A DNA stretch of 64,000 bases, from positions 62,001 to 126,000 of the forward strand of contig JALGXW010000012.1 in NCBI GenBank assembly GCA_029821875.1, in the 5' to 3' direction. Shown in pieces: positions 1 through 64,000 of the stretch (its first letter is position 1; each line of letters begins with the position of its first letter). The stretch is from Candidatus Hebobacterum abditum (GTDB lineage: Bacteria; Armatimonadota; Hebobacteria; Hebobacterales; Hebobacteraceae). Under the pieces are notes generated by a model. It had not been told where the DNA came from. It worked only from the letters and a program-made list of their open reading frames with translations, and ran no database searches. The position numbers and the translations under genes were made by a program.

Positions 1-125
1 GCACATGGCGTCCCGCCTGGGGCTGCTGTTCGCCCGCGCCATGTGGCCAGAGGTCACGGCGCTGAGACCCCAGAAGACAGTGGCTCGCCGGCGTTCGCGG
101 GCAACGAAGGCAGTGAGAGGCAGGC

Positions 126-1229
126 ATGCTGTGTAGGCCGGACTTCGATGAGATCATCCCTCGGCTGAAGGCCTGGTGGCAGGGCGAGGTCCACGACCGC
201 GCCTGTATGGCGGTCTATGCTCCCAGCGGAAGACCGCGCAGGGAGATCCTACCTCCTAGCTCCATCGCGGAGCAGTGGACCGACCCCGACTACGTCTTTG
301 AGTCGCGGGAGGCCGAGCTCGGATCAATCTATCACGCGGGGGAAGCGATTCCAGTCTTCCGGCCGGGGTTGGGACCGGACACCTTCTCCGCCCTGCTCGG
401 AGCAGAGCTTGAGTTCACAGCGGACACCTCCTGGGCGCGGCCGGTCGTACAGGACTGGAACTCTCCGCCCCTGTTCGAGATAGACAGACAGTCATCTGCC
501 TGGCAGTGGTACCGCCAGATGTATGAGCTGGCGGCAGAGCGCGCCCCTGGCAGGTACCTCGTCGCGCCGCCGGACTGCCACTCGGGCGGGGACTGCCTGC
601 TCGCGATGAGAGGCGGCACTCCGCTCTGCATGGATCTCTACGATCATCCTGAGGCTGTGCGCGCCGCCATGGGCAAGCTGGAGCGAGCGGTCGTCGAGTT
701 CCACGAGACGTTCTTCTCCTTGATTGAGCGAACCGGGCAGCAGGGACACACATGCTGCAATCTGAAGGTCTGGTCGCCGGGGCGCTCGCAGATGATGCAG
801 CTCGACCTGCTGGCCTTGATCTCGCCGCGGCAGTTCGAGGACTTCTTCTATCGCGAGCTCGAAGTCCAGACCGAGGTGCTAGACAGCGCGATCTTCCACC
901 TCGACGGGCCGGATGCCATCAAGCACTTGCCGATCCTGTACGAATTGATGACGCAGAGCCGACTGAAGGGAGATGGCGAGAGGAGATTCGGGTTGGTTGG
1001 CATCCAGTGGGTGCCGGGCGCGGGGAACTATCCTATGAGCAAGTGGATTCCGCTCCTCAGAGACATTCAGAAGAACGGTGCGAACATCTGGGTCCATTGT
1101 GATGCCGACGAGGTTGAGCTGATGCTCCGCGAACTCTCCTCGCGCGGGCTGTTCATCACGACCGGAGCGGAGTCGCCCGAGCACGCGGATGACCTCGTGC
1201 GTCTCGCGGAGCGGCTCACACACGACTGA
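126..1229 (+). CDS. Uroporphyrinogen decarboxylase-fold protein (MtaA/CmuA-like)
   Basis: 367 residues with the layout of the URO-D/corrinoid methyltransferase superfamily. The C-terminal part has the FHLDGPDAIKHL strand-helix element, a VHCDADE segment and the typical ending TTGAESPEHADDLVRLA. These proteins are cytoplasmic TIM barrels. In the methyltransferase branch a zinc bound by an H-x-C motif activates a thiol. Here the matching segment reads H-C-D, so that zinc site is not clearly kept, and the substrate cannot be named. True heme-pathway HemE is unlikely because the N-terminus and active-site loop differ. The ATG follows GAGAGG by 5 nt. The next gene on the strand lies about 120 bp downstream and is unrelated. 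Confidence 0.75.
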   Translation: MLCRPDFDEIIPRLKAWWQGEVHDRACMAVYAPSGRPRREILPPSSIAEQWTDPDYVFESREAELGSIYHAGEAIPVFRPGLGPDTFSALLGAELEFTADTSWARPVVQDWNSPPLFEIDRQSSAWQWYRQMYELAAERAPGRYLVAPPDCHSGGDCLLAMRGGTPLCMDLYDHPEAVRAAMGKLERAVVEFHETFFSLIERTGQQGHTCCNLKVWSPGRSQMMQLDLLALISPRQFEDFFYRELEVQTEVLDSAIFHLDGPDAIKHLPILYELMTQSRLKGDGERRFGLVGIQWVPGAGNYPMSKWIPLLRDIQKNGANIWVHCDADEVELMLRELSSRGLFITTGAESPEHADDLVRLAERLTHD

Positions 1230-1348
1230 GACCGCGTCGCGACTCCGATACGAGAGAGGCCGTGCATCCTCTTCATTGCATGAGGGCAATCTGGTAGACT
1301 TTGTGTCCTGTAGCACGAGTGCACAGCAGAGCGATCAGGAGGGGCATT

Positions 1349-2341
1349 GTGGCACGTGACAGCACGGGGAGGCAACTGAGTGGTCGACGAGCGGCCGGGC
1401 TCGGCCAGCGCTGGGGACGGCCCGTGCGCTGTTGGCTTGGCATTCTCGCAACACTCACGCTTTCGGTCGCCTTCCTCGCCGCGGCAGCGGCAGGAGACGC
1501 GGTCAAGCTTCTCCCTGGGCCGGATTCGGTGCCCGGCTGGACGCTGAAAGAAGAGCCGCGGACCTACCGGCCCGATGATCTCTACGAGTACATCGACGGC
1601 AATGCGGATCTCTTCCTCTCCTATGGCTTCGTGCAGGTCACCGTGGGCGATTACGCTCCCACCGATGGTAGTGAAGGGTGGATCACCGTCGACGTCTATG
1701 ACATGGGCGCGCCACTCCACGCCTTCGGAGTCTACCGGGCTGAAAGGGCCGAGGGAGTTGACGCCGTGGAGGTCGGCACGGAGGGATACGCCTCCGACGG
1801 GATGTTCGCGTTCTGGAAGAGCCAGTACTACGTCAAGGCGCTGATGATTGACGGGGACGCGGCCGACACCGCGCAGCTCCTGGTCGAGAAGACAGTCGAC
1901 GGCATCTGCGGTGCCGCGGAAATGCCGGCGGAGCTTGAGCGGCTCCCCGCGGACCGGCGCGTTCCCGACAGCGAGCGCTACCTGAAGACGAGCGCCCTGG
2001 GCCACCGCTTTCTCGTCGAGGTCGTGAGCGCAGACTACTCGCTCTCGGAGCAGACAGCGACTCTCCATGCGGCCGACCTCGGCGATTCAGCAAAGGCGTC
2101 TGAGGCGCTGCTCAAGCTGCGCGAGTTCGAGGCCGGCTCAGGAGCGGCCGTCGAAGATCTCCTAGGCGTCGGCGTGGCGGCCTTCGGAACACGCGATCCC
2201 TACTACGGAGAGATGGTCGTAGGTCAGGTCGGCCAGTATGTAGCGATTGCCCTCAGCGAGGAGGCGGGACGGGACTCCCTGGCGGAGTTGGCAGGGACAG
2301 CGCTATCGGCCCTGCCTGACGAGACGGAGAAGGGGTGCTAG
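1349..2341 (+). CDS. Secreted DUF6599-like protein
   Basis: 330 residues from a GTG that follows AGGAGGGG by about 4 nt; reading further upstream adds an unconvincing basic stretch. An N-terminal arginine-rich segment and a hydrophobic stretch (about residues 28-48) ending in AAAAAG look like a signal peptide. The mature part opens with DDLYEYIDGNADLFLSYGF, a motif I associate with the DUF6599 family, which has no known function. The protein is probably exported to the periplasm or cell surface. It ends at 2341, where its TAG shares a CTAG tetranucleotide with the stop of the convergent nucleotidyltransferase gene. The family call rests on that motif only. Confidence 0.7.
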   Translation: MARDSTGRQLSGRRAAGLGQRWGRPVRCWLGILATLTLSVAFLAAAAAGDAVKLLPGPDSVPGWTLKEEPRTYRPDDLYEYIDGNADLFLSYGFVQVTVGDYAPTDGSEGWITVDVYDMGAPLHAFGVYRAERAEGVDAVEVGTEGYASDGMFAFWKSQYYVKALMIDGDAADTAQLLVEKTVDGICGAAEMPAELERLPADRRVPDSERYLKTSALGHRFLVEVVSADYSLSEQTATLHAADLGDSAKASEALLKLREFEAGSGAAVEDLLGVGVAAFGTRDPYYGEMVVGQVGQYVAIALSEEAGRDSLAELAGTALSALPDETEKGC

Positions 2342-3276
2342 GGAACCGGGCCGAGCTCGCCGAGCAGCAGCTCGTCGATGTTCCCGTAGTCTGCCTTCAC
2401 CCACGCGCGGTCCACGCCGGCGGCGATCATCGCGTCTGTGCATGCATCCCAGAGTCGGCGGCCATCCGGATTGTCGTCACTGCAGGACACGACCCCGCAC
2501 GCGGCGTCGAGTCTCTTCCACGGCTCTGGCTCCGGCTCTCCCAGCCCCACGATCTGCTCGACTGCCCGGAGCAGTAGAGGACAGAACTCCCTGCCGAGCT
2601 TCGTCTGTGGCGCGAAGCGCACCAGCTTCTCGGGGTAGGGGAACGGCCTTCCCTCCACCAAGAGGAACACGCGGAGCAGGTCGTTCACCGCGTTCAGCAC
2701 AGCGGTGGCAGCAGGCAGCAGATCCTCGTCCCCGCTGCGGTTATGCGGGTAGACTTCGATCGCCCAGTAGGTCGAGAGCAGCCAGCGGTACTTGATCTTG
2801 CCTACCAGAATATCGGGCGGGTATCCGCTGAATCCCTCGACGATGCTCCCGAACTGGCCGTTTGGGTCGGCGATCACCTTCGCGTTCGTGTAGATCCAGA
2901 GCCAGACATCGTCGTACTCTCGGAAACGGGCCTCCATCTCCTCCAAGGGCACAAGAGCGAAATGGGGCCGACTTCTGTGTCGGCCGAAATAGCGATCCCA
3001 GTTCTCATCCTTCAGCGTCACGAAGAAGGAACGTTCGGCCTTCACGAGGCCGGCTTCGAGCGACGCTCGATGAACCGATTCCCAGACGGACCGCGGGCAG
3101 AAGACGTCGATATCGACGTCGGACTCAGGCGCGTGCATGCCGAACGCTCGACTGCCGGTGAGCAGCACCGTGAAGAGGTCCCGGTGCCTGTCAGTGCCGG
3201 GGAGCGTGTAGATCTGCTCCGCGACGAAGCGGCGCAAAGCCTCTTCGTCGATTCCCGAGTCCTCGAACTCACCCAT
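2338..3276 (-). CDS. Nucleotidyltransferase-fold protein
   Basis: 312 residues. The N-terminus carries the polymerase-beta superfamily signature: G41-S42 followed by D53-V-D55 (GSRAFGMHAPESDVDIDVF), which binds the metal and nucleotide. The remainder is a helical domain of about 200 residues rich in W, Y and L, as in proteins that join this domain to a substrate-binding helical bundle. Target (small molecule, RNA or protein) is unknown. The ATG at 3276 overlaps the stop of the upstream dehydrogenase as TGATG and has a GAGGG Shine-Dalgarno; an ATG 18 nt upstream is less likely. Translational coupling suggests one operon with the dehydrogenase. Confidence 0.75.
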   Translation of the reverse strand: MGEFEDSGIDEEALRRFVAEQIYTLPGTDRHRDLFTVLLTGSRAFGMHAPESDVDIDVFCPRSVWESVHRASLEAGLVKAERSFFVTLKDENWDRYFGRHRSRPHFALVPLEEMEARFREYDDVWLWIYTNAKVIADPNGQFGSIVEGFSGYPPDILVGKIKYRWLLSTYWAIEVYPHNRSGDEDLLPAATAVLNAVNDLLRVFLLVEGRPFPYPEKLVRFAPQTKLGREFCPLLLRAVEQIVGLGEPEPEPWKRLDAACGVVSCSDDNPDGRRLWDACTDAMIAAGVDRAWVKADYGNIDELLLGELGPVP

Positions 3277-4394
3277 CAGTCGGCCCTCTTCCACGGCTCG
3301 ATGACCGCCTTGATCGCCTCTCCTGAGCGAACCGATTCCAGCGCCTGGTTCGCCTCATCGAGCCGGAATCGATGTGTGATGAGTCCCTCCCAGTGGAACT
3401 GATCGTTGTACCGCTCCTGTATGAGAAGCGCCCGATGTAGATGCGAGTAGTCGATCCCCCACACCCCCCGGATGTCGAGGTGCTTCTTGTTGATCTGGGT
3501 GTGCGGATTGACCTCAACCGGCCCGTGGTCCGTGTACTGGCCGGCGATGACGTAGATACCATTGTCTCGCACCAGGTCGAGACCTTCGGGCACTGCGGCA
3601 GGGCTCCCACTGGCCTCAATGGCAACATCGACGCCGCGGCCCTGGGTGGCGTCCACGACGGCCGCCTCGCGCTCAGCGAGCGTCGTGTTCTCCACGTCGA
3701 GGATGATGTCTGCGCCCATGCGGCGAGCGGCTTCGAGCCGCTTCTCGGGCGCGCCGATGGCGATGATTGTATGCGGTCCGCGCAGGCGGGCGAGAGCGAT
3801 CGCGCTCAGGCCGACAGGGCCGGCTCCCTGGACGAGGACGGTGTCGGCGAGCGAGATGTCAGCACGGTCAACCGCGTGCAGGGCCGTCGGCAGCCCGCAG
3901 CCGCCGCCGATGACGGTCTCTGAGGAGAGGGAATCCCGCAGTCGGATGATACGGACGCCGGGCTTCAGGTAGACGTATTCGCTCCAGCCCCCGAGCAGCC
4001 CGTCGTCTGCGCCACAGGTGATCCCATACACCTTGCGGCCGGGGCAACGAGTCGTCGCCTTTGCGACGAGGCAGTACCAGCACTTCCCACACGTGCCATG
4101 AACGTCCAGAAGCGTTGCGCGCTCACCCTCCCGGAGCTGCTCGCCATGGACATCCCGGACGTCGCCACGGACTTCCTCGATCTCGCCCACGACTGCATGG
4201 CCGGGGATCAACGGATAGGGCGTCTCGGCCAGCAGGCCTTGCTGCAGGTAGAGGTCGGTACCGCATACCTCGCTGTAGGTGACGCGCAGCAGCGCGGCGC
4301 CCTCCTCGAGGACCGGCCGCGGGTACTCTCGGACTTCAACGGGACTGTCTGGCGCCGGAATCGTAGCAGCGCGTACTGCCCGCGTGGCTGACAT
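3276..4394 (-). CDS. Zinc-dependent alcohol dehydrogenase (MDR family)
   Basis: 372 residues, normal for a medium-chain dehydrogenase. Visible features are the catalytic zinc ligand in EVCGTD (about C44), PLIPGHAVVGEIEE in which the usual GHE is GHA, four structural-zinc cysteines in CGKCWYC plus a downstream C, and the Rossmann motif VQGAGPVGLSAIALA. It should oxidise or reduce a sugar alcohol or similar polyol with NAD(P). The substrate is not evident. The ATG at 4394 has GGAGG 8 nt upstream. The following nucleotidyltransferase overlaps its stop by one base. Confidence 0.85.
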   Translation of the reverse strand: MSATRAVRAATIPAPDSPVEVREYPRPVLEEGAALLRVTYSEVCGTDLYLQQGLLAETPYPLIPGHAVVGEIEEVRGDVRDVHGEQLREGERATLLDVHGTCGKCWYCLVAKATTRCPGRKVYGITCGADDGLLGGWSEYVYLKPGVRIIRLRDSLSSETVIGGGCGLPTALHAVDRADISLADTVLVQGAGPVGLSAIALARLRGPHTIIAIGAPEKRLEAARRMGADIILDVENTTLAEREAAVVDATQGRGVDVAIEASGSPAAVPEGLDLVRDNGIYVIAGQYTDHGPVEVNPHTQINKKHLDIRGVWGIDYSHLHRALLIQERYNDQFHWEGLITHRFRLDEANQALESVRSGEAIKAVIEPWKRAD

Positions 4395-4464
4395 CAATCT
4401 CGCCTCCAGAGGCTCCCGTGGTAGACAGCGACGTGACTCAGCCTACGCGCGCTGCGCCGGCGAG

Positions 4465-4560
4465 TCAAGCACGGGCGCTGAGGGCGAGCTGATCGATGGC
4501 ATTGCTGAGGAACGAGCGTACTTCGTCGCAGGCGAGGGCGTCGTCAAATGCGTTGGGCAT
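4465..4560 (-). pseudogene. 31-codon ORF containing an internal piece of yifB
   Basis: Codons 12-31 encode DEVRSFLSNAIDQLALSARA, which differs from the intact YifB (10484-12016) at one residue (A for G) over 20 positions. The nucleotide match covers about 4466-4530 against 10611-10668. The first 11 codons (MPNAFDDALAC) are unrelated to yifB. The little ORF has a good ribosome site, AGGAGGG 6 nt before the ATG, and begins 15 nt after the methyltransferase stop. It ends with TGA directly after LSARA. It is either a yifB relic that happens to sit behind a ribosome site, or a translated micropeptide. I classify it as a fragment because no independent function is known. Confidence 0.6.
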
Positions 4561-4575
4561 TTGCTTCCCTCCTCA

Positions 4576-5154
4576 TCAAGTCACTCCCCTCTCCAGCGCC
4601 ATGCCATAGTGATAGGGAGGAAGGTCAATAATGCCCGGCGGCAAAAGACGGAAGCCCACAGACTCGGCCCACGTCTGGCAGTCGTTCGGTCGCGGCCGGA
4701 TCTCTATCGATGGGCCTCGAGGGGTCGAGGGGTCATAGTTCCAGTGCATGATCGCGACTATCCCTCCTGGACGAAGCACTCGGAGAGCTTCAACCAGAAG
4801 CACATCCGGACATTGGGCATGGAGAATATTGAATAGCATTGCACAGTCGTTGCTGCAAGCGGATAGGCCTGTTCCCTCGGTCACGAAATCCCGCAGGCAG
4901 ACATCGACATTCGAGAGCGCCGCAGCTCTGGCCTTGGCTTGGGTTACCCTGATCATCTCCGGATCAATGTCAATGGCGTGGACAGTCCCGGACACAATGC
5001 GCGCTGCAGGGATTGTGAACGTACCGTACCCGCAACCGAACTCGACCACGTCTCCGCAAGTTCCCGTCAGGCCGAGCGCAGGAAGCGTCGCCGTCGGATC
5101 GAAGAAGCTGTCCCACGTTGCCTCGTCGGGCATGCCGCTCTCACGGGTCTTCAT
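4576..5154 (-). CDS. Class I SAM-dependent methyltransferase
   Basis: 192 residues. Motif I is VVEFGCGYGTFTIPAA (about residues 36-51), followed by the acidic residue of motif II in HAIDIDPEM, a motif IV-like DCAMLFNILH and the post-I element LRPGGIVAIMHW. This is the Methyltransf_25/11 type of small-molecule methyltransferase; the acceptor is unknown. The ATG has GGAG 7 nt upstream. It lies between the yifB-derived 31-codon ORF downstream and OsmC upstream on the same strand, within the segment bounded by yifB fragments. Confidence 0.85.
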   Translation of the reverse strand: MKTRESGMPDEATWDSFFDPTATLPALGLTGTCGDVVEFGCGYGTFTIPAARIVSGTVHAIDIDPEMIRVTQAKARAAALSNVDVCLRDFVTEGTGLSACSNDCAMLFNILHAQCPDVLLVEALRVLRPGGIVAIMHWNYDPSTPRGPSIEIRPRPNDCQTWAESVGFRLLPPGIIDLPPYHYGMALERGVT

Positions 5155-5365
5155 CCTCGGACTCCATACGGTCTGCGCCGCCCCAGCCGAGAATCACCGC
5201 AAACGCTTGCAGACAACACTCGATGGCCTTCATTCGTGGCAAAGGTACTTGTGACGTAGAGAAGCAATGCCATCTCCGCGCGGACGCCGTCCTGCGCCCA
5301 TCCGAAATGGGTGGGAGGGGAGCTCACCTCCTGCCCGTTGCCCCGCTCGTGCATTACGAACGCCG

Positions 5366-5803
5366 TTACTCCAACGCCGCCTCTCTCTCAGTCTCCAGTC
5401 CGGGCCTCAGCAGATTGCTCACAGGACACCCTTTGTCCGCCTCCTCGGCGAGCTGGCGGAACGTCGCCTCGTCCAGCCCCGGCACCCTCCCTCGCACCTG
5501 CAGATGCATCTTCGCTATCCTGAACCCACCATCCGTGGGGACGAGCGAGCACGTCGCCTTCGTCGTGATGCTCTCCGGCCTGTGTCCCTTCTCGCTCAGC
5601 GTATGCGCGAACGCCATGCTATAGCACGCCGCATGCGCCGCCGCGATCAGCTCCTCCGGGTTCGTCCCCTTCGCGTCTCCAAACCGAGTCTTGAAGGTGT
5701 AGCTTTCCCGCGCGAGTGTCTCACTCTCGGTGCTTACGACCCCATCCCCTGCCTTCAGGTCCCCCCGCCACGTCGCCTCTCCCGTTCGCTTGACGTCTGC
5801 CAT
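5366..5803 (-). CDS. osmC: OsmC/Ohr-family peroxide reductase
   Basis: 145 residues, the usual length of OsmC. The two redox cysteines are present: C60 in HAACYSMAF and C126 in KGCPVSNLL. OsmC proteins reduce organic hydroperoxides in the cytosol, with electrons from a dithiol partner. The ATG at 5803 is preceded by GGAGG at 5 nt; a GTG 18 nt upstream is less likely. The AACYSMAF form fits the OsmC branch better than Ohr. The gene lies alone between the methyltransferase and a decayed yifB fragment. Confidence 0.9.
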   Translation of the reverse strand: MADVKRTGEATWRGDLKAGDGVVSTESETLARESYTFKTRFGDAKGTNPEELIAAAHAACYSMAFAHTLSEKGHRPESITTKATCSLVPTDGGFRIAKMHLQVRGRVPGLDEATFRQLAEEADKGCPVSNLLRPGLETEREAALE

Positions 5804-6231
5804 GTGTGCCTCCGTTGACACCAGATCCTGGCCTCGCCGCCGAAGCCCGGGCTGAGGCCTCCAATCAACTTATGATGGGAGGCACACCTTCCTTGCCCTG
5901 GCCACCGGCTCGCTGTCACCTCTTTCCCCCTCTGTCTCACCAAGTGCACACTCGATTCCGCTCACGCCCACAGCTTCCGATCCAGCCCGGGTACTGGATC
6001 GCCTCGGCGACATCCGGCAGGCCGATCTCGTTGGCGCCGTTCAGACCGGCGGTGGTTCTGCTGAGGTCCACAACACGGTCGAAGGCACAGGGACACCACC
6101 GTCGGGGGAGCTACGCCATTCCTGATCCGCCGCGGGGATATCCCCCGTGATTTCTACGGTAGGAACGGCCGGTCATGTCGCCGAACGTAACGACACGTAT
6201 TTGGCGCGCGCGTTAGCGTCGGAGGTGTGGA
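5804..6231. other. 428-bp intergenic region holding a yifB fragment
   Basis: Region between the divergent osmC and radical SAM genes. It contains the decayed yifB 3' fragment at 5963-6088. The rest shows no convincing reading frame. Promoters for the two flanking genes should lie here, but I could not pick out a clear -35/-10 pair. Confidence 0.6.
5963..6088 (-). pseudogene. Decayed yifB 3'-end fragment
   Basis: About 126 bp match the last 42 codons of yifB, from the AFDRVV segment to the stop codon. The conceptual translation runs DRVVDLSRTTAGLNGANEIG and then LPDVAEAIQYPG. Relative to the other copies, one base is missing near the end (ATCC-AGCCCGGG on the + strand), so the reading frame is lost for the last dozen codons although the TGA position is retained. 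The EIGLP variant is shared with the copy at 7518-7907, not with the intact gene. No start signal is evident and this piece is probably not expressed. Confidence 0.8.
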
Positions 6232-7359
6232 GTGGCCTTGCAGGCGGCCATGCGATCCGCGGCGAGACAGGTGAAGTGGCGGCTCCGGTACGGGAGCACG
6301 CTTCGCCGGATTCGCAACGGCCTCCCGCTGAGGAAGGCCCCGTCGTCGGTGCAGATAGGCACAGACGACCACTGCAACTACCGGTGTGTCATGTGTCCCT
6401 TCCATTCCTACAACCGCTCTTCGCCGATAGAACGGCATCGCATGCCGTGGGATCTGCTGGCGCGAACACTGAGGGAATTAGCCTCCCTCGGCACAAAGAG
6501 CATCGACATCTGCGGCATAGGCGAGCCGCTGCTCCATCCCAACGCGGTGGACACCTTCCGTCTCATCAAGCAGCTGGGTATGGAGTGCCGTCTCATCACG
6601 AATGGCAGCTTCCTAACGCGCGAGCTGTGCGACGAGTTCTTGCGCATCGCGCTCGACCGGCTCCGCGTCAGCACCAATTCGGCCACAGACGAGACCCACC
6701 ACACCATCACTATGGCTCCCTTGGGAGAGCGGTCTGAGATCATGGCGAATGTCCGGTATCTCATTCGGCGCCGGAACGAAAGTGGGTCCGAGCTGCCCGT
6801 CGTTGGCACCACGATCGCCATCCACAAGCTGAACTACAGGGAAGTGGCGAAGCTCGGGATGGAGGCAGCCGAGCTGGGGATCGATCACCTGGAGTTCCTT
6901 CCGCTGGCGGTTCACCCAGCAAGCGCTGAGCTTGCCCTTGCCGCGGAAGAACGCGCGGAAGCGCGACGCCAGATCCAGCAGGCGGACGGCGCCATGCGCG
7001 CGGCCGGCAAGGAGACCACAGCGGGCGAGTACCTGACCTTCGAGGATGCCGACGACTGGACGAAAGAGTGGTTCCACACCGTGCCCTGCTATATCGGCCA
7101 GTGCTTCTCCCGCTTCACGGCGAATGGCGATGTCTACCCGTGCTGCCCTTGCACGCGCGTGATGGGCAACTTGGGGGAGCGGTCGTTCGGGGAGATCTGG
7201 ACATCACCGAAGTACCGTTCCTTCCGGCTGGAGGGGATGGACCTACCGAACCGCGATGAGCCGCTTGAGGAGTGCTTCTGCAGTACCTGCTATCACCTCG
7301 CGCAGATCGCGCTGTACCACGGCAACCTCATGGCCGGGCATCTGGACGGTCTTCCCTGA
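6232..7359 (+). CDS. Radical SAM/SPASM-domain protein
   Basis: 375 residues. C48-x3-C52-x2-C55 (CNYRCVMC) is the radical SAM [4Fe-4S] motif, and ICGIGEPLLHP is the downstream GEPLL-type element. A C-terminal SPASM-like cysteine set follows: C286, C291, C304, C305 and C307, then three more near residues 348-353 (CFCSTC). Such proteins modify peptides or serve cell-envelope biosynthesis; the substrate is unknown. The GTG start has GGAGG 6 nt upstream. The gene is monocistronic and stands between two yifB fragments, without a neighbouring peptide precursor that I can see. Confidence 0.85.
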   Translation: MALQAAMRSAARQVKWRLRYGSTLRRIRNGLPLRKAPSSVQIGTDDHCNYRCVMCPFHSYNRSSPIERHRMPWDLLARTLRELASLGTKSIDICGIGEPLLHPNAVDTFRLIKQLGMECRLITNGSFLTRELCDEFLRIALDRLRVSTNSATDETHHTITMAPLGERSEIMANVRYLIRRRNESGSELPVVGTTIAIHKLNYREVAKLGMEAAELGIDHLEFLPLAVHPASAELALAAEERAEARRQIQQADGAMRAAGKETTAGEYLTFEDADDWTKEWFHTVPCYIGQCFSRFTANGDVYPCCPCTRVMGNLGERSFGEIWTSPKYRSFRLEGMDLPNRDEPLEECFCSTCYHLAQIALYHGNLMAGHLDGLP

Positions 7360-7517
7360 ACGCACCTCGCTTCGCCACTGCGTGTGCCCGGCGAGGGCCG
7401 ATGAAGCCGGCCTGAGGGATGTGCACCCCCGGGCCAAACCGGGAGGGTCACCTACTATCAGACTCGTGCCAGCACACTATCTGGTGCCACGCTCTGCTGC
7501 AGTCCCGGCGGCTGTGT

Positions 7518-7907
7518 CTACGCCCACAGCTTCCTGTCCAACCCTCGGTACTGGATTGCCTCCGCGACATGCGGCAGGCCGATCTCGTCGGCGTCGTCCA
7601 GATCGGCGATGGTCCTGCTGAGCTTGACGACGCGGTCGAAGGCGCGAGCGCTGAGGCCGAGCTGGTCGATGGCATTGCTGAGGAAGGAGCGCACTTCATC
7701 GCTGATCGGGCAGAACTGCTTCAGGTGCCGCGGGAGCATGTGGGCGTTGCAGTAGATGCCGGCTCCGGCGAAGCGCCCGGCCTGAAGCTCGCGCGCCCGC
7801 GCGACGCGGACACGCACGGCGCTCGACGGCTCGCCGTTGGCTGGAGTCAGGAGTTCCTCCTTCTTCAGCCGGGGCACCCCGATGTGGATGTCAACTCGGC
7901 CATTCAT
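7518..7907 (-). pseudogene. In-frame detached YifB C-terminal domain
   Basis: Codons from VDIHIGVPRL to LDRKLWA correspond to the last ~125 residues of the intact YifB and differ at 11 positions, with no frameshift. DNA homology spans 7518-7899 and stops abruptly between CAACTCGG and the next base. The stop is TAG, not the TGA of yifB. The piece matches the Mg_chelatase C-terminal domain almost exactly and lacks the AAA+ core. An ATG at 7907, or a GTG at 7955, could start a stand-alone protein, though no strong ribosome site precedes either. The intact frame suggests recent origin or selection. Confidence 0.7.
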
Positions 7908-7946
7908 GCCCACCCAAGTTGGGTAACCGTCAGGTCCCTCTGCGGG

Positions 7947-7975
7947 TTGACGCACAGGCCGCTCTCTGCTACAGT
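7947..7975 (+). promoter_or_regulatory. Sigma70-type promoter for the secretin gene
   Basis: TTGACG (7947-7952), a 17-bp spacer and TACAGT (7970-7975). Transcription would begin near 7982, about 290 nt before the secretin start codon. Seen by eye only. Confidence 0.5.
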
Positions 7976-8272
7976 GTGCAGGAAGAGTCGGCCAGGGCTA
8001 GGCGACGGACAACGCCATAGTCTCTGCCAGCGGTCCCAGACTCGCGCTGTGTCCTCGTTCCGGGCATTCCCGTAATCCCTTCACGTTGGCGTCCTTCCAG
8101 ATCTCCGCCTGGTCAGCACGTCAAGACAGGGACGAGCGGTGGCCCTCGCTCTCCCACGCTGAAAGTGGCTGCCGACGCAAGAGCAGGATGCGCTCCAGAC
8201 GGAAATCGAGCGGCGGCATCACGGCGGACTGGCTGCAACAGCCGCTCACACACGGAACGGAGGGGGAAGACC
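7956..8272. other. 317-bp region upstream of the secretin gene
   Basis: This stretch holds the -10 box above and a long untranslated leader. The secretin reading frame stays open upstream of its start to about 8165, but that part is arginine- and cysteine-rich without a signal peptide and lacks a ribosome site, so I do not count it as coding. I see no recognised riboswitch. Confidence 0.45.
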
Positions 8273-10306
8273 ATGCCGACCACGGCAGGCAAGCGTCGTC
8301 GAGATCTGATGCTTCTCCTAGCTGGTATGATGCTGCTCGCGATTGGCCCGAGGACCCCGTCTCTCACGGCCCCCTGCTTCGCGTCGGATCCCGCTGGCAG
8401 ACCTGTTCAAGAGGGCCCCAAGCCGGGTGCCGCAGACACATCCGCTCAAGCGGGCTCCAAGCGGGAGGCCCCCCGGGAGATCGTCACCAAGTTCTGGGCT
8501 CCGGGCCCCAAGTGCAGGTTCGGCCCAGACAGGTCAGACGGAGAGGGGATGTGCGAGTGCGACACAGCGGCAAGGGCTCTCTTAGCCATCTATGAAGGGG
8601 CTCTGAGCATGTACTCCGTTGGGGCGAACACCTTCGTCATCGGCGGGGCGGAAACAGTCGTTGACTCCGCTTCACACGTGTTGGATGAGAACTGCGCGCG
8701 CGGCCGAGGCGAGGGACTATGCACCAAGGTCTGGCGACTGACCTTCCTCAGGAGCGACCCCAGACAGCCTCCGGACTGGGTGGAGGCGCTGAACAGGATC
8801 TACAGCCCTCCCGGCAGCCCGATCATCGAGCATAGGCCCCGCTATCTCATCCTGCACGGACCGCCCGACCGTGTGGAGGAGGTCGAGAACTTGCTGATAC
8901 TGCTCGATGCGCCATGGCCCCAGGTGCGGTTGGACATGTGGGCCGTGCAGATCAGCGGCGAGAAGGGGCAGGTGTCAGGTTTGGCGTTGGAGGCGATGGA
9001 GCTGGTCAGTAGAGCCCGAGAGGACATGGCCTGGGTTCAACACATGCTGAATGAGATCGTGAGGCAATACTGGGGCCCGCCTCGGTGGCCTGAGCCTTGC
9101 GGTGCTGGGCCACTCAAAGAAGAAACGAAGCGACGCCTTCGGGACATCGGTTTCGACCCCGACCCCAATCGCCCACTCGCTCTCCACGAGGCGCTCATCT
9201 TCGTGGCACTATCGGGGAAGTCCGGGCAGATCATCGAGGACCTTGACAGCAGCCTTTGCGAACGCCTACAGGAACGCCTACCTAGGAAGGAGAGACCTAA
9301 GGAGCCCAGAGCGTACTTCCGGCGATTGGCGCGCGCCTACGGGGTGAGGATGCCTGGGCAGAACCAGGAGCGGCGTGCGGAGGACGTCTGCATCGAGAAA
9401 CGCTGCATCATGGAGTTCGCATCCGCGTGGCAAGATGGGGAGCCCCGTCGGGCGCGCATGTGGGCCGCGATGGTAGATGCCACGGTGGAGTCAAAGCTGG
9501 ACGCCTACGCTCAGGACCTCCAGGAGGCACTCATGCTTCCGCTACTGGAGGGGCTGATGGATCTAGCGGGCGACGGTCGCTCCGGAGGCGTGTCTCTTGT
9601 CGGCAAGACCCACCTTGTCGTCACTAGTACTCTGCCGGCGACTCTGGAACCTAAGATGAAGTCCTATGTTGAGACGACTCGCCGCAAGCCCCTGACCCTC
9701 GACTCTCTGACGCAGATGCTGAGCAAGACGACGGAGGAGAAGGGCGTTCTCGCCGAAGTGCTCCCCAAGGCCTCGCCGTTGGAGTTGCTCGCGGTGGGGG
9801 AGCTACTCTCGCCACCCGAACCCACGTTTTCGGAGATCGCCCCCGGGATCAACATCAGAGTGATCCCAACCGCCTTCCCGAGCTGCGGGGAGGTGCGGTT
9901 GAAACTGGACGCCTCCTTTGGCGTGAGCGTGACGCCGTTGAAACCCGGCCGGGACTCCCCTTACGTTGGCTTCATCGAAAGCCACGAGGTCAAGACTGAC
10001 GCGGCAGTGAAGGGGTTTGATCTGTTCGAGATCTCCTCTTTCTCCATAGCCACCTCCCACGCGCGTCCGCCCTGGGTGTTTCCTGTGCTTGGCCAGTTGC
10101 CTCTGGTCGGCCGGCTGTTCCAGTTGTCGCGTTCCGACGCGGTCACTAGCCACGAGAGCATCATATTGGCGAACGCTGTTATCGTCCCGCGCATTCTGCA
10201 TCTGGCCCACTTCTACAGGTCAACCGCAGACTACGCGGGGGCCAGCGACCTCCCGGTCGCGGCAGACTGTAGGTGTCGGCCGCCCGTAGGTGTCGGCCCC
10301 CCATAG
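8273..10306 (+). CDS. Lone secretin-like outer-membrane protein
   Basis: 677 residues from an ATG with GGAGGGGG 6 nt upstream. Residues about 8-35 form a signal peptide (basic residues, then MLLLAGMMLLAIG). Residues about 186-227 (YLILHGPPDRVEEVENLLIL and onward) resemble a secretin N1/N3 ring domain. Residues about 525-650 resemble the beta-barrel core: PGINIRV, then VFPVLGQLPLVGRLF, the analogue of the VPLLGxIPxLGxLF hallmark, and ILANAVIVPRI. Between them lies a helical insert of about 300 residues. Secretins form gated pores for type II/III secretion or type IV pili. No pilM-Q or gsp gene is adjacent, so the partner is unknown. The C-terminal tail is altered by a 17-bp tandem repeat. Confidence 0.6.
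   Translation: MPTTAGKRRRDLMLLLAGMMLLAIGPRTPSLTAPCFASDPAGRPVQEGPKPGAADTSAQAGSKREAPREIVTKFWAPGPKCRFGPDRSDGEGMCECDTAARALLAIYEGALSMYSVGANTFVIGGAETVVDSASHVLDENCARGRGEGLCTKVWRLTFLRSDPRQPPDWVEALNRIYSPPGSPIIEHRPRYLILHGPPDRVEEVENLLILLDAPWPQVRLDMWAVQISGEKGQVSGLALEAMELVSRAREDMAWVQHMLNEIVRQYWGPPRWPEPCGAGPLKEETKRRLRDIGFDPDPNRPLALHEALIFVALSGKSGQIIEDLDSSLCERLQERLPRKERPKEPRAYFRRLARAYGVRMPGQNQERRAEDVCIEKRCIMEFASAWQDGEPRRARMWAAMVDATVESKLDAYAQDLQEALMLPLLEGLMDLAGDGRSGGVSLVGKTHLVVTSTLPATLEPKMKSYVETTRRKPLTLDSLTQMLSKTTEEKGVLAEVLPKASPLELLAVGELLSPPEPTFSEIAPGINIRVIPTAFPSCGEVRLKLDASFGVSVTPLKPGRDSPYVGFIESHEVKTDAAVKGFDLFEISSFSIATSHARPPWVFPVLGQLPLVGRLFQLSRSDAVTSHESIILANAVIVPRILHLAHFYRSTADYAGASDLPVAADCRCRPPVGVGPP
10269..10302 (+). 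repeat. 17-bp tandem duplication at the end of the secretin gene
   Basis: GTAGGTGTCGGCCGCCC at 10269-10285 is followed directly by a copy at 10286-10302 with one mismatch. The unit is not a multiple of three, so it shifts the frame. It produces the present end CRCRPPVGVGPP and its stop. Confidence 0.8.
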
Positions 10307-10483
10307 GACTCGTTCCCCCAGTGAAGATCCTGATCGAGCCATGGGAGAAGAGACGAGCGATGAATGGCCGGGTGACCCCGCCGAGGGCCGCGGTACGCCA
10401 GCCGCTAAAGCTCTCTGCTTCGCTTCCCCTCACCAAGGCTACGCGGGACAAGCCGGTGGGCAAGCCCGTCATACCCCATCGAA

Positions 10484-12016
10484 TCAGGCCCACAGTTTGC
10501 GGTCGAGCCCCCGATACTGAATCGCCTCGGCTACATGCTGCAGCGCGATCTGCTCCGCGCCATCCAGATCGGCGATGGTCCTGCTGAGCTTCACGACGCG
10601 GTCGAAGGCGCGAGCGCTGAGGCCCAACTGGTCGATGGCATTGCTGAGGAAGGAGCGCACTTCATCGCTGATCGGGCAGAACTGCTTGAGGTGTCGGGGA
10701 AGCATGTGTGCGTTGCAGTAGATGCCGGCCTCGGAGAAGCGCCCGGCCTGAAGCTCGCGCGCCCGTGCGACTCGACTTCGAACGGCGTTCGACGGCTCGC
10801 CGTTGGCTGGCGTCAGGAGTTCGTCCTTCTTCAGTCGGGGCACCTCGATGTGGATGTCAACTCGGTCGAGGAGTGGCCCCGAGATGCGCTGGAGGTAGCG
10901 TCTGATCTTCGTCACGGAGCAGGAGCAGCTTCGTGTCGCGTCCATATAGTACCCGCAGGGGCAGGGATTCAGCGCGGCGACGAGCATCACGCGCGCCGGA
11001 AAGTCGGCCGTGCCCGCCACCCGACTCACGCTCACGACCCCATCCTCCAGCGGCTGGCGCATGACTTCGAGCGCGTCCCGGCCGAACTCCGGCAGCTCAT
11101 CCATGAACAGCACGCCATGGTGAGCGAGGGAGATCTCTCCGGGCGTCGGGATGGTGCCGCCGCCTGCCAGGCCGGCTGCGGAGATCGTGTGGTGTGGCGA
11201 CCGAAAGGGGCGTGTCGTCATGAGGCCTCTGCCGGCCGGGAGCTTCCCACTGATGCTGTATACCTTGGTAACCTCGAGCGCCTCTTCCATACGCAGGGGT
11301 GGGAGCACAGTCGGGATTCGCATGGCCAGCATGGTCTTGCCCGATCCGGGCGGACCGACCATGACGACGTTATGGCCGCCCGCCGCGGCGACCTCCAGGG
11401 CGCGCTTCACATGTGGCTGCCCCTTGACCTCCGAGAAGTCGATCGGATACTCGGGATCGGACAGGTGCCACTCTCCGGCGGAGGAGGGGGCCGGTCGGCG
11501 TTGATCGGGGTCGGCCACTACTTCCGCCGCCTCCCAGAGCGTGCGGACCGGATAGACAGAGAGACCCTCAACGACGGTGGCCTCGGCGACGTTGTCAGCG
11601 GGCACGATGAGTCCGGCACGGCGGGCAGCGCGCGCTGCCAGTGCAATGGGCAGGACTCCAGAGATCGGGCGGACCGATCCATCCAGGGAGAGCTCCCCCA
11701 CGGCGACCAGCTTCTCCATATCCTCTCCGGCAATCTGCTCCGTGGCTGCGAGAACTGCGAGGGCGATGGGGAGGTCGAAGGCGGGGCCCTCCTTGCGGAT
11801 GTCGGCCGGGGCGAGGTTGACCGTTACCCGGTGGGCCGGAAAGGAGAAGTTCGAGTTGCGGACGGCGGAGGCCACCCGCTCGCGCGCCTCCTGCACGGCC
11901 GTGTCGGGGAGCCCGACAATCGTCACCTTCGCCAGGCCGGTCCCAACGTCCACCTGGGTCTGAACGAGGTAGGCTTCGATGCCGAGCACGGCACAGCTAT
12001 CTATGCGAGCGAGCAT
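10484..12016 (-). CDS. yifB: YifB/ComM-family AAA+ Mg-chelatase-like ATPase
   Basis: 510 residues from MLARIDSCAVLGIEAYLV, the conserved start of the family, so I discard about 47 upstream codons that are proline- and arginine-rich. An N-terminal ChlI-like domain (1-170) is followed by the AAA+ core with Walker A GPPGSGKT, Walker B-type VLFMDELPEF, and the zinc-type LNPCPCGYY...CSC segment, then the Mg_chelatase C-terminal domain (about 385-510). ComM is a hexameric helicase that extends heteroduplex during natural transformation; dprA is present at 55432. Parts of its 3' end recur at 4465, 5963 and 7518. It is transcribed away from the SLH gene. Confidence 0.95.
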   Translation of the reverse strand: MLARIDSCAVLGIEAYLVQTQVDVGTGLAKVTIVGLPDTAVQEARERVASAVRNSNFSFPAHRVTVNLAPADIRKEGPAFDLPIALAVLAATEQIAGEDMEKLVAVGELSLDGSVRPISGVLPIALAARAARRAGLIVPADNVAEATVVEGLSVYPVRTLWEAAEVVADPDQRRPAPSSAGEWHLSDPEYPIDFSEVKGQPHVKRALEVAAAGGHNVVMVGPPGSGKTMLAMRIPTVLPPLRMEEALEVTKVYSISGKLPAGRGLMTTRPFRSPHHTISAAGLAGGGTIPTPGEISLAHHGVLFMDELPEFGRDALEVMRQPLEDGVVSVSRVAGTADFPARVMLVAALNPCPCGYYMDATRSCSCSVTKIRRYLQRISGPLLDRVDIHIEVPRLKKDELLTPANGEPSNAVRSRVARARELQAGRFSEAGIYCNAHMLPRHLKQFCPISDEVRSFLSNAIDQLGLSARAFDRVVKLSRTIADLDGAEQIALQHVAEAIQYRGLDRKLWA

Positions 12017-12351
12017 CAGGTCGTTTTTCTGCGTGCTTCCGTCGGCCTCCTTTGGCGGCCGACTCGCATGGGGTCGCCTGCGGCGGTGGATCCGATCAAC
12101 CCAGGTGCCCGCGCCCGCTTTGCCTGGTTCGAACTGCGGGAGTGGAGGAGGACCCATGGCGGGAAAGGGGGGGCAGCAGCGCCAGGTAGCCGGACCGAGC
12201 GAATCAATGCCACTCTCCAGGTGGTGCTGCGCCTCGGCGCAGAGGGGTGGTCGTGCGCGCCGGTATGCAGTACTATGAGAGCTAGTACAGCGTGGGAAGC
12301 GCTGCTACTACCATCGGCAACTTCACATTGTCAGGAAGGGACCAGGGCAGC
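12017..12351. other. 335-bp divergent intergenic region
   Basis: Region between yifB and the SLH/beta-helix gene. It holds an inverted repeat GTACTA-N7-TAGTAC (12270-12288) about 65 bp before the SLH gene, possibly an operator. No convincing small gene is present. The homology-free N-terminal frame of yifB reads through part of it. Confidence 0.4.
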
Positions 12352-14949
12352 ATGAGGGGCAGACACAGCGGCCGCTCTTTGCGTCACTTCGTCGTCGCCA
12401 TGGCCGGCACACTCCTGCTGGTGTTTGCGTGGTCCGGGGATGGGCACGCGTGGTCGGTAAACCTCCTGTTGAACGAGGGCTTCGAAGATGGCAACGACCA
12501 CTGGGGGAGCTGGGCCTACTGGGGTGAGCCCGATCCCCACCCGTCGGCTTCGGCCGTGATGTCGGATGCCCGCTCCGGGTCATGGTCCATGCGGGTCGGC
12601 ACGGCAACGGGCGGGCGTTCCCAGACCGTGGTCAAGCCCAGGCCCGGGGCGACCTACAAGGTGGGCGCGTGGGGGAAGGTGAGCGCCCCCGGTGAGCTGG
12701 GCTGGGTCGGCATCGAGGCCTACGACATCTACGGCACCAAGACCCAGGCAGCCGTGGAGTTCACCAGCACCAGCTACGAGTACAAGGAGGTGGAGTTCAC
12801 CGCGCCATCAACTGTGAATGTGATGCGTGTCTACACTTGGAAGAACGACGGGCCGGGCTATCTCTATGCCGATGACGTCGTCCTGCAGGGGCCAGACCTC
12901 ACATACTCGCCCGGCTCCACCACCTACTATGTGGACTCGGTCGGCGGCAGCGATGGCTACTTAGGCACGAGCCCGAGCGCGGCCTGGGAGACATTGGACA
13001 AGGTCAACAGCGTCGTGTTCGGCGCGGGAGACCAGATCCTCCTGAAGGCCGGCTGTGCCTGGACCGGCAAGCTCGATCCGTACGGGTCCGGCGCGGATGG
13101 CAATCCTATCATCGTTGACATGTACGACTCGGGCGCGAAGCCCCTGATCGACGGACAGGGATTGGTGCCCGCGCCCTTCCGTCTCTACAACCAGGAGCAC
13201 TGGGAGGTGAGCAATCTCGAGCTCACCAACTACCACCCGAGCCACGTCACGACGCGCTACGGGGCTCTTGTCGCGGCCGAGGACTTCAGCGTACTGCACC
13301 ACCTCCACGTCAAAGATCTCTATGTTCACGACGTCAACGGCCTCAACGACGATGGCAACAAGGCCAACGGGGGGATCGTCTACGAGCTGCGAGGTCTCGG
13401 GACCGAGACCTGGTGGGACGATGTTCTCATCGAGGGATGCACCATAGAACGCGTGGACCGATCCGGCATCTGGGTCCACTCCTGGTCGTGGGACCGAAGC
13501 TATTCGGTCGGCGAGGGGCCGTACTGGGTGCCGAGCTACAACGTGGTTATCAGAGGCAACTTTGTAGACGATGTCGCGGGGGACGGAATCGTGCCATGCG
13601 AGTGTGTTGCGCCCCTCGTCGAGTACAACGTCGTGAAGGACTGCAACAAGCGGTCAGGCCGCTACTGTGTCGCCATCTGGCCGTGGAACTGCGACGATGC
13701 GGTGTTCCAGTACAACGAGGCCTATCTTTCCCGAACGACGAGGGATGGGGAGGGATTTGACAGCGACTGGTTCTCCAGCAACACGATCATCCAGTACAAC
13801 TACAGCCACGACAACGAGGGCGGCTTCTGCCTGGTCTGCGCGAACGGGACCTACGAGAACAACGGAATCCACGGATACAACGATGGCACGATCGTCAGGT
13901 ACAACATCAGCCAGAACGACCAGACGCGGGCCTTCCACATCGCGGGGCCGATCACCAACACCTACATCTACAGCAACACCATCTACATCAACCCGGGTAT
14001 GGACTCGGACCCGATCATCCACACTTCGTGGGGCGGCTACGCGGACAACACGCACTTCTACAACAACATCTTCTACAATCTCGGCAGTGGCGGATACGAC
14101 TTCGCGAGCAGCACGAACAATGTCTTCGACTACAACGTCTTCTACGGAAACCACCCGCCTGGGGAGCCGGCGGAACCGAACAAGATCACGAGCGATCCCC
14201 GGCTAGTGGCGCCCGGATCGGCAGGCATCGGACGAGACACCTGTGACGGATACACGCTGCTGCCAGACTCGCCGTGTCTCGACTCGGGACTTGCGATCTC
14301 GGGCAACGGTGGCATGGACTATTGGGGCAATCCGGTGCCGTCAGGCAGCGCCGCGGACAGGGGAGCGCACGAGTATCCGCAGTTCCCCGACGTCCTCCTG
14401 GGGCACTGGGCCTTCGTTGAGATCGGCTTCTGCGTGCTGGCAGAGGTGGTTCGAGGGTACCCGGATGGGCTCTACAGGCCCGGCGATGCAGTCAACCGGG
14501 ACCAGATGGCGGTCTACATCTCACGTGCAGTCGCGGGTGGTGACGATTATGTTCCTGACTTCGCTGGCACTCCGAGCTTCCCCGATGTGCCGGAGGAGTT
14601 CTGGGCGCTGGACTACGTCGAATATGCGGCCGCTCAGAACATCGTGGCCGGATATGACGACGGCCTCTACCACCCGGAGTACGAGGTGACGCGCGACCAG
14701 ATGGCGGTGTACGTCGCTCGGGCCATGGTGGCCCCCAGTGGTGAAGCCGCTCTCTCAGATTACGTGCCGGCCGACCCCCGCAACTTCCCCGATGTCCCCG
14801 ACACCTTCTGGGCCTACAGGCACGTTGAGTACTGCGTCGAGAACGGCGTGGTCCAGGGCTACGAAGACGGCTACTATCATCCCGAGATCGTCGTCACGCG
14901 CGATCAGATGGCCGTCTACATCTGTCGCGCCTTCGATCTACCGGCGTAG
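12352..14949 (+). CDS. S-layer-anchored parallel beta-helix exoprotein
   Basis: 865 residues. A signal peptide covers about 1-34. Residues about 37-180 resemble a carbohydrate-binding domain (NLLLNEGFEDGNDHWGSW). Residues about 190-650 form a right-handed beta-helix, opening with TYYVDSVGGSDGYLGTSPSA and carrying repeated Asn-rich turns such as NTYIYSNTIY. Three SLH domains follow at about 678-730, 742-795 and 810-862 (each FPDV...W...GY.DG.Y.P...RDQMAVY). The SLH set should bind secondary polymer or peptidoglycan; the beta-helix may bind or cleave a polysaccharide, but no catalytic residues were identified. An upstream ATG at 12292 is less likely because the signal peptide would be buried. 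Confidence 0.85.
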   Translation: MRGRHSGRSLRHFVVAMAGTLLLVFAWSGDGHAWSVNLLLNEGFEDGNDHWGSWAYWGEPDPHPSASAVMSDARSGSWSMRVGTATGGRSQTVVKPRPGATYKVGAWGKVSAPGELGWVGIEAYDIYGTKTQAAVEFTSTSYEYKEVEFTAPSTVNVMRVYTWKNDGPGYLYADDVVLQGPDLTYSPGSTTYYVDSVGGSDGYLGTSPSAAWETLDKVNSVVFGAGDQILLKAGCAWTGKLDPYGSGADGNPIIVDMYDSGAKPLIDGQGLVPAPFRLYNQEHWEVSNLELTNYHPSHVTTRYGALVAAEDFSVLHHLHVKDLYVHDVNGLNDDGNKANGGIVYELRGLGTETWWDDVLIEGCTIERVDRSGIWVHSWSWDRSYSVGEGPYWVPSYNVVIRGNFVDDVAGDGIVPCECVAPLVEYNVVKDCNKRSGRYCVAIWPWNCDDAVFQYNEAYLSRTTRDGEGFDSDWFSSNTIIQYNYSHDNEGGFCLVCANGTYENNGIHGYNDGTIVRYNISQNDQTRAFHIAGPITNTYIYSNTIYINPGMDSDPIIHTSWGGYADNTHFYNNIFYNLGSGGYDFASSTNNVFDYNVFYGNHPPGEPAEPNKITSDPRLVAPGSAGIGRDTCDGYTLLPDSPCLDSGLAISGNGGMDYWGNPVPSGSAADRGAHEYPQFPDVLLGHWAFVEIGFCVLAEVVRGYPDGLYRPGDAVNRDQMAVYISRAVAGGDDYVPDFAGTPSFPDVPEEFWALDYVEYAAAQNIVAGYDDGLYHPEYEVTRDQMAVYVARAMVAPSGEAALSDYVPADPRNFPDVPDTFWAYRHVEYCVENGVVQGYEDGYYHPEIVVTRDQMAVYICRAFDLPA

Positions 14950-14997
14950 CTGGGCACGGCCAGCCTGTCTCAGTTCGCCAGCCGCCAATGACAGCGG

Positions 14998-15393
14998 CTA
15001 GCTGTTGGCGTGGAAAGCTCCCTCGATCAGGTTGACCGTGTCAACTCGGCCGTTTGGCGTGATGAACACCTCGACCACATCGAAGCGCGTGATGCGCTCT
15101 CGGCCGCCTTTTGTGGAAGCATAGTGGGCGGCGACGGAGGCAATGCGGCGCTGCTTCCAGGGTGTCACCGCTTCGAGCGGCGTTCCGTACTCAGCCGAGC
15201 TGCGGGCCTTGACCTCGATGAAGCAGAGCGCGTCACCGCGCTCCGCGATGATATCCACCTCTCCGCGCGATGCCCGGTAGTTGCGCTCCAGTATGCGATA
15301 ACCGCGGGAGGTGAGGTAGCGTGCCGCGTGGTCCTCGCCAATGATGGCGAGCTCGCGCTTCGTCTTCGCTTTGCGCCGCCCCCTCCACAGCAT
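14998..15393 (-). CDS. yraN: YraN/UPF0102-family nuclease-fold protein
   Basis: 131 residues, the normal length. The restriction-endonuclease-like motif appears as GEVDIIAERGDALCFIEVKA (E-V-D ... E-V-K), preceded by the family opening GEDHAARYLTSRGYRILERN. The function is poorly known, with a role in DNA processing suspected. The ATG is 4 nt after the stop of the creatininase-family gene on the same strand, so the two are likely co-transcribed and coupled; no strong ribosome site is seen. It is convergent with the SLH gene. Confidence 0.9.
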   Translation of the reverse strand: MLWRGRRKAKTKRELAIIGEDHAARYLTSRGYRILERNYRASRGEVDIIAERGDALCFIEVKARSSAEYGTPLEAVTPWKQRRIASVAAHYASTKGGRERITRFDVVEVFITPNGRVDTVNLIEGAFHANS

Positions 15394-15397
15394 ACGC

Positions 15398-16168
15398 TTA
15401 GTCTCGGTAGGGGAAGATGCCGTCGATGGCGGCCTCGCTTAGTTCCTTGAGCGCCTGCGCGAGCCGGTCGACGGCGACCTCGACCATCTTCCTGCCCTTC
15501 TCGGCCGTCGCCTTCGTCGGGTCGCCGATCCCCGTGTTGACGGTGTATAGGTGCCAGGGACTGACGAAGGACATGCCTTGCTTCGAGAAGATCGACCTAC
15601 GGGTCCGCGTCGGCTTCGCCGCCTCCATCTGTGCGAACTCCGGCGCCAGGTGCAGCATGATGGAGGTTTCAGTCTCACAGGCGTGACCGCGTTCCTTCGT
15701 CTCGGCCAGCTCCAACTCGACATCGTGCGAGAGGGCCCACTGCTCGACCAGGCCCACAAAGCTCTCGGACGTGGCGGCTAGCTCGCGCTGGGCCGCCAGC
15801 AGCACCGACGTATTACCACCATGCCCATTGAGTATCACGGACTTCCGGATGCCGTTCTGCTCTGCGGTCCTAACGACGTCGCCGACGATATCCATCAGCG
15901 TGCGGGGCCGCAGGCTCATGGCCCACGGGCACTCGCGTACGTTCTCGTTGCAGCTCATCGGAAGAGTGGGAAGCAGAAGGCACTTCGCGCCCCGCTCGTT
16001 GGCCTCATCCACCGCCATTTCTGCGAAGCGCGTGATGGCGAACGTATCCGTCCCGTAGGCGAGGTGGAAGGCATGTGGCTCCGTCGATCCGATGGGGAAC
16101 ACGGCCACCTCGAATCCCCCCTCGGTTACCTCGGGCATCCTCAAGTGAGCCAAGCGCGCCTCTGCCAT
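15398..16168 (-). CDS. Creatininase-family amidohydrolase
   Basis: 256 residues. Metal-site motifs of the creatinine amidohydrolase family are visible: E30-P-H32 in GSTEPHAFHL, D41 in YGTD, H116 in NGHGGN, and GHACETETS (161-169). Family members hydrolyse cyclic amides or formamides (creatinine, mycofactocin precursor, FAPy intermediates); the substrate cannot be assigned here. Of two ATGs 6 nt apart, the inner one is chosen because GGAGGAGGG lies 6 nt before it. Its first codons and upstream ~75 bp are duplicated at 16751-16837. Confidence 0.85.
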   Translation of the reverse strand: MAEARLAHLRMPEVTEGGFEVAVFPIGSTEPHAFHLAYGTDTFAITRFAEMAVDEANERGAKCLLLPTLPMSCNENVRECPWAMSLRPRTLMDIVGDVVRTAEQNGIRKSVILNGHGGNTSVLLAAQRELAATSESFVGLVEQWALSHDVELELAETKERGHACETETSIMLHLAPEFAQMEAAKPTRTRRSIFSKQGMSFVSPWHLYTVNTGIGDPTKATAEKGRKMVEVAVDRLAQALKELSEAAIDGIFPYRD

Positions 16169-16242
16169 CAGCATCCCTCCTCCGCATGTGAGGCGGCCCT
16201 TCGCCGCGCCGCGACCCCCACCCTCCCGCCGTTGCTTGCCGA
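16157..16242. repeat. Direct repeat copy 1 (5' end of creatininase gene)
   Basis: About 86 bp covering the first codons, ribosome site and upstream region of the creatininase-family gene. It recurs in the same orientation at 16751-16837 with roughly a dozen mismatches and small indels. Shared landmarks are TCTGCCATCA, CCATCCCTCCTCCG or its GCATCC variant, AGGCGGCCCTTCGCCG, and the terminal TTGCTTGCC. Confidence 0.8.
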
Positions 16243-16399
16243 CCCCTGGCGCGCGCCAACAGTGCCACGAGGCGGTATACTCTCGAATGGCGGCGGAGTT
16301 CGCCCCAGGAGGGAGGGAGCGGCTGGCGGCGAACCTGCTGGCGAGGGGTGCTGAGTCAGCGCGCTGCTACTCCCCACTCTGTCATACGGAGGCGATCCC

Positions 16400-16732
16400 A
16401 TGCGGCTAGGTTGGCCTGACAAGAGAGTAGTCGTGATCACGGCTCTCTGTATGGTGGTAGCGCTGGCGGCGACGGCCTTCCTGCTTCTGAGGAACCGTGA
16501 CGTGCCCCAACTAGCCGGGCCCCATCTCACCTGGGAGGAAGTGGTAGGGGAAGGCGGCCACTACGTGGTCGAGGTGCGCTGCACGAACTGCGGCTGGGAG
16601 GCGACAGCGGAGGTCCCCAAGGGTCGGGTCGTGTCAGACGTCGTCTGCCCCAAGTGCAGGGCCTGGAAGGAAGGCGAGAGGGTGAGCGGCTTCGACGAAG
16701 GAGGATCCTCGACACTCGTACGGGCCCGCTGA
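16400..16732 (+). CDS. Small membrane-anchored zinc-ribbon protein
   Basis: 110 residues. One N-terminal membrane helix (about 10-29, VVVITALCMVVALAATAFLL) precedes a soluble domain with two CxxC pairs, CTNC and CPKC, about 24 residues apart, as in a zinc ribbon. No enzyme motif is visible and I do not recognise the family. The ATG has GGAGG 7 nt upstream. The gene lies between the two copies of the ~86-bp direct repeat and ends 18 bp before the second copy. Confidence 0.7.
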   Translation: MRLGWPDKRVVVITALCMVVALAATAFLLLRNRDVPQLAGPHLTWEEVVGEGGHYVVEVRCTNCGWEATAEVPKGRVVSDVVCPKCRAWKEGERVSGFDEGGSSTLVRAR

Positions 16733-16750
16733 GTGCCGCACTGGCCAACC

Positions 16751-16837
16751 GCGCCTCTGCCATCACCATCCCTCCTCCGCGCGTGAGGCGGCCCTTCGCC
16801 GCCGCGCGACCCCCGCCCTTGCCCCCTTGCTTGCCAA
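16751..16837. repeat. Direct repeat copy 2, upstream of murJ
   Basis: Second copy of the repeat at 16157-16242. On the minus strand it reproduces the creatininase ribosome site and the start MxMAEARLA, after which the frame continues into unrelated sequence opposite the zinc-ribbon gene. Its right end (TTGCTTGCCAAC) supplies the -35 element of the murJ promoter. Confidence 0.8.
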
Positions 16838-16860
16838 CGTATCGGCCGTGCGGCTATAAT
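16831..16860 (+). promoter_or_regulatory. Promoter for a leaderless murJ transcript
   Basis: TTGCCA (16831-16836), an 18-bp spacer and a consensus TATAAT (16855-16860). The murJ GTG begins 7 nt after the -10 box, so the expected first transcribed base is at or next to the start codon. There is no room for a ribosome site. Confidence 0.6.
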
Positions 16861-16867
16861 CGCCTGC

Positions 16868-18544
16868 GTGAAACGCCAGACCATCGTCGCCGGCGCCAGC
16901 ATCATGATGGTCGCCGCCCTCCTGAGCCGGTTGCTCGGCTGGGTGCGCGACCGGGCCATCGGCCACTTCTGGGGCACCAGCGCGCATGCGGATGCATACT
17001 GGGCCGCCTTCATGGTGCCGGACCTGCTCTATTACCTGCTGGCCGGGGGCGCGATGGGGGCGGCCTTGATACCGGTCTTCTCCGGCTATGTGAGGCGAGA
17101 GGATGAGCCGGAGAGCTGGCGAGTCGCCAACAGCCTACTGACTCTGTTCGGGCTGTTGGCTGTGAGCGGCGTGGCCCTTGTCGTGGTGTTCGCGCCGCTG
17201 CTGGTGAAGCTGGTGGTGCCCGGCTTTGGGAAGGAGCTAGGGGAGGACCGCTTCGCCGAGTGCGCGGGCTATGTCCGCATCATCGCGCCGATGGTCCTGT
17301 TCACGGTGATGAGCGCCTTCTCCGCGGGTATCCTTCAGGCACACCGCCACTTCACGGCTCCGGCCTTCGCCTGGATAGTCTACAACTTCGGCATCATCGC
17401 GGGCGCGTTCGCCGGTGGGCTGTGGGCGAAGGAGCGCTGGGGAGATGTGGCCGGGCTGAAGGTGCTATCGATGGGCGTGGTGGTCGGCGCAGCCCTGCTG
17501 GTGGCGGTGCAAGTCCCTGCCCTCATGGCGAGAGGGTGGCGGTACCGGCCGAAGCTAGAGCTGGATCACCCGGGCGTGCGGGAGGTCGTGCGGCTGTTCG
17601 TTCCCTACATGGCCGGGCTGGCGTTCACGCAGGTCTGCCTGCTGTGGCTGCCGACCTTCTTCGGCTCCTACTTCGAGGGCGGAGTGAGCAGCCTGCGGTT
17701 CGCGAACCGGCTGATCGTCTTGCCGCTCGGCCTCTTCGGGGTGGCCATCTCGACCGCGGCATTTCCGAGCCTCGCGGCGCGCATCGACGCGGGCGAGCTG
17801 GATGAGTTCCGACGGACCTTCTCGGCGACGCTGCGAGCGGTCTTCGCTCTCTCGGTTCCGTCGGCCGCGGCCCTGGTGGTCCTGGCCGGGCCGATCCTCA
17901 GGCTGCTGTGGCGGAGCGGGGAGTTCAGCGAGACGGCCGTGCAGGCGTGCACTTTCATTCTTCTGTTCTACCCGGCGTCACTGATCGGTCTGTCCGGGCT
18001 GCAGATTGTGAACCGCGCCTTCTACTCGCTGAAGGACAGACTGACGCCGCCGGCAGTGGGCATCGGCTACACCATCGTGATCGTTGTGCTTGCGATAGTG
18101 CTGATGCGGACGCGCCTGCAGTACGCGGCGATTGCTGCTGCCTCATCGGTGGGGTTCACATTGGGGCTGCTCGTATTGTTCGAGATGCTGCGCTGGCGGC
18201 TGGGTGGAGTGGATGGGCGCGCGATTATGCTGTCGTTCCTACGGGTAGTAGTCGCTTCGGCGGCGCTGGCAGCGACGACATTTGGCGTATCGCGCTGGGT
18301 GGGCGAAGTGCTCGGCGTGCCTTGGAGCCAGTTTCCCCTGATCGCTCCCAGCTTGACGCAGGCGGCAGGCCGCGGCCCGTCGGGGTCGTTCTGGCACGTA
18401 GCGGTGCAGGTACTAGCCAGCCTGGTGGCAGGTGGGGTATCATATCTCCTGGCGCTTCGGCTGCTCGGGGCTCCGGAGATTGCGGAAGTCCGCGAGGTGA
18501 TCCGCCGCCGACGATCCACCGGGCAGCCTGCTTCGGCCGAATAG
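16868..18544 (+). CDS. murJ: Lipid II flippase MurJ
   Basis: 558 residues, polytopic (about 14 helices). It has the MurJ/MviN opening in which KRQTIVAGASIMMVAALLSR precedes LLGWVRD and GTSAHADAYWAAFMVPDLL, all typical of the family. It flips lipid II across the inner membrane for peptidoglycan synthesis. GTG start; no Shine-Dalgarno is possible because the -10 box ends 7 nt upstream, so initiation is probably leaderless. It is the first gene of a run continuing with lepA, 9 nt downstream. The C-terminal cytoplasmic tail is short and basic. Confidence 0.95.
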   Translation: MKRQTIVAGASIMMVAALLSRLLGWVRDRAIGHFWGTSAHADAYWAAFMVPDLLYYLLAGGAMGAALIPVFSGYVRREDEPESWRVANSLLTLFGLLAVSGVALVVVFAPLLVKLVVPGFGKELGEDRFAECAGYVRIIAPMVLFTVMSAFSAGILQAHRHFTAPAFAWIVYNFGIIAGAFAGGLWAKERWGDVAGLKVLSMGVVVGAALLVAVQVPALMARGWRYRPKLELDHPGVREVVRLFVPYMAGLAFTQVCLLWLPTFFGSYFEGGVSSLRFANRLIVLPLGLFGVAISTAAFPSLAARIDAGELDEFRRTFSATLRAVFALSVPSAAALVVLAGPILRLLWRSGEFSETAVQACTFILLFYPASLIGLSGLQIVNRAFYSLKDRLTPPAVGIGYTIVIVVLAIVLMRTRLQYAAIAAASSVGFTLGLLVLFEMLRWRLGGVDGRAIMLSFLRVVVASAALAATTFGVSRWVGEVLGVPWSQFPLIAPSLTQAAGRGPSGSFWHVAVQVLASLVAGGVSYLLALRLLGAPEIAEVREVIRRRRSTGQPASAE

Positions 18545-18553
18545 GTGACCTGA

Positions 18554-20362
18554 ATGCCGCTGTCGATCCAGCAACGAACCAGGAACTTCTGCATCATCGC
18601 GCATATCGACCACGGGAAGTCCACCCTCGCCGATCGCATTCTCGAGATGACCCACGCGGTGGGCGAGCGGGAGATGCGCGAGCAGGTCCTCGACCAGATG
18701 GACCTGGAACGCGAGCGTGGCATTACCATCAAGGCGAGCGCGATCCGTCTCACCTACCGAGCGCGCGATGGTGAGGAGTATCTACTCAACCTCATCGACA
18801 CGCCCGGGCACGTTGACTTCACCTATGAAGTCTCCCGGAGCCTTGCTGCCGCGGAGGGGGCGATCCTCGTCATAGACGCGGTCTCCGGGGTCGAGGCCCA
18901 GACCGTCGCAAACGTCCACCTGGCCGTCGATCAGGGCCTCGAGCTAGTCCCAGTCATCAACAAGACCGACCTGCCGAATGCGTCACCGGAGCGGGCGAAG
19001 CAGGAACTCGAGGACATCATCGGGATCTCCGGCGAGGAGGCGGTCCTCGCCAGCGCGAAGCTCGGCGACGGCGTGGACGAAGTGCTCGAGACCGTAGTTC
19101 AACGCATTCCCCCGCCCGGGGGAGACCCGTCCGCGCCGCTCCAGGCTCTCATCTTCGATTCGCACTTCGACCCGCACCGAGGGATCGTCGCCTACGTGCG
19201 CGTGCGAAACGGACGGCTTGCGCCCGGAATGCAGATCGAGATGATGGCCGCCAGGCGCCGCTTCGAGGTGCAGGAGGTGGGCGTCTTCACCTTGGGCCTT
19301 CAGCCGGTCGAGGAACTCTCGGCCGGGGCCGTGGGCTACGTCATCGCGGGGATCAAGGAGATCGGCCAGGCTCCGGTTGGGGAGACGATCACGGATGCCG
19401 CCAGTCCCGCGGCTGAGCCCTTGCCTGGATACCGCCCCGCGACGCCGATGGTGTTCTGCGGCATCTACCCCACTGAGAACACGGACTTCCCGTTGCTCAG
19501 GGCAGCCCTGGAGAAGCTGGGCCTCAATGATGCAGCGCTCACCTATGAGCCCGAGACGTCTGCCGCCCTCGGCACTGGCTTTCGCTGCGGGTTCCTCGGT
19601 CTGCTGCACATGGAGATCTTCCAAGAGCGGCTGGAGCGGGAGTACGACCTGGACCTCGTGCTCACTGCGCCGAGCGTGGTCTACCGCGCTCACACGACCG
19701 ACGGCGAGGTCGCGGAAGTCGACAATCCCGCGAAGCTTCCTGGCGCCGACCGGCTGGAGCACCTGGAGGAGCCTTTTGTCCGGGCGACGATCATGACCCC
19801 GTCGGCCTACGTCGGGCCTTGCATGGAACTGTGCCAGGACCGGCGTGGCGATTACGAGTCGATGGAGCACTCGCACACCGATCGAGTCGTCATCACCTAC
19901 ACGCTGCCGCTGGCCGAGATAATCCTCGACTTCTTCGATCAGTTGAAGTCGCGCACCCGCGGGTATGCCTCTCTCGACTATGAGGTCATCGGCTATCGCC
20001 AATCCGACCTGGCGAAGCTGGACGTCCTGATCAATGGTGATCCAGTGGACGCCTTGTCGGTTATCACACACCGCTCGCGAGCACAGCAGCGCGGCAAGCA
20101 CCTCGTGAAGAGGCTTCGGGCCACGCTCTCCAGGCAGATGTTCGAGATACGGCTCCAGGCCGCGCTCGGATCGCGTATCATTGCGGCAGAGCGCATCGCG
20201 CCGCTGCGGAAGAACGTCACCGCCAAGTGCTATGGTGGCGACGTGACGCGCAAGCGGAAGCTGCTGGAAAGGCAGAAGGCCGGCAAGAAGCGGATGCGGC
20301 AGATCGGAAACGTGGATGTCCCGCAAGAAGCCTTCCTCACCGTGCTCAAGATCGCCGACTGA
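18554..20362 (+). CDS. lepA: Elongation factor 4 (LepA)
   Basis: 602 residues, full family length. GTPase motifs: G1 HIDHGKST, G2 in [11 protein letters not shown]3 DTPGH, G4 NKTDLP. The LepA-specific C-terminal domain ends with the family sequence [17 protein letters not shown]. LepA acts on the ribosome (back-translocation or biogenesis). The ATG has AGGTGA 5 nt upstream and is 9 nt after murJ. Its last 47 nt overlap the start of hemW. Confidence 0.97.
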
Positions 20363-21518
20363 AGGCGGCGCGCTCGGCCTCTACGTCCATATCCCCTTCT
20401 GCGCCAGCAAGTGTGCCTACTGCGACTTCGCCTCGGTCCCGCTCGACGACGCCGGGGGAATGTCGGCCGCCCGTCGCTATCTCGAGGCCCTCTTCATCGA
20501 GATAGACCGCCGCGCCGTGTCGGCCGAGTTCCACGGCGCTCCGGCTCGCACGGTCTATCTTGGCGGCGGCACTCCCACCATCTTGCCGCGGGATTGGATT
20601 GCCGAGCTCCTGACCCGCCTCCGCCACCGCTTCCCCTTCGAAGCAGACGCCGAGATCAGCATTGAGGCCAACCCTGGCACCGTAGATGAAGAAACGGTAG
20701 CGACGTTGCTCGCCGCGGGGATCAACCGCTTCAGCTTGGGTGTCCAGTCCTTCTCCGATGACGTGCTCCACACGCTCGGCCGCGTCCATTCGGCAAGTGA
20801 GGCGCGAGAAGCCATCTCGGCGGCCCGGACTGCCCGCTGCACGAACCTGAACCTCGATCTCATGTTTGGAATCCCCGAGCAGTCCATGGAGGAGTGGCAA
20901 GATACGCTGGCGCAGGCCGCGGACGCCCAGCCCGAGCATGTCTCCCTCTACGCCCTCTCCGTCGAACCCGGAACACCTCTGGCGTGCGGCATCTCCGCGG
21001 GCGATCTGCCGCCTCCCGACGATGATCTGGCCGCGGGCATGTACGAAACAGCACATGACATGCTCACACATGCCGGCTTCGAGCACTACGAGATCTCAAA
21101 CTTCGCCCGCGAGGGTAGCCAGTGCCGCCACAATAGGATATACTGGGCTGACGAGGAGTATCTGGGCCTGGGGGCCTCTTCTCACTCGTTCCGCAACGGG
21201 GTTCGCTGGAACAATTGCGCCGATGCCGAAGTCTATACTGAGTGGATCGGCAGGGGCCGGCTTCCGGTGGCTCGGGCGGAGACGCTTTCCGCCTCGGAGA
21301 GGGTAGGAGAGATGTTGATCCTGGGCCTCCGCCGTGCCGAGGGCGTGACCAGCGCCGAGATCGCCGCACGGTGTGGGAGCTCCCCGGAGGAGCTGTTCGG
21401 TGAGGAGATCGCGCAGCTTCGCCAGGAAGGGATGCTGCTTGCAGAAGACGGGGCCTTGCGAGTGCCTCGCGAGAAGTGGTTGGTGTCGAACGAGGTGCTG
21501 CTGCGGTTTGTAGGATAA
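20316..21518 (+). CDS. hemW: Heme chaperone HemW (CPO3-like radical SAM)
   Basis: 400 residues. C29-x3-C33-x2-C36 ([10 protein letters not shown]) after LGLYVHIPF is the HemW form of the radical SAM motif; GGGTPTILP and the C-terminal HemN_C domain (about 310-400) follow. HemW binds heme and delivers it to respiratory proteins; it lacks the extra N-terminal cysteine arrangement expected of true coproporphyrinogen dehydrogenase HemN. No other in-frame start exists between the ATG at 20316 and the conserved region, so a 47-nt overlap with lepA is forced unless the start lies still further upstream. Confidence 0.9.
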
Positions 21519-21536
21519 CCGGGAAGGTGTGGAAAG

Positions 21537-22880
21537 ATGGCACGCATAGCGGCTGCTTGTGCAGGTGTTCTGGTCGTTTCGATCGCCCTCGTCGCAGGAC
21601 TGGGGAACGCCCAACTCACGCGCTTGGTTGGGCCCGATCAAGAGGCCATCCTCTACGACGGCGATCTCCAGCTGGACTCGGGTGGGATCGATGTCCTGTC
21701 CTGGGGCAGCGGCCGTGCGGAGGCGGTCTACGATGAGACATACGTGGGGCCCCAAGTGTTGAAGGTGACCTCACAGGGACTCTACCAAGGCATCGTCCTC
21801 CAGCTAGGCCGCCCGGCAACGCTTGAGGAGCTTGCTTCCTCTGGCAACGCCTACCTCGATGTTCGAGTGCTCCCCGGTCAGCCATCCCTCGAGTACCGCA
21901 GACAGCAGGCAGAGATGCTGCGCCAGCAGGCGCGCGCTGGAATGGGTATGCGCGGCGGCCGCGGTGGCGGCGGCATGCGCGGAGGTGGCGGCGGCCGCGG
22001 TGGTGGCATGCGTGGCGGTGGCGGCGGCATGCGCGGCGGAGGTGGCGGCATGCGCGGTGGCGGCGGGATGCGCGGCGGCGGCATGCGCGGTGGCGGCGGG
22101 ATGCGCGGCGGCGGCATGCGTGGCGGTGGTGGTGGCATGCGTGGTGGTGGTGGTGGCATGCGCGGTGGCGGCGGGATGCGCGGCGGCGGTATGCGCGGTG
22201 GTGGTGGCATGCGCGGTGGCGGCATGCGCGGTGGTGGTGGCATGCGCGGTGGTGGCATGCGCGGCGGTGGCGGCATGCGCGGCGGCCGTGGCGGCATGAC
22301 AGCGGGCCGTGCGCCGGGCTCCGCGGCCGCGCCAACGGACGCCAAAGTCTTCACGGCTCGCAACCTGCGGCTGGTCCTGTTCACAGACGAAGGCATGATG
22401 GAGGCAAGCTCGGCGCCGATTACTGAAGCCTTCAAGGATGAGCGAGGGTGGGTGCCCGTTACTGTGTCACTGTCCGACATGACTGGCGCGGAGGGCGCTG
22501 CCGAGGTCCGGGCAATTGGTGTCTTCACTGACGAATCAGATGTGTTCTACCTCGGTCGCGTGAGCCTGCTGGCCGACAGCAAGCCGATTGAGGTCACGAT
22601 CACGGCCGAGCCGCTCTTCGCGCGTCCAGATGAGCTGATCACTTTCTCAGCCTCGCTGAGAGGCGGGCCGGTCAGTCCGGATATCTCGTGGGACTTCGAC
22701 AGCCAAGGCGGCATCGAGCGGCAGGCTCTGGGGCGCGAAGTGCAGTTCCTGTACAAGGAGCCTGGCGACTACGTAGCTACCTGTACTGTGACGGACAAGT
22801 CGGGCATGCGTGAGCCGGCCACGGCGACGATTGGAATCCGGGTGGAAGGGTCGCCTGAGCCTGTAGAGTATGCCTGGTAG
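21537..22880 (+). CDS. Secreted MRGG-repeat protein with PKD-like domain
   Basis: 447 residues. A signal peptide covers about 1-25 (ending GLGNAQ). A beta-rich region covers about 30-130. Residues about 138-253 are a low-complexity array of M-R-G-G-G units of 5 or 6 residues. After a short linker come a second beta-rich region (about 265-350) and a PKD/Ig-like domain (about 355-435) with ISWDFDSQGG and YVATCTVTDKSG. The arginine-glycine array resembles RGG nucleic-acid or polyanion-binding tracts, but the protein is exported, so an envelope or matrix role is more likely. It begins 18 nt after hemW and overlaps pyrK by 11 nt. No family is recognised. Confidence 0.75.
   Translation: MARIAAACAGVLVVSIALVAGLGNAQLTRLVGPDQEAILYDGDLQLDSGGIDVLSWGSGRAEAVYDETYVGPQVLKVTSQGLYQGIVLQLGRPATLEELASSGNAYLDVRVLPGQPSLEYRRQQAEMLRQQARAGMGMRGGRGGGGMRGGGGGRGGGMRGGGGGMRGGGGGMRGGGGMRGGGMRGGGGMRGGGMRGGGGGMRGGGGGMRGGGGMRGGGMRGGGGMRGGGMRGGGGMRGGGMRGGGGMRGGRGGMTAGRAPGSAAAPTDAKVFTARNLRLVLFTDEGMMEASSAPITEAFKDERGWVPVTVSLSDMTGAEGAAEVRAIGVFTDESDVFYLGRVSLLADSKPIEVTITAEPLFARPDELITFSASLRGGPVSPDISWDFDSQGGIERQALGREVQFLYKEPGDYVATCTVTDKSGMREPATATIGIRVEGSPEPVEYAW
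21948..22295 (+). repeat. MRGG(G)n coding minisatellite
   Basis: About 348 bp of imperfect 12-, 15- and 18-bp units of the type ATGCGCGGCGGTGGC. Unit lengths are all multiples of three, so the frame holds. All six frames are nearly stop-free here, giving spurious Pro/Met/Arg and Ala/Cys/Val frames. Confidence 0.95.
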
Positions 22881-23748
22881 CCAGGGGCGGAAGCCCGGAG
22901 GCGGCACGGACGCGCGCCGTGCGTCTGCGGAGGTTCTCGGAAGCGAGCGCCTTCCGGGCGATCATCAGCGGCTTCTGCTCAAGGCGCCGCAGGTGGCGCG
23001 CCAGGCTGCCCCTGGGCAGTTCGTCCATATATGGTGCCATCCACCCGATGAGATCGGCCGGCCGCCCGGCAGTGCTCTCCTGCGCCGGCCCTACAGCATC
23101 TCGCGCTTGCGACCGCCCGATGGCGTCGAGATCTTGCTGCGCGTGCGCGGCATCGGCGGCAGGATTCTTTCCCAAATACCGAAGGGCCGACTGCTTGACG
23201 TGATCGGTCCTCTGGGCAATGGCTTTCGGATACGGCAGTCGATGCGTACGGCCGTCATCGTCGCCGGCGGAATCGGCCTTGCCCCGGTGCCCTTCATGAT
23301 CCAGGCGTTGAGCTCGCGGTTAGCGCGGGTCGTTCTGCTGGCCGGCGCGGCCTCCGATGGGAAGCTGCCCTATCGAGTGGAAAGAGAGCCGGACAAGCCG
23401 GCAAGTCTGCCGGTCCTCGCCTCCCTTGGGGCAGAGGTGGAGTTCGTGAGTGAGACGGTAGAGGGGACGCTCGTGAGTGATCTCCTCGAGCAGCGCCTGG
23501 ACGCTCTTGACCCCGACAGCGATGAGGTGATGGCGATTGGGCCGCGGGCGATGTTGAAGAGGCTGGCCGCGATCACGGAAGGGCGGTTCAGCCTCCAGGT
23601 CTCGTTGGAGGAGCGGATGGCCTGCGGCCTCGGCGCCTGTCGGTCCTGTGTCGTCCCCGCTGCCAATGGCGCAGGCTACAAGACGGTATGCCGCGATGGC
23701 CCCGTGTTCTACGCGCACGAAGTCGACTGGGAGCGCCTGCAGCCATGA
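22870..23748 (+). CDS. pyrK: Dihydroorotate dehydrogenase electron-transfer subunit
   Basis: 292 residues. A ferredoxin-reductase-like FAD domain has RRPYSIS, followed by an NAD domain with VAGGIGLAPVPFM. The [2Fe-2S] cluster is bound by C252, C257, C260 and C274 (ACGLGACRSC then KTVC). PyrK passes electrons from PyrD-bound FMN to NAD. The ATG overlaps the end of the MRGG-repeat gene by 11 nt. Its stop overlaps the pyrD start as ATGA. Confidence 0.95.
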   Translation: MPGSQGRKPGGGTDARRASAEVLGSERLPGDHQRLLLKAPQVARQAAPGQFVHIWCHPPDEIGRPPGSALLRRPYSISRLRPPDGVEILLRVRGIGGRILSQIPKGRLLDVIGPLGNGFRIRQSMRTAVIVAGGIGLAPVPFMIQALSSRLARVVLLAGAASDGKLPYRVEREPDKPASLPVLASLGAEVEFVSETVEGTLVSDLLEQRLDALDPDSDEVMAIGPRAMLKRLAAITEGRFSLQVSLEERMACGLGACRSCVVPAANGAGYKTVCRDGPVFYAHEVDWERLQP

Positions 23749-24677
23749 GCGGCCCCGACCTGTCGGTGAAGATCGGGGCAATGGCCATGAACAACCCGGT
23801 CATGGTCGCGTCGGGCATCTTCGGCTATGGCGACGAGTTCCGTGGCCTGGCCGACTACGGCGAACTAGGCGCGCTCGTGCTAAAGACCATTACGAGGGAA
23901 CCCCGCCTCGGCAACCCGCCGGCCTGCCGCACGGCAGAGACGCCCGCCGGCATAGTGAACGCTATCGGCCTCGAGAACGTTGGTCTGGATGCATTCTTGG
24001 CAGAGAAGCTCCCGGCCGCGATGGAGTACGAGACGAACATCGTCGCGAGCATCGCCGGCGAGACGCCGGAGGAGTTCGCTGACTGCGCCCGCGCGCTGGA
24101 TCAGACCGAAGTCGCGGCCATCGAGCTCAACATCTCCTGCCCGAACGTGAAGAAGGGAGGGATGGCCTTCGGTGTCGACCCTGAGGCGAGCGCCGAAGTC
24201 GTGGCCGCCGTCCGGGCCGCCGCCGCCAAGCCGATCGTGGCCAAGCTTACGCCGAATGTGACCGACATCTCCTCCGTCGCGGTCGCCTGTGAGACGGCAG
24301 GAGCCGACGGTGTCTCCCTGACGAACACCTTCTCCGCGATGGTGGTAGACGTCGAGCGGCGCTGTCCGCTGCTCGCCGCGGGCATGGGAGGCCTCTCCGG
24401 GCCCGCTATCCGGCCTGCGGCCGTGTACCGCGTCTATCAGGTTGCCCAAGCGGTGGCGATCCCTGTCGTCGGCATGGGGGGCATCTGGAACGCGAACGAC
24501 GCGCTCGAATTCATCCTCGCGGGGGCATCTGCCGTGGCCGTCGGGACAGTACTCTATGCCGACCCCGCGGCCGGGAACCGCGTGCTCGCCGGCATTAGGG
24601 AGTACCTCGACAGGCACGGCTTAGCGAAGGTGTCCGAGCTGGTCGGGTCGGTTTCGATCCCGCACACATCTGGCTGA
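23745..24677 (+). CDS. pyrD: Dihydroorotate dehydrogenase, class 1B catalytic subunit
   Basis: 310 residues. Class 1 motifs: NPVMVASGIFGYG at the N-terminus, LKTITREPRLGNPP, the ELNISCPNVKKGG loop and the FMN phosphate segment VGMGGIWNANDALEF. Pairing with pyrK indicates the NAD-dependent 1B heterotetramer of de novo pyrimidine synthesis. The start ATG overlaps the pyrK stop by 4 nt (ATGA). The URO-D-fold gene begins 12 nt downstream. Confidence 0.96.
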   Translation: MSGPDLSVKIGAMAMNNPVMVASGIFGYGDEFRGLADYGELGALVLKTITREPRLGNPPACRTAETPAGIVNAIGLENVGLDAFLAEKLPAAMEYETNIVASIAGETPEEFADCARALDQTEVAAIELNISCPNVKKGGMAFGVDPEASAEVVAAVRAAAAKPIVAKLTPNVTDISSVAVACETAGADGVSLTNTFSAMVVDVERRCPLLAAGMGGLSGPAIRPAAVYRVYQVAQAVAIPVVGMGGIWNANDALEFILAGASAVAVGTVLYADPAAGNRVLAGIREYLDRHGLAKVSELVGSVSIPHTSG

Positions 24678-24689
24678 GAGCCTGCCCGC

Positions 24690-25721
24690 ATGATGACCAA
24701 GCGCGACGTAGTCAAATCCGTCCTCGACGGACAGCGGCCCCCCTATGTGCCATGGCAGTTCGGCTTCACTGTGCCCGCGCTGGCGAGGCTCACGGAGCAC
24801 CTCGGCGAGGCCGAGCTGCAGGATGTGCTCGGCAACCACATCGTCATGCTCGGCGATGAGGTCGGATTCTTCGAGGATATCGGCAACAGCCGAGTCCGGG
24901 ACGGGTTTGGGGTCGTCTGGGATCGGAGCATAGACAAGGACATCGGCAATGTCGAGGGGTGTGTGCTCCCGGAGCCGACGCTGGAGGGGTACGCGTTTCC
25001 GGATCCTGTGGCGCCCCGCTTCTTCGAGAACATCGAGCCGCTGATCGATCGTTACCCGGAACGCTTCCGAGTGTACGCAGTAGGGTTCTCTCTCTATGAG
25101 CGCGCCTGGACGCTGCGCGGGATGGAGAACCTGATGATGGACTTCATCGAGCATCCCGCGTTCGTCCACAAGCTCCTCCATGCCATTTCCGAGTGGAACA
25201 TCGCGCAAGTCGAAGAGGCCCTCGATTACGACATCGACTGCGTTTACTTCGGAGACGACTGGGGCCAGCAGAGCGGTCTGCAGATGGGGCCCCGGATCTG
25301 GCACGAGTTCATCCGGCCCGCGATCGAGCCGATGTACCGCGTCGTCCGCGAAGCGGGGAAGTACGTGATGATCCATTCGTGCGGCGACGTCGACGAGCTG
25401 TTTGACGATCTCATCGAGATCGGACTGAACTGCTTCAACCCGTTCCAGCCGGAGGTGATGGATGTGGACGAGCTGCTCCAGCGCTATGGGGGGCGGCTGG
25501 CGTTCTTCGGCGGGCTCTCCACACAGAAGACCCTCCCGTACGGCTCGCCGGACGACGTCCGCCGCGAGACAGAGCGCCTGTTGGCCCTGGGGGCGGGCGG
25601 AGGCTACATACTGTCGCCCGCACACGCCGTCCCGGGCGACGTGCCGCTGGAGAATATGTTGGCCTTCATCCGGGCGGCCAAAGAGCAAGGGGGATATGTG
25701 CAGGGCGCTGGGGGGCGCTAG
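24690..25721 (+). CDS. Uroporphyrinogen decarboxylase-fold methyltransferase-like protein
   Basis: 343 residues. H229-S-C231-G in MIHSCGDVDELF matches the H-x-C zinc motif of MtaA/MtbA/CmuA corrinoid methyltransferases. FFGGLSTQKTLPYGSPDDVR and ILSPAHAVPGDVPLENM are typical of the large uncharacterised URO-D group of saccharolytic bacteria. It is cytoplasmic, with a likely role in a methyl or one-carbon transfer, substrate unknown. The first of two adjacent ATGs is given; the second (24693) is equally possible. It is the last gene of the murJ-pyrD run. Confidence 0.8.
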   Translation: MMTKRDVVKSVLDGQRPPYVPWQFGFTVPALARLTEHLGEAELQDVLGNHIVMLGDEVGFFEDIGNSRVRDGFGVVWDRSIDKDIGNVEGCVLPEPTLEGYAFPDPVAPRFFENIEPLIDRYPERFRVYAVGFSLYERAWTLRGMENLMMDFIEHPAFVHKLLHAISEWNIAQVEEALDYDIDCVYFGDDWGQQSGLQMGPRIWHEFIRPAIEPMYRVVREAGKYVMIHSCGDVDELFDDLIEIGLNCFNPFQPEVMDVDELLQRYGGRLAFFGGLSTQKTLPYGSPDDVRRETERLLALGAGGGYILSPAHAVPGDVPLENMLAFIRAAKEQGGYVQGAGGR

Positions 25722-25814
25722 GCTAGGGGAGGTGCACGAACGGCGCGCTCCTCGTCGGCCCCGGGCTGCGCGCCTCTACGTTCGCTCTGAGAGTGAGGGC
25801 CCCTCGTGTGTCTC

Positions 25815-26654
25815 CTAGGAGGCGACGCCGCCCGGAGCGACTACCTCGTCGCGTAGGACATGTGTGTGAACTGAGGCCGCCTTGGCCCAGGTGCCATCCG
25901 CCCGCCCTGGGCTGTCGTAAACGCATATGGCGCTGAAGCCAGCGTCTCTCAGGATTTGACTGACGCCCGCCTCGTACTCCCACCAGCCCCGCGCTCTGTG
26001 CATCCGGCCCACGTGGCCGAATAGACGTAGGCCCCGCGAGGATGTCCGGGATACCTGGCCAACGGCTGCTGCAAGGGTGGCCAGCTGTCTTCGAGCATCG
26101 AACCGAGACGCAGGCAAGTAGAAGTGCTCGCGCGTCACGATCCTCAGCTGGCCGCTCTGAGCTGCGGCCGCTCCATCCACACCAAGGTTCGACAGACAGC
26201 GCAGGAAGGCGCCTTGCGCTCTTCGCGGCATGGCGCACATGGTGGTCTCCCCCTGGCGCATGCCCTCCGCGCTGTAGCAGGCCGTCACGTGCGCGGCGGC
26301 CTGGGGCGTGGAGGCCAGCAGGCAGAGGTGGGCGCTCCTCGGGATGACCACGTTGTCGAGGCCGAGTCGGGTGAGGGCAGGCTCGGCCTCGCTGCCCTCA
26401 CCCGGAGGTCGCGCAATGCTCCGCAGCTGACGGCGCACATAGTAGCCGTGGCGGCCGTCAGCGAAGGCTACGACAACGAAGGGCCGGCCTATCTCCTTCA
26501 CCACGCCGCGTATGCCAGCCGGGATGCCAGGGAGAGCTATAGCCGTGCGGACCTCGTCGCCCACCTTCATCGGTTCTTCGGGAGGATTCACAGATCTATC
26601 CGCTCTCGCAGTCAGGCGGCGATTCACGCCGAGTTGTCTCGTGTAATCTAGCAT
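25815..26654 (-). CDS. MEDS-domain putative sensor protein
   Basis: 279 residues. Residues about 29-76 are a small beta domain (MKVGDEVRTAIALPGIPAGI...) resembling a KOW/SH3-like barrel. Residues about 100-265 match the MEDS (methanogen/methylotroph DcmR sensory) domain: HLCLLAS, GMRQGETTMC, GQLRIVTREHFYLPASRFDA, GLRLFGHVG, WWEYEAG and AICVYD. MEDS domains occur in regulators of one-carbon or redox metabolism and probably bind a small ligand. There is no DNA-binding or kinase domain. The ATG at 26654 has GAGGT 5 nt upstream; the internal ATG at 26570 is an alternative. Confidence 0.65.
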   Translation of the reverse strand: MLDYTRQLGVNRRLTARADRSVNPPEEPMKVGDEVRTAIALPGIPAGIRGVVKEIGRPFVVVAFADGRHGYYVRRQLRSIARPPGEGSEAEPALTRLGLDNVVIPRSAHLCLLASTPQAAAHVTACYSAEGMRQGETTMCAMPRRAQGAFLRCLSNLGVDGAAAAQSGQLRIVTREHFYLPASRFDARRQLATLAAAVGQVSRTSSRGLRLFGHVGRMHRARGWWEYEAGVSQILRDAGFSAICVYDSPGRADGTWAKAASVHTHVLRDEVVAPGGVAS

Positions 26655-27125
26655 AGACTACCTCGCTCTAGCAGACCCCACCTGCACGAGCATGTGCTGC
26701 AATGCGCGCAAGCTCCTCGTTTTGTGCCCGAAGGGCATGAAAAGACATCGCTATTCTTCTCGATAAGCAGTCGTTCTCCGGCCGTCTCTCTCAGGCGCGG
26801 AGACGCCACATCATCTGCGAATGTTTGCCACCTTCCATCGTCGGAGTCCGCGTGTTCGTGTGCCTGTAGGAGCACACGCCTGACAGGCACGGCGTCTGGA
26901 CGTAACATTGCTGGCCGGTCGCTCATTGTGCCGTTGGACTTCCGCCCGCTGCCGCTATCCTCAGCGGCGCGCCCGTCGCGGTGCGATCGGCCAGTGCGGG
27001 AAGGCGTCTGCCGCGAAAAGTCTTCGGGGGCCGTCACCCATTTCATGGAACGTCCCCCAGGATACGGAGCCTCGGCGGGCCTCAGCCGCACGGGGGAGAC
27101 GTGGATGCTGCTAGGAGAGGGGACC
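26655..27125. other. 471-bp region without a convincing gene
   Basis: It lies between the divergent MEDS and TPR genes. The TPR reading frame remains open upstream to 26694 and a minus-strand frame is open over 26648-27325, but both are rich in Arg, Ser and Cys and match no family I recognise. A short perfect hairpin TGCCC-TTC-GGGCA lies near 26730 on the minus strand. The region presumably carries promoters for both flanking genes; none is clear. Confidence 0.45.
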
Positions 27126-27878
27126 ATGGCGATATCGGCATCATCGAGTACAGCAATCAGGAGGGAGCGCAGGTTGTCTCTGTTTCGGGCCTTGCGGGAC
27201 GTAGTGTTGCGGCGCGATCTGCGTGCACAGATGTGGCTCTCATTAGGAAGATTCTTCATGCGACTGCGTCGGCCACGCGCGGCTCTTCGTCTGTACCGAA
27301 GGGCGACCTCGCTTGACCCGCACAACTCCAGGCTTTGGCGGCACCATGCGGCCGCTGCCGTCCGGTCTGGCAGGCTTGGGGAGGCGAGTCTGTGTTACAG
27401 AACACTCGTGCGTCTAGATCCCGGGAATCCCCGGGCGCACGCGCGGGTGGCCGCCACCTACGACCTCATCGGATCACAGGACGCCGCGCTTCAGGCGTGC
27501 CGCACGGCTCTGGAGCATTTTCCCGACGCGGCCTGCCTCCATCGGCAGCTTGGCCAGATACTGCTCAACATGGGGTCAGTCCACGGCGCGCTGCGGGCCT
27601 TGGAGCGCGCAGCCGAGCTGAGTCCGCGACATGGCGACACGCACTACTTCGTCGGCCTGGCTCTGCGCCGGGCGGGGCGAATGAAGGACGCTCGCGCGGC
27701 ACTCAAGCGGGCGCTATCTCTGCGTCCGGATGACCCGAAGCTCTACTATGCCCTGGGCCTCTGCTGCAAGCCTGGCGAGGTGAGCGGGGAAGCCGAGAGC
27801 TCGCTGCTGGCGGGGCTTGCCATAGAGCAGGTCACGGCCGACCTCGCGCCACCGCGGTGGATCAGCCCCGTGCCGTGA
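27126..27878 (+). CDS. TPR-repeat protein
   Basis: 250 residues, cytoplasmic, from an ATG with AGGAGAGGGG 3 nt upstream. About five tetratricopeptide repeats occupy residues 40-225; examples are WLSLGRFFMRLRRPRAALRL, THYFVGLALRRAGRMKDARA and LYYALGLCCK. The N-terminal 35 residues are strongly basic (RRERRLSLFRALRDVVLRRD), so membrane or nucleic-acid contact is possible. TPR arrays bind partner proteins; no partner is indicated. It is convergent with the next TPR gene, 63 bp away. Confidence 0.8.
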   Translation: MAISASSSTAIRRERRLSLFRALRDVVLRRDLRAQMWLSLGRFFMRLRRPRAALRLYRRATSLDPHNSRLWRHHAAAAVRSGRLGEASLCYRTLVRLDPGNPRAHARVAATYDLIGSQDAALQACRTALEHFPDAACLHRQLGQILLNMGSVHGALRALERAAELSPRHGDTHYFVGLALRRAGRMKDARAALKRALSLRPDDPKLYYALGLCCKPGEVSGEAESSLLAGLAIEQVTADLAPPRWISPVP

Positions 27879-27941
27879 GGAGACGCGCTCTCGCCGTCGG
27901 TTGCGCGCTGGGGCAACGGCCGCCGCGCCTGTTGATCGCTA

Positions 27942-28613
27942 TCACCTAGCCTGGGGCTCCTTCTGCAGCTCGTCCAGTGCGCGAGCCGCGACCGGGTCGC
28001 CGGGATCAATGTTCAGGGCCTGACGATAGGCCCTGCGCGCCCCGGCCTGGTCGCCGGCCTGGTGTCGGGCAGCGCCGAGGGAGTGGTGGGACTCCGGCGC
28101 CCTGGGCGCGAGCTCTGCGGCGCGCTCCGCCGCCGCCAGTGCCGCCGACACGTCTCCCGTCCTGAGGAGCAGCTTGGAGAGCTCAGTCCAGTGCGTTCCG
28201 TTCTCGGGCTCGAGTTCAGATGCCTTGCGGAGCCACTCTACTGCCCCATCGGTGTCCCCGAGCTGCGCCAGCATCTCCGCAAGACGCCTGGCAGCGCCGG
28301 CATCCCTCGACGAGGGCCGCAGTACGAGTCGGAAGTGCTCGATGGCCTCCTCTGGCTCGCCCGAGGCGGCAAGCTGCATGGCCAGCTCTCGCCGAACGAC
28401 CACGTTCTCGGGGCAGATCTCCAGAGCGTCTTGAAGAGCGCCTCGCGCCGCCTCACGTTGCCCCGCTTCGAAGAGGCGCTGCGCGCCGGCGGCGACTTGG
28501 CTGGAGAAGACGACGGCACGTTTCTCCCCTATGGCGCCGGTCACGATGGCGAGCACCGCGAGAGCGGCCGCGGCCGAGGCAGCGAGCATGTAGTGGAGGA
28601 GCGAGCGCCTCAC
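27942..28613 (-). CDS. Membrane-anchored TPR protein
   Basis: 223 residues. One N-terminal membrane helix (about 9-28, MLAASAAAALAVLAIVTGAI) precedes about five TPR units covering residues 40-215 (AGQREAARGALQDALEICP, GEPEEAIEHFRLVLRP, GDTDGAVEWLRKASELEPEN and so on). The protein probably projects from the membrane as a scaffold. The GTG start overlaps the stop of the upstream polytopic membrane protein as GTGA, so the pair is translationally coupled and probably cooperates, perhaps in glycan or surface-protein assembly. Confidence 0.8.
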   Translation of the reverse strand: MRRSLLHYMLAASAAAALAVLAIVTGAIGEKRAVVFSSQVAAGAQRLFEAGQREAARGALQDALEICPENVVVRRELAMQLAASGEPEEAIEHFRLVLRPSSRDAGAARRLAEMLAQLGDTDGAVEWLRKASELEPENGTHWTELSKLLLRTGDVSAALAAAERAAELAPRAPESHHSLGAARHQAGDQAGARRAYRQALNIDPGDPVAARALDELQKEPQAR

Positions 28614-30232
28614 GGTGTATCGCCCCTTGAGCTGTCCTCTCCCGGCGACGATCCCCGGCAGACGGCCTGCATTTCTCTGGACTCAGGATCCCACGCGATC
28701 ACGCAGTCGCCCGATCCGAGCTTCGATGCCGCCAGCACATCGGGGTGTACGCCGCCCGACCGCGGCCGATCCGACACCACACGGACCGCCACAGGACTGC
28801 CCGTCGCGAGCTGGAGGGCCTGAGGATAGCCGTTGGCAAACACGGGCACACCGCGGTGGAACTCGGGCAAGTTGCGGACGTAGAGAGTTCCATCTTCGCT
28901 CTGCTCGGAGAGATCGTCCACCACACTGATCCCCGCTTCGACAACACTCGAGGCGAGGCGGCCGGCTTCTCGCCAAGGCCCTGCGTACCAGATCGTCAGC
29001 ACACCGAGTGTGGCCACGACGCCGACCGGGATCGCCAGACTTCCTCGGCGTTGCACTCCGCGCCCCGCGCAGATGTCGCCGAAGAGCCAGGCCAGCCCGA
29101 GCGTGGGCAGGTAGGCGAATCTGCTTCCCTCCAACGTGGGCGATGGCTGCCACCTGAACACCCAGATGGGGATCGCCATGATGAAGACGAAGCTGATCCA
29201 GAGGCACAGTCGGCCACTGGGCACCCGGTCCAGACCTGCCAGCAGCCACAGCGCGACCCCGGCCATGAGCACAAGCAGAGCAGTCCACAACCACGGCCCG
29301 AGATGCTCCCCAAACAGGATGGTGTGGGCTGGGAAGAGGAACTCAAGCCCCATCAGCAGCGGCGCTGAGGGAAACGCTGTATTCCAGAAGCCCATCGGCA
29401 GCTCATAGCCGCCAACTCCACCAAGGACCCAGAACCGCCACGCGAGGTAGCACGTCAGGGTGCCGGCATAGGCTCCAGTGACGAGCAGTGCCCGGCCACG
29501 AGGGACGGAGTTGGGTCGGACGAGTAGCCACACGAAGACCACACCCGGGAGCGCGACCGCGCTCTCTTTGCTGAGAAGCGCGAGCAGGAAGCACGCAACT
29601 GAGCCGATGAGCACCAGGCTTCGCTGAGCTCGCGAGCCCCTTTCTGTGTATGTGTCGAGCAGCAGCAGAGAGAGCAGGCAGAAGGTCGCGCAGAGCAGGC
29701 CCGAGCTCGCGGCGAGCCAGGTCACTGGCTCCACGTGCAAGGGGTGTACGGCGAAGAGGAGGCCGGCCATGAGGCCGCCGTATCGGCTGCCGATGATACG
29801 TAGAGCGAGAGCGTACACAAGCAGCGCGTCGATCGCATGGAGGAATACACTAACCACGTGGTAGCCGACGGCCGAGCCGGCCCACAGGTGGCCCCCGAGC
29901 CACCAGAGTAGGAGCGTCAGCGGCCGGAAGAAGCTGCGAAAGGCGTCAGACCCCATCGCATCCAGTGGTCCGGCGGCCTGCCTGACGGCCGATGCGAGCC
30001 CGAAATCGTCTGATAGGAAGCCGACCCTAAGCGTGGGGAGGTAGGGGAGGACGGCGGCGAGGAAGAGGATCGGCCAGGCGGCTGCGGCCGGAAGGGCGTC
30101 GGCGGCGCGTCGTTGGTCTGGGGGTCGCGACCCGATCAGCGCGCGGCCGGCGATTGCCGCGACGAGAAGGCAGAGCGAAAGAACCTGGTAGCTCCAGGCA
30201 ACTGGATCGCGTGGGTCGACGAAGCGAAGCAC
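28610..30232 (-). CDS. Polytopic membrane protein, GT-C/TMTC-like
   Basis: 540 residues with about 11-12 membrane helices. GFLSDDFGLA in the first loop has the acidic pair typical of GT-C glycosyltransferases, followed by FFRPLTLLLWWLGGHLWAGS, HVVSVFLHAIDALLVYALAL and HPLHVEPVTW, as in the dolichol- or polyprenyl-phosphate-sugar mannosyltransferase/TMTC group. A periplasmic C-terminal region follows. It is probably a protein or lipid glycosyltransferase. The first canonical start is the GTG at 30232, but the frame continues upstream through another hydrophobic helix to a TAG at 30371. An AUC codon at 30364, 9 nt after GGAGG, could be the real start. Confidence 0.7.
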   Translation of the reverse strand: MLRFVDPRDPVAWSYQVLSLCLLVAAIAGRALIGSRPPDQRRAADALPAAAAWPILFLAAVLPYLPTLRVGFLSDDFGLASAVRQAAGPLDAMGSDAFRSFFRPLTLLLWWLGGHLWAGSAVGYHVVSVFLHAIDALLVYALALRIIGSRYGGLMAGLLFAVHPLHVEPVTWLAASSGLLCATFCLLSLLLLDTYTERGSRAQRSLVLIGSVACFLLALLSKESAVALPGVVFVWLLVRPNSVPRGRALLVTGAYAGTLTCYLAWRFWVLGGVGGYELPMGFWNTAFPSAPLLMGLEFLFPAHTILFGEHLGPWLWTALLVLMAGVALWLLAGLDRVPSGRLCLWISFVFIMAIPIWVFRWQPSPTLEGSRFAYLPTLGLAWLFGDICAGRGVQRRGSLAIPVGVVATLGVLTIWYAGPWREAGRLASSVVEAGISVVDDLSEQSEDGTLYVRNLPEFHRGVPVFANGYPQALQLATGSPVAVRVVSDRPRSGGVHPDVLAASKLGSGDCVIAWDPESREMQAVCRGSSPGEDSSRGDTP

Positions 30233-30370
30233 GAAGACGATGACGGCGAGGATCAGCGCCGTGGCGGCCAGGTGGACCCGCCGGTCGAGCCTTAGCTCCG
30301 CTGCAGGAGCTCGGCGAGTGGCGGCTGACCGGTCGTCTGTCGACGCTCCATCGGTGGCCGCGATTGTGAG

Positions 30371-30985
30371 CTACCTCCTGGCGGACTCGCCGCCTGGGCC
30401 GAAGTCGATGGTCATCTCGGCAAGACGCCGCCCGAGGCCTTCCGCCGCGGCGATTGCCTCCTTGTCGGCGGCAATCTCCCCAGCCGCGCCGGCCATGCCA
30501 CAGACCTCCCAGTTGCCATAGGGGAGGCAGGCACCGCCCACGACAACCATGCCGTGATTGAGCGCCGCCCAGTAGATGTTCTGAATCGTCAGCTCCTGCC
30601 CGCCCCAGCGCCCCTCTCCCACGGCGACAGCGGCAGCGGCCTTGCGGGACAGCGCGTTGTCCATCAGCCACAGCGGCCGCGCCCGGTCGAAGACGGCCTT
30701 GAGTTGAGCCGTCATCGTGCCCATGTAGACAGGCGAGCCGAAGACGATGGCATGCGCCCACAGCATGTGGTCGTACAGTGCCTGCATGTCGTCGCTCTGG
30801 ACGCAATAGGGCTGCCGGTCTGTACACTGACCGCAGTCGGTGCACGGAGCAACGGTCTTGCCGGCGAGTGCGAACAGCCGGGTCTCTGCCCCCGCGGCCT
30901 CCGCGGCTGCAAGCAGTCGCTCGAGCACGAACTCCGTGTTGCCGTCCGGCCGGGGACTGCCTGCGATGCCGAGAATCCGCTTCAT
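30371..30985 (-). CDS. Iron-sulfur flavoprotein (NADPH-FMN reductase family)
   Basis: 204 residues. The FMN phosphate loop is GSPRPDGNTE, and a compact cysteine motif C48-x2-C51-x2-C54-x6-C61 (CTDCGQCTDRQPYC) fits the [4Fe-4S] site of archaeal-type iron-sulfur flavoproteins. FGSPVYMGTMTAQLKAVFDR completes the flavodoxin fold. It is a cytoplasmic electron-transfer protein. The ATG at 30985 is 9 nt after GGAG; an ATG 6 nt upstream is possible. The last codons (AGG AGG TAG) double as the ribosome site for the downstream membrane protein. Confidence 0.85.
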   Translation of the reverse strand: MKRILGIAGSPRPDGNTEFVLERLLAAAEAAGAETRLFALAGKTVAPCTDCGQCTDRQPYCVQSDDMQALYDHMLWAHAIVFGSPVYMGTMTAQLKAVFDRARPLWLMDNALSRKAAAAVAVGEGRWGGQELTIQNIYWAALNHGMVVVGGACLPYGNWEVCGMAGAAGEIAADKEAIAAAEGLGRRLAEMTIDFGPGGESARR

Positions 30986-31072
30986 CACCATAGGCTCCGT
31001 CGTGGTCACGTGGAGAGTTACGTGTCGGACCCGCTGCGACCTGCCGCGGGATGACGGCCTTCCGGAAATGGT

Positions 31073-32596
31073 ATGATTCCAGCGGCCGAGATGAGGAACC
31101 TACTCGCGACAGTCCAACGCCGCATGCGCTCGGAGATCGGCGCCGTCGGCAAGGACCACGGCGGGCGCTTGCGCGTCTGCCTCGTCTACCCGAACACCTA
31201 CTTCGTCGGGATGTCGAGCCTGGGGTTCCAGGCTGTCTACCACCTGCTGAATTCAGATGCGCGAGTGGTCTGCGAGCGCGCGTTCGTGCCGGACAAGGAG
31301 GCCCTGGCGGAGTTGGGCCGGACCGGATCGCAACTGGTCTCGTATGAGTCGCAAACTCCGCTGCAGCAGTTCGACGTGGTCGCGTTCTCCGTTTCCTATG
31401 AGCTGGACTACGTCAACATCGCTCGCATGCTTCGTCTGGCCAAGCTGCCGGTCATGCGGGAGGAGCGGGGCGACGAGCATCCCCTCATCATGGCCGGGGG
31501 CGCGGCCGTATCCATTAACCCCGAGCCGCTGGCCGATCTCCTCGATCTGTTCGTCATCGGTGAGGCAGAGGAAACACTCGCCCCGCTCGTGGAGGCCGTG
31601 GTCGCGCACCGTGAGAGGAGCGGGGTCATCTCTGCCTGCGCCGGTCTCGAAGGAGTGTACGTGTCGGCGCTGCCAGGCCGACCTGAGCGCCGTCATGTCT
31701 CTGATCTCGACGCCTGGCCGACACATTCGCGCCTGCTTACTCGGGAGACCGAGTTCGCGGGGCTGTTCCTGGTCGAGGTGTCGCGGGGCTGTGGGCGGGG
31801 GTGTAAGTTCTGCGTGACCCCCTCTTGCTACTGGCCGCTCCGGTGGCGCTCAGCAGGGGCTGTCCTCAGGTCGGCGCGCGAAGGTCTGGAGCACCGCAAG
31901 GCCATCGGATTGGTGGGCGCGGCCGTGTCAGACCATCCCGAGATCGACGAGATAGCGAGGCGCATCGTCGGCCTCGGCGCGCGCCTCTCGGTCTCGTCGT
32001 TGCGGGCCGACTCAGTCTCCGAGGCCTTGATCAACGCTCTCACGCGCAGCGGGGCTCGCAGCATCACACTCGCGCCCGAGGCGGGAAGCGAGCGCCTGCG
32101 CGAGGCGATTGGCAAAGGCATCTCGGAAGAGCAGATCATGGACGCGCTGAGGCGGGCGAGCAAGGCCGGGATTCGAGAGGCAAAGCTGTACTTCATGGTC
32201 GGCTTGCCGGGAGAAGAGGAGGAGGACATCGCCGCCATACCAGCTCTCGTGCGGAAGTGCGTTCGAACCGCCGGCCTATCTCGCGTGACGGTTGCAGCGG
32301 CGGCCTTCGTGCCGAAGCCCGATACGCCCTACGAACGGGAGCCGATGCTGCCCGTCCGCGAGCTTTCCCGCCGACTGCGAGCTATCCGAGACGAGCTTCG
32401 GCCCGAGAAGCGAGTTCGGCTTGGAGTGGAGAGTCCGAACTGGGCGGTCATAGAAGGAGTGCTGAGCGGGGGAGACCGGGCACTGGGAGCGGTGATCGCA
32501 GCGGCGGAGGAGAAGGGCGGGAATCTCGCGGCATGGCGAAGGGCCATGCGGGAGGCGGGTCTCAGCCCCGACGAGTACGTGGGGCAGCGGAACTAG
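31073..32596 (+). CDS. B12-binding-type radical SAM protein (TIGR03960-like N-terminal half)
   Basis: 507 residues. The N-terminal Rossmann-like region (VCLVYPNTYFVGMSSLGFQA) resembles the B12-binding domain of this radical SAM class but lacks an obvious DxHxxG motif. The cluster motif is CGRGCKFC near residue 245, followed by TLAPEAGSERLREAIGKGI and YFMVGLPGEEEEDI. Relatives are often annotated as radical SAM family uncharacterised protein. The substrate is unknown. It is convergent with the kinase gene: the two stops share the CTAG at 32593-32596. Confidence 0.85.
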   Translation: MIPAAEMRNLLATVQRRMRSEIGAVGKDHGGRLRVCLVYPNTYFVGMSSLGFQAVYHLLNSDARVVCERAFVPDKEALAELGRTGSQLVSYESQTPLQQFDVVAFSVSYELDYVNIARMLRLAKLPVMREERGDEHPLIMAGGAAVSINPEPLADLLDLFVIGEAEETLAPLVEAVVAHRERSGVISACAGLEGVYVSALPGRPERRHVSDLDAWPTHSRLLTRETEFAGLFLVEVSRGCGRGCKFCVTPSCYWPLRWRSAGAVLRSAREGLEHRKAIGLVGAAVSDHPEIDEIARRIVGLGARLSVSSLRADSVSEALINALTRSGARSITLAPEAGSERLREAIGKGISEEQIMDALRRASKAGIREAKLYFMVGLPGEEEEDIAAIPALVRKCVRTAGLSRVTVAAAAFVPKPDTPYEREPMLPVRELSRRLRAIRDELRPEKRVRLGVESPNWAVIEGVLSGGDRALGAVIAAAEEKGGNLAAWRRAMREAGLSPDEYVGQRN

Positions 32597-33519
32597 AGGT
32601 CGGCTCCCACCAGCGCCTCCGCGCAGGTGACGACGTTCTTCCAGCCAGAGTCATCTTCCTCCACACACCACCACGCTGACAGGACGGCCTGGGCGACGGC
32701 CCAGCCGCGGATTCGTTCCCGATCCAGTCCGAGGAGCTCCGAGAAGATGCCGATGCGGCGCGCCTGGACGCGGGGGAGGTCGGGCCAGGAGAGGACCTTG
32801 CCCCAGGGATTACGCAGGAGCGCCCCGGTCTCGTAGCAGGGCTCGCCAACCACTCCCTTTGGGTCGACAGCGAGCCAAGGCGCGCGCTGTGCACCGAGGA
32901 TGTTCTCGTGATGCAGGTCGCCGTGGAGCACGACGCGGTCTGCCTGAGAGGGGAGGAGTTCGGAGAAGAGCCCTTCCGCGCGCTCCACCAGATCGGCGGG
33001 TAGGGGGCCGGTTCCGCCATCGAACTTCTGCCGGAGCTTCATCAGCCCACGCGCCCAGTCCTCCACCGAGGGGAACGTGTGGCCGGCCGGCGCTGGCCTC
33101 CACAACTCACGCATCAGCGAGGCCACGATGACGGTGACCCCGTCTTCATCTGAGATGGAACTGAGAGGCGTGCCGGGGAGGAGTCGTTCCAGCAGCAGCG
33201 CGCCGATGCCGGGATCGGCCTCCAGCAGTCGCACGACCCCGCGGCCGTCGTAGTGAGCGAGCGCGTCGATTTCGTGTTGGACCTCATGGGCGGGGTATCC
33301 GACCTTGAGCACTACGGGCTCACCCTCGGAGGTGACACCGGGCACCACGTAGTTCCAGGACGGAGCGCTGCCTTCGCCAGTGAAGGTCAACGACCAGCGG
33401 CGCCCGCACTCGGCGATGATCTCAGGCAGCGCGCGAAGCCACTCTCGCCCTGCATCTCCGTAGTTGTAGGTCATTCTGCGGGCGAACTCTTGCGGTATAG
33501 GTAGGGCTGGTTCGGGCAT
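32593..33519 (-). CDS. APH(6)-family aminoglycoside/hydroxyurea-type kinase
   Basis: 308 residues. Kinase-fold motifs are VLHGDLHHENIL (catalytic Asp and Asn) and VDPKGVVGEPCYE followed by GALLRNP, which are diagnostic of the streptomycin 6-phosphotransferase/hydroxyurea kinase family. Members phosphorylate streptomycin-like compounds or other small hydroxyl or amino substrates; a resistance role here is inference. The ATG at 33519 lies 5 nt after the ccdA stop, so it is the distal gene of the arsR operon unless it has its own promoter. Longer upstream reading is in a ccdA-overlapping frame and is discarded. Confidence 0.85.
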   Translation of the reverse strand: MPEPALPIPQEFARRMTYNYGDAGREWLRALPEIIAECGRRWSLTFTGEGSAPSWNYVVPGVTSEGEPVVLKVGYPAHEVQHEIDALAHYDGRGVVRLLEADPGIGALLLERLLPGTPLSSISDEDGVTVIVASLMRELWRPAPAGHTFPSVEDWARGLMKLRQKFDGGTGPLPADLVERAEGLFSELLPSQADRVVLHGDLHHENILGAQRAPWLAVDPKGVVGEPCYETGALLRNPWGKVLSWPDLPRVQARRIGIFSELLGLDRERIRGWAVAQAVLSAWWCVEEDDSGWKNVVTCAEALVGADL

Positions 33520-33524
33520 GGCAG

Positions 33525-34214
33525 TCACGCGGTCCAGACGAAGTAGAGCCCAATCCCGACTAGGATCACGCCCGCCCCCTGCTCCATCCAGCGGGTCCAG
33601 CGCTCCAGCGCGGGGAGTGCCTTGACGACGCTGGTGAACGTGCCGGCGAGGATGATTGGGATGCCGCGCCCCAGGCCGTACACGAAGAGGAGCGAGGCGC
33701 CGTAGGCGAGCTTGCCCGTCTTCGCGGCGAAGGTGACGATGGTGGCGAGGATGGGGGTGGCACACTGGGAGCCGGCAAGGCCGACGATGAGGCCGAGAAG
33801 GAGGGCCCCGAGGAGGCCGGTGACGGCGACTCGTCTGGGCTGGAGGCGGGCGAGGAGATCGAAGTTGAGCCTGATGGCGCCGAGCAAGTGGAGGCCGATG
33901 AGGAAACAGACGAGGGCCACCACCCAGTGGAGAATGGCGCTGTCAGGGCCGAAGAGGCCGCCAATGCCGGCGGCGATGAGGCCGAGGATGACGAACGTCA
34001 TCGTGCTGCCAAGTGTGAAGAAGACCGACAGGGAGAAGGCCCTGCGGCGAGTGAGGTCCTGTTGGCCGCCGACGTAGCCGATGATCACCGGCACCATGGA
34101 GAGGTTGCAGGGGCCCAGGCTGAAGATGATGCCGCCGAGGAAGATGAGGAGATAGGCGAAGGGCGACACCTGGCCGACGATGCTGAGGATAGTCTCTGTG
34201 ACGGATTCGATCAT
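33525..34214 (-). CDS. ccdA: CcdA/DsbD-type transmembrane disulfide carrier
   Basis: 229 residues, six membrane helices. The redox cysteines are C36 in SLGPCNLSMVPV and C151 in AGSQCATPI, the usual CcdA positions in helices 1 and 4. CcdA carries reducing equivalents from cytoplasmic thioredoxin to extracytoplasmic thiol proteins. The start overlaps the stop of the thioredoxin-like gene by 4 nt (ATGA), so that protein is its probable client. Part of the arsR-led operon. Confidence 0.9.
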   Translation of the reverse strand: MIESVTETILSIVGQVSPFAYLLIFLGGIIFSLGPCNLSMVPVIIGYVGGQQDLTRRRAFSLSVFFTLGSTMTFVILGLIAAGIGGLFGPDSAILHWVVALVCFLIGLHLLGAIRLNFDLLARLQPRRVAVTGLLGALLLGLIVGLAGSQCATPILATIVTFAAKTGKLAYGASLLFVYGLGRGIPIILAGTFTSVVKALPALERWTRWMEQGAGVILVGIGLYFVWTA

Positions 34215-34648
34215 GGCTCGGCGCCGAGCGCCGCGAGCTGGCGGTCTATCTCTTCGGGGGAGATCTTGCCGACGTTCCGCGTCACCTCATTGCCCCGGGA
34301 GTCGAAGAAGATCTGAGTGGGGATGAGTCGGACGTCGTACTGCTTGGTGATCGTGGGGAAGATGCCAGTGTCCACGTAGACGATGTTGGCCTTCCCCTTG
34401 TATCTATCGGCGGCTGCGTCGATGACAGGTTGAAGCTCCTTGCACACCTTGCAGGTGCCGGCGCCGAAGTCGGCCATGGTCGGGAGGTCGTTCTGGAGGC
34501 ACGCGGCGAGGGCCGATCCCGGAAGGAGTCCGGCAGCGGTGCCGCCGTTCGCCGCGGTCTCGGCCGGCGGCCTGGTGAGCTGTTTCACGACGACGAGCAC
34601 GCCCACGGCCAGGACGACGATCGCGATGATGAGGATGGAGCGCTTCAT
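34211..34648 (-). CDS. Membrane-anchored thioredoxin-family protein
   Basis: 145 residues. An N-terminal anchor (about 5-22) is followed by a thioredoxin domain with active site C66-K-V-C69 (GTCKVCKEL) and cis-proline in VRLIPTQIFFDSRG. An extra C50 is present. It likely acts outside the membrane and is reduced by the adjacent CcdA. The ATG has AAGGA 6 nt upstream. The CxxC spacing and short length fit the TlpA/thioredoxin group more than DsbA. Confidence 0.88.
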   Translation of the reverse strand: MKRSILIIAIVVLAVGVLVVVKQLTRPPAETAANGGTAAGLLPGSALAACLQNDLPTMADFGAGTCKVCKELQPVIDAAADRYKGKANIVYVDTGIFPTITKQYDVRLIPTQIFFDSRGNEVTRNVGKISPEEIDRQLAALGAEP

Positions 34649-34760
34649 GTTGGTTCCTTCATTCGATCTGTCGTTGCTGCAGCGGTCCTCCGATGTGCCG
34701 GCAGCTGGACATTAGACACAGGCGACGCATCCCCGGTTCCGCATCCGACAAAGGGCGGGC

Positions 34761-34997
34761 TCAGGCGCTCAGCCAGGCCTTGATCTCCTCGACGTCGGGG
34801 ACGCGGCCGGCGACCTTTACATCGCCATCGATGGCCAGGGCGGGGGTGAACATGACGCCGAACTTGGCGATGTCGGCCGGCTTGTTCACCTTGATGAGCT
34901 CGATTTCAGCGCCGGCGGCCTCCGCGGCGGCCTTGGCGTTCTCCGCGGTTTGCTCGCACTTGGGACAGCCCGTGCCGAGAACTTGCACCTTCGTCAT
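34761..34997 (-). CDS. Small thioredoxin-fold redox protein (TM0996-like)
   Basis: 78 residues, cytoplasmic. Active site C11-P-K-C14 in LGTGCPKCEQTAENA and cis-proline in FTPALAIDGDVKVAGRVP are typical of the redox-active disulfide protein 2/TM0996 family. Such genes commonly accompany ArsR regulators and DUF318 permeases. The ATG at 34997 has AGGAGTGG about 7 nt upstream and is 14 nt after the permease stop. Confidence 0.9.
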   Translation of the reverse strand: MTKVQVLGTGCPKCEQTAENAKAAAEAAGAEIELIKVNKPADIAKFGVMFTPALAIDGDVKVAGRVPDVEEIKAWLSA

Positions 34998-35011
34998 CTC
35001 TAGCCACTCCT

Positions 35012-36184
35012 TTATGAGACTGCGCCGTAAGTCATCCCACTGACGGTGGCAAGGGCCACGACCAGTAGAGCATAGGCGGCTGTTTTCCGCGCGCCCAGCA
35101 CTCCCCCTATCACCAGGAGATTCGGCAGACTCAGCGACGGGCCTGCTAGCAGCAGTGCCAGCGCGGGCCCTTTGCCCATGCCCGCGCCCAGGAGGCCTTG
35201 CAGTATGGGAATCTCCGTCAGCGTAGCAAAGTACATCAGCGCGCCCGAGAAGGCGGCGAAGAGATTCGCCCACAGCGAGTTGCCGCCCACGAGGCGGGCA
35301 ATCCATTCCTCGGGGATGAGCGCCATGTGGCCGGGCCTGCCGAGCAGGAATCCAGCGACCAAGACGCCGCCGAACAGAAGGGGGAGGATCTGCCAGGCGA
35401 ACGTCCAGGTGGAAGAGGTCCACTCCTTCAGCTCCGGCCGGCGGAACCAGCTCACGAGCATGATAGCGAGGATGACAAGCAGCACCAGTGTGATCCACCA
35501 TTTCATCTGGTAGATGCTCGCCCACAGGCTCGGACTGGTCGCGGGCTTCCCCCAGTTGGCGAATACTAGGATGCCGACCATGACAGCGAAGTAGGCGGCG
35601 GTCTGCCAGAGGGGTCGAGCAGAAGCGTCTTCGGGGAGGTCGAAGCTGGCGGCCTCCGCGGCCTTGGCGCGCTCTTCGCGAAGGAACAGCACATGCATGC
35701 CAAGACCGATGAGAAAGGCAAAACAGATCGCTCCGATTGCGCGGGCGAGGCCGAGCTCGAAGCCCAGCACGCGGGCCGTGAGGATGATGGCGAGGACGTT
35801 GATGGCAGGGCCGGAGTAAAGGAAAGCCGTCGCCGGCCCGATTCCCGCTCCCCGTGTGTAGATGCCGGCGAATAGCGGCAGCACGGTGCAGGAGCACACC
35901 GCCAGGATTGTGCCCGACACAGAGGCGACGGAGTAGGACAGCACCTTGTTCGCTGTCGGGCCGAAGTACTTCATGACAGAGGCCTTGCTGACGAAGACGG
36001 CGATGGCGCCGGCGATGAAGAGGGCGGGAACCAGGCACAGGAGCACATGCTCTCGTGCGTACTCATGCAGCATTGCGAAGGCCTCTACGATGGCCGATTG
36101 GACGCGGACGCTGCCAAGGGGGAGGAAGTAGGCGGCGAGGAAGATGCCGAGGAGCAGGAGGAATTGACGGATTCTCGTCGGCAT
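35012..36184 (-). CDS. DUF318/ArsP-type permease
   Basis: 390 residues, about 8-10 membrane helices in two related halves separated by a cytoplasmic loop near 190-220. C97-S-C99 in LAVCSCTVLPLFAGIYTRG is the conserved CSC element of the family, and SGPAINVLAII and AGPSLSLPNLLVI are matching half-site loops. ArsP members export trivalent organoarsenicals; the actual substrate here (arsenical, antimonial or other thiophile) is inferred from the ArsR gene. The ATG is one base after the TAG of the Cys-rich small gene, so the two are tightly coupled. Confidence 0.88.
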   Translation of the reverse strand: MPTRIRQFLLLLGIFLAAYFLPLGSVRVQSAIVEAFAMLHEYAREHVLLCLVPALFIAGAIAVFVSKASVMKYFGPTANKVLSYSVASVSGTILAVCSCTVLPLFAGIYTRGAGIGPATAFLYSGPAINVLAIILTARVLGFELGLARAIGAICFAFLIGLGMHVLFLREERAKAAEAASFDLPEDASARPLWQTAAYFAVMVGILVFANWGKPATSPSLWASIYQMKWWITLVLLVILAIMLVSWFRRPELKEWTSSTWTFAWQILPLLFGGVLVAGFLLGRPGHMALIPEEWIARLVGGNSLWANLFAAFSGALMYFATLTEIPILQGLLGAGMGKGPALALLLAGPSLSLPNLLVIGGVLGARKTAAYALLVVALATVSGMTYGAVS

Positions 36185-36185
36185 C

Positions 36186-36497
36186 CTACGTGTTGTCTGC
36201 GGGTCCTCCGCAGGGCGGCGTGCTCTGACGGAGAGTCTCAGCCCATTGACGGACGAGAGCGAGCGTCTGTGCGGCATCCTGTGATGGCTTGTCCGGATTG
36301 CTAGTTGAATAGGCGAGCATCATGACAACACCGCGGAGCGCTGGCGGACACCACAACTGCCGCGGGTTGACGGACGCCATTCCCGATGGATGTAGATCGC
36401 CGGCAGAGTAGCAGCAGGTCGAGGTGGTGAGCCCCAGGGCGGAGCAGACTCCGTGAGCGGGGCAGCAGAAGACGGTGTTCGAAGGTTCCTGTGCCAT
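36186..36497 (-). CDS. Cys-rich small protein of the arsR operon
   Basis: 103 residues with seven cysteines: C11-C12, C18, C28-C29, C50 and C96 (FCCPAHGVC, STCCYSAGDL, QLWCPP). No signal peptide or domain is recognised. It starts 5 nt after the arsR stop, with AAGG about 10 nt before the ATG, and its TAG is one base before the permease ATG. This placement argues strongly that it is translated. It is a candidate metalloid-binding chaperone for the permease; function is inference only. Confidence 0.65.
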   Translation of the reverse strand: MAQEPSNTVFCCPAHGVCSALGLTTSTCCYSAGDLHPSGMASVNPRQLWCPPALRGVVMMLAYSTSNPDKPSQDAAQTLALVRQWAETLRQSTPPCGGPADNT

Positions 36498-36502
36498 GGT
36501 GA

Positions 36503-36829
36503 CTATACCTTAAGAGCGATGTGTCCGGCGTTGGCGAGTTGGTCCGCAAGAACGGCGCGCATCTGGTCGATCATGTCGAAGATCCGCCGGTCGCGGACGC
36601 GGTAGTAGACGGCGTGTCCATCGCGACGGGTCTCGACAAGGCCGACCTGCCGCAGAGATGCGAGGAGCTGCGACAGGTTCGCCTCCGTCACTCCCACCTG
36701 TGGGGCGAGTCGACAGACACACTCTTCGCCATCTCGGAGGAGATCGATGACTCTCATCCGCTTGGGGTGTCCCAGCGCCTTGAAGACGGCAGCGTGGAGT
36801 TCATAGACCCTATCGTCGGATAGCCGCAT
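36503..36829 (-). CDS. arsR: ArsR-family metalloid-responsive repressor
   Basis: 108 residues. A winged helix has its recognition helix around TEANLSQLLASLRQVGLVE and its wing at RRDGHAVYYRV. C37-V-C39 within EECVCRLAP matches the CVC alpha-3 site that binds As(III)/Sb(III) in classic ArsR. The ATG at 36829 has AGGAG 8 nt upstream; upstream in-frame codons are discarded. The operator is probably the palindrome at 36860-36870 over its own -10 box, so the protein should repress its operon until a thiophilic metalloid binds. Confidence 0.9.
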   Translation of the reverse strand: MRLSDDRVYELHAAVFKALGHPKRMRVIDLLRDGEECVCRLAPQVGVTEANLSQLLASLRQVGLVETRRDGHAVYYRVRDRRIFDMIDQMRAVLADQLANAGHIALKV

Positions 36830-36859
36830 GGAAGCGCTCCTACAAATCCGCAATTCTTT

Positions 36860-36891
36860 GCATATTATGCTCAACCTGTCAGATCTGTCAA
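36860..36891 (-). promoter_or_regulatory. arsR promoter with overlapping palindrome
   Basis: Read on the minus strand: TTGACA (36891-36886), an 18-bp spacer and TAATAT (36867-36862). The perfect 11-bp palindrome GCATATTATGC (36860-36870) covers the -10 box and is the likely ArsR operator. Confidence 0.65.
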
Positions 36892-37066
36892 GAGGCGGGG
36901 CCATTCGCGCGCGAGTCGCTGAGGAGGTGCTGAGACAGAGGCCGCGCAGACTGCCCGCCTGGGAACACGGCATGGTCCAGCAGGGTCACGGGACGAGACA
37001 TCTGCTGATCAGAACTCCAGGGGTGCAGCACGTGTCCAATAAGACAGCACAGTCAGAAGGGGGAGG

Positions 37067-38131
37067 ATGATGCGGTGGTTGACCGGCGTTGCGGCATGCC
37101 TTCTCGTGGCCGTAGCTGTTAGCGCGGGGTGTCAGGTCGGCCCAGAAATGTCTTCGCGGCCCGTCGACGCAGCAGGCGGAACGCCGATGGCGCCGGGAGT
37201 GACGCTCGAGAACTACCCGCGCGTGACTGGCTCAACGTCGACGCGTCCGCTGGGGAAGCTCATCATGGGGCGGGCGATCTCGCCTGAAGCAGAGCTCTTC
37301 ACGCTCGGCATGGGCCTTGGGCTCATGGTGGACGTCGGACCGGTTGTGGGCTTTCCCTTGGGGTACCGCGGACTCGATCGGGACCAGTTGATGCGGTCTG
37401 AATCGCTCACCGTACACGAGGGCACGCATCAGTCATACCTACGCCTGCTCGGGCTCCCGCTGAGCGAGGAGGAGACCGAGCCGGAGAAGCGGCGCGCCGA
37501 TCTGGCCCTGATCGCCCGGGCGCCTTCTGAGGACGAGCTCGCGGCGGCGGAGGAACTGGAGCTCGAGTTCGACGTACGGCCGGTCGCGCGGGACGCGTTC
37601 GTGTTCATTGTCAACACCCAGAACCCCGTGCAGTCGCTCAGTGTTGAGCAGCTTCGATCGATCTTCAAGGGGGAAACCACGAAGTGGTCTGAGGTAGGCG
37701 GGGACGAGGAACCGATTGAGGCGTTCACGAGAGACCGCAATTCGGGGAGCGAGGAGTTGATGCGGGAACTCGTGATGAACGGGGAGGACACTATCCGCGC
37801 ACCCGAGTCTGTACTCATGGGGATGATGGGACCTGTGGACACAGTCGCGCAGAAGCCGAACGCGATCGCGTATTCCGTCTACTACTATGAGGAGTTCATG
37901 CGGCCGAACCTCAACAACCGCCTCCTGGCCGTCGAAGGCATAGCGCCCAGCGCGGATACGATCGCGAGCGGGGACTATCCGTTGGCAACGGAGGTGTTCG
38001 TAGTCTCGCGGAAAGATCTCGACGCGGAGAGCCCGGCGGCGCGGCTGCGGGACTGGCTGCTGACAGAAGATGGCCAGAAGCTCGTGGCGGACAGTGGGTA
38101 CGTGCCGATTGTGCCAATCTCAGACAGCTGA
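37067..38131 (+). CDS. PstS-like phosphate-binding lipoprotein
   Basis: 354 residues. A lipobox VSAGC near residue 21 predicts a lipoprotein. Residues about 170-350 match the PBP-like phosphate-binding domain: VARDAFVFIVNTQNPV, LSVEQLRSIFKGETTKW, FTRDRNSGSEELMRELVM and the ending LLTEDGQKLVADSGYVPI. The N-terminal lobe is shorter and divergent. No pstCAB genes follow, so it may be an orphan phosphate sensor or scavenger. The ATG lies directly after GGGGGAGG; the ATG at 37070 is as good. Confidence 0.8.
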   Translation: MMRWLTGVAACLLVAVAVSAGCQVGPEMSSRPVDAAGGTPMAPGVTLENYPRVTGSTSTRPLGKLIMGRAISPEAELFTLGMGLGLMVDVGPVVGFPLGYRGLDRDQLMRSESLTVHEGTHQSYLRLLGLPLSEEETEPEKRRADLALIARAPSEDELAAAEELELEFDVRPVARDAFVFIVNTQNPVQSLSVEQLRSIFKGETTKWSEVGGDEEPIEAFTRDRNSGSEELMRELVMNGEDTIRAPESVLMGMMGPVDTVAQKPNAIAYSVYYYEEFMRPNLNNRLLAVEGIAPSADTIASGDYPLATEVFVVSRKDLDAESPAARLRDWLLTEDGQKLVADSGYVPIVPISDS

Positions 38132-38140
38132 GAGAGCCAC

Positions 38141-38878
38141 CTAGTACCGTCCCGTTCGCAGGGCGACGGCGAACTCGCGCGGCAGCTCCGTTGCCTCGAT
38201 GCCCGCGGCGGCCGCCTCGAAGTCATATGGCACCCGCGGGAACTCCACTCGCACACTCTCTCCCAGCTCGATCAACGCGTAGCACACGCGGGTTTCGCCG
38301 TGGCGGGGCCGGCCGGCGGTGCCGGAGTTGACGACGTGGACGTCACCCACACGGCGATGGTAGGGGAGGTGGGTATGGCCGCAGAGGAGGAGGTCCGCTT
38401 CGATTCCTTCCAACATATGGGATAGGCTCCGTTCGGGGCGATCCTCATACAGGTACTCGTTGATCTTCCGCGGGCTACCGTGCACGCACAGCACGCGCCA
38501 GCCGGCGAGCTCAAAGCGCAGTTCCCTCGGCAGGCCCCGCAGCCAGGCCTTGTTCTCGGGCGTCACAGCGGCTTGCGTCCAGCGGAGCGAGCGGTCACCT
38601 CGCTCGATGTCTCCGGGGTCTGTATAGGCACAGCCGCACTCGTCCCGATCGAAGCCGACGCCATCGTCGTAGTTGCCGGCCACGGTCGGGATGCTCTCCG
38701 ATCTGATGCGCTCGATGACTTCATTGGGGAACGCGCCATAGCCGACCAAGTCCCCCAGACAGAGAGTCTGGTCGGCCGAGCGTGCAGCTGCGTCCGCCAG
38801 AAGGGCGTCCAGCGCGTGCTTGTTGCCATGGATGTCCGAGAAGGCGGCGATGCGCACCTCCGGCCTCCCATCAGACAA
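38141..38878 (-). CDS. YfcE/MJ0936-type metallophosphoesterase
   Basis: 245 residues. The calcineurin-fold motifs appear in order: D-x-H in SDIHGN (about 14-19), GDLVGYG, GNYD, CVHGSP and GHTHLPY. These bind two metals and hydrolyse phosphodiesters or monophosphates. The family includes phosphodiesterases and nucleotide phosphatases; the substrate here is unknown. A C-terminal extension of about 60 residues follows. It is convergent with the PstS-like gene, with a 9-bp gap. Confidence 0.88.
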   Translation of the reverse strand: MSDGRPEVRIAAFSDIHGNKHALDALLADAAARSADQTLCLGDLVGYGAFPNEVIERIRSESIPTVAGNYDDGVGFDRDECGCAYTDPGDIERGDRSLRWTQAAVTPENKAWLRGLPRELRFELAGWRVLCVHGSPRKINEYLYEDRPERSLSHMLEGIEADLLLCGHTHLPYHRRVGDVHVVNSGTAGRPRHGETRVCYALIELGESVRVEFPRVPYDFEAAAAGIEATELPREFAVALRTGRY

Positions 38879-39284
38879 TCATGAGTCAGGCTGAAGCCCC
38901 ACCGTGGGCCGTCGACAAGCCCCTGTATGCGCCAACTGACACCGCCAGACCTGTCAGACTCCCGCGCAATATCAGTGCCCCGGTGTGACTGATCCCCTCT
39001 CGTCCCCGGCACGCTGCTCGGGCCAGAGGCGCCGGGCCACATCGTTGTCGGAGAGCCGCCCCGTGTTGGCTGGCACGGAGGGGGGAGAGGGGTGCCGCCC
39101 CATCGCATGCGACCGTTGTTCTAGGAGAAGGTAAGACAGAGTGGGTGCCGAAAACCCGGGTGAGCAGAGGCCGCCGCGGAATTGACTTGGCGAGGGCGGC
39201 CGTGCTAGGATCGCGCCTGTAGAGGGGAGAAACAGGCTGTACGAGCCTCGGCCATTGAGGAGCCGGCGCGGGAGGAGACGGGAC
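38879..39284. other. 406-bp divergent intergenic region
   Basis: It separates the phosphoesterase gene from the ABC/M28-like operon. It contains the operon promoter at 39182-39211 and an inverted repeat CTGACA-N10-TGTCAG near 38936-38957. I see no small gene or recognised riboswitch in the rest. Confidence 0.5.
39182..39211 (+). promoter_or_regulatory. Promoter of the ABC/OPT/PqqD operon
   Basis: TTGACT (39182-39187), an 18-bp spacer and TAGGAT (39206-39211). Transcription would start near 39218, about 67 nt before the first ATG. Confidence 0.6.
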
Positions 39285-42200
39285 ATGAGACCAGGGCTCC
39301 GGCGCGGCGTGCGCCGCGGGTTGATTCTGCTTGTCGTGCTGTGCCTGGCATCGACAGTGCTGGCCGCGTTTCCAGCCTTCGGTGCCTTAGGCAAGAAGGA
39401 GCCAACTGCCGAGCAGACGGAGTGGTGGGGGAAGTTCTCGAACGAGGTGAAGATCGAGAACCTCGAGGACGATGTCCGTGCTCTCAGCAGCTTCAGTCCG
39501 CGCCTGGCCGGCTATCCGGGGGCCACGAAGGCGGCCGACTACATCGTCCAGCGCCTGCAGGAACTCGGGCTCGAGGATGCGAGCGAGGGCGGCGACGATC
39601 CCAAGCTTCCCTATCGGGAGGCCTACCTGGTCACCGTTCCCGTCGTCCAGGGACAGTCCACGCTTGAGGTCCTGTCCGATGACGGGGTCGTCGCGGAATA
39701 CCGCATTTACCCCCTCTGGCCGAACCTAGTCAGGACCTCTCAGCTCCCGGAGGGCGGCCAAGAGTATCGGATGATCGATGGGGGTGATGGCCGGCTCGCC
39801 ACCTTCAATGGCAAGGAGATGGCCGGCACGGCCGTCCTCATGGATTTCAACTGCGGCAGCGACTGGCTGAACGCGCCGCGGCTCGGAGCGAAGGCACTGG
39901 TCTTCGTCGAGCCGGAGGCGACGACGCGAGGCGAGGCCGAGGCCAAGTTTCTTCGCATCCCGATCAACATCCCACGGTTCTGGATCGGACGAAGCGACGC
40001 CTATCACCTGAAGGCCCTCCTCAGGGCTCGGCCGGAGGTGCAAGTCCGCCTCAACTGCCGCATGTCCTGGGAGGCCAAGCAGGCGTGGAACATCGTGGCT
40101 GAGATTCCGGGGACTGACCCCGAGCTCAGCAAGCAGACGATCTACCTGACCGCCTACTACGACGCGATGTCGATTGTCCCTGAGCTTGCCCCGGGCGCCG
40201 AGAGCGCTTCCGGGGCAGCAAGTTTGCTCGAGATCACGCGAATTCTCAAGATGTATCCTCCGAAGCGTACGGTGCGGGTGATCTTCAACGGGGCGCACTT
40301 CCTCGGGCTGGCCGGAGTCCGCAACTGGGTCGCGACCCATCTCGATGAGCTGGTCGACGGCGTCCCGGTGGAGAAGGACGCCAAGTTCCTGTGGCTCATC
40401 CCCTACAAGAAGACGGTGAGGGAGAAGCTCAACATCAACCTCTTCCTGGCCTTCGACCTATCCACACAGAGCCAGCGGGTGGGGGTGTTCTACAAGGGGA
40501 TGTTCTACGATCAGCGTGAGGACACCGATATCAGCCGTAAGTTCTCCGACTTCGGCCGGACGCTGCGAGAGAACGCAGCCCTCATGGGCGACTGGGGGAC
40601 GACCGCCGGCTTCGGCTGGGACGCCGCCGCTCAGTTTGCAGACGCCATCAACCCGATCTACGGCAAGCCGTGGCGGACCTTCATATTCGGCAAGGTCGCG
40701 CTCGACAACGAGCCGATCACCCTCGGCGGCGGGCGAGGCGCCGGCTTCGTGACGACCGACGACGCGCGGCACCTTGTGGACACGCCCTTCGACACCGTCG
40801 AGCACGTGAACTTCCGCAACCTGTACGAGCAGACGGCGTTCCTCGCGGCATCGATGTGGGACATCGTCACCGACGAGAAGATGCCCGTGGACAAGGAGCC
40901 GAGCTTCGACCGAATGAGTGTCTCAGGGGGTTTTGCGGAGCTCTCGGTCAGAGCCTTGGCGCACGATCCGAGGAAGAGCGTGGTGGCGAGGGAGCCGATC
41001 GAGGGCACCATGGTGGTGGCCCGGATGTCGGAGTCGACCCTGATGGGGACGCGGGGCGACCTGGTCGAGATCATCGATCCGGAAAACGGCCGGGTCCACT
41101 TCTGGGGATACCCGACGATCAACGCTTACGGATGGCGCAAGCCCACTTACATCGAAGCCTACCACACCGATCCCGACACCGGGCACATCGACCACGCGCC
41201 CGACCGGGGGCCGCAGGGGAACCGGCAGTACCCCCGGGATCCCACCGAGTTCTTCATCACTTCGGGGAAGAAGGAATTCACGATCGTCATCTTCGAGTGC
41301 GTCCCCCTCGCGCTGTTTGACCTGGTTGACCCGCAGAGCTTGACGACGCTCCGGTACATCAGGGTGTACGGCGGGCTCACGGACGCGGAGCCGCGACGCT
41401 ACGGGTACACGGTGCCGCATCCGGAGCCCTGGCGCGGCCACGTGGAGGACGTGGCGCTCGTGTTTGCAGAGAAGCCAGAGGAGACTGAGAAGCCGGAGCA
41501 GGCGAGGCGCGGCGTGCGCGTGAAGGTGATGATGGGCCTCGGTCCGGGGTCCGTGCGGATGCTGCTGCTCAACGCCAAAACGATCGACAAGGAGAACCCG
41601 AGCGGCCTCGGCTATGAGGCCTATGAGCCGCAGACCATCCCGCATACCCCTCTGCGCGTTACAGAGGACATGTGGCAGCTCGATCAAGTCCGGATGGAGA
41701 AGCTCGAGGGATTCCGCATCGTTAACCAGATTGTCTGGGACCTGCACAAGACAGCGGGCGGACTCCTGGAAGAGGCGCGGGAGGCCCTCGCCAACAAGGA
41801 CTACGAGCTTGCCGACGCAAAGGCACGGGCCGCTTGGGGCTACGAGGCGCGTGCCTATCCGGCCGTGCTGGCCACGATGAACGATGTCGTGAAGGGCGTC
41901 CTCTTCTACTTGGCCCTGATGCTCCCGTTCGCGTTCTTCACGGAGCGACTGCTATTCGCCTTCCCCAATCTCCGCAGCCAGATCATGGGCTTCGTGGGGA
42001 TCTTCGGCGCGATCTGTCTTGTGTTCTCGTTCATTCACCCCGCCTTCGAGATCACGAACACCCCGTGGATCGTGCCCCTCGCGTTCATCATGGTCGCTTT
42101 GAGCGTGCTTGTGATCACATTGGTGGTGATGAAGTTCGAGTCACAGCTCAAAGCCCTCCAGATGAAGATGTCCGGGGTGCACCGGGCCGACATCGGCCGC

Positions 42201-44000
42201 ATGAGTGTGGCCGCGGCGGCCTTCTCGCTCGGCATCAGCAACATGCGCAAGCGCCGCGCGCGCACCGTCTTCACATGTCTGACCTTGGTCCTGCTCACCT
42301 TCACGGTCCTTTCCTTCACGTCTGTGAAGACGGCCACGCGGTACAACGAGCGAAGGGCGAGGGGGACGCCCACTTACTACGGCCTGCTCGTGCGCAACGC
42401 CATGTGGCAGCCGCTGGAGGAGTCGGCCTATCGGGTCCTGAACGACGAGTTCGGACGGGACCGGGCAGTGGCCCCACGGGCGTGGTTCTTCACGTCGAAG
42501 ACGGAAGAGCAGTCGTTCATCCAGGTCAGCACAGACGCAAGCGACGCGACCTACGACGCAAGGGCGGTCACCGGACTGAGCCCAGCAGAGCCAGACGTAA
42601 CCGGCATCGACAAGGCGCTGGTCGCCGGGCGGTGGTTCCGGCCGGGAGACGTCCATGCGGCGATCATCCCCACCCGGATGGCCGAGGCCTTTCGCATCGG
42701 CCGGGAAGACGTCGGCAAGGTCAAGATCTTCCTCGGCGGCGTGCCCTACGACCTGATTGGGATTATCAGCGCGAGCCGGGCGAAGAGACGAGTCGACCTC
42801 GACCAGGAGCCGCTTACGCCCGTGGACTGGATACAGATGCAGCGCATGGCGCGGCAAGGCGGCGGGCAGCAAGCCTCGCAGCAAGGCCAGCAGTCCGGTT
42901 TCCAGGAGTACCTCCACCTCTCGCCGGACCAGACGGTCTTCGTGCCATTCGATACGGCGCTCAATCTCGGGGCAGAAGTCGAGTCCGTGGCGGTGAGCTT
43001 CGTGACGCCAGAGGAGGTGACGAGCACGCTCCTGGGGCTCATGCCGAGGCTTGGGTTCAATCTCTATGCTGGGACGAAGAACAAGGACACTGGTGAGGGC
43101 GAAATCCGGAAGTGGAGCGCAATCGGCCGCACCTCCATCATCGGCATGCGGGATGTGTTCATCCCGATCTTGATCGCGGCACTGATCGTTCTAAACACCA
43201 TGCTTGGCGCGGTGTACGAGCGGGTGAAGGAGATTCACATCTTCAGCTCGATCGGGCTCGCGCCGGGCCACATCGCCATGCTGTTCATGGCTGAGTCGTT
43301 CGTGTATGCCATTCTGGGGGCCATCTTCGGATATCTCATCGGCCAGGGGATGGCCAAGGTCATAACCGTCTTCAACATCCTGCCTGGACTCTATCTGAAC
43401 TACTCCTCGGTGGCCGCCGTGGCCTCTACGGCCGTCGTCATTGGCGTGGTTCTGCTGTCGACGCTCTATCCTGCTCGCAAGGCCTCCGAAGTGGCGACCC
43501 CGGCCATCGAGCGGAGCTGGCAGCTGCCGGAGCCAGAGGGCGACAAGTGGGATATCCCCCTGCCGTTCGCGGTTACCGGCGAGCAGGCGACGGCGCTCAC
43601 CAGGTTCATGATGGAGTGGTTCGAGGCCTACGAAGAGTACTCCATCGGCGACTTCGTCACACAGGATGTTTCGAGTCGGGAGGAGCAGACGGAGTACGGC
43701 ACGACCTATGTCATAGAGCTTATGGCCTGGGTCGCGCCCTTTGACCTCGGGGTCAGCCAGAAGGTGCAGTTGCGGACGATCCCGACGGACATGGAAGACG
43801 TCTTCGAGATTCGCCTGGAGCTCGAGCGCGTGAGCGGCGATGTATCCTCCTGGCGGCGTGTGAACCGCCGCTTCCTGAACACCCTGCGCAAGCAGTTCCT
43901 CATCTGGCGTACGCTGCGGGCCGAAGAGCGGGATAGGTATCTGGGCTTGACGACCGCAGCGGAGCCGTCGGTGGGGGGAGCTCCGGCGGGAGGTTCGTAG
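39285..44000 (+). CDS. M28 peptidase-like ectodomain fused to FtsX-type ABC permease
   Basis: 1571 residues from an ATG with GGGAGGAG 7 nt upstream. A signal anchor (about 8-30) is followed by an M28/PA-like region (about 50-480). The metal and catalytic residues of M28 are replaced: H-x-D is Y291-Y-D293, GANDNASG is GAESASG (304-310), and the Glu-Glu pair is A337-H338. A linker region (480-860) leads to three helices (about 870-955), then an FtsX/MacB unit: TM1 about 996-1015, a periplasmic domain to 1285, three helices to about 1392, then a 180-residue cytoplasmic tail. It is probably the permease for the ATPase at 48143, with the dead peptidase fold acting as a substrate binder. Confidence 0.85.
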   Translation: MRPGLRRGVRRGLILLVVLCLASTVLAAFPAFGALGKKEPTAEQTEWWGKFSNEVKIENLEDDVRALSSFSPRLAGYPGATKAADYIVQRLQELGLEDASEGGDDPKLPYREAYLVTVPVVQGQSTLEVLSDDGVVAEYRIYPLWPNLVRTSQLPEGGQEYRMIDGGDGRLATFNGKEMAGTAVLMDFNCGSDWLNAPRLGAKALVFVEPEATTRGEAEAKFLRIPINIPRFWIGRSDAYHLKALLRARPEVQVRLNCRMSWEAKQAWNIVAEIPGTDPELSKQTIYLTAYYDAMSIVPELAPGAESASGAASLLEITRILKMYPPKRTVRVIFNGAHFLGLAGVRNWVATHLDELVDGVPVEKDAKFLWLIPYKKTVREKLNINLFLAFDLSTQSQRVGVFYKGMFYDQREDTDISRKFSDFGRTLRENAALMGDWGTTAGFGWDAAAQFADAINPIYGKPWRTFIFGKVALDNEPITLGGGRGAGFVTTDDARHLVDTPFDTVEHVNFRNLYEQTAFLAASMWDIVTDEKMPVDKEPSFDRMSVSGGFAELSVRALAHDPRKSVVAREPIEGTMVVARMSESTLMGTRGDLVEIIDPENGRVHFWGYPTINAYGWRKPTYIEAYHTDPDTGHIDHAPDRGPQGNRQYPRDPTEFFITSGKKEFTIVIFECVPLALFDLVDPQSLTTLRYIRVYGGLTDAEPRRYGYTVPHPEPWRGHVEDVALVFAEKPEETEKPEQARRGVRVKVMMGLGPGSVRMLLLNAKTIDKENPSGLGYEAYEPQTIPHTPLRVTEDMWQLDQVRMEKLEGFRIVNQIVWDLHKTAGGLLEEAREALANKDYELADAKARAAWGYEARAYPAVLATMNDVVKGVLFYLALMLPFAFFTERLLFAFPNLRSQIMGFVGIFGAICLVFSFIHPAFEITNTPWIVPLAFIMVALSVLVITLVVMKFESQLKALQMKMSGVHRADIGRMSVAAAAFSLGISNMRKRRARTVFTCLTLVLLTFTVLSFTSVKTATRYNERRARGTPTYYGLLVRNAMWQPLEESAYRVLNDEFGRDRAVAPRAWFFTSKTEEQSFIQVSTDASDATYDARAVTGLSPAEPDVTGIDKALVAGRWFRPGDVHAAIIPTRMAEAFRIGREDVGKVKIFLGGVPYDLIGIISASRAKRRVDLDQEPLTPVDWIQMQRMARQGGGQQASQQGQQSGFQEYLHLSPDQTVFVPFDTALNLGAEVESVAVSFVTPEEVTSTLLGLMPRLGFNLYAGTKNKDTGEGEIRKWSAIGRTSIIGMRDVFIPILIAALIVLNTMLGAVYERVKEIHIFSSIGLAPGHIAMLFMAESFVYAILGAIFGYLIGQGMAKVITVFNILPGLYLNYSSVAAVASTAVVIGVVLLSTLYPARKASEVATPAIERSWQLPEPEGDKWDIPLPFAVTGEQATALTRFMMEWFEAYEEYSIGDFVTQDVSSREEQTEYGTTYVIELMAWVAPFDLGVSQKVQLRTIPTDMEDVFEIRLELERVSGDVSSWRRVNRRFLNTLRKQFLIWRTLRAEERDRYLGLTTAAEPSVGGAPAGGS

Positions 44001-44042
44001 AGTCAGCCGATGTGCCCCAAACTGTGGCTGGAGAGGTGACCG

Positions 44043-46088
44043 GTGGCTGAGAGGCTTGATGAGCGGGACGAGGCGGCGCAGGAGAAACCTGAGGACGCAG
44101 GCCAGTGGTATCTCGAGCGCCGGCCGGAACTAGAGCCCACCGAGTTCAAGGAGGGCTTCACCCTTCGCACCGTACTGGGAGCGCTGTTCGTCGGCGTCCT
44201 CATGCTTCCCGGGGGGATCTACCTGGGACTGCTGGTAGGGCAGAACCTGGGCCCGGCCGCCCAGTGGACTACGATCATTCTGTTCACCGAGGTCGCGCGG
44301 CGGTCTTTCACCGTGCTGAGCCGCCAAGAGATCTACCTGATCTACTACATGGCGGGCAGCATCAACTCGCTCACCGGCGGACTGATGCTGGCGGGCGGGA
44401 CGTTCGCCTGGTTCATCTGGGCCCAGTACCTGGTGCAGTCACCCTATGCCACGAAGTTCGGGATCGCGGAGATGATCCCGAGTTGGTACGCGCCTCCGCT
44501 GGGCTCGGAAGCTTATGTCCAGCGAACGTTCCTCCATAAGGACTGGCTGATTCCGCTCGCGCTGGGGTTGACCGGTGCAGTCCTGTGGCGGGGGCAGTGG
44601 CTGGGGATGGGGTACTTCCTGTTTCGAACGACCTCAGACGTCGAGCGCCTGCCGTTCCCGATGGCGCCCATCGCGGCGCAGGGCGCAACGGCGCTGGCGG
44701 AGGTATCGGAGGAGGCGGAGTCCTGGCGGTGGCCCGTGTTCAGTGTGGGCACGGTCATCGGGCTGGTGTACGGGTTCTTCTTCGTGGCGATCCCCGTGAT
44801 CACGAGTGGGTTCCTCGCCGATCCTCTCATGCTGATCCCGATCCCATTCATCGACCTGATGAGGAACACTGAGGACGTATTCCCAGCCGGCCGCATCGGG
44901 GTTGGGACAGACCTTGGGCTGATCTTCTATGGCTTCGTCCTTCCCTTCCCGCTCGTGGCCGGGCAGTTCATCGGGACGATGCTGGGCAACTTCGTCTTCG
45001 CGCCCATGCTCTACCGGATGAACCCAGCCTTGTTCCCCACCTGGGCGAAGGGGATGAACCTGATCCAGAGCGAGATGACGCTCCAGTTCGACCTGTTCAT
45101 GAGCGTCGGCATCGGGGTCTCGCTGGCGATTGCCGTCATCGGGATTCACGCGGTGATAGTGGCAATGCTCCGGGCGAAGGTGCGGCGAGCGCAGGGGCTG
45201 CAATCGCACGGGTATGCGGACGTGCCGGAGGGAAGGGGCGATTTCCCGATCTGGCTCGCATTGGGGGCCTGGTCGCTCTCCACGATCGGATACATCCTCA
45301 TCGCCCACAAGCTGGTGCCGGCGTTTCCGATCTACTTCCTCCTCATCTTCGGCTTCATCTGGACGCCGCTCGTGTCGTACATGTCCGCTCGGATGATGGG
45401 TCTGACCGGCCGTCCGCTCGAGATTCCGTACGTCCAGCAGGCAACCTACATCCTCAGCGGGTACCAAGGCGTGGACATCTGGTTCGCGCCCATGCCCCTG
45501 CACGATGTTGGGTGGTCGGCACAGAGCTTCCGAGAGGTGGAGCTCACGGGCACCAAGATCACCTCGGTCATCAAGGCGGATATCTTCGTGTTCTTTCTCG
45601 TGCTGATCTTCGGCTTCGCCTACTGGTCGTTCTTCTGGAAATCGAGTGAGATACCGTCATCGCAGTATCCGTACGCACAGGCATTCTGGCCGATCAGCGC
45701 GTTCTACCAGTCGCTGTGGGCGACGTCCACGCTGCCCGGCGATATCGAGAGGCCGCGATACCTGATCGAGGCGCTCAAGTTCGACGTGATCACGACGGCC
45801 GGCGTGAGCGCGCTGGTGCTGTATGTCGGGATGATGCTGCTGAAGATCCCGTCGCTGTGGTTCTACGGCTTTGCGGGGGGATTCTACAGCATGACGTGGT
45901 GGGCGATTCCGCTGTTCATCGGCGGGGTGTTGGGGAAGTACTACTTCTCCCGCCGGTTTGGCGCGAGGACCTGGGCGCGCTACACGCCTGTGCTGGCGGC
46001 TGGGTACGTGTGCGGGATCGGCCTGATCGGAATGGTATCGATCGGCCTCACCATCATCTTCAGGGCCGTCAGGTCGCTGCCATTCTGA
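44043..46088 (+). CDS. OPT-family oligopeptide transporter-like protein
   Basis: 681 residues, about 14-16 membrane helices. It opens with a charged cytoplasmic tail and FTLRTVLGALFVGVLM followed by GQNLGPAAQWTTIILFTEVA, resembling the N-terminal OPT helices. FRTTSDVERLPFPMAPIAAQ and later ADIFVFFLVLIFGFAYW are consistent with the OPT/YSL group. Prokaryotic OPT proteins take up oligopeptides or metal-peptide chelates by proton symport. GTG start with GGAGAGGTG upstream; 42 nt after the fused permease. It may import or recycle the compound handled by the adjacent ABC exporter (inference). Confidence 0.75.
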   Translation: MAERLDERDEAAQEKPEDAGQWYLERRPELEPTEFKEGFTLRTVLGALFVGVLMLPGGIYLGLLVGQNLGPAAQWTTIILFTEVARRSFTVLSRQEIYLIYYMAGSINSLTGGLMLAGGTFAWFIWAQYLVQSPYATKFGIAEMIPSWYAPPLGSEAYVQRTFLHKDWLIPLALGLTGAVLWRGQWLGMGYFLFRTTSDVERLPFPMAPIAAQGATALAEVSEEAESWRWPVFSVGTVIGLVYGFFFVAIPVITSGFLADPLMLIPIPFIDLMRNTEDVFPAGRIGVGTDLGLIFYGFVLPFPLVAGQFIGTMLGNFVFAPMLYRMNPALFPTWAKGMNLIQSEMTLQFDLFMSVGIGVSLAIAVIGIHAVIVAMLRAKVRRAQGLQSHGYADVPEGRGDFPIWLALGAWSLSTIGYILIAHKLVPAFPIYFLLIFGFIWTPLVSYMSARMMGLTGRPLEIPYVQQATYILSGYQGVDIWFAPMPLHDVGWSAQSFREVELTGTKITSVIKADIFVFFLVLIFGFAYWSFFWKSSEIPSSQYPYAQAFWPISAFYQSLWATSTLPGDIERPRYLIEALKFDVITTAGVSALVLYVGMMLLKIPSLWFYGFAGGFYSMTWWAIPLFIGGVLGKYYFSRRFGARTWARYTPVLAAGYVCGIGLIGMVSIGLTIIFRAVRSLPF

Positions 46089-46107
46089 TGCGGGCCGGGA
46101 GTCCGGC

Positions 46108-47031
46108 TTGAGCGACGAAACGACGTTCATCGGTTGGCACGGGATCTCGGCGAAAGTGCCGGCCGAGTGGAGCTTGGCGGCGGTAGGCGGAGACAGGAGA
46201 TCCGGCTACCTGCGGGCCGACTATGAGCAGATGCCGCGTCTGCAGGTGAAGTGGTCGCGGAAGCACATCGATCTGGAGAAGAAGCGGCAGGAGTACTGCA
46301 AACGTCTGACGGTTGGGAAGCGGCGCCGCCCCACAGGGCTCGAAGTCAGCACTTCGGTGAAGGTGATCAGCAAGCGCGCCAAGCCGAAGAAGGACATCCT
46401 CACCTTCGCCTGGCGTGGCGCGCACTGTGGGATGGGCCTCGTGTGGAACTGCGAGGTGTGCAGCCGGGCCGTCATTGCACAGGTGGGCTGGCCAAAGGAG
46501 GAGGAGGGCCGGGAGACTGCACAGGCAGTGCTGCAGTCTCTGGACGATCACGGGATCGAGGGCTGGGATACGTGGGGTGTAGATGGGCTCGTGTTCTTGG
46601 CACCGACCGAGTATGAGTTGGAAGGCTGGAAGCGCATGACGCGATACCTGGAGGTGCGACTTCTCCGGGGCGACGAGAAGCTGAAGGTCGCCCGATGGGG
46701 GATCGTGCCCCTGGTGCTGGGCGAGCGAAGCGTGGCGGACTGGTTCGAAGACGCGTTTGGCCGCCGGCGAGACGTGCGCTGGGCGGGGGAGGAGCGGCAG
46801 GTCAAGGGGCACGAGGGGTTTGCCGCGAGTGGAGAGCGCCGGAGGCTCGCCGGTGGGGTCCGCACGGGGCTCGCCCGGGCTCTGAGACGTCCGCCAGCGG
46901 TGGAGTTCGAGGCGCAAGTCTGGCACTGCCCGGAGTCGAATCGACTGTATATGGTCGAGGCCCTCCACAGAGGCGAAGGAGAAGCTCTGCAGGGAGCCGT
47001 CGAGTCGGTCCTCTGCCATCGGGGGGCGTGA
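46108..47031 (+). CDS. Unrecognised soluble protein of the OPT/ABC operon
   Basis: 307 residues, no signal peptide or membrane helix, rich in W, R and E. Two related halves are possible: residues about 8-140 (GWHGISAKVPAEWSLAAVGG) and about 160-300 (VFLAPTEYELEGWKRMTRYL) each combine a W-containing strand region with VKW or VRLL strands. Cysteines C110 and C113 lie near the middle (WNCEVCSR). I do not know the family. TTG start with GGGAG about 7 nt upstream; it is 19 nt after the OPT gene and 2 nt before the PqqD-like gene, so co-expression is almost certain. Confidence 0.7.
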   Translation: MSDETTFIGWHGISAKVPAEWSLAAVGGDRRSGYLRADYEQMPRLQVKWSRKHIDLEKKRQEYCKRLTVGKRRRPTGLEVSTSVKVISKRAKPKKDILTFAWRGAHCGMGLVWNCEVCSRAVIAQVGWPKEEEGRETAQAVLQSLDDHGIEGWDTWGVDGLVFLAPTEYELEGWKRMTRYLEVRLLRGDEKLKVARWGIVPLVLGERSVADWFEDAFGRRRDVRWAGEERQVKGHEGFAASGERRRLAGGVRTGLARALRRPPAVEFEAQVWHCPESNRLYMVEALHRGEGEALQGAVESVLCHRGA

Positions 47032-47033
47032 CG

Positions 47034-47444
47034 ATGCGGCTGCGGCGGCGACCACGCGTGACGCCCGAGCAGGTGTTGAGCTCGCGGCCGGTGAGGAATG
47101 CGAATCTGCGAACGGAGGAACTGGACGACGGCGGCATCCGGATAATCGCATACCGACGGGAAGCCTGGTGGGTGCGCCTGCTTGCGATAGTCTTCCCGAT
47201 CCCGAGAGAGCGCCGAATCGAACTGGACTCCGTGGGCAAGCAGGTGTGGGAGCTATGTGATGGCGAACACACCCTGAAGGAGATGATCGGAGTCTTCCAA
47301 AGACGTCACAAGCTGACACGCATGGAGGCAGAGTGGTCGCTGAGGAACTACCTCAGGGACCTCGGGAAGCGTCGCCTGGTCGGATTCGCGGTCGAGGAAT
47401 CGAAGGAGAACGAGGGAGAACGAGCACATGGGAAGCGTGCTTGA
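47034..47444 (+). CDS. PqqD-family protein
   Basis: 136 residues. The PqqD/RRE fold is indicated by ERRIELDSVGKQVWELCDGE followed by HTLKEMIGVFQRRHKLTRME and YLRDLGKRRLVGF. A hydrophobic insert WWVRLLAIVFPIP sits between strands, which could contact the membrane. PqqD domains bind leader peptides in RiPP pathways and deliver them to enzymes or transporters. No precursor peptide or radical SAM gene is adjacent. The ATG is 2 nt after the preceding TGA. Its last 17 nt overlap the next permease gene. Confidence 0.8.
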   Translation: MRLRRRPRVTPEQVLSSRPVRNANLRTEELDDGGIRIIAYRREAWWVRLLAIVFPIPRERRIELDSVGKQVWELCDGEHTLKEMIGVFQRRHKLTRMEAEWSLRNYLRDLGKRRLVGFAVEESKENEGERAHGKRA

Positions 47445-48117
47445 GGATGTCGCTGGCAAGCGAGGTATAGAGAAGCAGATCGTCTTGCCCTGGTCTAAGG
47501 CGCTCCAGATGACGCGCGAGAACATCTTCGTGCGACTGGGCCGCTCGGCGATCACGGCGTCAGGGATCTTCCTCGGCATCGCCTTCCTTGCCGCGGTGCT
47601 GTTCAGTGCCGCCGGACAGCGGGTGGCCGCGGCGGTGATAGAACGGGACTTCGGCCAGGCGCAAAACCCCGAAGAGTTCCAGGCTCGCATTATCTGGCTG
47701 GCCGCGATGTCGCTTGTCGTGGCCACCGTTGGGATCGTCAACTCCATGCTCATGTCGGTCACGGAGCGCTACAAGGAGATTGGCACGATGAAGTGTCTGG
47801 GCGCGCTCGACACTTTCATCGTGCGATTGTTCCTGCTGGAGGCCGGCCTGCTGGGCATCCTCGGGTCGGCGCTGGGCGCCTTCGTGGGGGCAGGTATAAC
47901 GATGCTGTTCTTCGTGGGCCGTGTTGACGGATGGGGGGGCATACTGGAAACCTGGGCGACAACGGCGGTGGAGATAGGCGGCACAGGAATCCCCCTGTGG
48001 CTCTGCATTATCTTCGGCGTGATGCTCGGGGGGATTCTGTCGGTATTGGCATCGCTGTACCCGGCCTGGCGAGCCGCGAAGATGCCGCCGGCCGCGGCGC
48101 TTCGTTCTGAGTTCTAA
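47428..48117 (+). CDS. Minimal FtsX-type ABC permease
   Basis: 229 residues. It contains TM1 (LGRSAITASGIFLGIAFLAA), a very short extracytoplasmic segment of about 40 residues in place of the usual ~200-residue domain, then the three C-terminal helices with MSVTERYKEIGTMKCLGALD, the coupling element that contacts the ATPase, and the family ending ASLYPAWRAAKMPPAAALRSEF split over the last helix. It probably pairs with the 1571-residue permease to form a heterodimer. The ATG has GAGGGAG upstream and lies within the end of the PqqD-like gene. Confidence 0.85.
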   Translation: MGSVLEDVAGKRGIEKQIVLPWSKALQMTRENIFVRLGRSAITASGIFLGIAFLAAVLFSAAGQRVAAAVIERDFGQAQNPEEFQARIIWLAAMSLVVATVGIVNSMLMSVTERYKEIGTMKCLGALDTFIVRLFLLEAGLLGILGSALGAFVGAGITMLFFVGRVDGWGGILETWATTAVEIGGTGIPLWLCIIFGVMLGGILSVLASLYPAWRAAKMPPAAALRSEF

Positions 48118-48142
48118 GCAGCAGGAGTTAAGGGAGGGCCAG

Positions 48143-48883
48143 ATGTCTGTATACGAGTACATCGTAAGGACGAAGGATCTGTCGAAGTTCTACACCCTTG
48201 GAGGGACCGAGGTCCGTGCCCTGGACGACGTCGCGCTCGACATTCGGCGCGGCGAATACGTCTCGATCATGGGGCCGTCCGGCTCGGGGAAGTCGACCCT
48301 CTTCAACATGATCGGCGGGCTGGACAAGCCCACGAAGGGCACGGTCTTCATCGACGAGGTAGACATGGCGCAGTTGACGGCCTCGGAGCTGGCATTCCTG
48401 CGCTGTCGGAAGATCGGCTACATCTTCCAGACCTTCAACCTCATCCCGGTGATGACGGCCCTTGAGAACGTTACGCTCCCGATGGTCTTCGCGGGTCTGA
48501 CCACGGATGATGCCCTCGACAAGGGTATGCAGCTCTTGAAGACCGTGGGGCTGGGAGAGCGCTACGACCACAAGCCGACCGAGCTGTCGGGCGGTCAGCA
48601 GCAGCGCGTCGCCATCGCCCGGGCCTTCGCGAATGATCCCGCCATCATTCTCGCCGACGAGCCGACGGGCAACCTCGACCTGCGGACCGGGAAAGAGATC
48701 ATCACGCTGCTGAAGCAGATGAACGAGGAGAAGAAAGTCACCGTCATATCGGCGACGCACGACCTCAAGATGATCGACGTGTCCGACCGCGTTGTCTGGA
48801 TTCGTGACGGCAAGATCGAGAGAATCGAGGACCGCAAGGACATCGACCTGCAGGTGGGCCAGATGGAATACGAGGAGGAGTAG
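48143..48883 (+). CDS. LolD/MacB-type ABC transporter ATPase
   Basis: 246 residues. Walker A GPSGSGKST, Q-loop IFQTFNLIP, signature LSGGQQQRVAIARAF, Walker B IILADEPTGNLD and H-loop SATHDL are all intact. The GNLD ending and the FNLIP loop are typical of the MacB/LolD/FtsE branch that works with FtsX-fold permeases. This should energise the two permeases of the operon by mechanotransmission. ATG preceded by GGGAGG. It is the last gene of the operon, followed by a hairpin at 48912-48938. Confidence 0.95.
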   Translation: MSVYEYIVRTKDLSKFYTLGGTEVRALDDVALDIRRGEYVSIMGPSGSGKSTLFNMIGGLDKPTKGTVFIDEVDMAQLTASELAFLRCRKIGYIFQTFNLIPVMTALENVTLPMVFAGLTTDDALDKGMQLLKTVGLGERYDHKPTELSGGQQQRVAIARAFANDPAIILADEPTGNLDLRTGKEIITLLKQMNEEKKVTVISATHDLKMIDVSDRVVWIRDGKIERIEDRKDIDLQVGQMEYEEE

Positions 48884-48911
48884 CCGCGCCCGCTTGGTCG
48901 CGGACTTCGGG

Positions 48912-48938
48912 CTGCGCCCCGCCGCGTGCGGGGCGCAG
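48912..48938 (+). terminator. Hairpin terminator after the ABC operon
   Basis: CTGCGCCCCGC, a 5-nt loop and GCGGGGCGCAG form a perfect 11-bp stem, followed by TTGCTGTT. The T-run is weak, so termination may be partial or Rho-assisted. A second, less perfect hairpin follows near 48955-48980. Confidence 0.55.
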
Positions 48939-48985
48939 TTGCTGTTGGCTGTGGCTCGGGGCCGCGAGCGGCCTCGGGTGATTTC

Positions 48986-49015
48986 TTGACACACGGATGC
49001 CGATTCACCTATTAT
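48986..49015 (+). promoter_or_regulatory. Promoter of the SPOR-grpE-ftsZ cluster
   Basis: TTGACA (48986-48991), an 18-bp spacer and TATTAT (49010-49015). Transcription would start near 49022, about 70 nt before the SPOR-protein ATG. Confidence 0.65.
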
Positions 49016-49094
49016 CAGACGTGGGCTTGCGCTGGATGTTGGCCTGCCGTTGCGAGAGGCGGCCCCGAGCCGCGTGAGCCGTTTGGATGGGGCG

Positions 49095-49799
49095 ATGAGA
49101 AGGCGGTCAGAGTACGGGGGCTTCCCCGCAGTTCTGCTGACGTTCTCGCTGCTGCTGCTCGTCCTCGCGCTTGGATTCGTTGTTGGGCGGCTCGTGGTCG
49201 CGCGCGCGTATCTGGATCGAGCGCCGAAGTTGGATCCTCAGGCGGCACAGGCCCCCGAGGTGTGGGACGAGGTCGAGAAGGACCGCTCGGCCGTACCTGG
49301 GCGCACGTATGTGCCTCCCCCCGTGCCACCCGAGCGCCCGCCCGGCGAGGGTGAGGGCCTGCTGGTAATCGGACCCTCAGAGGTGACAGAGGGGGAACCA
49401 GCGGAGGTGAGCCAGCCCCTGATTCCGCAGACGCAACTATGGCCAAGGGAAGCGGGGGACGCCCCGGAGAGGACGCCACCACCTGAGAGGCCCAGACCGG
49501 CGCCCGAGCCAGAGGCGGCGCCCGTGCAGCAGCCGCCGACGAGGCCGGCGGAGCCGGAGCAGCCGTCCGAGCGCGTCTACTCGATACAGGTGGGTGTCTT
49601 CGCCTCTCGAGAAGGCGCGCGTCAGGTGGTTGACGAGCTGGCCCGATCAGGATACCAAGCGCGCATTGCGCCGGAGAAAAGAGGCGACAAGGAGCTGTTT
49701 CGAGTCCTGACGGGCCGGTATCGGGATGAGTACACGGCGCGGAAGACGGTGGAGCAGTTACGCGCGGACGGCTTCGAGGCGTTCCTCGTACAGCACTAG
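49095..49799 (+). CDS. SPOR-domain membrane protein
   Basis: 234 residues. One membrane helix (about 12-33, AVLLTFSLLLLVLALGFVVG) is followed by a Pro/Glu-rich extracytoplasmic linker (about 50-155) and a C-terminal SPOR domain (about 158-234: YSIQVGVFASREGARQVVDE, then FRVLTGRYRD). SPOR domains bind denuded glycan strands at the division septum. The ATG at 49095 follows GGATGGGG; an upstream TTG at 49050 would add 15 residues. Grouping with grpE and ftsZ supports a division role. Confidence 0.85.
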   Translation: MRRRSEYGGFPAVLLTFSLLLLVLALGFVVGRLVVARAYLDRAPKLDPQAAQAPEVWDEVEKDRSAVPGRTYVPPPVPPERPPGEGEGLLVIGPSEVTEGEPAEVSQPLIPQTQLWPREAGDAPERTPPPERPRPAPEPEAAPVQQPPTRPAEPEQPSERVYSIQVGVFASREGARQVVDELARSGYQARIAPEKRGDKELFRVLTGRYRDEYTARKTVEQLRADGFEAFLVQH

Positions 49800-49883
49800 A
49801 ATCGTCCTTCCGGGACGGAGGGAATGGCGCCCTACGGCTGCCACGGGGCGGGTCAGTGATGCGACAGGGGAGAGAACAGGGAA

Positions 49884-50549
49884 GTGACGGATAGCAGTCG
49901 CCACAGTAACGGGACCGAACCCGAGCCGCAGACAGGGCCGCAGGAGGAGGCCGTCGAAGTCACGCGCGAGACAGGGCCGCCGGACGCCTTTGCAGCTCCT
50001 GCAGAGGAGTTGCTCCCCGACGAGGAAGAGGAGATGCGGGAGGCGCCGGAGCTCGAGGTGCTGCAAGGCGAGATGGCCCTTCTGGAGCAGCAGCTCGAGC
50101 AAATCCGCGACCGCTATATTAGGGCCGTCGCCGATCTTGACAACTCCAGGAAGCGCGCTAGGCAGGCGATTGCAGAGGCCCGACACCAGGCTGTAGCGAA
50201 CGTGTTGTTCGATCTGCTGCCGTTGCTGGACAACTTCGAGAGAGCGTTGGAGACCGTACAGCCCGGCCCAGGCGCCTCCCAGGAAGCGCTGGCGATCTAC
50301 GATGGTGTCGCTCTCATCCACCGCCAGTTGAAGGGGCTGTTGGAACAGCGGGGGGTCAAGCCGATTGAGGCCATGGGCGAGACCTTCGATCCGGCGCTTC
50401 ACGAAGCCGTTGCCCAGGTGCCTGCCGATGGCGACCAGAAGGAAGGTACAGTCGCCCTGGAGATGCAGAAGGGCTACATGCATGGGGACAGAGTGCTGCG
50501 CCCCAGTCGCGTGGGCGTTGTCGTGAGGCCATCGGCAACGGAAGACTGA
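49884..50549 (+). CDS. grpE: Nucleotide exchange factor GrpE
   Basis: 221 residues. An acidic, disordered N-terminus of about 55 residues precedes the long coiled coil (ELEVLQGEMALLEQQLEQIR) and the family motifs YIRAVADLDNSRKRA, LLPLLDNFERAL, GETFDPALHEAV and the ending RVLRPSRVGVVV. GrpE releases ADP from DnaK. No dnaK or dnaJ is adjacent, which is unusual. GTG start; a purine-rich stretch GGGGAGAG lies about 12 nt upstream. It is 84 bp after the SPOR gene. Confidence 0.93.
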   Translation: MTDSSRHSNGTEPEPQTGPQEEAVEVTRETGPPDAFAAPAEELLPDEEEEMREAPELEVLQGEMALLEQQLEQIRDRYIRAVADLDNSRKRARQAIAEARHQAVANVLFDLLPLLDNFERALETVQPGPGASQEALAIYDGVALIHRQLKGLLEQRGVKPIEAMGETFDPALHEAVAQVPADGDQKEGTVALEMQKGYMHGDRVLRPSRVGVVVRPSATED

Positions 50550-50657
50550 CCCGGATCGCTCAGCTTCGTGCGTCAAGAGGGACGCCCGCGGGGGCGTCGA
50601 AGAGGAGGCCTGTCGAGCTGGGCGAGGTGGGACTCCAAGTAGAGGCGAGGACGAATC

Positions 50658-51869
50658 GTGGCGCCGTCGAAACGCAGGAAACGCAAGGAAAGCCCGCCTG
50701 AAGAGGCGGTCGTGGATCCTAGCCAGGAGCCTGTCGAGGCCGAGGAACCTATCGAGGGCGAGGGACCCGAGGTGGCAGAGCCGGAGGTCCTGGCGCCGGA
50801 ACGGGGAGAGACTCCCATGTCTAGCACTCAGACGACGAGCGGGGCGGTTATTCGTGTGATCGGGGTCGGCGGAGCCGGCAGCAACGCGGTCGACCGCATG
50901 ATCGAGGTCAGTCTGCATGGCGTCGAGTTCGTGGCCGCCAACACCGATCTCCAGGCACTGTCGCGCTCGCAGGCCGGCAAGAAGCTGCAGCTGGGACCGG
51001 CGGTCACCAATGGTCTAGGTGCCGGAGGCGATCCGGAGGTCGGCGCGCGTTCGGCCGACGAGAGCCGGTCGGACATCAAAGATGCCCTTGAGGGCGCCGA
51101 CCTCATATTCATCACTTCCGGGATGGGTGGGGGCACGGGCACGGGCGGCGCGCCGGTTGTCGCCGAGGTCAGCCGGGAGCTGGGCGCTCTGACAGTGGCC
51201 GTCGTCACTAAGCCGTTTTCCTTTGAGCGCGGTCGGCGACACAGCATCGCCGAGGAGGGGCTGGACAACCTGCGCACGAAGGTCGATACGCTCATCACGG
51301 TGCCGAACGATCGCCTGCTCGGAGTGGTGCAGAAGAAGGTCTCGCTCCTTGAGGCCTTCACCTTGGCCGACGAGGTGCTTCGGGAGGGCGTCCAAGGGAT
51401 TTCTGACCTCATAACCGTGCCGGGTCTGATCAACCTCGATTTCGCCGACGTCAAGGCGATCATTCAGGACGCCGGGTCGGCGCTCATGGGCATCGGCACC
51501 GGCACCGGTGAGACCCGCGCCGCCGATGCCGCGCAGGCGGCGATCTCGAGTCCGCTCCTCGAGACGACAATGGACGGCGCCACCCGCATCCTGTTCAACA
51601 TCACGGGCGGAGGCGATCTATCGCTTGCTGAGGTCGAGGAGGCCGCGAAGGTCATCTCGGCCGCGTCGGACTCGCCGGACACGAACGTGCTGTTCGGGGT
51701 CGTGCTGGCGCCGGAGCCCTCGGAGGAAGTTCGAGTCACGGTGCTCGCCACCGGCTTCGAGCAGGGCGGCCGACCGATGCAGCCGGACCAGCAGGATGAC
51801 AGCATTCCCGCTGTAGAGCCTGTGCCAGAGGCAGACCTCGAGGTGCCTACGTTCCTACGGAACCGATAG
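50658..51869 (+). CDS. ftsZ: Cell-division GTPase FtsZ with N-terminal extension
   Basis: 403 residues from a GTG with GAGG 7 nt upstream. The tubulin signature GGGTGTG is at 157-163 (GMGGGTGTGGAPV), with NTDLQALSRS, VPNDRLL, NLDFADVKAI (T7 loop) and the C-terminal peptide VPTFLRNR, the conserved tail that binds FtsA/SepF-type partners. The first 53 residues are a basic patch (KRRKRK) and then a Glu/Pro-rich acidic stretch not found in standard FtsZ. A second start, the ATG at 50817 with GGGGAGAG 6-7 nt upstream, would give a normal-length FtsZ. The linker before the tail is short (about 20 residues). Confidence 0.95.
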   Translation: MAPSKRRKRKESPPEEAVVDPSQEPVEAEEPIEGEGPEVAEPEVLAPERGETPMSSTQTTSGAVIRVIGVGGAGSNAVDRMIEVSLHGVEFVAANTDLQALSRSQAGKKLQLGPAVTNGLGAGGDPEVGARSADESRSDIKDALEGADLIFITSGMGGGTGTGGAPVVAEVSRELGALTVAVVTKPFSFERGRRHSIAEEGLDNLRTKVDTLITVPNDRLLGVVQKKVSLLEAFTLADEVLREGVQGISDLITVPGLINLDFADVKAIIQDAGSALMGIGTGTGETRAADAAQAAISSPLLETTMDGATRILFNITGGGDLSLAEVEEAAKVISAASDSPDTNVLFGVVLAPEPSEEVRVTVLATGFEQGGRPMQPDQQDDSIPAVEPVPEADLEVPTFLRNR

Positions 51870-51905
51870 GCCTGTCCTAGAAGCACAGGAGAGCCAGAGA
51901 CCGGA

Positions 51906-51932
51906 ACGGAGGCCGCCTGAGGCGGCCTCCGT
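51906..51932 (+). terminator. Terminator after ftsZ
   Basis: ACGGAGGCCGCC-TGA-GGCGGCCTCCGT forms a perfect 12-bp stem with a 3-nt loop and ends in TTT. The stem is symmetrical, so it may also serve the convergent permease gene that ends at 51961. Confidence 0.75.
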
Positions 51933-51960
51933 TTGCTGGTGGGTGGGGGGGGGAGGCCAG

Positions 51961-53562
51961 CTAGTCTTCGACCTTCGGTTCCGGCGCCAGCTCAACCTGC
52001 TCAGAGGCAGTGGGCAGGTGGGCGAACACTTTCCTCAGGTCCTCTCCCCGAGCCTTCGCGCGGAACCACATGATGGCGAAGATGAGGGCGCCCACGCCCA
52101 TCACTCCGAGCCAGAACTTGGAGGCGCTCTCGATGGGCCAGAACTGTATCTTGAACAGCGGGAGCAGGAAGGCTATCGCAAGGCAGGCCACGATGATCTG
52201 CGCGGCGCGAGATCGCATGAAGCGGACCTCACGGCAGATGGTGGGGTTGCACCTCGGCAGCGAGATCACACTGACTGCGATGAGCATATAGGTGAAGATG
52301 AGCGCGATGTTGACGGTGACGACTCCTGTGAAGTAGCCCTCCTCTATGTTGCAGAGGATGACCCAGAGCGTCGACACAAGTGCGCACACGGTGAGCGCCC
52401 AGTGGGGAGTGCGGAATCTCTGGTTGATGGACGCCAGTCCTCGCGGAAACACGCCGTCGCGCGCCCAGGCGAAGAACAGACGCGATGTCGCCATGAGCAT
52501 GGGCGGTATGTCGTTGGCCAGCGCCAGCGCGGCCATCAGCCCTACGAAGGAGGCCAGGACCGGAGGCATGAGCACACCGATGAGGAGAGGGACGGATATG
52601 TCGGTCGCCGCCTCGTTCGTGAGCGCCGCGATGTACTTCCAGGGGATGGCGTGATAGACAGCCCAGCTGAACAGCACGTAGTAGGCACAGATCACGCTGG
52701 TCGCAATCAGGAAGCCCAGCGGCAGAGACCGGTGAGGGTCCTTAGTCTCCCCTCCAGCCTGAGATATGCTCGCGAATCCTATGTAGGCGAAGAAGAGAAA
52801 CGCGGCGGCGGCCAACAGCTCGCCCGCGCCGCCCACCGGCGCCGCCGCGGTGCTCTCGATCTGGGACAGGGACTTACCTGCCAGGCTGGTCTGCGCCATG
52901 ACGCCCGCCAGTGGGCTGTCGGGTTGCGCAGCAAGCGCGGCCGCGAAGCTCTGTGGATCGTTGGAGAAGCCGACGAAGATCACGCACGTGCCGCCCAGGA
53001 GCATGAGGAACATCAGCACCACGACGGTCGTTCCGTACGTCCTGACCCCAAGCACGTTGATGAGCCAGAAGAGCCAGATCATTGCCAGCGGCACCACGAG
53101 CTTGGCAGCGTCTGAGCTGAGGAACGCGTAGACAGGCCCCAACTCCACATATGGATCGAGGTACCCTATGCCGCTCTGGAGCAGCGCGACATCGACGTAG
53201 GCGATGACGCCTATCACTGAGGCCAGACCGAACCACTTGGAGAAGGTGGCCATGAACCCGAGGAACGGGTTGAGCGCCCGGGAGACGTAGATGTACCCGC
53301 CGCCGGCCCGGGGCATGGCAGAGGCCAGGACGGCATAGCACAGCGCGGTGAAAATCGCTGGAAAGACTCCCACGACAAACGCGAGCGGCACGTACGGTCC
53401 GATGCCCGGGACATCCTTCTGTACCCCAACGCTTATCACGTTGATTCCAGCGCCTATCACGTTGCAGACGGCCGTGGCGACCAGCGCGAGCAGTCCTAGC
53501 TCCCTTACTAAGGTAATGCCTTTCCCGGTAGTTGGCTGGGTCGACCGTGCCTCAGGGCTCAT
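51961..53562 (-). CDS. APC-family amino acid permease
   Basis: 533 residues, about 12-14 membrane helices. The helix-1 motif TAVCNVIGAGINVISVGVQ and PRAGGGYIYVSRALNPFLGF are typical of the APC superfamily. A later FFAYIGFASISQAGGETKDP is the helix-6/7 signature. It imports or exchanges an amino acid or amine. Of two ATGs, the one at 53562 has AGAGGA 6 nt upstream. It lies 49 nt after the homocysteine S-methyltransferase gene, so methionine, homocysteine or S-methylmethionine is a plausible substrate (inference). Confidence 0.88.
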   Translation of the reverse strand: MSPEARSTQPTTGKGITLVRELGLLALVATAVCNVIGAGINVISVGVQKDVPGIGPYVPLAFVVGVFPAIFTALCYAVLASAMPRAGGGYIYVSRALNPFLGFMATFSKWFGLASVIGVIAYVDVALLQSGIGYLDPYVELGPVYAFLSSDAAKLVVPLAMIWLFWLINVLGVRTYGTTVVVLMFLMLLGGTCVIFVGFSNDPQSFAAALAAQPDSPLAGVMAQTSLAGKSLSQIESTAAAPVGGAGELLAAAAFLFFAYIGFASISQAGGETKDPHRSLPLGFLIATSVICAYYVLFSWAVYHAIPWKYIAALTNEAATDISVPLLIGVLMPPVLASFVGLMAALALANDIPPMLMATSRLFFAWARDGVFPRGLASINQRFRTPHWALTVCALVSTLWVILCNIEEGYFTGVVTVNIALIFTYMLIAVSVISLPRCNPTICREVRFMRSRAAQIIVACLAIAFLLPLFKIQFWPIESASKFWLGVMGVGALIFAIMWFRAKARGEDLRKVFAHLPTASEQVELAPEPKVED

Positions 53563-53611
53563 GCGCATTCCTCTTCGCGATAGATGGGCACTCGGGTTTC
53601 ATCACATGCAG

Positions 53612-54499
53612 TCAGGTTCCCCGCAGCCGCGCGGCGATGGCGGCGATGTGCTCGGGAGTGGACCCACAGCACCCGCCGATGATCGCGACGCCTAGTTCGC
53701 GGAACCTCTCGGCGGCGTCCGCCATCGCTCCCGGCTCCTCGGGGAACTCGACGCCTGACGGTGTCTGCTGCGGGCGCCCGGCGTTGGGCTGGGCGGTCAG
53801 CGGAAGCGACGTGCTGTCGCCGAACTTCGCAATAATGTCGACCATTTCCGCTGGGGATATGGTGCCGCAGTTCGCGCCGACGGCCACCGCGCCGGCCCCC
53901 GCCAACTGCTCGGCGGCCTGCTGTGGCGTCACCCCAAAAGCCGTCCGCCCCACCGGATCGAATGCCATCGAAGCCACAAGGGGAAGCCCGGTCTCGGCAG
54001 CGGCAGCCATGGCCAGGCGAATCTCCTCGATGGCGGAGAACGTTTCCACGACGAACAGGTCCACACTGCCTTCCGCAAGCGCGGCCGCTTGCTCGGCGAA
54101 GGCCTCCCGCGCGTCGCTCTCTGGGTAGTCGCCGTACGGCTCCAGGATCCTCCCCGTGGGGCCGATGCTGCCGGCCACGAGGATCGCCTCTCCCGCCACT
54201 TCGCGGGCCAGGGCCGCGGCGGCCCTGTTGAGTTCGGCGGTACGGTCGGCCAGACCGTGACGTTCGAGCGCGGCGCGACTGCCCTGGAAGGTGTTCGTCT
54301 CTATCACATCGGAACCGGCGTCGACATAGGCGCCATGGGCCGCGCGGACGCGCTGGGGCTCCTCGACATTGAGCAGTTCAAGCGGCTGCCCGGCCCCGTG
54401 GCCTTCCGCGCTCAACAGGGTCCCCATCGCGCCATCCTTGATGAGGAATGAGTCGCGGAGCCTCTGCCTGAAGTTGTTGATTCTCTCTTGCCTGGACAT
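53612..54499 (-). CDS. Homocysteine S-methyltransferase family protein
   Basis: 295 residues, the length of MmuM/BHMT or of the MetH N-terminal module. The zinc ligands are C211 (GANCG) and C277-C278 (IIGGCCGSTPEHI). DGAMGTLLSAEG, IETNTFQGSRAALERHG and GSIGPTGR are family motifs. It transfers a methyl group to homocysteine from S-methylmethionine, betaine or, with partners, methylfolate-corrinoid. The ATG has GAGGG 4 nt upstream. The promoter is at 54558-54587. It is divergent from the nucleoside phosphorylase. Confidence 0.9.
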   Translation of the reverse strand: MSRQERINNFRQRLRDSFLIKDGAMGTLLSAEGHGAGQPLELLNVEEPQRVRAAHGAYVDAGSDVIETNTFQGSRAALERHGLADRTAELNRAAAALAREVAGEAILVAGSIGPTGRILEPYGDYPESDAREAFAEQAAALAEGSVDLFVVETFSAIEEIRLAMAAAAETGLPLVASMAFDPVGRTAFGVTPQQAAEQLAGAGAVAVGANCGTISPAEMVDIIAKFGDSTSLPLTAQPNAGRPQQTPSGVEFPEEPGAMADAAERFRELGVAIIGGCCGSTPEHIAAIAARLRGT

Positions 54500-54557
54500 T
54501 GCGCCCTCGGTCGAACCAGCCCGATGGTAACGCCTGGATACGGGGGACGATGGCGGG

Positions 54558-54587
54558 ATTCTACCCGACGCCTCTGGAGAGTGTCAA
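54558..54587 (-). promoter_or_regulatory. Promoter of the homocysteine methyltransferase-permease pair
   Basis: On the minus strand: TTGACA (54587-54582), an 18-bp spacer and TAGAAT (54563-54558), close to consensus. The leader would be about 50 nt, too short for a SAM riboswitch. Confidence 0.65.
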
Positions 54588-54664
54588 GCAAGCCCGGAGG
54601 TGCGCGGGCGCCGAGAGCGAAATGTGAAGTCTGCGGCTATCACGTTTCTCCGGGGGGACGACAG

Positions 54665-55435
54665 ATGCAGTTCGGCATCATCGGCGGAACCGGGTTCTAC
54701 GAGTTGGGCGATCCGTCCGACGCGGGGGATCTCACTGTCGAGACACCCTATGGCCCTGTGACAGTGCAGAGACGCTGGATCGGGGAGACCGAAGTCGCAT
54801 TCGTGCCCCGGCACGGACCGGAGCACAGCGTGCCTCCGCACCGTGTCAACTACCGGGCGAACATAGCGGCCCTACGGGACCTGGAGGTGACCAACATCCT
54901 CGCCTCGGCGGCCGTGGGGTCGCTCTCCGACAGAATGCCCCCGGGCTCACTCGCCTTGCTGACCCAGTTCCTGGACTTCACACGCGGCCGTCGTTCTACC
55001 TTCTTCGATGGCGAGGAAGGGGAGGTCGTACACGTCGATGTCAGTGACCCGTACTGCCCGCATCTTCGGGGTGAGTTGGGGAAGGCCGCCGAGCAGCTCG
55101 GCGAAAGGCTCCACGCGGACGCGACGTATGTGTGTGCTGAGGGACCTCGGTTCGAGACACCGGCCGAGATCCGGATGTTCCGGCAGCTGGGCGGCGACGT
55201 AGTGGGGATGACCGGGGTCCCGGAAGTGGCGCTTGCCAGGGAAGCGGGCATCTGCTATGCCTCGGTTGCGATCGTGACCAACTGGGCGGCCGGGGTCTCG
55301 GGCGAGCCGGTGAAGCACGGATCGGTCAGCGAGTTCATGGAATCACAGACGCCTCGGGTTGTCGCGCTCTGCCGAGGAGTGGTCTCTGCCCACGAAGAGA
55401 TCGAGTGCTCCTGTAGGTCGTGGACCCAGCAGTGA
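54665..55435 (+). CDS. MTAP/MTIP-type nucleoside phosphorylase
   Basis: 256 residues. Family motifs are IIGGTGFYELG, FVPRHGPEHSVPPHRVNYRA, the phosphate and ribose segments RGRRSTFF and AEGPRFETPAEIRM, and VGMTGVPEVALARE. The base-recognition segment is TNWAAGVSGEPV with Asn where adenine-specific MTA phosphorylases carry Asp, a pattern associated with 6-oxopurines such as methylthioinosine. I therefore favour S-methyl-5'-thioinosine or 6-oxopurine phosphorylase activity. ATG at 54665 after GGGGGG; dprA overlaps its end by 4 nt. Confidence 0.85.
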   Translation: MQFGIIGGTGFYELGDPSDAGDLTVETPYGPVTVQRRWIGETEVAFVPRHGPEHSVPPHRVNYRANIAALRDLEVTNILASAAVGSLSDRMPPGSLALLTQFLDFTRGRRSTFFDGEEGEVVHVDVSDPYCPHLRGELGKAAEQLGERLHADATYVCAEGPRFETPAEIRMFRQLGGDVVGMTGVPEVALAREAGICYASVAIVTNWAAGVSGEPVKHGSVSEFMESQTPRVVALCRGVVSAHEEIECSCRSWTQQ

Positions 55436-56364
55436 ACGAGCGGGGCAGGGGAGGAGATGCCGTTTGGTGGGCTGCGCTTCAGCAGGTTCCGGGCGTCGGC
55501 GCCGCCGGAATGCTCCGGCTCGCCCGCGTCTTCGGGTCGCCTCGAGATGCAGTTGAGGCCAACATTGAGGAGCTGGCCGCCCGGGGCGGCCTATCAGTTC
55601 GGCAGGCCCAGCAGCTCAAGCAGGCGGGAGCTGGCGAGGCCGCCCTGCGGGCCAAGATTAGAACATGGCGAGACGAAGGCATCGAACTCGTCTCACTGAC
55701 AGACGAGCAGTATCCCCGATCTCTGCTCGACCTGCAATCCCCTCCGCCGTTGCTGTATCTCAGGGGCTCTCTTCACACAGAAGACGGGCGGGGCGCAGCA
55801 ATAGTTGGGACGCGTGGACCTACGCGCGCCGCCGCGGCGGCGGCGCAGAAGTTGGCCAGAGGCCTCGCGGAGCGAGGGCACACAATCGTCAGCGGGCTGG
55901 CTCGGGGCATCGACACTTCGGGCCACCTTGGCGCTCTGGAGGCCGGCCGCGGTCGAACAGTCGCCGTCCTCGGCTGCGGTCTGCGACGTCTCTTCCCCCT
56001 TGAGAACGATGCCCTTGCCCAGGACGTAGCCGAGAGAGGATGTCTTGTCTCCGAAGTGCCACCTGACACTGAGGTACAGAGGGCGCTTCTCGTCGCGAGG
56101 GATCGGATCCAGGCCGCTCTGTCGGCGGCCGTGATCGTCGTGCAGGCGCACGCCGACTGCGGCAGCATCATCACCGCGCGCCATGCAGTTCGGTGCAACA
56201 GGCTGCTGTATGCCATTCGGTGGCCGCAGCGGCCTTTCGCAGAAGGGTGCGAACAGCTTCGATCGATGGGCGCCCGAGTCATACAAGCGGATGCCGACCT
56301 GGACGCGATATGCGCAGAGATCGAGAAGAGCCCTCCTCGACCGTCGCAGCACCCCCTGCTCTAG
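55432..56364 (+). CDS. dprA: DNA processing protein DprA
   Basis: 310 residues. A helical N-terminal segment (about 10-75) with a helix-hairpin-helix-like PGVGAAGMLRLARVFG is followed by the DprA Rossmann domain: AAIVGTRGPT, IVSGLARGIDTSGHLGALEA, AVLGCGL, LVSEVPP, ARDRIQAALSAAVIVVQAHA and CGSIITARHA. Positions usually reading RNRI and SGS are RDRI and CGS here, a mild divergence. DprA loads RecA on incoming single-stranded DNA in transformation. The GTG at 55432 overlaps the phosphorylase TGA (GTGA); a GTG 12 nt earlier is possible. No C-terminal winged helix is seen. Confidence 0.88.
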   Translation: MNERGRGGDAVWWAALQQVPGVGAAGMLRLARVFGSPRDAVEANIEELAARGGLSVRQAQQLKQAGAGEAALRAKIRTWRDEGIELVSLTDEQYPRSLLDLQSPPPLLYLRGSLHTEDGRGAAIVGTRGPTRAAAAAAQKLARGLAERGHTIVSGLARGIDTSGHLGALEAGRGRTVAVLGCGLRRLFPLENDALAQDVAERGCLVSEVPPDTEVQRALLVARDRIQAALSAAVIVVQAHADCGSIITARHAVRCNRLLYAIRWPQRPFAEGCEQLRSMGARVIQADADLDAICAEIEKSPPRPSQHPLL

Positions 56365-58586
56365 CTCTGACTCGCGGCCCGACGCGCGCGGAATCGGGTC
56401 CCGAGCAGAATCAAGACACACACCGCGAGTGAGGCCAGAGACATTGTCCTCCCTACCACGAGGCCTCTCGGACGGTACAAGAACTCGACCGCGTGCTCGC
56501 CGCTCGGAATCGGCGCTCCCATGAGGACCGAATCGACCTCGAATAGGGGCGCTGGCTCGCCGTCGATTCGCGCCGACCAGCCAGGATCCCACCGTTCGTT
56601 CAGGATCACGAGGGCACTACCGTCGGCCCGCGCGCGCACGATGATGTTCTCAGGACGGATCTCTTCGATCTCAAGAATGTCGGCCGACGAGGCCGAAGCA
56701 GACCAGCCCTCCGGGAGACCGCGAGCGATGGCGACGTCGCGGAGCTTGGCCTCCTGCGCGAGGCCAAAGGTTAGCTGAAGGGCCTCGGTCGGCCCTGGGG
56801 CGGCGACGACGGTGCGGGCCACGAACGCGCGTGGGAAGGCGGCCTCATTGAGGTAGACTCTGAATGGCAGGACCTCTGCAGAAGGCAGACCGGGCGCGGG
56901 CATTGGCACGGCAGGCCCGACGACGAAGTGACGGGTGCCGACTAGTGAGTAGAGCTCGAGAGTGTGAGCTTGCGCCACCTCGGCACTGGCGGCGTCGAAG
57001 AACAGTGTGTGCCGCGGATCGACGAAGCCAGCATAGCCACCGGTCGACGCGAGTCCGTACGACTGAGGCACGCTCGCCGGGAGGTAGACGCGTGCCTCGA
57101 GCCACCCATTTGGGTTGCCAGCCCAGCCTTCCTGGGGGGCCCAGTCGGCGTAGATCGTGATTGGTGGCGCGATGAAGGATCGGCCCCACTCCATGTCCTG
57201 CTTCAGCGCCTCGACGACGCGCGGCCGGGCTTCATAGACCTCAGGGGCCGCAACGGGCGCCAGAGTCCTGTCGAACCAGAGGAGGTCAACGGTGCACAGC
57301 AGGGCAACGGCTGCGGCAACTGCAGTCCTCCGGCCTGCACCGACTAGGGGCCGCGATCGCGCCACCACCTGCCAGCCATAGCCGGCAAGGATGGCCGCCG
57401 CGAAGGTGAAGAGGAAGACGTACCGGGCCGGCACACGGAACTCCGAGAACCCAGGCACGAACCGAAGCGCCAGGTAGAGTGGGTTCCCTTTGGCAAGGGC
57501 GAGCACCAGCGCAAGAAGGGCGAAGCCTGCCCACATGCGGCCTCGGCGGTCGGAGCACCCTACGAGCGCGAGCAGGAGCGGTGCCAACCCGATATAGAGC
57601 ACGTACTCCCAGTAGTAGCGCTCGCCCGTGTAGGTGTTGAAGGCCGGCGTCCCCTGCCAGTTCGGCCAGACAAGTCCCGCCAGATGCCTCGGGAGAAGCG
57701 AGAAGGAGGTGACGTATTCGAGAGTGCCCCGTTCTCCGTGTGGGGCCAGAGCGGAGAGTTCTGCGGTGAGAAACAACTGGACCGCCGCCAGTCCTGCCCC
57801 GAGGATGAACACAGCCAAGACAAGCGCGGCCGCTCTCCTGATATGGCCTGGCTCGCCCTTACTCCGGCTGATCAGCATTCGCCAGCCCACCCAGAAGAGG
57901 ACAGTGAGAGAGACGTGAAACAGCGTCTGAGGGTGACCGCACAGCGCGCTGGCTGCCCACGCCGCGGCCGCCAAGACGGCGAGGGCCGGCGAGCGCCGCT
58001 CCCAGGATATCTCCACGGCCAAGAGAACTAGCGGAAGCCAGGCTGCGGCGCACACGAGGCTGACATGGTGGAGATGGGCAAACAGGTAGCCGCTGAATGA
58101 GAGCACAAGCCCTGACAACCAAGCGGCAAATGGCATGAGGCCCATGGCGCGGCAGAGGAAGTACATCGACGCCCCGGCAAGCATGAGATGCGAGATCAGC
58201 AGCCAGTTGACGGCCGCGGGGGAGGGGAGGAGCCACGAGATGAAAAGCGATGGTGGATAGAAGGCAGCGATCTGGCCCTCGGCAGCAATCGGATACCCGC
58301 AGAAGATGTATGGCGACCACAACGGGAGCCGGCCCGCGCGGAGTGACTCATGCATGAATGCCTTTGCCGGCTCGAAGAAGTAGCATATGTCGCTGTGGGC
58401 AAAGAAGCCGCGAAGCGTGGCAGCTCGCCAGAAGAACGCGGCCTGGAGTATCAGCAGTACTGCCGGCGCCAGCATGTCTACATGCCTGGGCGAGGAGAGC
58501 ACCCAACTCCCGCGCGCCGCTTCCGACTGCTCTACAGACCTGGGTCGGGCCATACGACCGTTCTCTTTCTCGCACCCGCCGCTCAC
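56361..58586 (-). CDS. YfhO-family polytopic membrane protein
   Basis: 741 residues, about 12 N-terminal membrane helices, a periplasmic domain (about 450-690) and a last helix (about 700-725). YfhO-type features are FFAHSDICYFFEPAKAFMHE, LPLWSPYIFCGYPIAAEGQ (the GYP...PL region), FSGYLFAHLHHVSLV and the C-terminal VEFLYRPRGLVVGRTMSLAS. YfhO relatives are GT-C-like and act on lipid-linked or polymer glycans. GTG start at 58586; an ATG at 58553 is an alternative. The stop shares CTAG with dprA (56361-56364). Confidence 0.85.
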   Translation of the reverse strand: MSGGCEKENGRMARPRSVEQSEAARGSWVLSSPRHVDMLAPAVLLILQAAFFWRAATLRGFFAHSDICYFFEPAKAFMHESLRAGRLPLWSPYIFCGYPIAAEGQIAAFYPPSLFISWLLPSPAAVNWLLISHLMLAGASMYFLCRAMGLMPFAAWLSGLVLSFSGYLFAHLHHVSLVCAAAWLPLVLLAVEISWERRSPALAVLAAAAWAASALCGHPQTLFHVSLTVLFWVGWRMLISRSKGEPGHIRRAAALVLAVFILGAGLAAVQLFLTAELSALAPHGERGTLEYVTSFSLLPRHLAGLVWPNWQGTPAFNTYTGERYYWEYVLYIGLAPLLLALVGCSDRRGRMWAGFALLALVLALAKGNPLYLALRFVPGFSEFRVPARYVFLFTFAAAILAGYGWQVVARSRPLVGAGRRTAVAAAVALLCTVDLLWFDRTLAPVAAPEVYEARPRVVEALKQDMEWGRSFIAPPITIYADWAPQEGWAGNPNGWLEARVYLPASVPQSYGLASTGGYAGFVDPRHTLFFDAASAEVAQAHTLELYSLVGTRHFVVGPAVPMPAPGLPSAEVLPFRVYLNEAAFPRAFVARTVVAAPGPTEALQLTFGLAQEAKLRDVAIARGLPEGWSASASSADILEIEEIRPENIIVRARADGSALVILNERWDPGWSARIDGEPAPLFEVDSVLMGAPIPSGEHAVEFLYRPRGLVVGRTMSLASLAVCVLILLGTRFRARRAASQS

Positions 58587-58687
58587 AACCTACCTGTTTG
58601 CTCTGGGTTGAGGTGGCGCAAGGGGGGGCGGGGCCGGGGAGCAGAATCGAGTCGCCAGTACCCGAGAAGTGCGGATCAACGTCCGAT

Positions 58688-58707
58688 AATGTATCTTATG
58701 TTACATT
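58688..58707. promoter_or_regulatory. Inverted repeat in an AT-rich patch upstream of the YfhO gene
   Basis: AATGTA (58688-58693), an 8-nt spacer and TACATT (58702-58707), in a patch much richer in A and T than its surroundings, about 100 bp before the YfhO start. This is a possible operator or promoter region; the -35 box is not clear. Confidence 0.35.
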
Positions 58708-58803
58708 TCGCTCCCATCTACGCTATTCTCCAACCGGAGTTCGCGAGATGATGTAAGCCAGTTGGCTGTGTTGTCGGCCGGAGTCTGGGGTGGATGGCAG
58801 CCG

Positions 58804-59589
58804 CTAGCCAGCAGAGGCGGTGTGAGGCGCGGCGAGCGCAACGTAGAAGACGCGGTCGCTATGTGGGGTGGGAGCGGTGTAACGGTACCCTTCGTAGGCG
58901 GTGACGTCCGCGAAGCGTGCGTGGAACAGGAGAGATCTGAGTTCGGCATCAGTGTATGCGCGCTGATGATGGACCGCCTTGATTCTCCCCTTGCCGGGAA
59001 CTCTGAAGTCCATTCGAATGGTGGTGATCCTTGAGTCCGGATCATACCGGCTCTTCCAACGGTAGGTAACGGCAGCATCAGGTCGGCTTTCCTGCGTGAA
59101 CAGCTCGGCTTCGAGTGCGCGCACGGTGTTCACATCGAATATGAAGACACCGCCGGGCCTGAGTGATCTGCGGATGTTCGCAAACGCCTGTTTGGCATCG
59201 TCGGGATTGAGGATGTAATTGAGGCTATCGTAGAGACAGATGGCATGGTCGAACTCAGGAGGTAGATCGAAGTGCGCGAGATCAGACTGAAGGAATCGAA
59301 CGTCGAGCTCGACCTCAGCGGCCTTGCGTTCCGCCTCTGCTATCATCGCGGGCGACACGTCTATGCCGGTGACGCGGCAACCGCGCTGGGCGAACTGGAG
59401 AGCGACTGAGCCCGTCCCAGTAGCCAGGTCGAGCACGTTTGAGCGCCGGCCTATTGGCGTGCCAGCTCGGTGCGCCAACTCGCTGACGTAGTCCGCCCAG
59501 AGTCGGTAGGGGACATTCGCCATGAGGACGTCGTAGAACGGCGCGATTCGCGCGAACTGGTCGTCGTGCATCACACGGGAACGGCGCAT
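58804..59589 (-). CDS. Class I SAM-dependent methyltransferase
   Basis: 261 residues. It opens with the family sequence QFARIAPFYDVLMANVPYRL, then motif I LDLATGTGSVALQFAQRG, motif II TGIDVSPAMI, motif III DHAICLYDSLNYI and LRPGGVFIFDVNT. The C-terminal half is a beta-rich substrate domain with paired W and Y residues (TYRWKSRYDPDS). The substrate is unknown. ATG at 59589, 27 nt after the DAHP synthase stop, so it likely belongs to the rho-nuclease-aroF transcript. Confidence 0.85.
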   Translation of the reverse strand: MRRSRVMHDDQFARIAPFYDVLMANVPYRLWADYVSELAHRAGTPIGRRSNVLDLATGTGSVALQFAQRGCRVTGIDVSPAMIAEAERKAAEVELDVRFLQSDLAHFDLPPEFDHAICLYDSLNYILNPDDAKQAFANIRRSLRPGGVFIFDVNTVRALEAELFTQESRPDAAVTYRWKSRYDPDSRITTIRMDFRVPGKGRIKAVHHQRAYTDAELRSLLFHARFADVTAYEGYRYTAPTPHSDRVFYVALAAPHTASAG

Positions 59590-59616
59590 GACGCGGGTGC
59601 CCTCCCCTACTCCAGC

Positions 59617-60660
59617 CTAGAGTTGCTCATGTGGCGTGGCGACTTGACGCCCGACGGCGATGGCCACCTGGGTCATGGAGTCCATGAGTCTGCGGAACTT
59701 GTCCGGACGCAGCGACTGAGGCCCGTCTGACAGAGCCAGCGCGGGATCGGGATGAACCTCGACCATGACCCCATCGGCGCCTGCGGCGACGGCGCCCAAG
59801 GCGATTGCCGCGACGTATCGCCAGTCGCCGGCCGCGTGGCTGGGATCGGCGATGACGGGCAGGTGGCTGAGTCGCTTGATCACCGGGATCGCGTTGAGGT
59901 CCAGAGTGTATCGTGTGGCGTTTTCGAAGCTGGTGATGCCCCGCTCACATAACACGACATCTGCGTTGCCCTCGAGCATGATGTACTCAGACGCCATCAG
60001 TAGCTCCTGGACACGACATCCTGGATTGCGCTTGAGGATGACAGGCTTTCCGACTCGCCCCACCTCCTGAAGCAGACGGAAGTTCTGCATGTTCCGCGCG
60101 CCGATCTGGATGATATCGACGTGCTCGGCTATCGCTTCGAGGTCGGCCGGGTGCAGCACCTCGGTCACGGTCGGCAGCCCTGTCATGCGCCCTGCCTCGG
60201 CGAGCAGCTCCAGGCCGCTGACCCCAAGGCCCTGGAAGCTGTAAGGAGAGGTCCGCGGTTTGAAGGCGCCGCCGCGGAGCAGATTGGCGCCAGCGTCCTT
60301 CACAGCTCGAGCAGCCTTGAAGATCTGATCCTTGCTCTCGACGCTGCACGGGCCTGCAATGATGGCCAGCTCCTTCCCTCCGATCGACGCCGGGCCGACT
60401 TGGATCTGGCTGGAGTCAGGATGGGTCCGCCGAGAGGCCAGCTTGTAGGGCTCAGATATGAGGGTCACTCGCTCGACGCCGGGGAGGGCTGAGAAGTGGT
60501 CCACAAGCTCCGCCTTCTCTGCATCGACCGCCCCGAGGAGAGCGATCACCTTACGTTCGACCCCCGGGTTGACCCAGGGTCGGAATCCCGCCTTCTCGAC
60601 GGCGGCAATCACTGTCTCGATCTCAGAGTCGGCAGCCCCCGCCTGCATGACTATGACCAT
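59617..60660 (-). CDS. aroF: DAHP synthase, class I-beta with regulatory domain
   Basis: 347 residues. Residues 1-70 form the ferredoxin-like regulatory domain of the Thermotoga type (MVIVMQAGAADSEIETVIAA). The catalytic barrel has IAGPCSVES, GGAFKPRTSPYSFQGLG, QIGARNMQNF, LKRNPGC, CERGITSFE, DPSHAAGDW and VEVHPDPALALSDG. It condenses PEP and erythrose-4-phosphate, the first step of the shikimate pathway. The N-terminal domain usually mediates Tyr or Phe inhibition. The ATG is 12 nt after the bifunctional nuclease stop. Confidence 0.97.
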   Translation of the reverse strand: MVIVMQAGAADSEIETVIAAVEKAGFRPWVNPGVERKVIALLGAVDAEKAELVDHFSALPGVERVTLISEPYKLASRRTHPDSSQIQVGPASIGGKELAIIAGPCSVESKDQIFKAARAVKDAGANLLRGGAFKPRTSPYSFQGLGVSGLELLAEAGRMTGLPTVTEVLHPADLEAIAEHVDIIQIGARNMQNFRLLQEVGRVGKPVILKRNPGCRVQELLMASEYIMLEGNADVVLCERGITSFENATRYTLDLNAIPVIKRLSHLPVIADPSHAAGDWRYVAAIALGAVAAGADGVMVEVHPDPALALSDGPQSLRPDKFRRLMDSMTQVAIAVGRQVATPHEQL

Positions 60661-60672
60661 CGCTTGGGCGCC

Positions 60673-61110
60673 TCAGCTAGGGGAGTCTTCGCTCTCGCCG
60701 ACGAGCAAGTTCTCGCTCACGAAGATCGGCACTTCGGCCCGGAGAGCTAGGGCTATGGCGTCGCCCGGGCGCGCCTCCATGGTGAGAGGGCCGTTAGGGG
60801 AGTTCACATGGAGGGTGGCATGTGTGGATTCGGCGGTCGACTCGTCGACTACCACTCGTTCCAGGCGTCCCGAAAGGCGGTCCAGCAGTCGGAGCGCGAG
60901 ATCGTGGGTGAGCGGCCTGGCAACGAGCTGCTGCTGAAGAGCGATCTGGATCGCCAGCCGCTCGCACGAGCCGATGGGAACTCTCAGCTCGCGGCTGAGC
61001 TTGTCTCGGAGCAGCAGAAAGGGTATGCGGTGTTCCTGATCGCGAGCGATGACCTGCTGCTCGAAGACGTCGACGACCTCGACCTTTACCTCATCTCCTC
61101 CCGCGGCCAC
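60673..61110 (-). CDS. Bifunctional nuclease family protein (DUF151)
   Basis: 145 residues. Conserved DUF151 elements are RDQEHRIPFLL followed by PIGSCERLAI, RPLTHDLALRLLDRL and the ending ARPGDAIALALRAEVPIFVS. Members have DNase/RNase activity in plants; the bacterial role is unknown. GTG start at 61110, since no better start is in frame; it lies 30 nt after the rho stop. Linked to rho and aroF on one strand. Confidence 0.88.
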   Translation of the reverse strand: MAAGGDEVKVEVVDVFEQQVIARDQEHRIPFLLLRDKLSRELRVPIGSCERLAIQIALQQQLVARPLTHDLALRLLDRLSGRLERVVVDESTAESTHATLHVNSPNGPLTMEARPGDAIALALRAEVPIFVSENLLVGESEDSPS

Positions 61111-61140
61111 GGACTCAATCTCCCGCGCGCCGGGGGCGGC

Positions 61141-62409
61141 CTACTTGGACTCTTTGCTGAGCTCTCTCTGGACCCACTTGAGGAACTCGGTGTTCGAGGA
61201 GGTCTTGCGCAAGCCAGTCAGGAGCAGCTCTGTCGCCTGTGTCGTGTCCAGGGCATTGAGGACGCGCCGGAGTTGGTACACACGCTGGAGCTCCTCATCG
61301 GAGAAGAGCAGCTCCTGGTGTCGAGTGCCCGACCTCTGGATGTCAATGGCCGGGAAGATGCCTCGGTCCGCCATCGAGCGGTCGAGGACCAGCTCCTGGT
61401 TGCCGGTTGCCTTGAATTCCTCGAAGATCATGTCGTCCATGCGGCTGCCCGTCTCCACAAGCGCGGTGGCGATGACCGTGAGGCTCCCGCCCTCCTCTAT
61501 GTTGCGCGCCGAGGCGAAGAATCGCTTTGGCCTATAGAGGGCGCTGGGGTCCAGGCCGCCAGATAGAGTTCGGCCGCTTGGCGCAACCGTGAGGTTCGAC
61601 GCACGCGCGAGCCGAGTGAGAGAATCGAGCAGCACCAGAACGTCTCGACCCGCCTCGACCAGTCGCTTCGCATGCTCCAGCACTATCTCCTGAAGCTTGA
61701 GATGATTCTCGGGCACCTCGTCGAAGGTGGAGGCCGCCACCTGCCCGTCGACAGATCTTCGGATGTCGGTGACCTCTTCCGGGCGCTCGTCTATGAGGAG
61801 AACAAGAAGATAGACCTCGGGGTGGTTCGTCGTGCAGCTGTTGGCGATCAGCTTCAGCAGGGTCGTCTTTCCCGCCTTTGGGGGAGACACAATCAGGCCG
61901 CGCTGGCCCTTGCCTATCGGGGCGACGATATCGATGAACCGCCCGTCCACGTTGTCGGGACCCGTCTCCATCTGCAGACGTTCAGACGGGTAGACGGGGG
62001 TGAGTTCGTCAAACGTCGTACGCTTCCGGATCGCCTCGGGCGCGAGCCCGTTCACGGCCTCCAGCTTCAGGAGGCTGCGGTAGCGCTCGCCGCTCTTTGG
62101 TGGGCGGACCGCTCCGACGACCGTGTCGCCGGTCTTCAAAGCGAACCGCTTCACTTGAGACTGCGAAACGTAGATGTCCTGCTGGCTTGGCAGGAAGTTG
62201 CGCACGCGAAGGAAGCCATACCCCTCCGGCAGAACCTCGAGTACCCCCTGGGTCCACATGAGGCCGTTCTGCTCGGCCTGTGCCTGCATGATCTGCAGAA
62301 GAAGATCGCGCTTGTGCAGCTTCTCGTAGTCGTCGAGGGAGAGCTCTTTCGCGATCTCGTGGAGGTCGTCCAGCGACTTCTCTTCGAGCTTCGTCAGTTC
62401 CAGAACCAT
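61141..62409 (-). CDS. rho: Transcription termination factor Rho
   Basis: 422 residues, near the standard length. An N-terminal helical domain (1-50) precedes a cold-shock RNA-binding domain with GYGFLRVRNFLPSQQDIYVS (about 62-82). The ATPase has Walker A PPKAGKTTLL, the Q-loop region, the R-loop and arginine finger segments, and the C-terminal TGNQELVLDRSMADRGIFPA typical of Rho. ATG start. The transcript starts near 62648, giving a leader of about 240 nt. Confidence 0.98.
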   Translation of the reverse strand: MVLELTKLEEKSLDDLHEIAKELSLDDYEKLHKRDLLLQIMQAQAEQNGLMWTQGVLEVLPEGYGFLRVRNFLPSQQDIYVSQSQVKRFALKTGDTVVGAVRPPKSGERYRSLLKLEAVNGLAPEAIRKRTTFDELTPVYPSERLQMETGPDNVDGRFIDIVAPIGKGQRGLIVSPPKAGKTTLLKLIANSCTTNHPEVYLLVLLIDERPEEVTDIRRSVDGQVAASTFDEVPENHLKLQEIVLEHAKRLVEAGRDVLVLLDSLTRLARASNLTVAPSGRTLSGGLDPSALYRPKRFFASARNIEEGGSLTVIATALVETGSRMDDMIFEEFKATGNQELVLDRSMADRGIFPAIDIQRSGTRHQELLFSDEELQRVYQLRRVLNALDTTQATELLLTGLRKTSSNTEFLKWVQRELSKESK

Positions 62410-62654
62410 TTCCTCATTCCCCCTACGCGGCGCGGAAGCTGTGGCGGGTCATCCGAGGACCGGAGCATCTCTCGTTGCCGGGCTGCCCGTTCGGCGTTCG
62501 GCAGCTTCGCGCTACGGCAGTGGGATAGCTACCTTACATCTGGAGAATGCCGGGATGTAATTCTCCGCGTGCCGGTTCCAGCCAGCTTCTGTGCGGGGTC
62601 AGACTTTGGAGTCGGGACACGGGTGCCCAGAGCAGGGCATTGAACACCAAGCGC

Positions 62655-62683
62655 ATTATACCACAATCCCCAAGCCATGTACA
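62655..62683 (-). promoter_or_regulatory. rho promoter
   Basis: On the minus strand: TGTACA (62683-62678), a 17-bp spacer and TATAAT (62660-62655). The interval 62410-62654 is an untranslated leader with no ORF that I would call. Confidence 0.55.
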
Positions 62684-62707
62684 CAGGCGAAGAGGCATTT
62701 TTGCGGG

Positions 62708-63277
62708 CTATTCCTCGAGTTCATCGGGCGGCGTGCCGCGACCGGCGTAGATCTCCGGCTTCAAGATGCCGATCAGCGGCAGGTTGCGGTAGCCCTGGGC
62801 GAAGTCGAGGCCGTAGCCAACCACGAAGGCATCCGGCACCTGGAAGCCAAGGTAATCGGCCTTTGCCTCGATGCGGCGCCTACTTGGCTTGTCCAGCAGA
62901 GCAACGACCTTGACGCTCGCCGGCTTCCGTGCCCGTATGGTATCCAGCAAGTAGTGGAGTGTGAGCCCGGTGTCTATGATGTCCTCGACGATGAGAACAT
63001 GTCTGCTCTCCACATTGGTTTCCAGGTCCTTCATGATGCGGAACACGCCGCTCGATGATGTGTCCTTGCCGTAGCTGGACCAGGCGACGAAGTCGACGGT
63101 GCAGTCGAGGTCGAGCCGCCTCATCAGGTCAGCAAGGAAGACGAACGCACCGTTCAGCACGCCGACGAGCACCGGGTGCTTGTCCCGGTAGTCGCGTGAG
63201 ATCTGAGCCGCCAACTCGTCGACCTTCTCCTGGATCTGCTCCTCGCTGATGAGCACTTCCTTGATGTCGGACATCAT
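62708..63277 (-). CDS. hpt: Hypoxanthine phosphoribosyltransferase
   Basis: 189 residues. The PRPP motif is VLIVEDIIDTGLTLHYLL; VLVGVLNGAFVFLADLMRRL is the N-terminal loop, DFVAWSSYGKDTSSSG the flexible catalytic loop, and PDAFVVGYGLDFAQGYRNLP the base-binding end. It salvages hypoxanthine or guanine to IMP or GMP. The first of two adjacent ATGs at 63277 is 7 nt after GAGGTG. It lies 11 nt after guaA, forming a purine unit with it. Confidence 0.96.
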   Translation of the reverse strand: MMSDIKEVLISEEQIQEKVDELAAQISRDYRDKHPVLVGVLNGAFVFLADLMRRLDLDCTVDFVAWSSYGKDTSSSGVFRIMKDLETNVESRHVLIVEDIIDTGLTLHYLLDTIRARKPASVKVVALLDKPSRRRIEAKADYLGFQVPDAFVVGYGLDFAQGYRNLPLIGILKPEIYAGRGTPPDELEE

Positions 63278-63288
63278 GGCAGAGCACC

Positions 63289-64000
63289 TCATTCCCATTC
63301 AATCGTCGCGGGTGGCTTGGAGCTTATGTCGTAGACGACGCGGTTGATCCCTGGGACCTCGTTGATGATGCGCGTGCTGATGCGCGACAGCACTTCGTAG
63401 GGAAGCTGCGCCCAGTCCGCCGTCATTGCGTCGTCGCCCGTGACAGCACGCAAGACCATCGTGCTTGCGTACGTGCGCTGATCCCCCATGACTCCCACGC
63501 TCTTTATGGGCGCGAGCACGCCGAAGCACTGGAAGAGACGGCGATACAGACCTGCCGCCATGATCTCGTCGATGACTATCGCGTCGGCCTCGCGCAGGGT
63601 GTCGAGTCTCTCCGGCGTTATCTCGCCTATCACCCGGATGGCGAGGCCGGGGCCGGGGAAGGGATGGCGCCACACGATCTCGTCTGGCAGCTCCAGCTCC
63701 TCCCCCACCGCCCTCACTTCGTCCTTGAACAGGTAACGGAGGGGCTCGACAAGCTCCAGCTTCAGCGTCTCGGGCAGGCCGCCGACATTGTGATGGGTCT
63801 TGATGCGCGCCGCCTGTCGGGTCCCACTCTCGATGACGTCGGGGTAGAGAGTCCCCTGGGCGAGGAACTGCACGTCGCCGAGCTTCCTCGCCTCCTCCTC
63901 CAGAACGTTGGCGTACTCATCCCCAATGATGCGGCGCTTCTCTTCCGGGTCAACCACATCGCTGAGCCGTGTCAGGAAGCGGTCCTGCGCCTGAACATGG
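63289..64000 (-). CDS. guaA: GMP synthase, C-terminal part (cut by window edge)
   Basis: About 237 codons are present; the 5' part lies beyond the window. Visible sequence starts [20 protein letters not shown], then [38 protein letters not shown], the dimerisation domain [33 protein letters not shown] and the terminal family motif [10 protein letters not shown]. GuaA aminates XMP to GMP. The reading frame is open to the window end. Confidence 0.97.

Follow-up and report, generated by a model that had tools for sequence, protein, structure and literature searches.

Serial insertion into the yifB/comM gene of an Armatimonadota bacterium: a probable fossil of gene-restoring integration

An intact yifB gene and three detached pieces of it

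The window analysed here is a 64,000-nt stretch of a contig of Candidatus Hebobacterum abditum, a member of the Armatimonadota. It contains an intact yifB/comM gene of the Mg_chelatase family on the minus strand (10484..12016; Pfam PF01078, PF13541 and PF13335). Codon numbers refer to the longest open reading frame, 557 aa starting at 12157; 47 must be subtracted from them for the likely ATG at 12016. A blastn search of the window with yifB returned exactly three further significant matches, all of them on the yifB strand, in keeping with the original prediction that pieces of the 3' part of this gene lie on the strand of the parent. F3 (7518..7899, minus strand) is a displaced yifB 3' end comprising codons 431-557 and the stop (match 7522-7899, 378 nt, 88.9% identity, gapless, E 3e-141). 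Its frame is still open, and the resulting 145-aa open frame includes a complete PF13335 domain. F2 (5962..6086, minus strand), with codons 517-557 and the stop, is frameshifted (126 columns, 78.6% identity, one gap, E 2e-23). F1 (4469..4529, minus strand) is an internal piece of 61 nt (85.2% identity, E 1e-13). The limits first predicted for F3 and F2 were nearly identical to these, while F1 had been drawn at 4465-4560 and is shorter.

The right ends of F3 and F2 coincide with the parental yifB stop, exactly as predicted for two of the pieces, whereas F1 stops short and holds codons 497-517 alone. The left ends of F3 and F2 differ (codons 431 and 517). F1 ends at 10608 of the parent, next to the start of F2 at 10609; the two pieces therefore abut within yifB. 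A yifB search of the whole 4.3-Mb genome, proposed together with the prediction, found no piece beyond F1, F2 and F3. Samples from the rest of the genome, about 280 kb in all, contained no comparable set of spaced direct repeats; they gave two single pairs, of 61 and 78 bp, and weak pairs at about 70% identity, some of which form a group that is probably a paralogous gene family. The window itself has imperfect tandem repeats at 21932-22334 (73-83% identity in self-comparison) and a 29-nt near-perfect palindrome at 51905-51933 (28/29 self-complementary). As already noticed from the sequence, no recombinase is visible: the window's contig has no PF00589 or PF00239 match, and no recombinase, att repeat or mobility gene was found within the array.

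Inserted units and a substituted yifB end relative to a same-genus genome

The only same-genus genome found (G001) served as the single empty-site reference. Its gene row reads yifB, osmC, alcohol dehydrogenase and nucleotidyltransferase, without yifB pieces. In the window, osmC, the neighbour of yifB in this genus and contiguous with it in G001, lies at 5366..5821 (minus strand, PF02566), and the zinc-dependent alcohol dehydrogenase that forms the outer anchor of the comparison lies at 3276..4397 (minus strand, PF00107/PF08240), within a segment (2274-4376) that aligns to G001 at 90%. Window positions 5280-6086, comprising F2, its flank and osmC, align to the yifB end and osmC of G001 as one unbroken 809-nt block at 87% identity (L053 15742-16550, against window 6086-5280), which begins exactly at GCCTTCGACCG. 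Because this alignment is unbroken, F2 is the native yifB end, which the insertion of 6087-10483 has separated from the rest of yifB. The latter segment is thus an insertion inside yifB relative to an empty site in which the native end is still joined to the native flank. The original prediction had asked whether relatives keep the same order of pieces and genes with no presence/absence variation; G001, being empty, does not.

The contiguity of F2 and osmC in an independent genome also bears on whether the array could be an assembly chimera of related strains within a metagenome bin. The assembly is a draft of 103 contigs with 3.7% estimated contamination, which leaves room for such an artefact. 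However, the array lies on one 198-kb contig and its pieces are 79-89% identical to yifB, too diverged for strain collapse, making a chimera highly improbable.

The insertion holds two units of only 1.4 and 2.6 kb, with F3 between them. Unit 1 (6087..7517) carries a radical SAM/SPASM gene (6232-7359, plus strand), identified by profile search, whose best relative is 41% identical. Unit 2 (7900..10483) carries a secretin-like gene (8165-10306, plus strand) that neither G001 nor any family member searched possesses; its assignment is weak, with PF00263 matching at E 0.003 only, below the curated cut-off. No orthologue of either cargo gene was found in G001-G008, a set that includes the family member G002 (CP070816.1, Armatimonadota bacterium bin117). 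Each unit has a single radical SAM or secretin-like gene and no integration or transfer genes, in keeping with the loss of such genes from a CIME. The GC content of the units is similar to that of the rest of the sequence, which points to related donors.

A separate insertion relative to G001 occupies 4377..5279 and holds a methyltransferase gene (4576-5154, minus strand, PF13649) together with F1. It sits between osmC and the dehydrogenase, splitting a terminator-like hairpin behind osmC, and we read it as a related but separate event; F1 is thus no simple displaced gene end. Circular-integration and tandem-duplication schemes for the order F2-osmC-methyltransferase-F1 were weighed on paper and none was established. 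Among the genes predicted to lie between the pieces, the methyltransferase, osmC and the radical SAM gene are supported by Pfam, while the secretin match is weak. Elsewhere in the window, the 5' end of a creatininase gene is present as a 95-nt direct repeat of 87% identity (16149-16243 and 16744-16838), with about 0.5 kb between the copies that is absent in G001. Both copies match a single G001 stretch (L053 8377-8469), and the outer one keeps the native upstream flank. This segment looks like the same kind of insertion, at the 5' end of a gene.

The 3' end that yifB carries at present also differs from that of its relative. Through codon 431, yifB is 93.1% identical to G001 (1092/1173), but identity falls to 88.3% over codons 432-516 and 82.5% over the last 126 nt, or 86.4% for the replaced part pooled (330/382; Fisher p = 1.3e-4 against the 93.1% part). 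A control comparison of G001 with G002, split in the same three ways, was flat (77.7, 77.0 and 76.8%). F3, at 90.6 and 84.9% identity, resembles G001 more than the present yifB end does. The step at codon 431 marks the present end (codons 432-557; 10484-10865, minus strand) as a diverged functional substitute. Between F3 and yifB, dN is 0.055 and dS 0.383. The resulting dN/dS of 0.14 indicates that the two diverged mostly while each still served as a functional gene end, identifying F3, at the level of its substitution pattern, as another yifB end that diverged while functional. The locus thus combines an intact target gene, a substituted 3' end and displaced old ends, F2 and F3.

These values allow two further explanations to be weighed. 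In the first, slippage or unequal crossing over would have duplicated part of yifB locally, after which the copies decayed and unrelated DNA inserted between them. This would account for pieces that are all on one strand and near the parent, and had been offered as the alternative in the original prediction. It conflicts with the G001 comparison, in which F2 is native and the intervening region inserted, with the purifying selection under which F3 diverged although it is now a fragment, and with the present yifB end, not the fragments alone, being the odd one out. Taken together, the dN/dS of F3 and the divergent present end lead us to reject duplication with decay, which we consider extremely improbable, and fit an end swap by incoming DNA. 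The second explanation is that F3 is a functional stand-alone gene for an Mg_chelatase_C protein and not a remnant. While its open frame, complete domain and low dN/dS would agree with this, low dN/dS is also expected from a former life within yifB; F3 lacks a conserved start region, F2 is frameshifted, F1 is internal, and several comparable pieces in another genome (G055) hold stops or deletions. We regard a stand-alone gene as very unlikely.

Detached yifB ends and recombinases in other genomes

A first survey matched yifB in 58 Armatimonadota genomes, of which at least 8 also have detached C-terminal pieces of the gene: the window's genome (G000), G003, G009, G015, G031, G038, G045 and G055. 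Outside the phylum, such pieces occur in a draft genome of the Desulfobacteraceae (L144) and in Spirosoma spitsbergense (L136). Where pieces and gene are on one contig, the pieces lie downstream and on the yifB strand in every genome but G009, where they are inverted and upstream (L052 10459-10992). In a test drawn from 80 loci fetched solely for holding yifB, a high-identity detached end was present downstream of 2 of 63 testable yifB genes and of 0 of 390 other genes; the only other C-terminal match among the 390 was a single 68% paralogue pair. As a small unbiased count, this excess is suggestive, not overwhelming. The left boundaries of the pieces recur in unrelated genomes near window codons 400 (CPCG), 497, 515-517 and 536-538, a recurrence that conserved sequence blocks could explain in part.

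The surroundings of these pieces vary. In G038, successive yifB 3' pieces are spaced 0.55-0.8 kb apart (L046 3766-5805) and, by eye, an IS200-like transposase with palindromic ends, a HicA/HicB-like pair and an unknown gene lie between them. Spirosoma spitsbergense has HipB/HipA-like genes, the HipA apparently frameshifted, between yifB and a 93% identical detached end of codons 515-557 (L136 11546-13375). The Desulfobacteraceae piece, 3.8 kb downstream of yifB, joins codons 400-428 straight to 536-557 with an overlap of about 10 nt (L144 13786-13922).

Recombinases do occur beside such ends in G031. This genome encodes three large serine recombinases (PF00239 and PF07508; Resolvase, Recombinase and zinc-ribbon domains) that end 0-1.6 kb upstream of yifB ends starting at or near the CPCG codons. 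A fourth belongs to the segment L153 8370-11855, in which what appears to be a DUF1778/GNAT toxin-antitoxin pair comes next, and then a weak yifB piece (codons 536-556). The yifB ends in G031, G055 and G045 start at one place, the TG(T/C)CC of the CPCG codons, and a similar non-yifB arm precedes CPCG at four junctions, two each in G055 and G031. In G045, a 78.7-kb contig (C14) begins and ends inside yifB (L048, L057, L058, L049, L059, L050), and its junction end has 141 identical nt in common, from CPCG, with the end of the contig that holds the yifB 5' part; the two yifB 3' ends have diverged to 91% identity. The natural reading of these contig ends, whose joins are 74-nt overlaps, is that the 5' part of yifB is followed by an island that carries a 3' end of its own and then by the displaced 3' end. 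Contig C14 has no PF00589 or PF00239 match; it carries glycosyltransferase-like genes at one end and an extra yifB piece inside. Judging from these junctions, yifB is very probably a target of site-specific, gene-restoring insertion in Armatimonadota.

The window differs from these cases. Its breaks fall at codons 431 and 517, not near 400, and no large serine recombinase adjoins a junction as in G031. The non-yifB arms beside F2 and F3 had no match to the G031 and G055 junctions or to two serine-recombinase contigs of the window's own genome, whose recombinases share only 25-28% similarity with the G031 enzymes. Used as a probe across the phylum (n=251), the G031 recombinase matched in G031 and one other genome, and with only 2 of 251 genomes matched this family was rejected as the source of most yifB pieces. 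Since the window breaks at other codons and has no recombinase, a site-specific mechanism can only be inferred for it.

An integrase may not have been needed at all. In homology-facilitated illegitimate recombination after DNA uptake, DNA of a relative would pair inside yifB while its other side is joined by chance, thereby adding foreign DNA, replacing the 3' end and displacing the old one. An array without a recombinase, the different breakpoints of F3 and F2, inserted DNA that is host-like in GC, as from a close relative, and a second insertion in the window flanked by a duplicated gene end, that of creatininase, are all consistent with this process. However, it gives no reason why yifB should be singled out, as the survey and the 2/63 against 0/390 count suggest, and leaves unexplained both the left boundaries found across genera and the serine recombinases beside the G031 pieces. 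We consider it the main rival reading, if clearly less likely than integration.

A probable fossil of serial integration and its relation to known systems

We favour, as the probable reading, that the array is the now decayed fossil of serial gene-restoring, site-specific integrations into the 3' part of yifB, similar to that of e14 into icd. Mobile DNA would have brought its own in-frame copy of the yifB end and pushed the old end downstream. The unit with the radical SAM gene may have entered by a crossover near codon 517, displacing F2, and the unit with the secretin-like gene afterwards, by a crossover near codon 431 that displaced F3. The putative site-specific recombinase could have been carried by the elements or have acted in trans, and the units would since have been stripped of mobility genes, leaving a tandem accretion of CIME-like remnants. 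The repeated, 3'-end-regenerating insertion first proposed for the locus is thereby strengthened by the empty site, the substituted end and cargo without orthologues, though weakened by the lack of a recombinase in the window, by the small size of the units, by the poor fit of F1 and by there being a single genome of the genus for comparison.

The closest analogue is the e14 prophage, which inserts in E. coli icd and leaves the old end as icdC (PMC11148124). In both cases the insertion lies inside a protein gene, the element brings a 3' end that differs slightly, and the displaced one is left as a pseudogene. The e14 case involves one event, 165 bp and an identified prophage, whereas the array has at least two serial events, up to 378 bp displaced and no prophage or integrase left. 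The array would, by analogy, work like e14/icd with accretion.

The 'magnesium chelatase' target genes named in reports on large serine recombinases are presumably, from family knowledge, yifB/comM. For 12.4% of predicted site-specific large serine recombinases, the reported target is an Mg chelatase/ATP-dependent protease homologue (Durrant et al., PMC10083194), and sr1WO of phage WO inserts in an Mg chelatase gene that is reportedly disrupted, its parts lying on both sides of the insertion (PMC9203015). The target gene family is identical to that of the window, and the G031 pieces adjoin such recombinases at the CPCG codons. Unlike the phage WO target, yifB in the window is restored, with no large serine recombinase and with breaks at codons 431 and 517.

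Tandem accretion at gene ends, integrase-less remnants included, is known for ICEs, IMEs and CIMEs (PMC5704250, PMC7563491), which likewise form arrays bounded by target-end repeats from successive insertions. The window array differs in having no identified conjugation or mobilisation relic and no demonstrated att repeat, and its repeats are diverged and 60-380 nt long. Similar arrays are formed by the ssrA genomic islands of Dehalococcoides, about half of which still carry an integration module (PMC3146451): tandem units lie downstream of one gene, are bounded by its 3'-end fragments and have a serine recombinase, but the target is a tmRNA gene and the repeat 20 bp. Tn6022/AbaR elements and the I-B1 CAST share the target gene, using comM by Tn7-like transposition, and Tn6022 inactivates it (PMC11406308), in agreement with the original prediction that comM is an island target in Acinetobacter and is interrupted there; in the window, yifB is restored and no Tn7-like gene was noted. 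With neither an integrase nor a CPCG junction, the array cannot be assigned to any one of these element families.

A broader and more doubtful proposal is that the 3' half of comM/yifB serves as a multi-position attachment hub across several phyla, at which integrase-less cassettes accrete, each with an in-frame gene end. Just as speculatively, such cassettes would often be toxin-antitoxin pairs, and a housekeeping coding sequence would act as the repeat of a cassette array. Hints come from the 0.5-1.7-kb units with HicAB-, HipBA- or GNAT-type pairs seen by eye beside pieces in G038, Spirosoma and G031, and from the left boundaries recurring in unrelated genomes.

comM/yifB is already known as a landing site for mobile DNA, and on the favoured reading the array is a clear fossil of an established process, not of a new one. 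It offers a readable stratigraphy of repeated gene acquisition at a single locus, in which each displaced gene end shows where a crossover took place and when in the series, a signature that can be searched for in any genome. The hotspot has been familiar chiefly from surveys of recombinases and from Wolbachia phages, and is seen here in Armatimonadota with a functional target gene. Should the small units, which lack an integrase, turn out to be mobilised in trans, a coding sequence would here form the base of a cassette platform.
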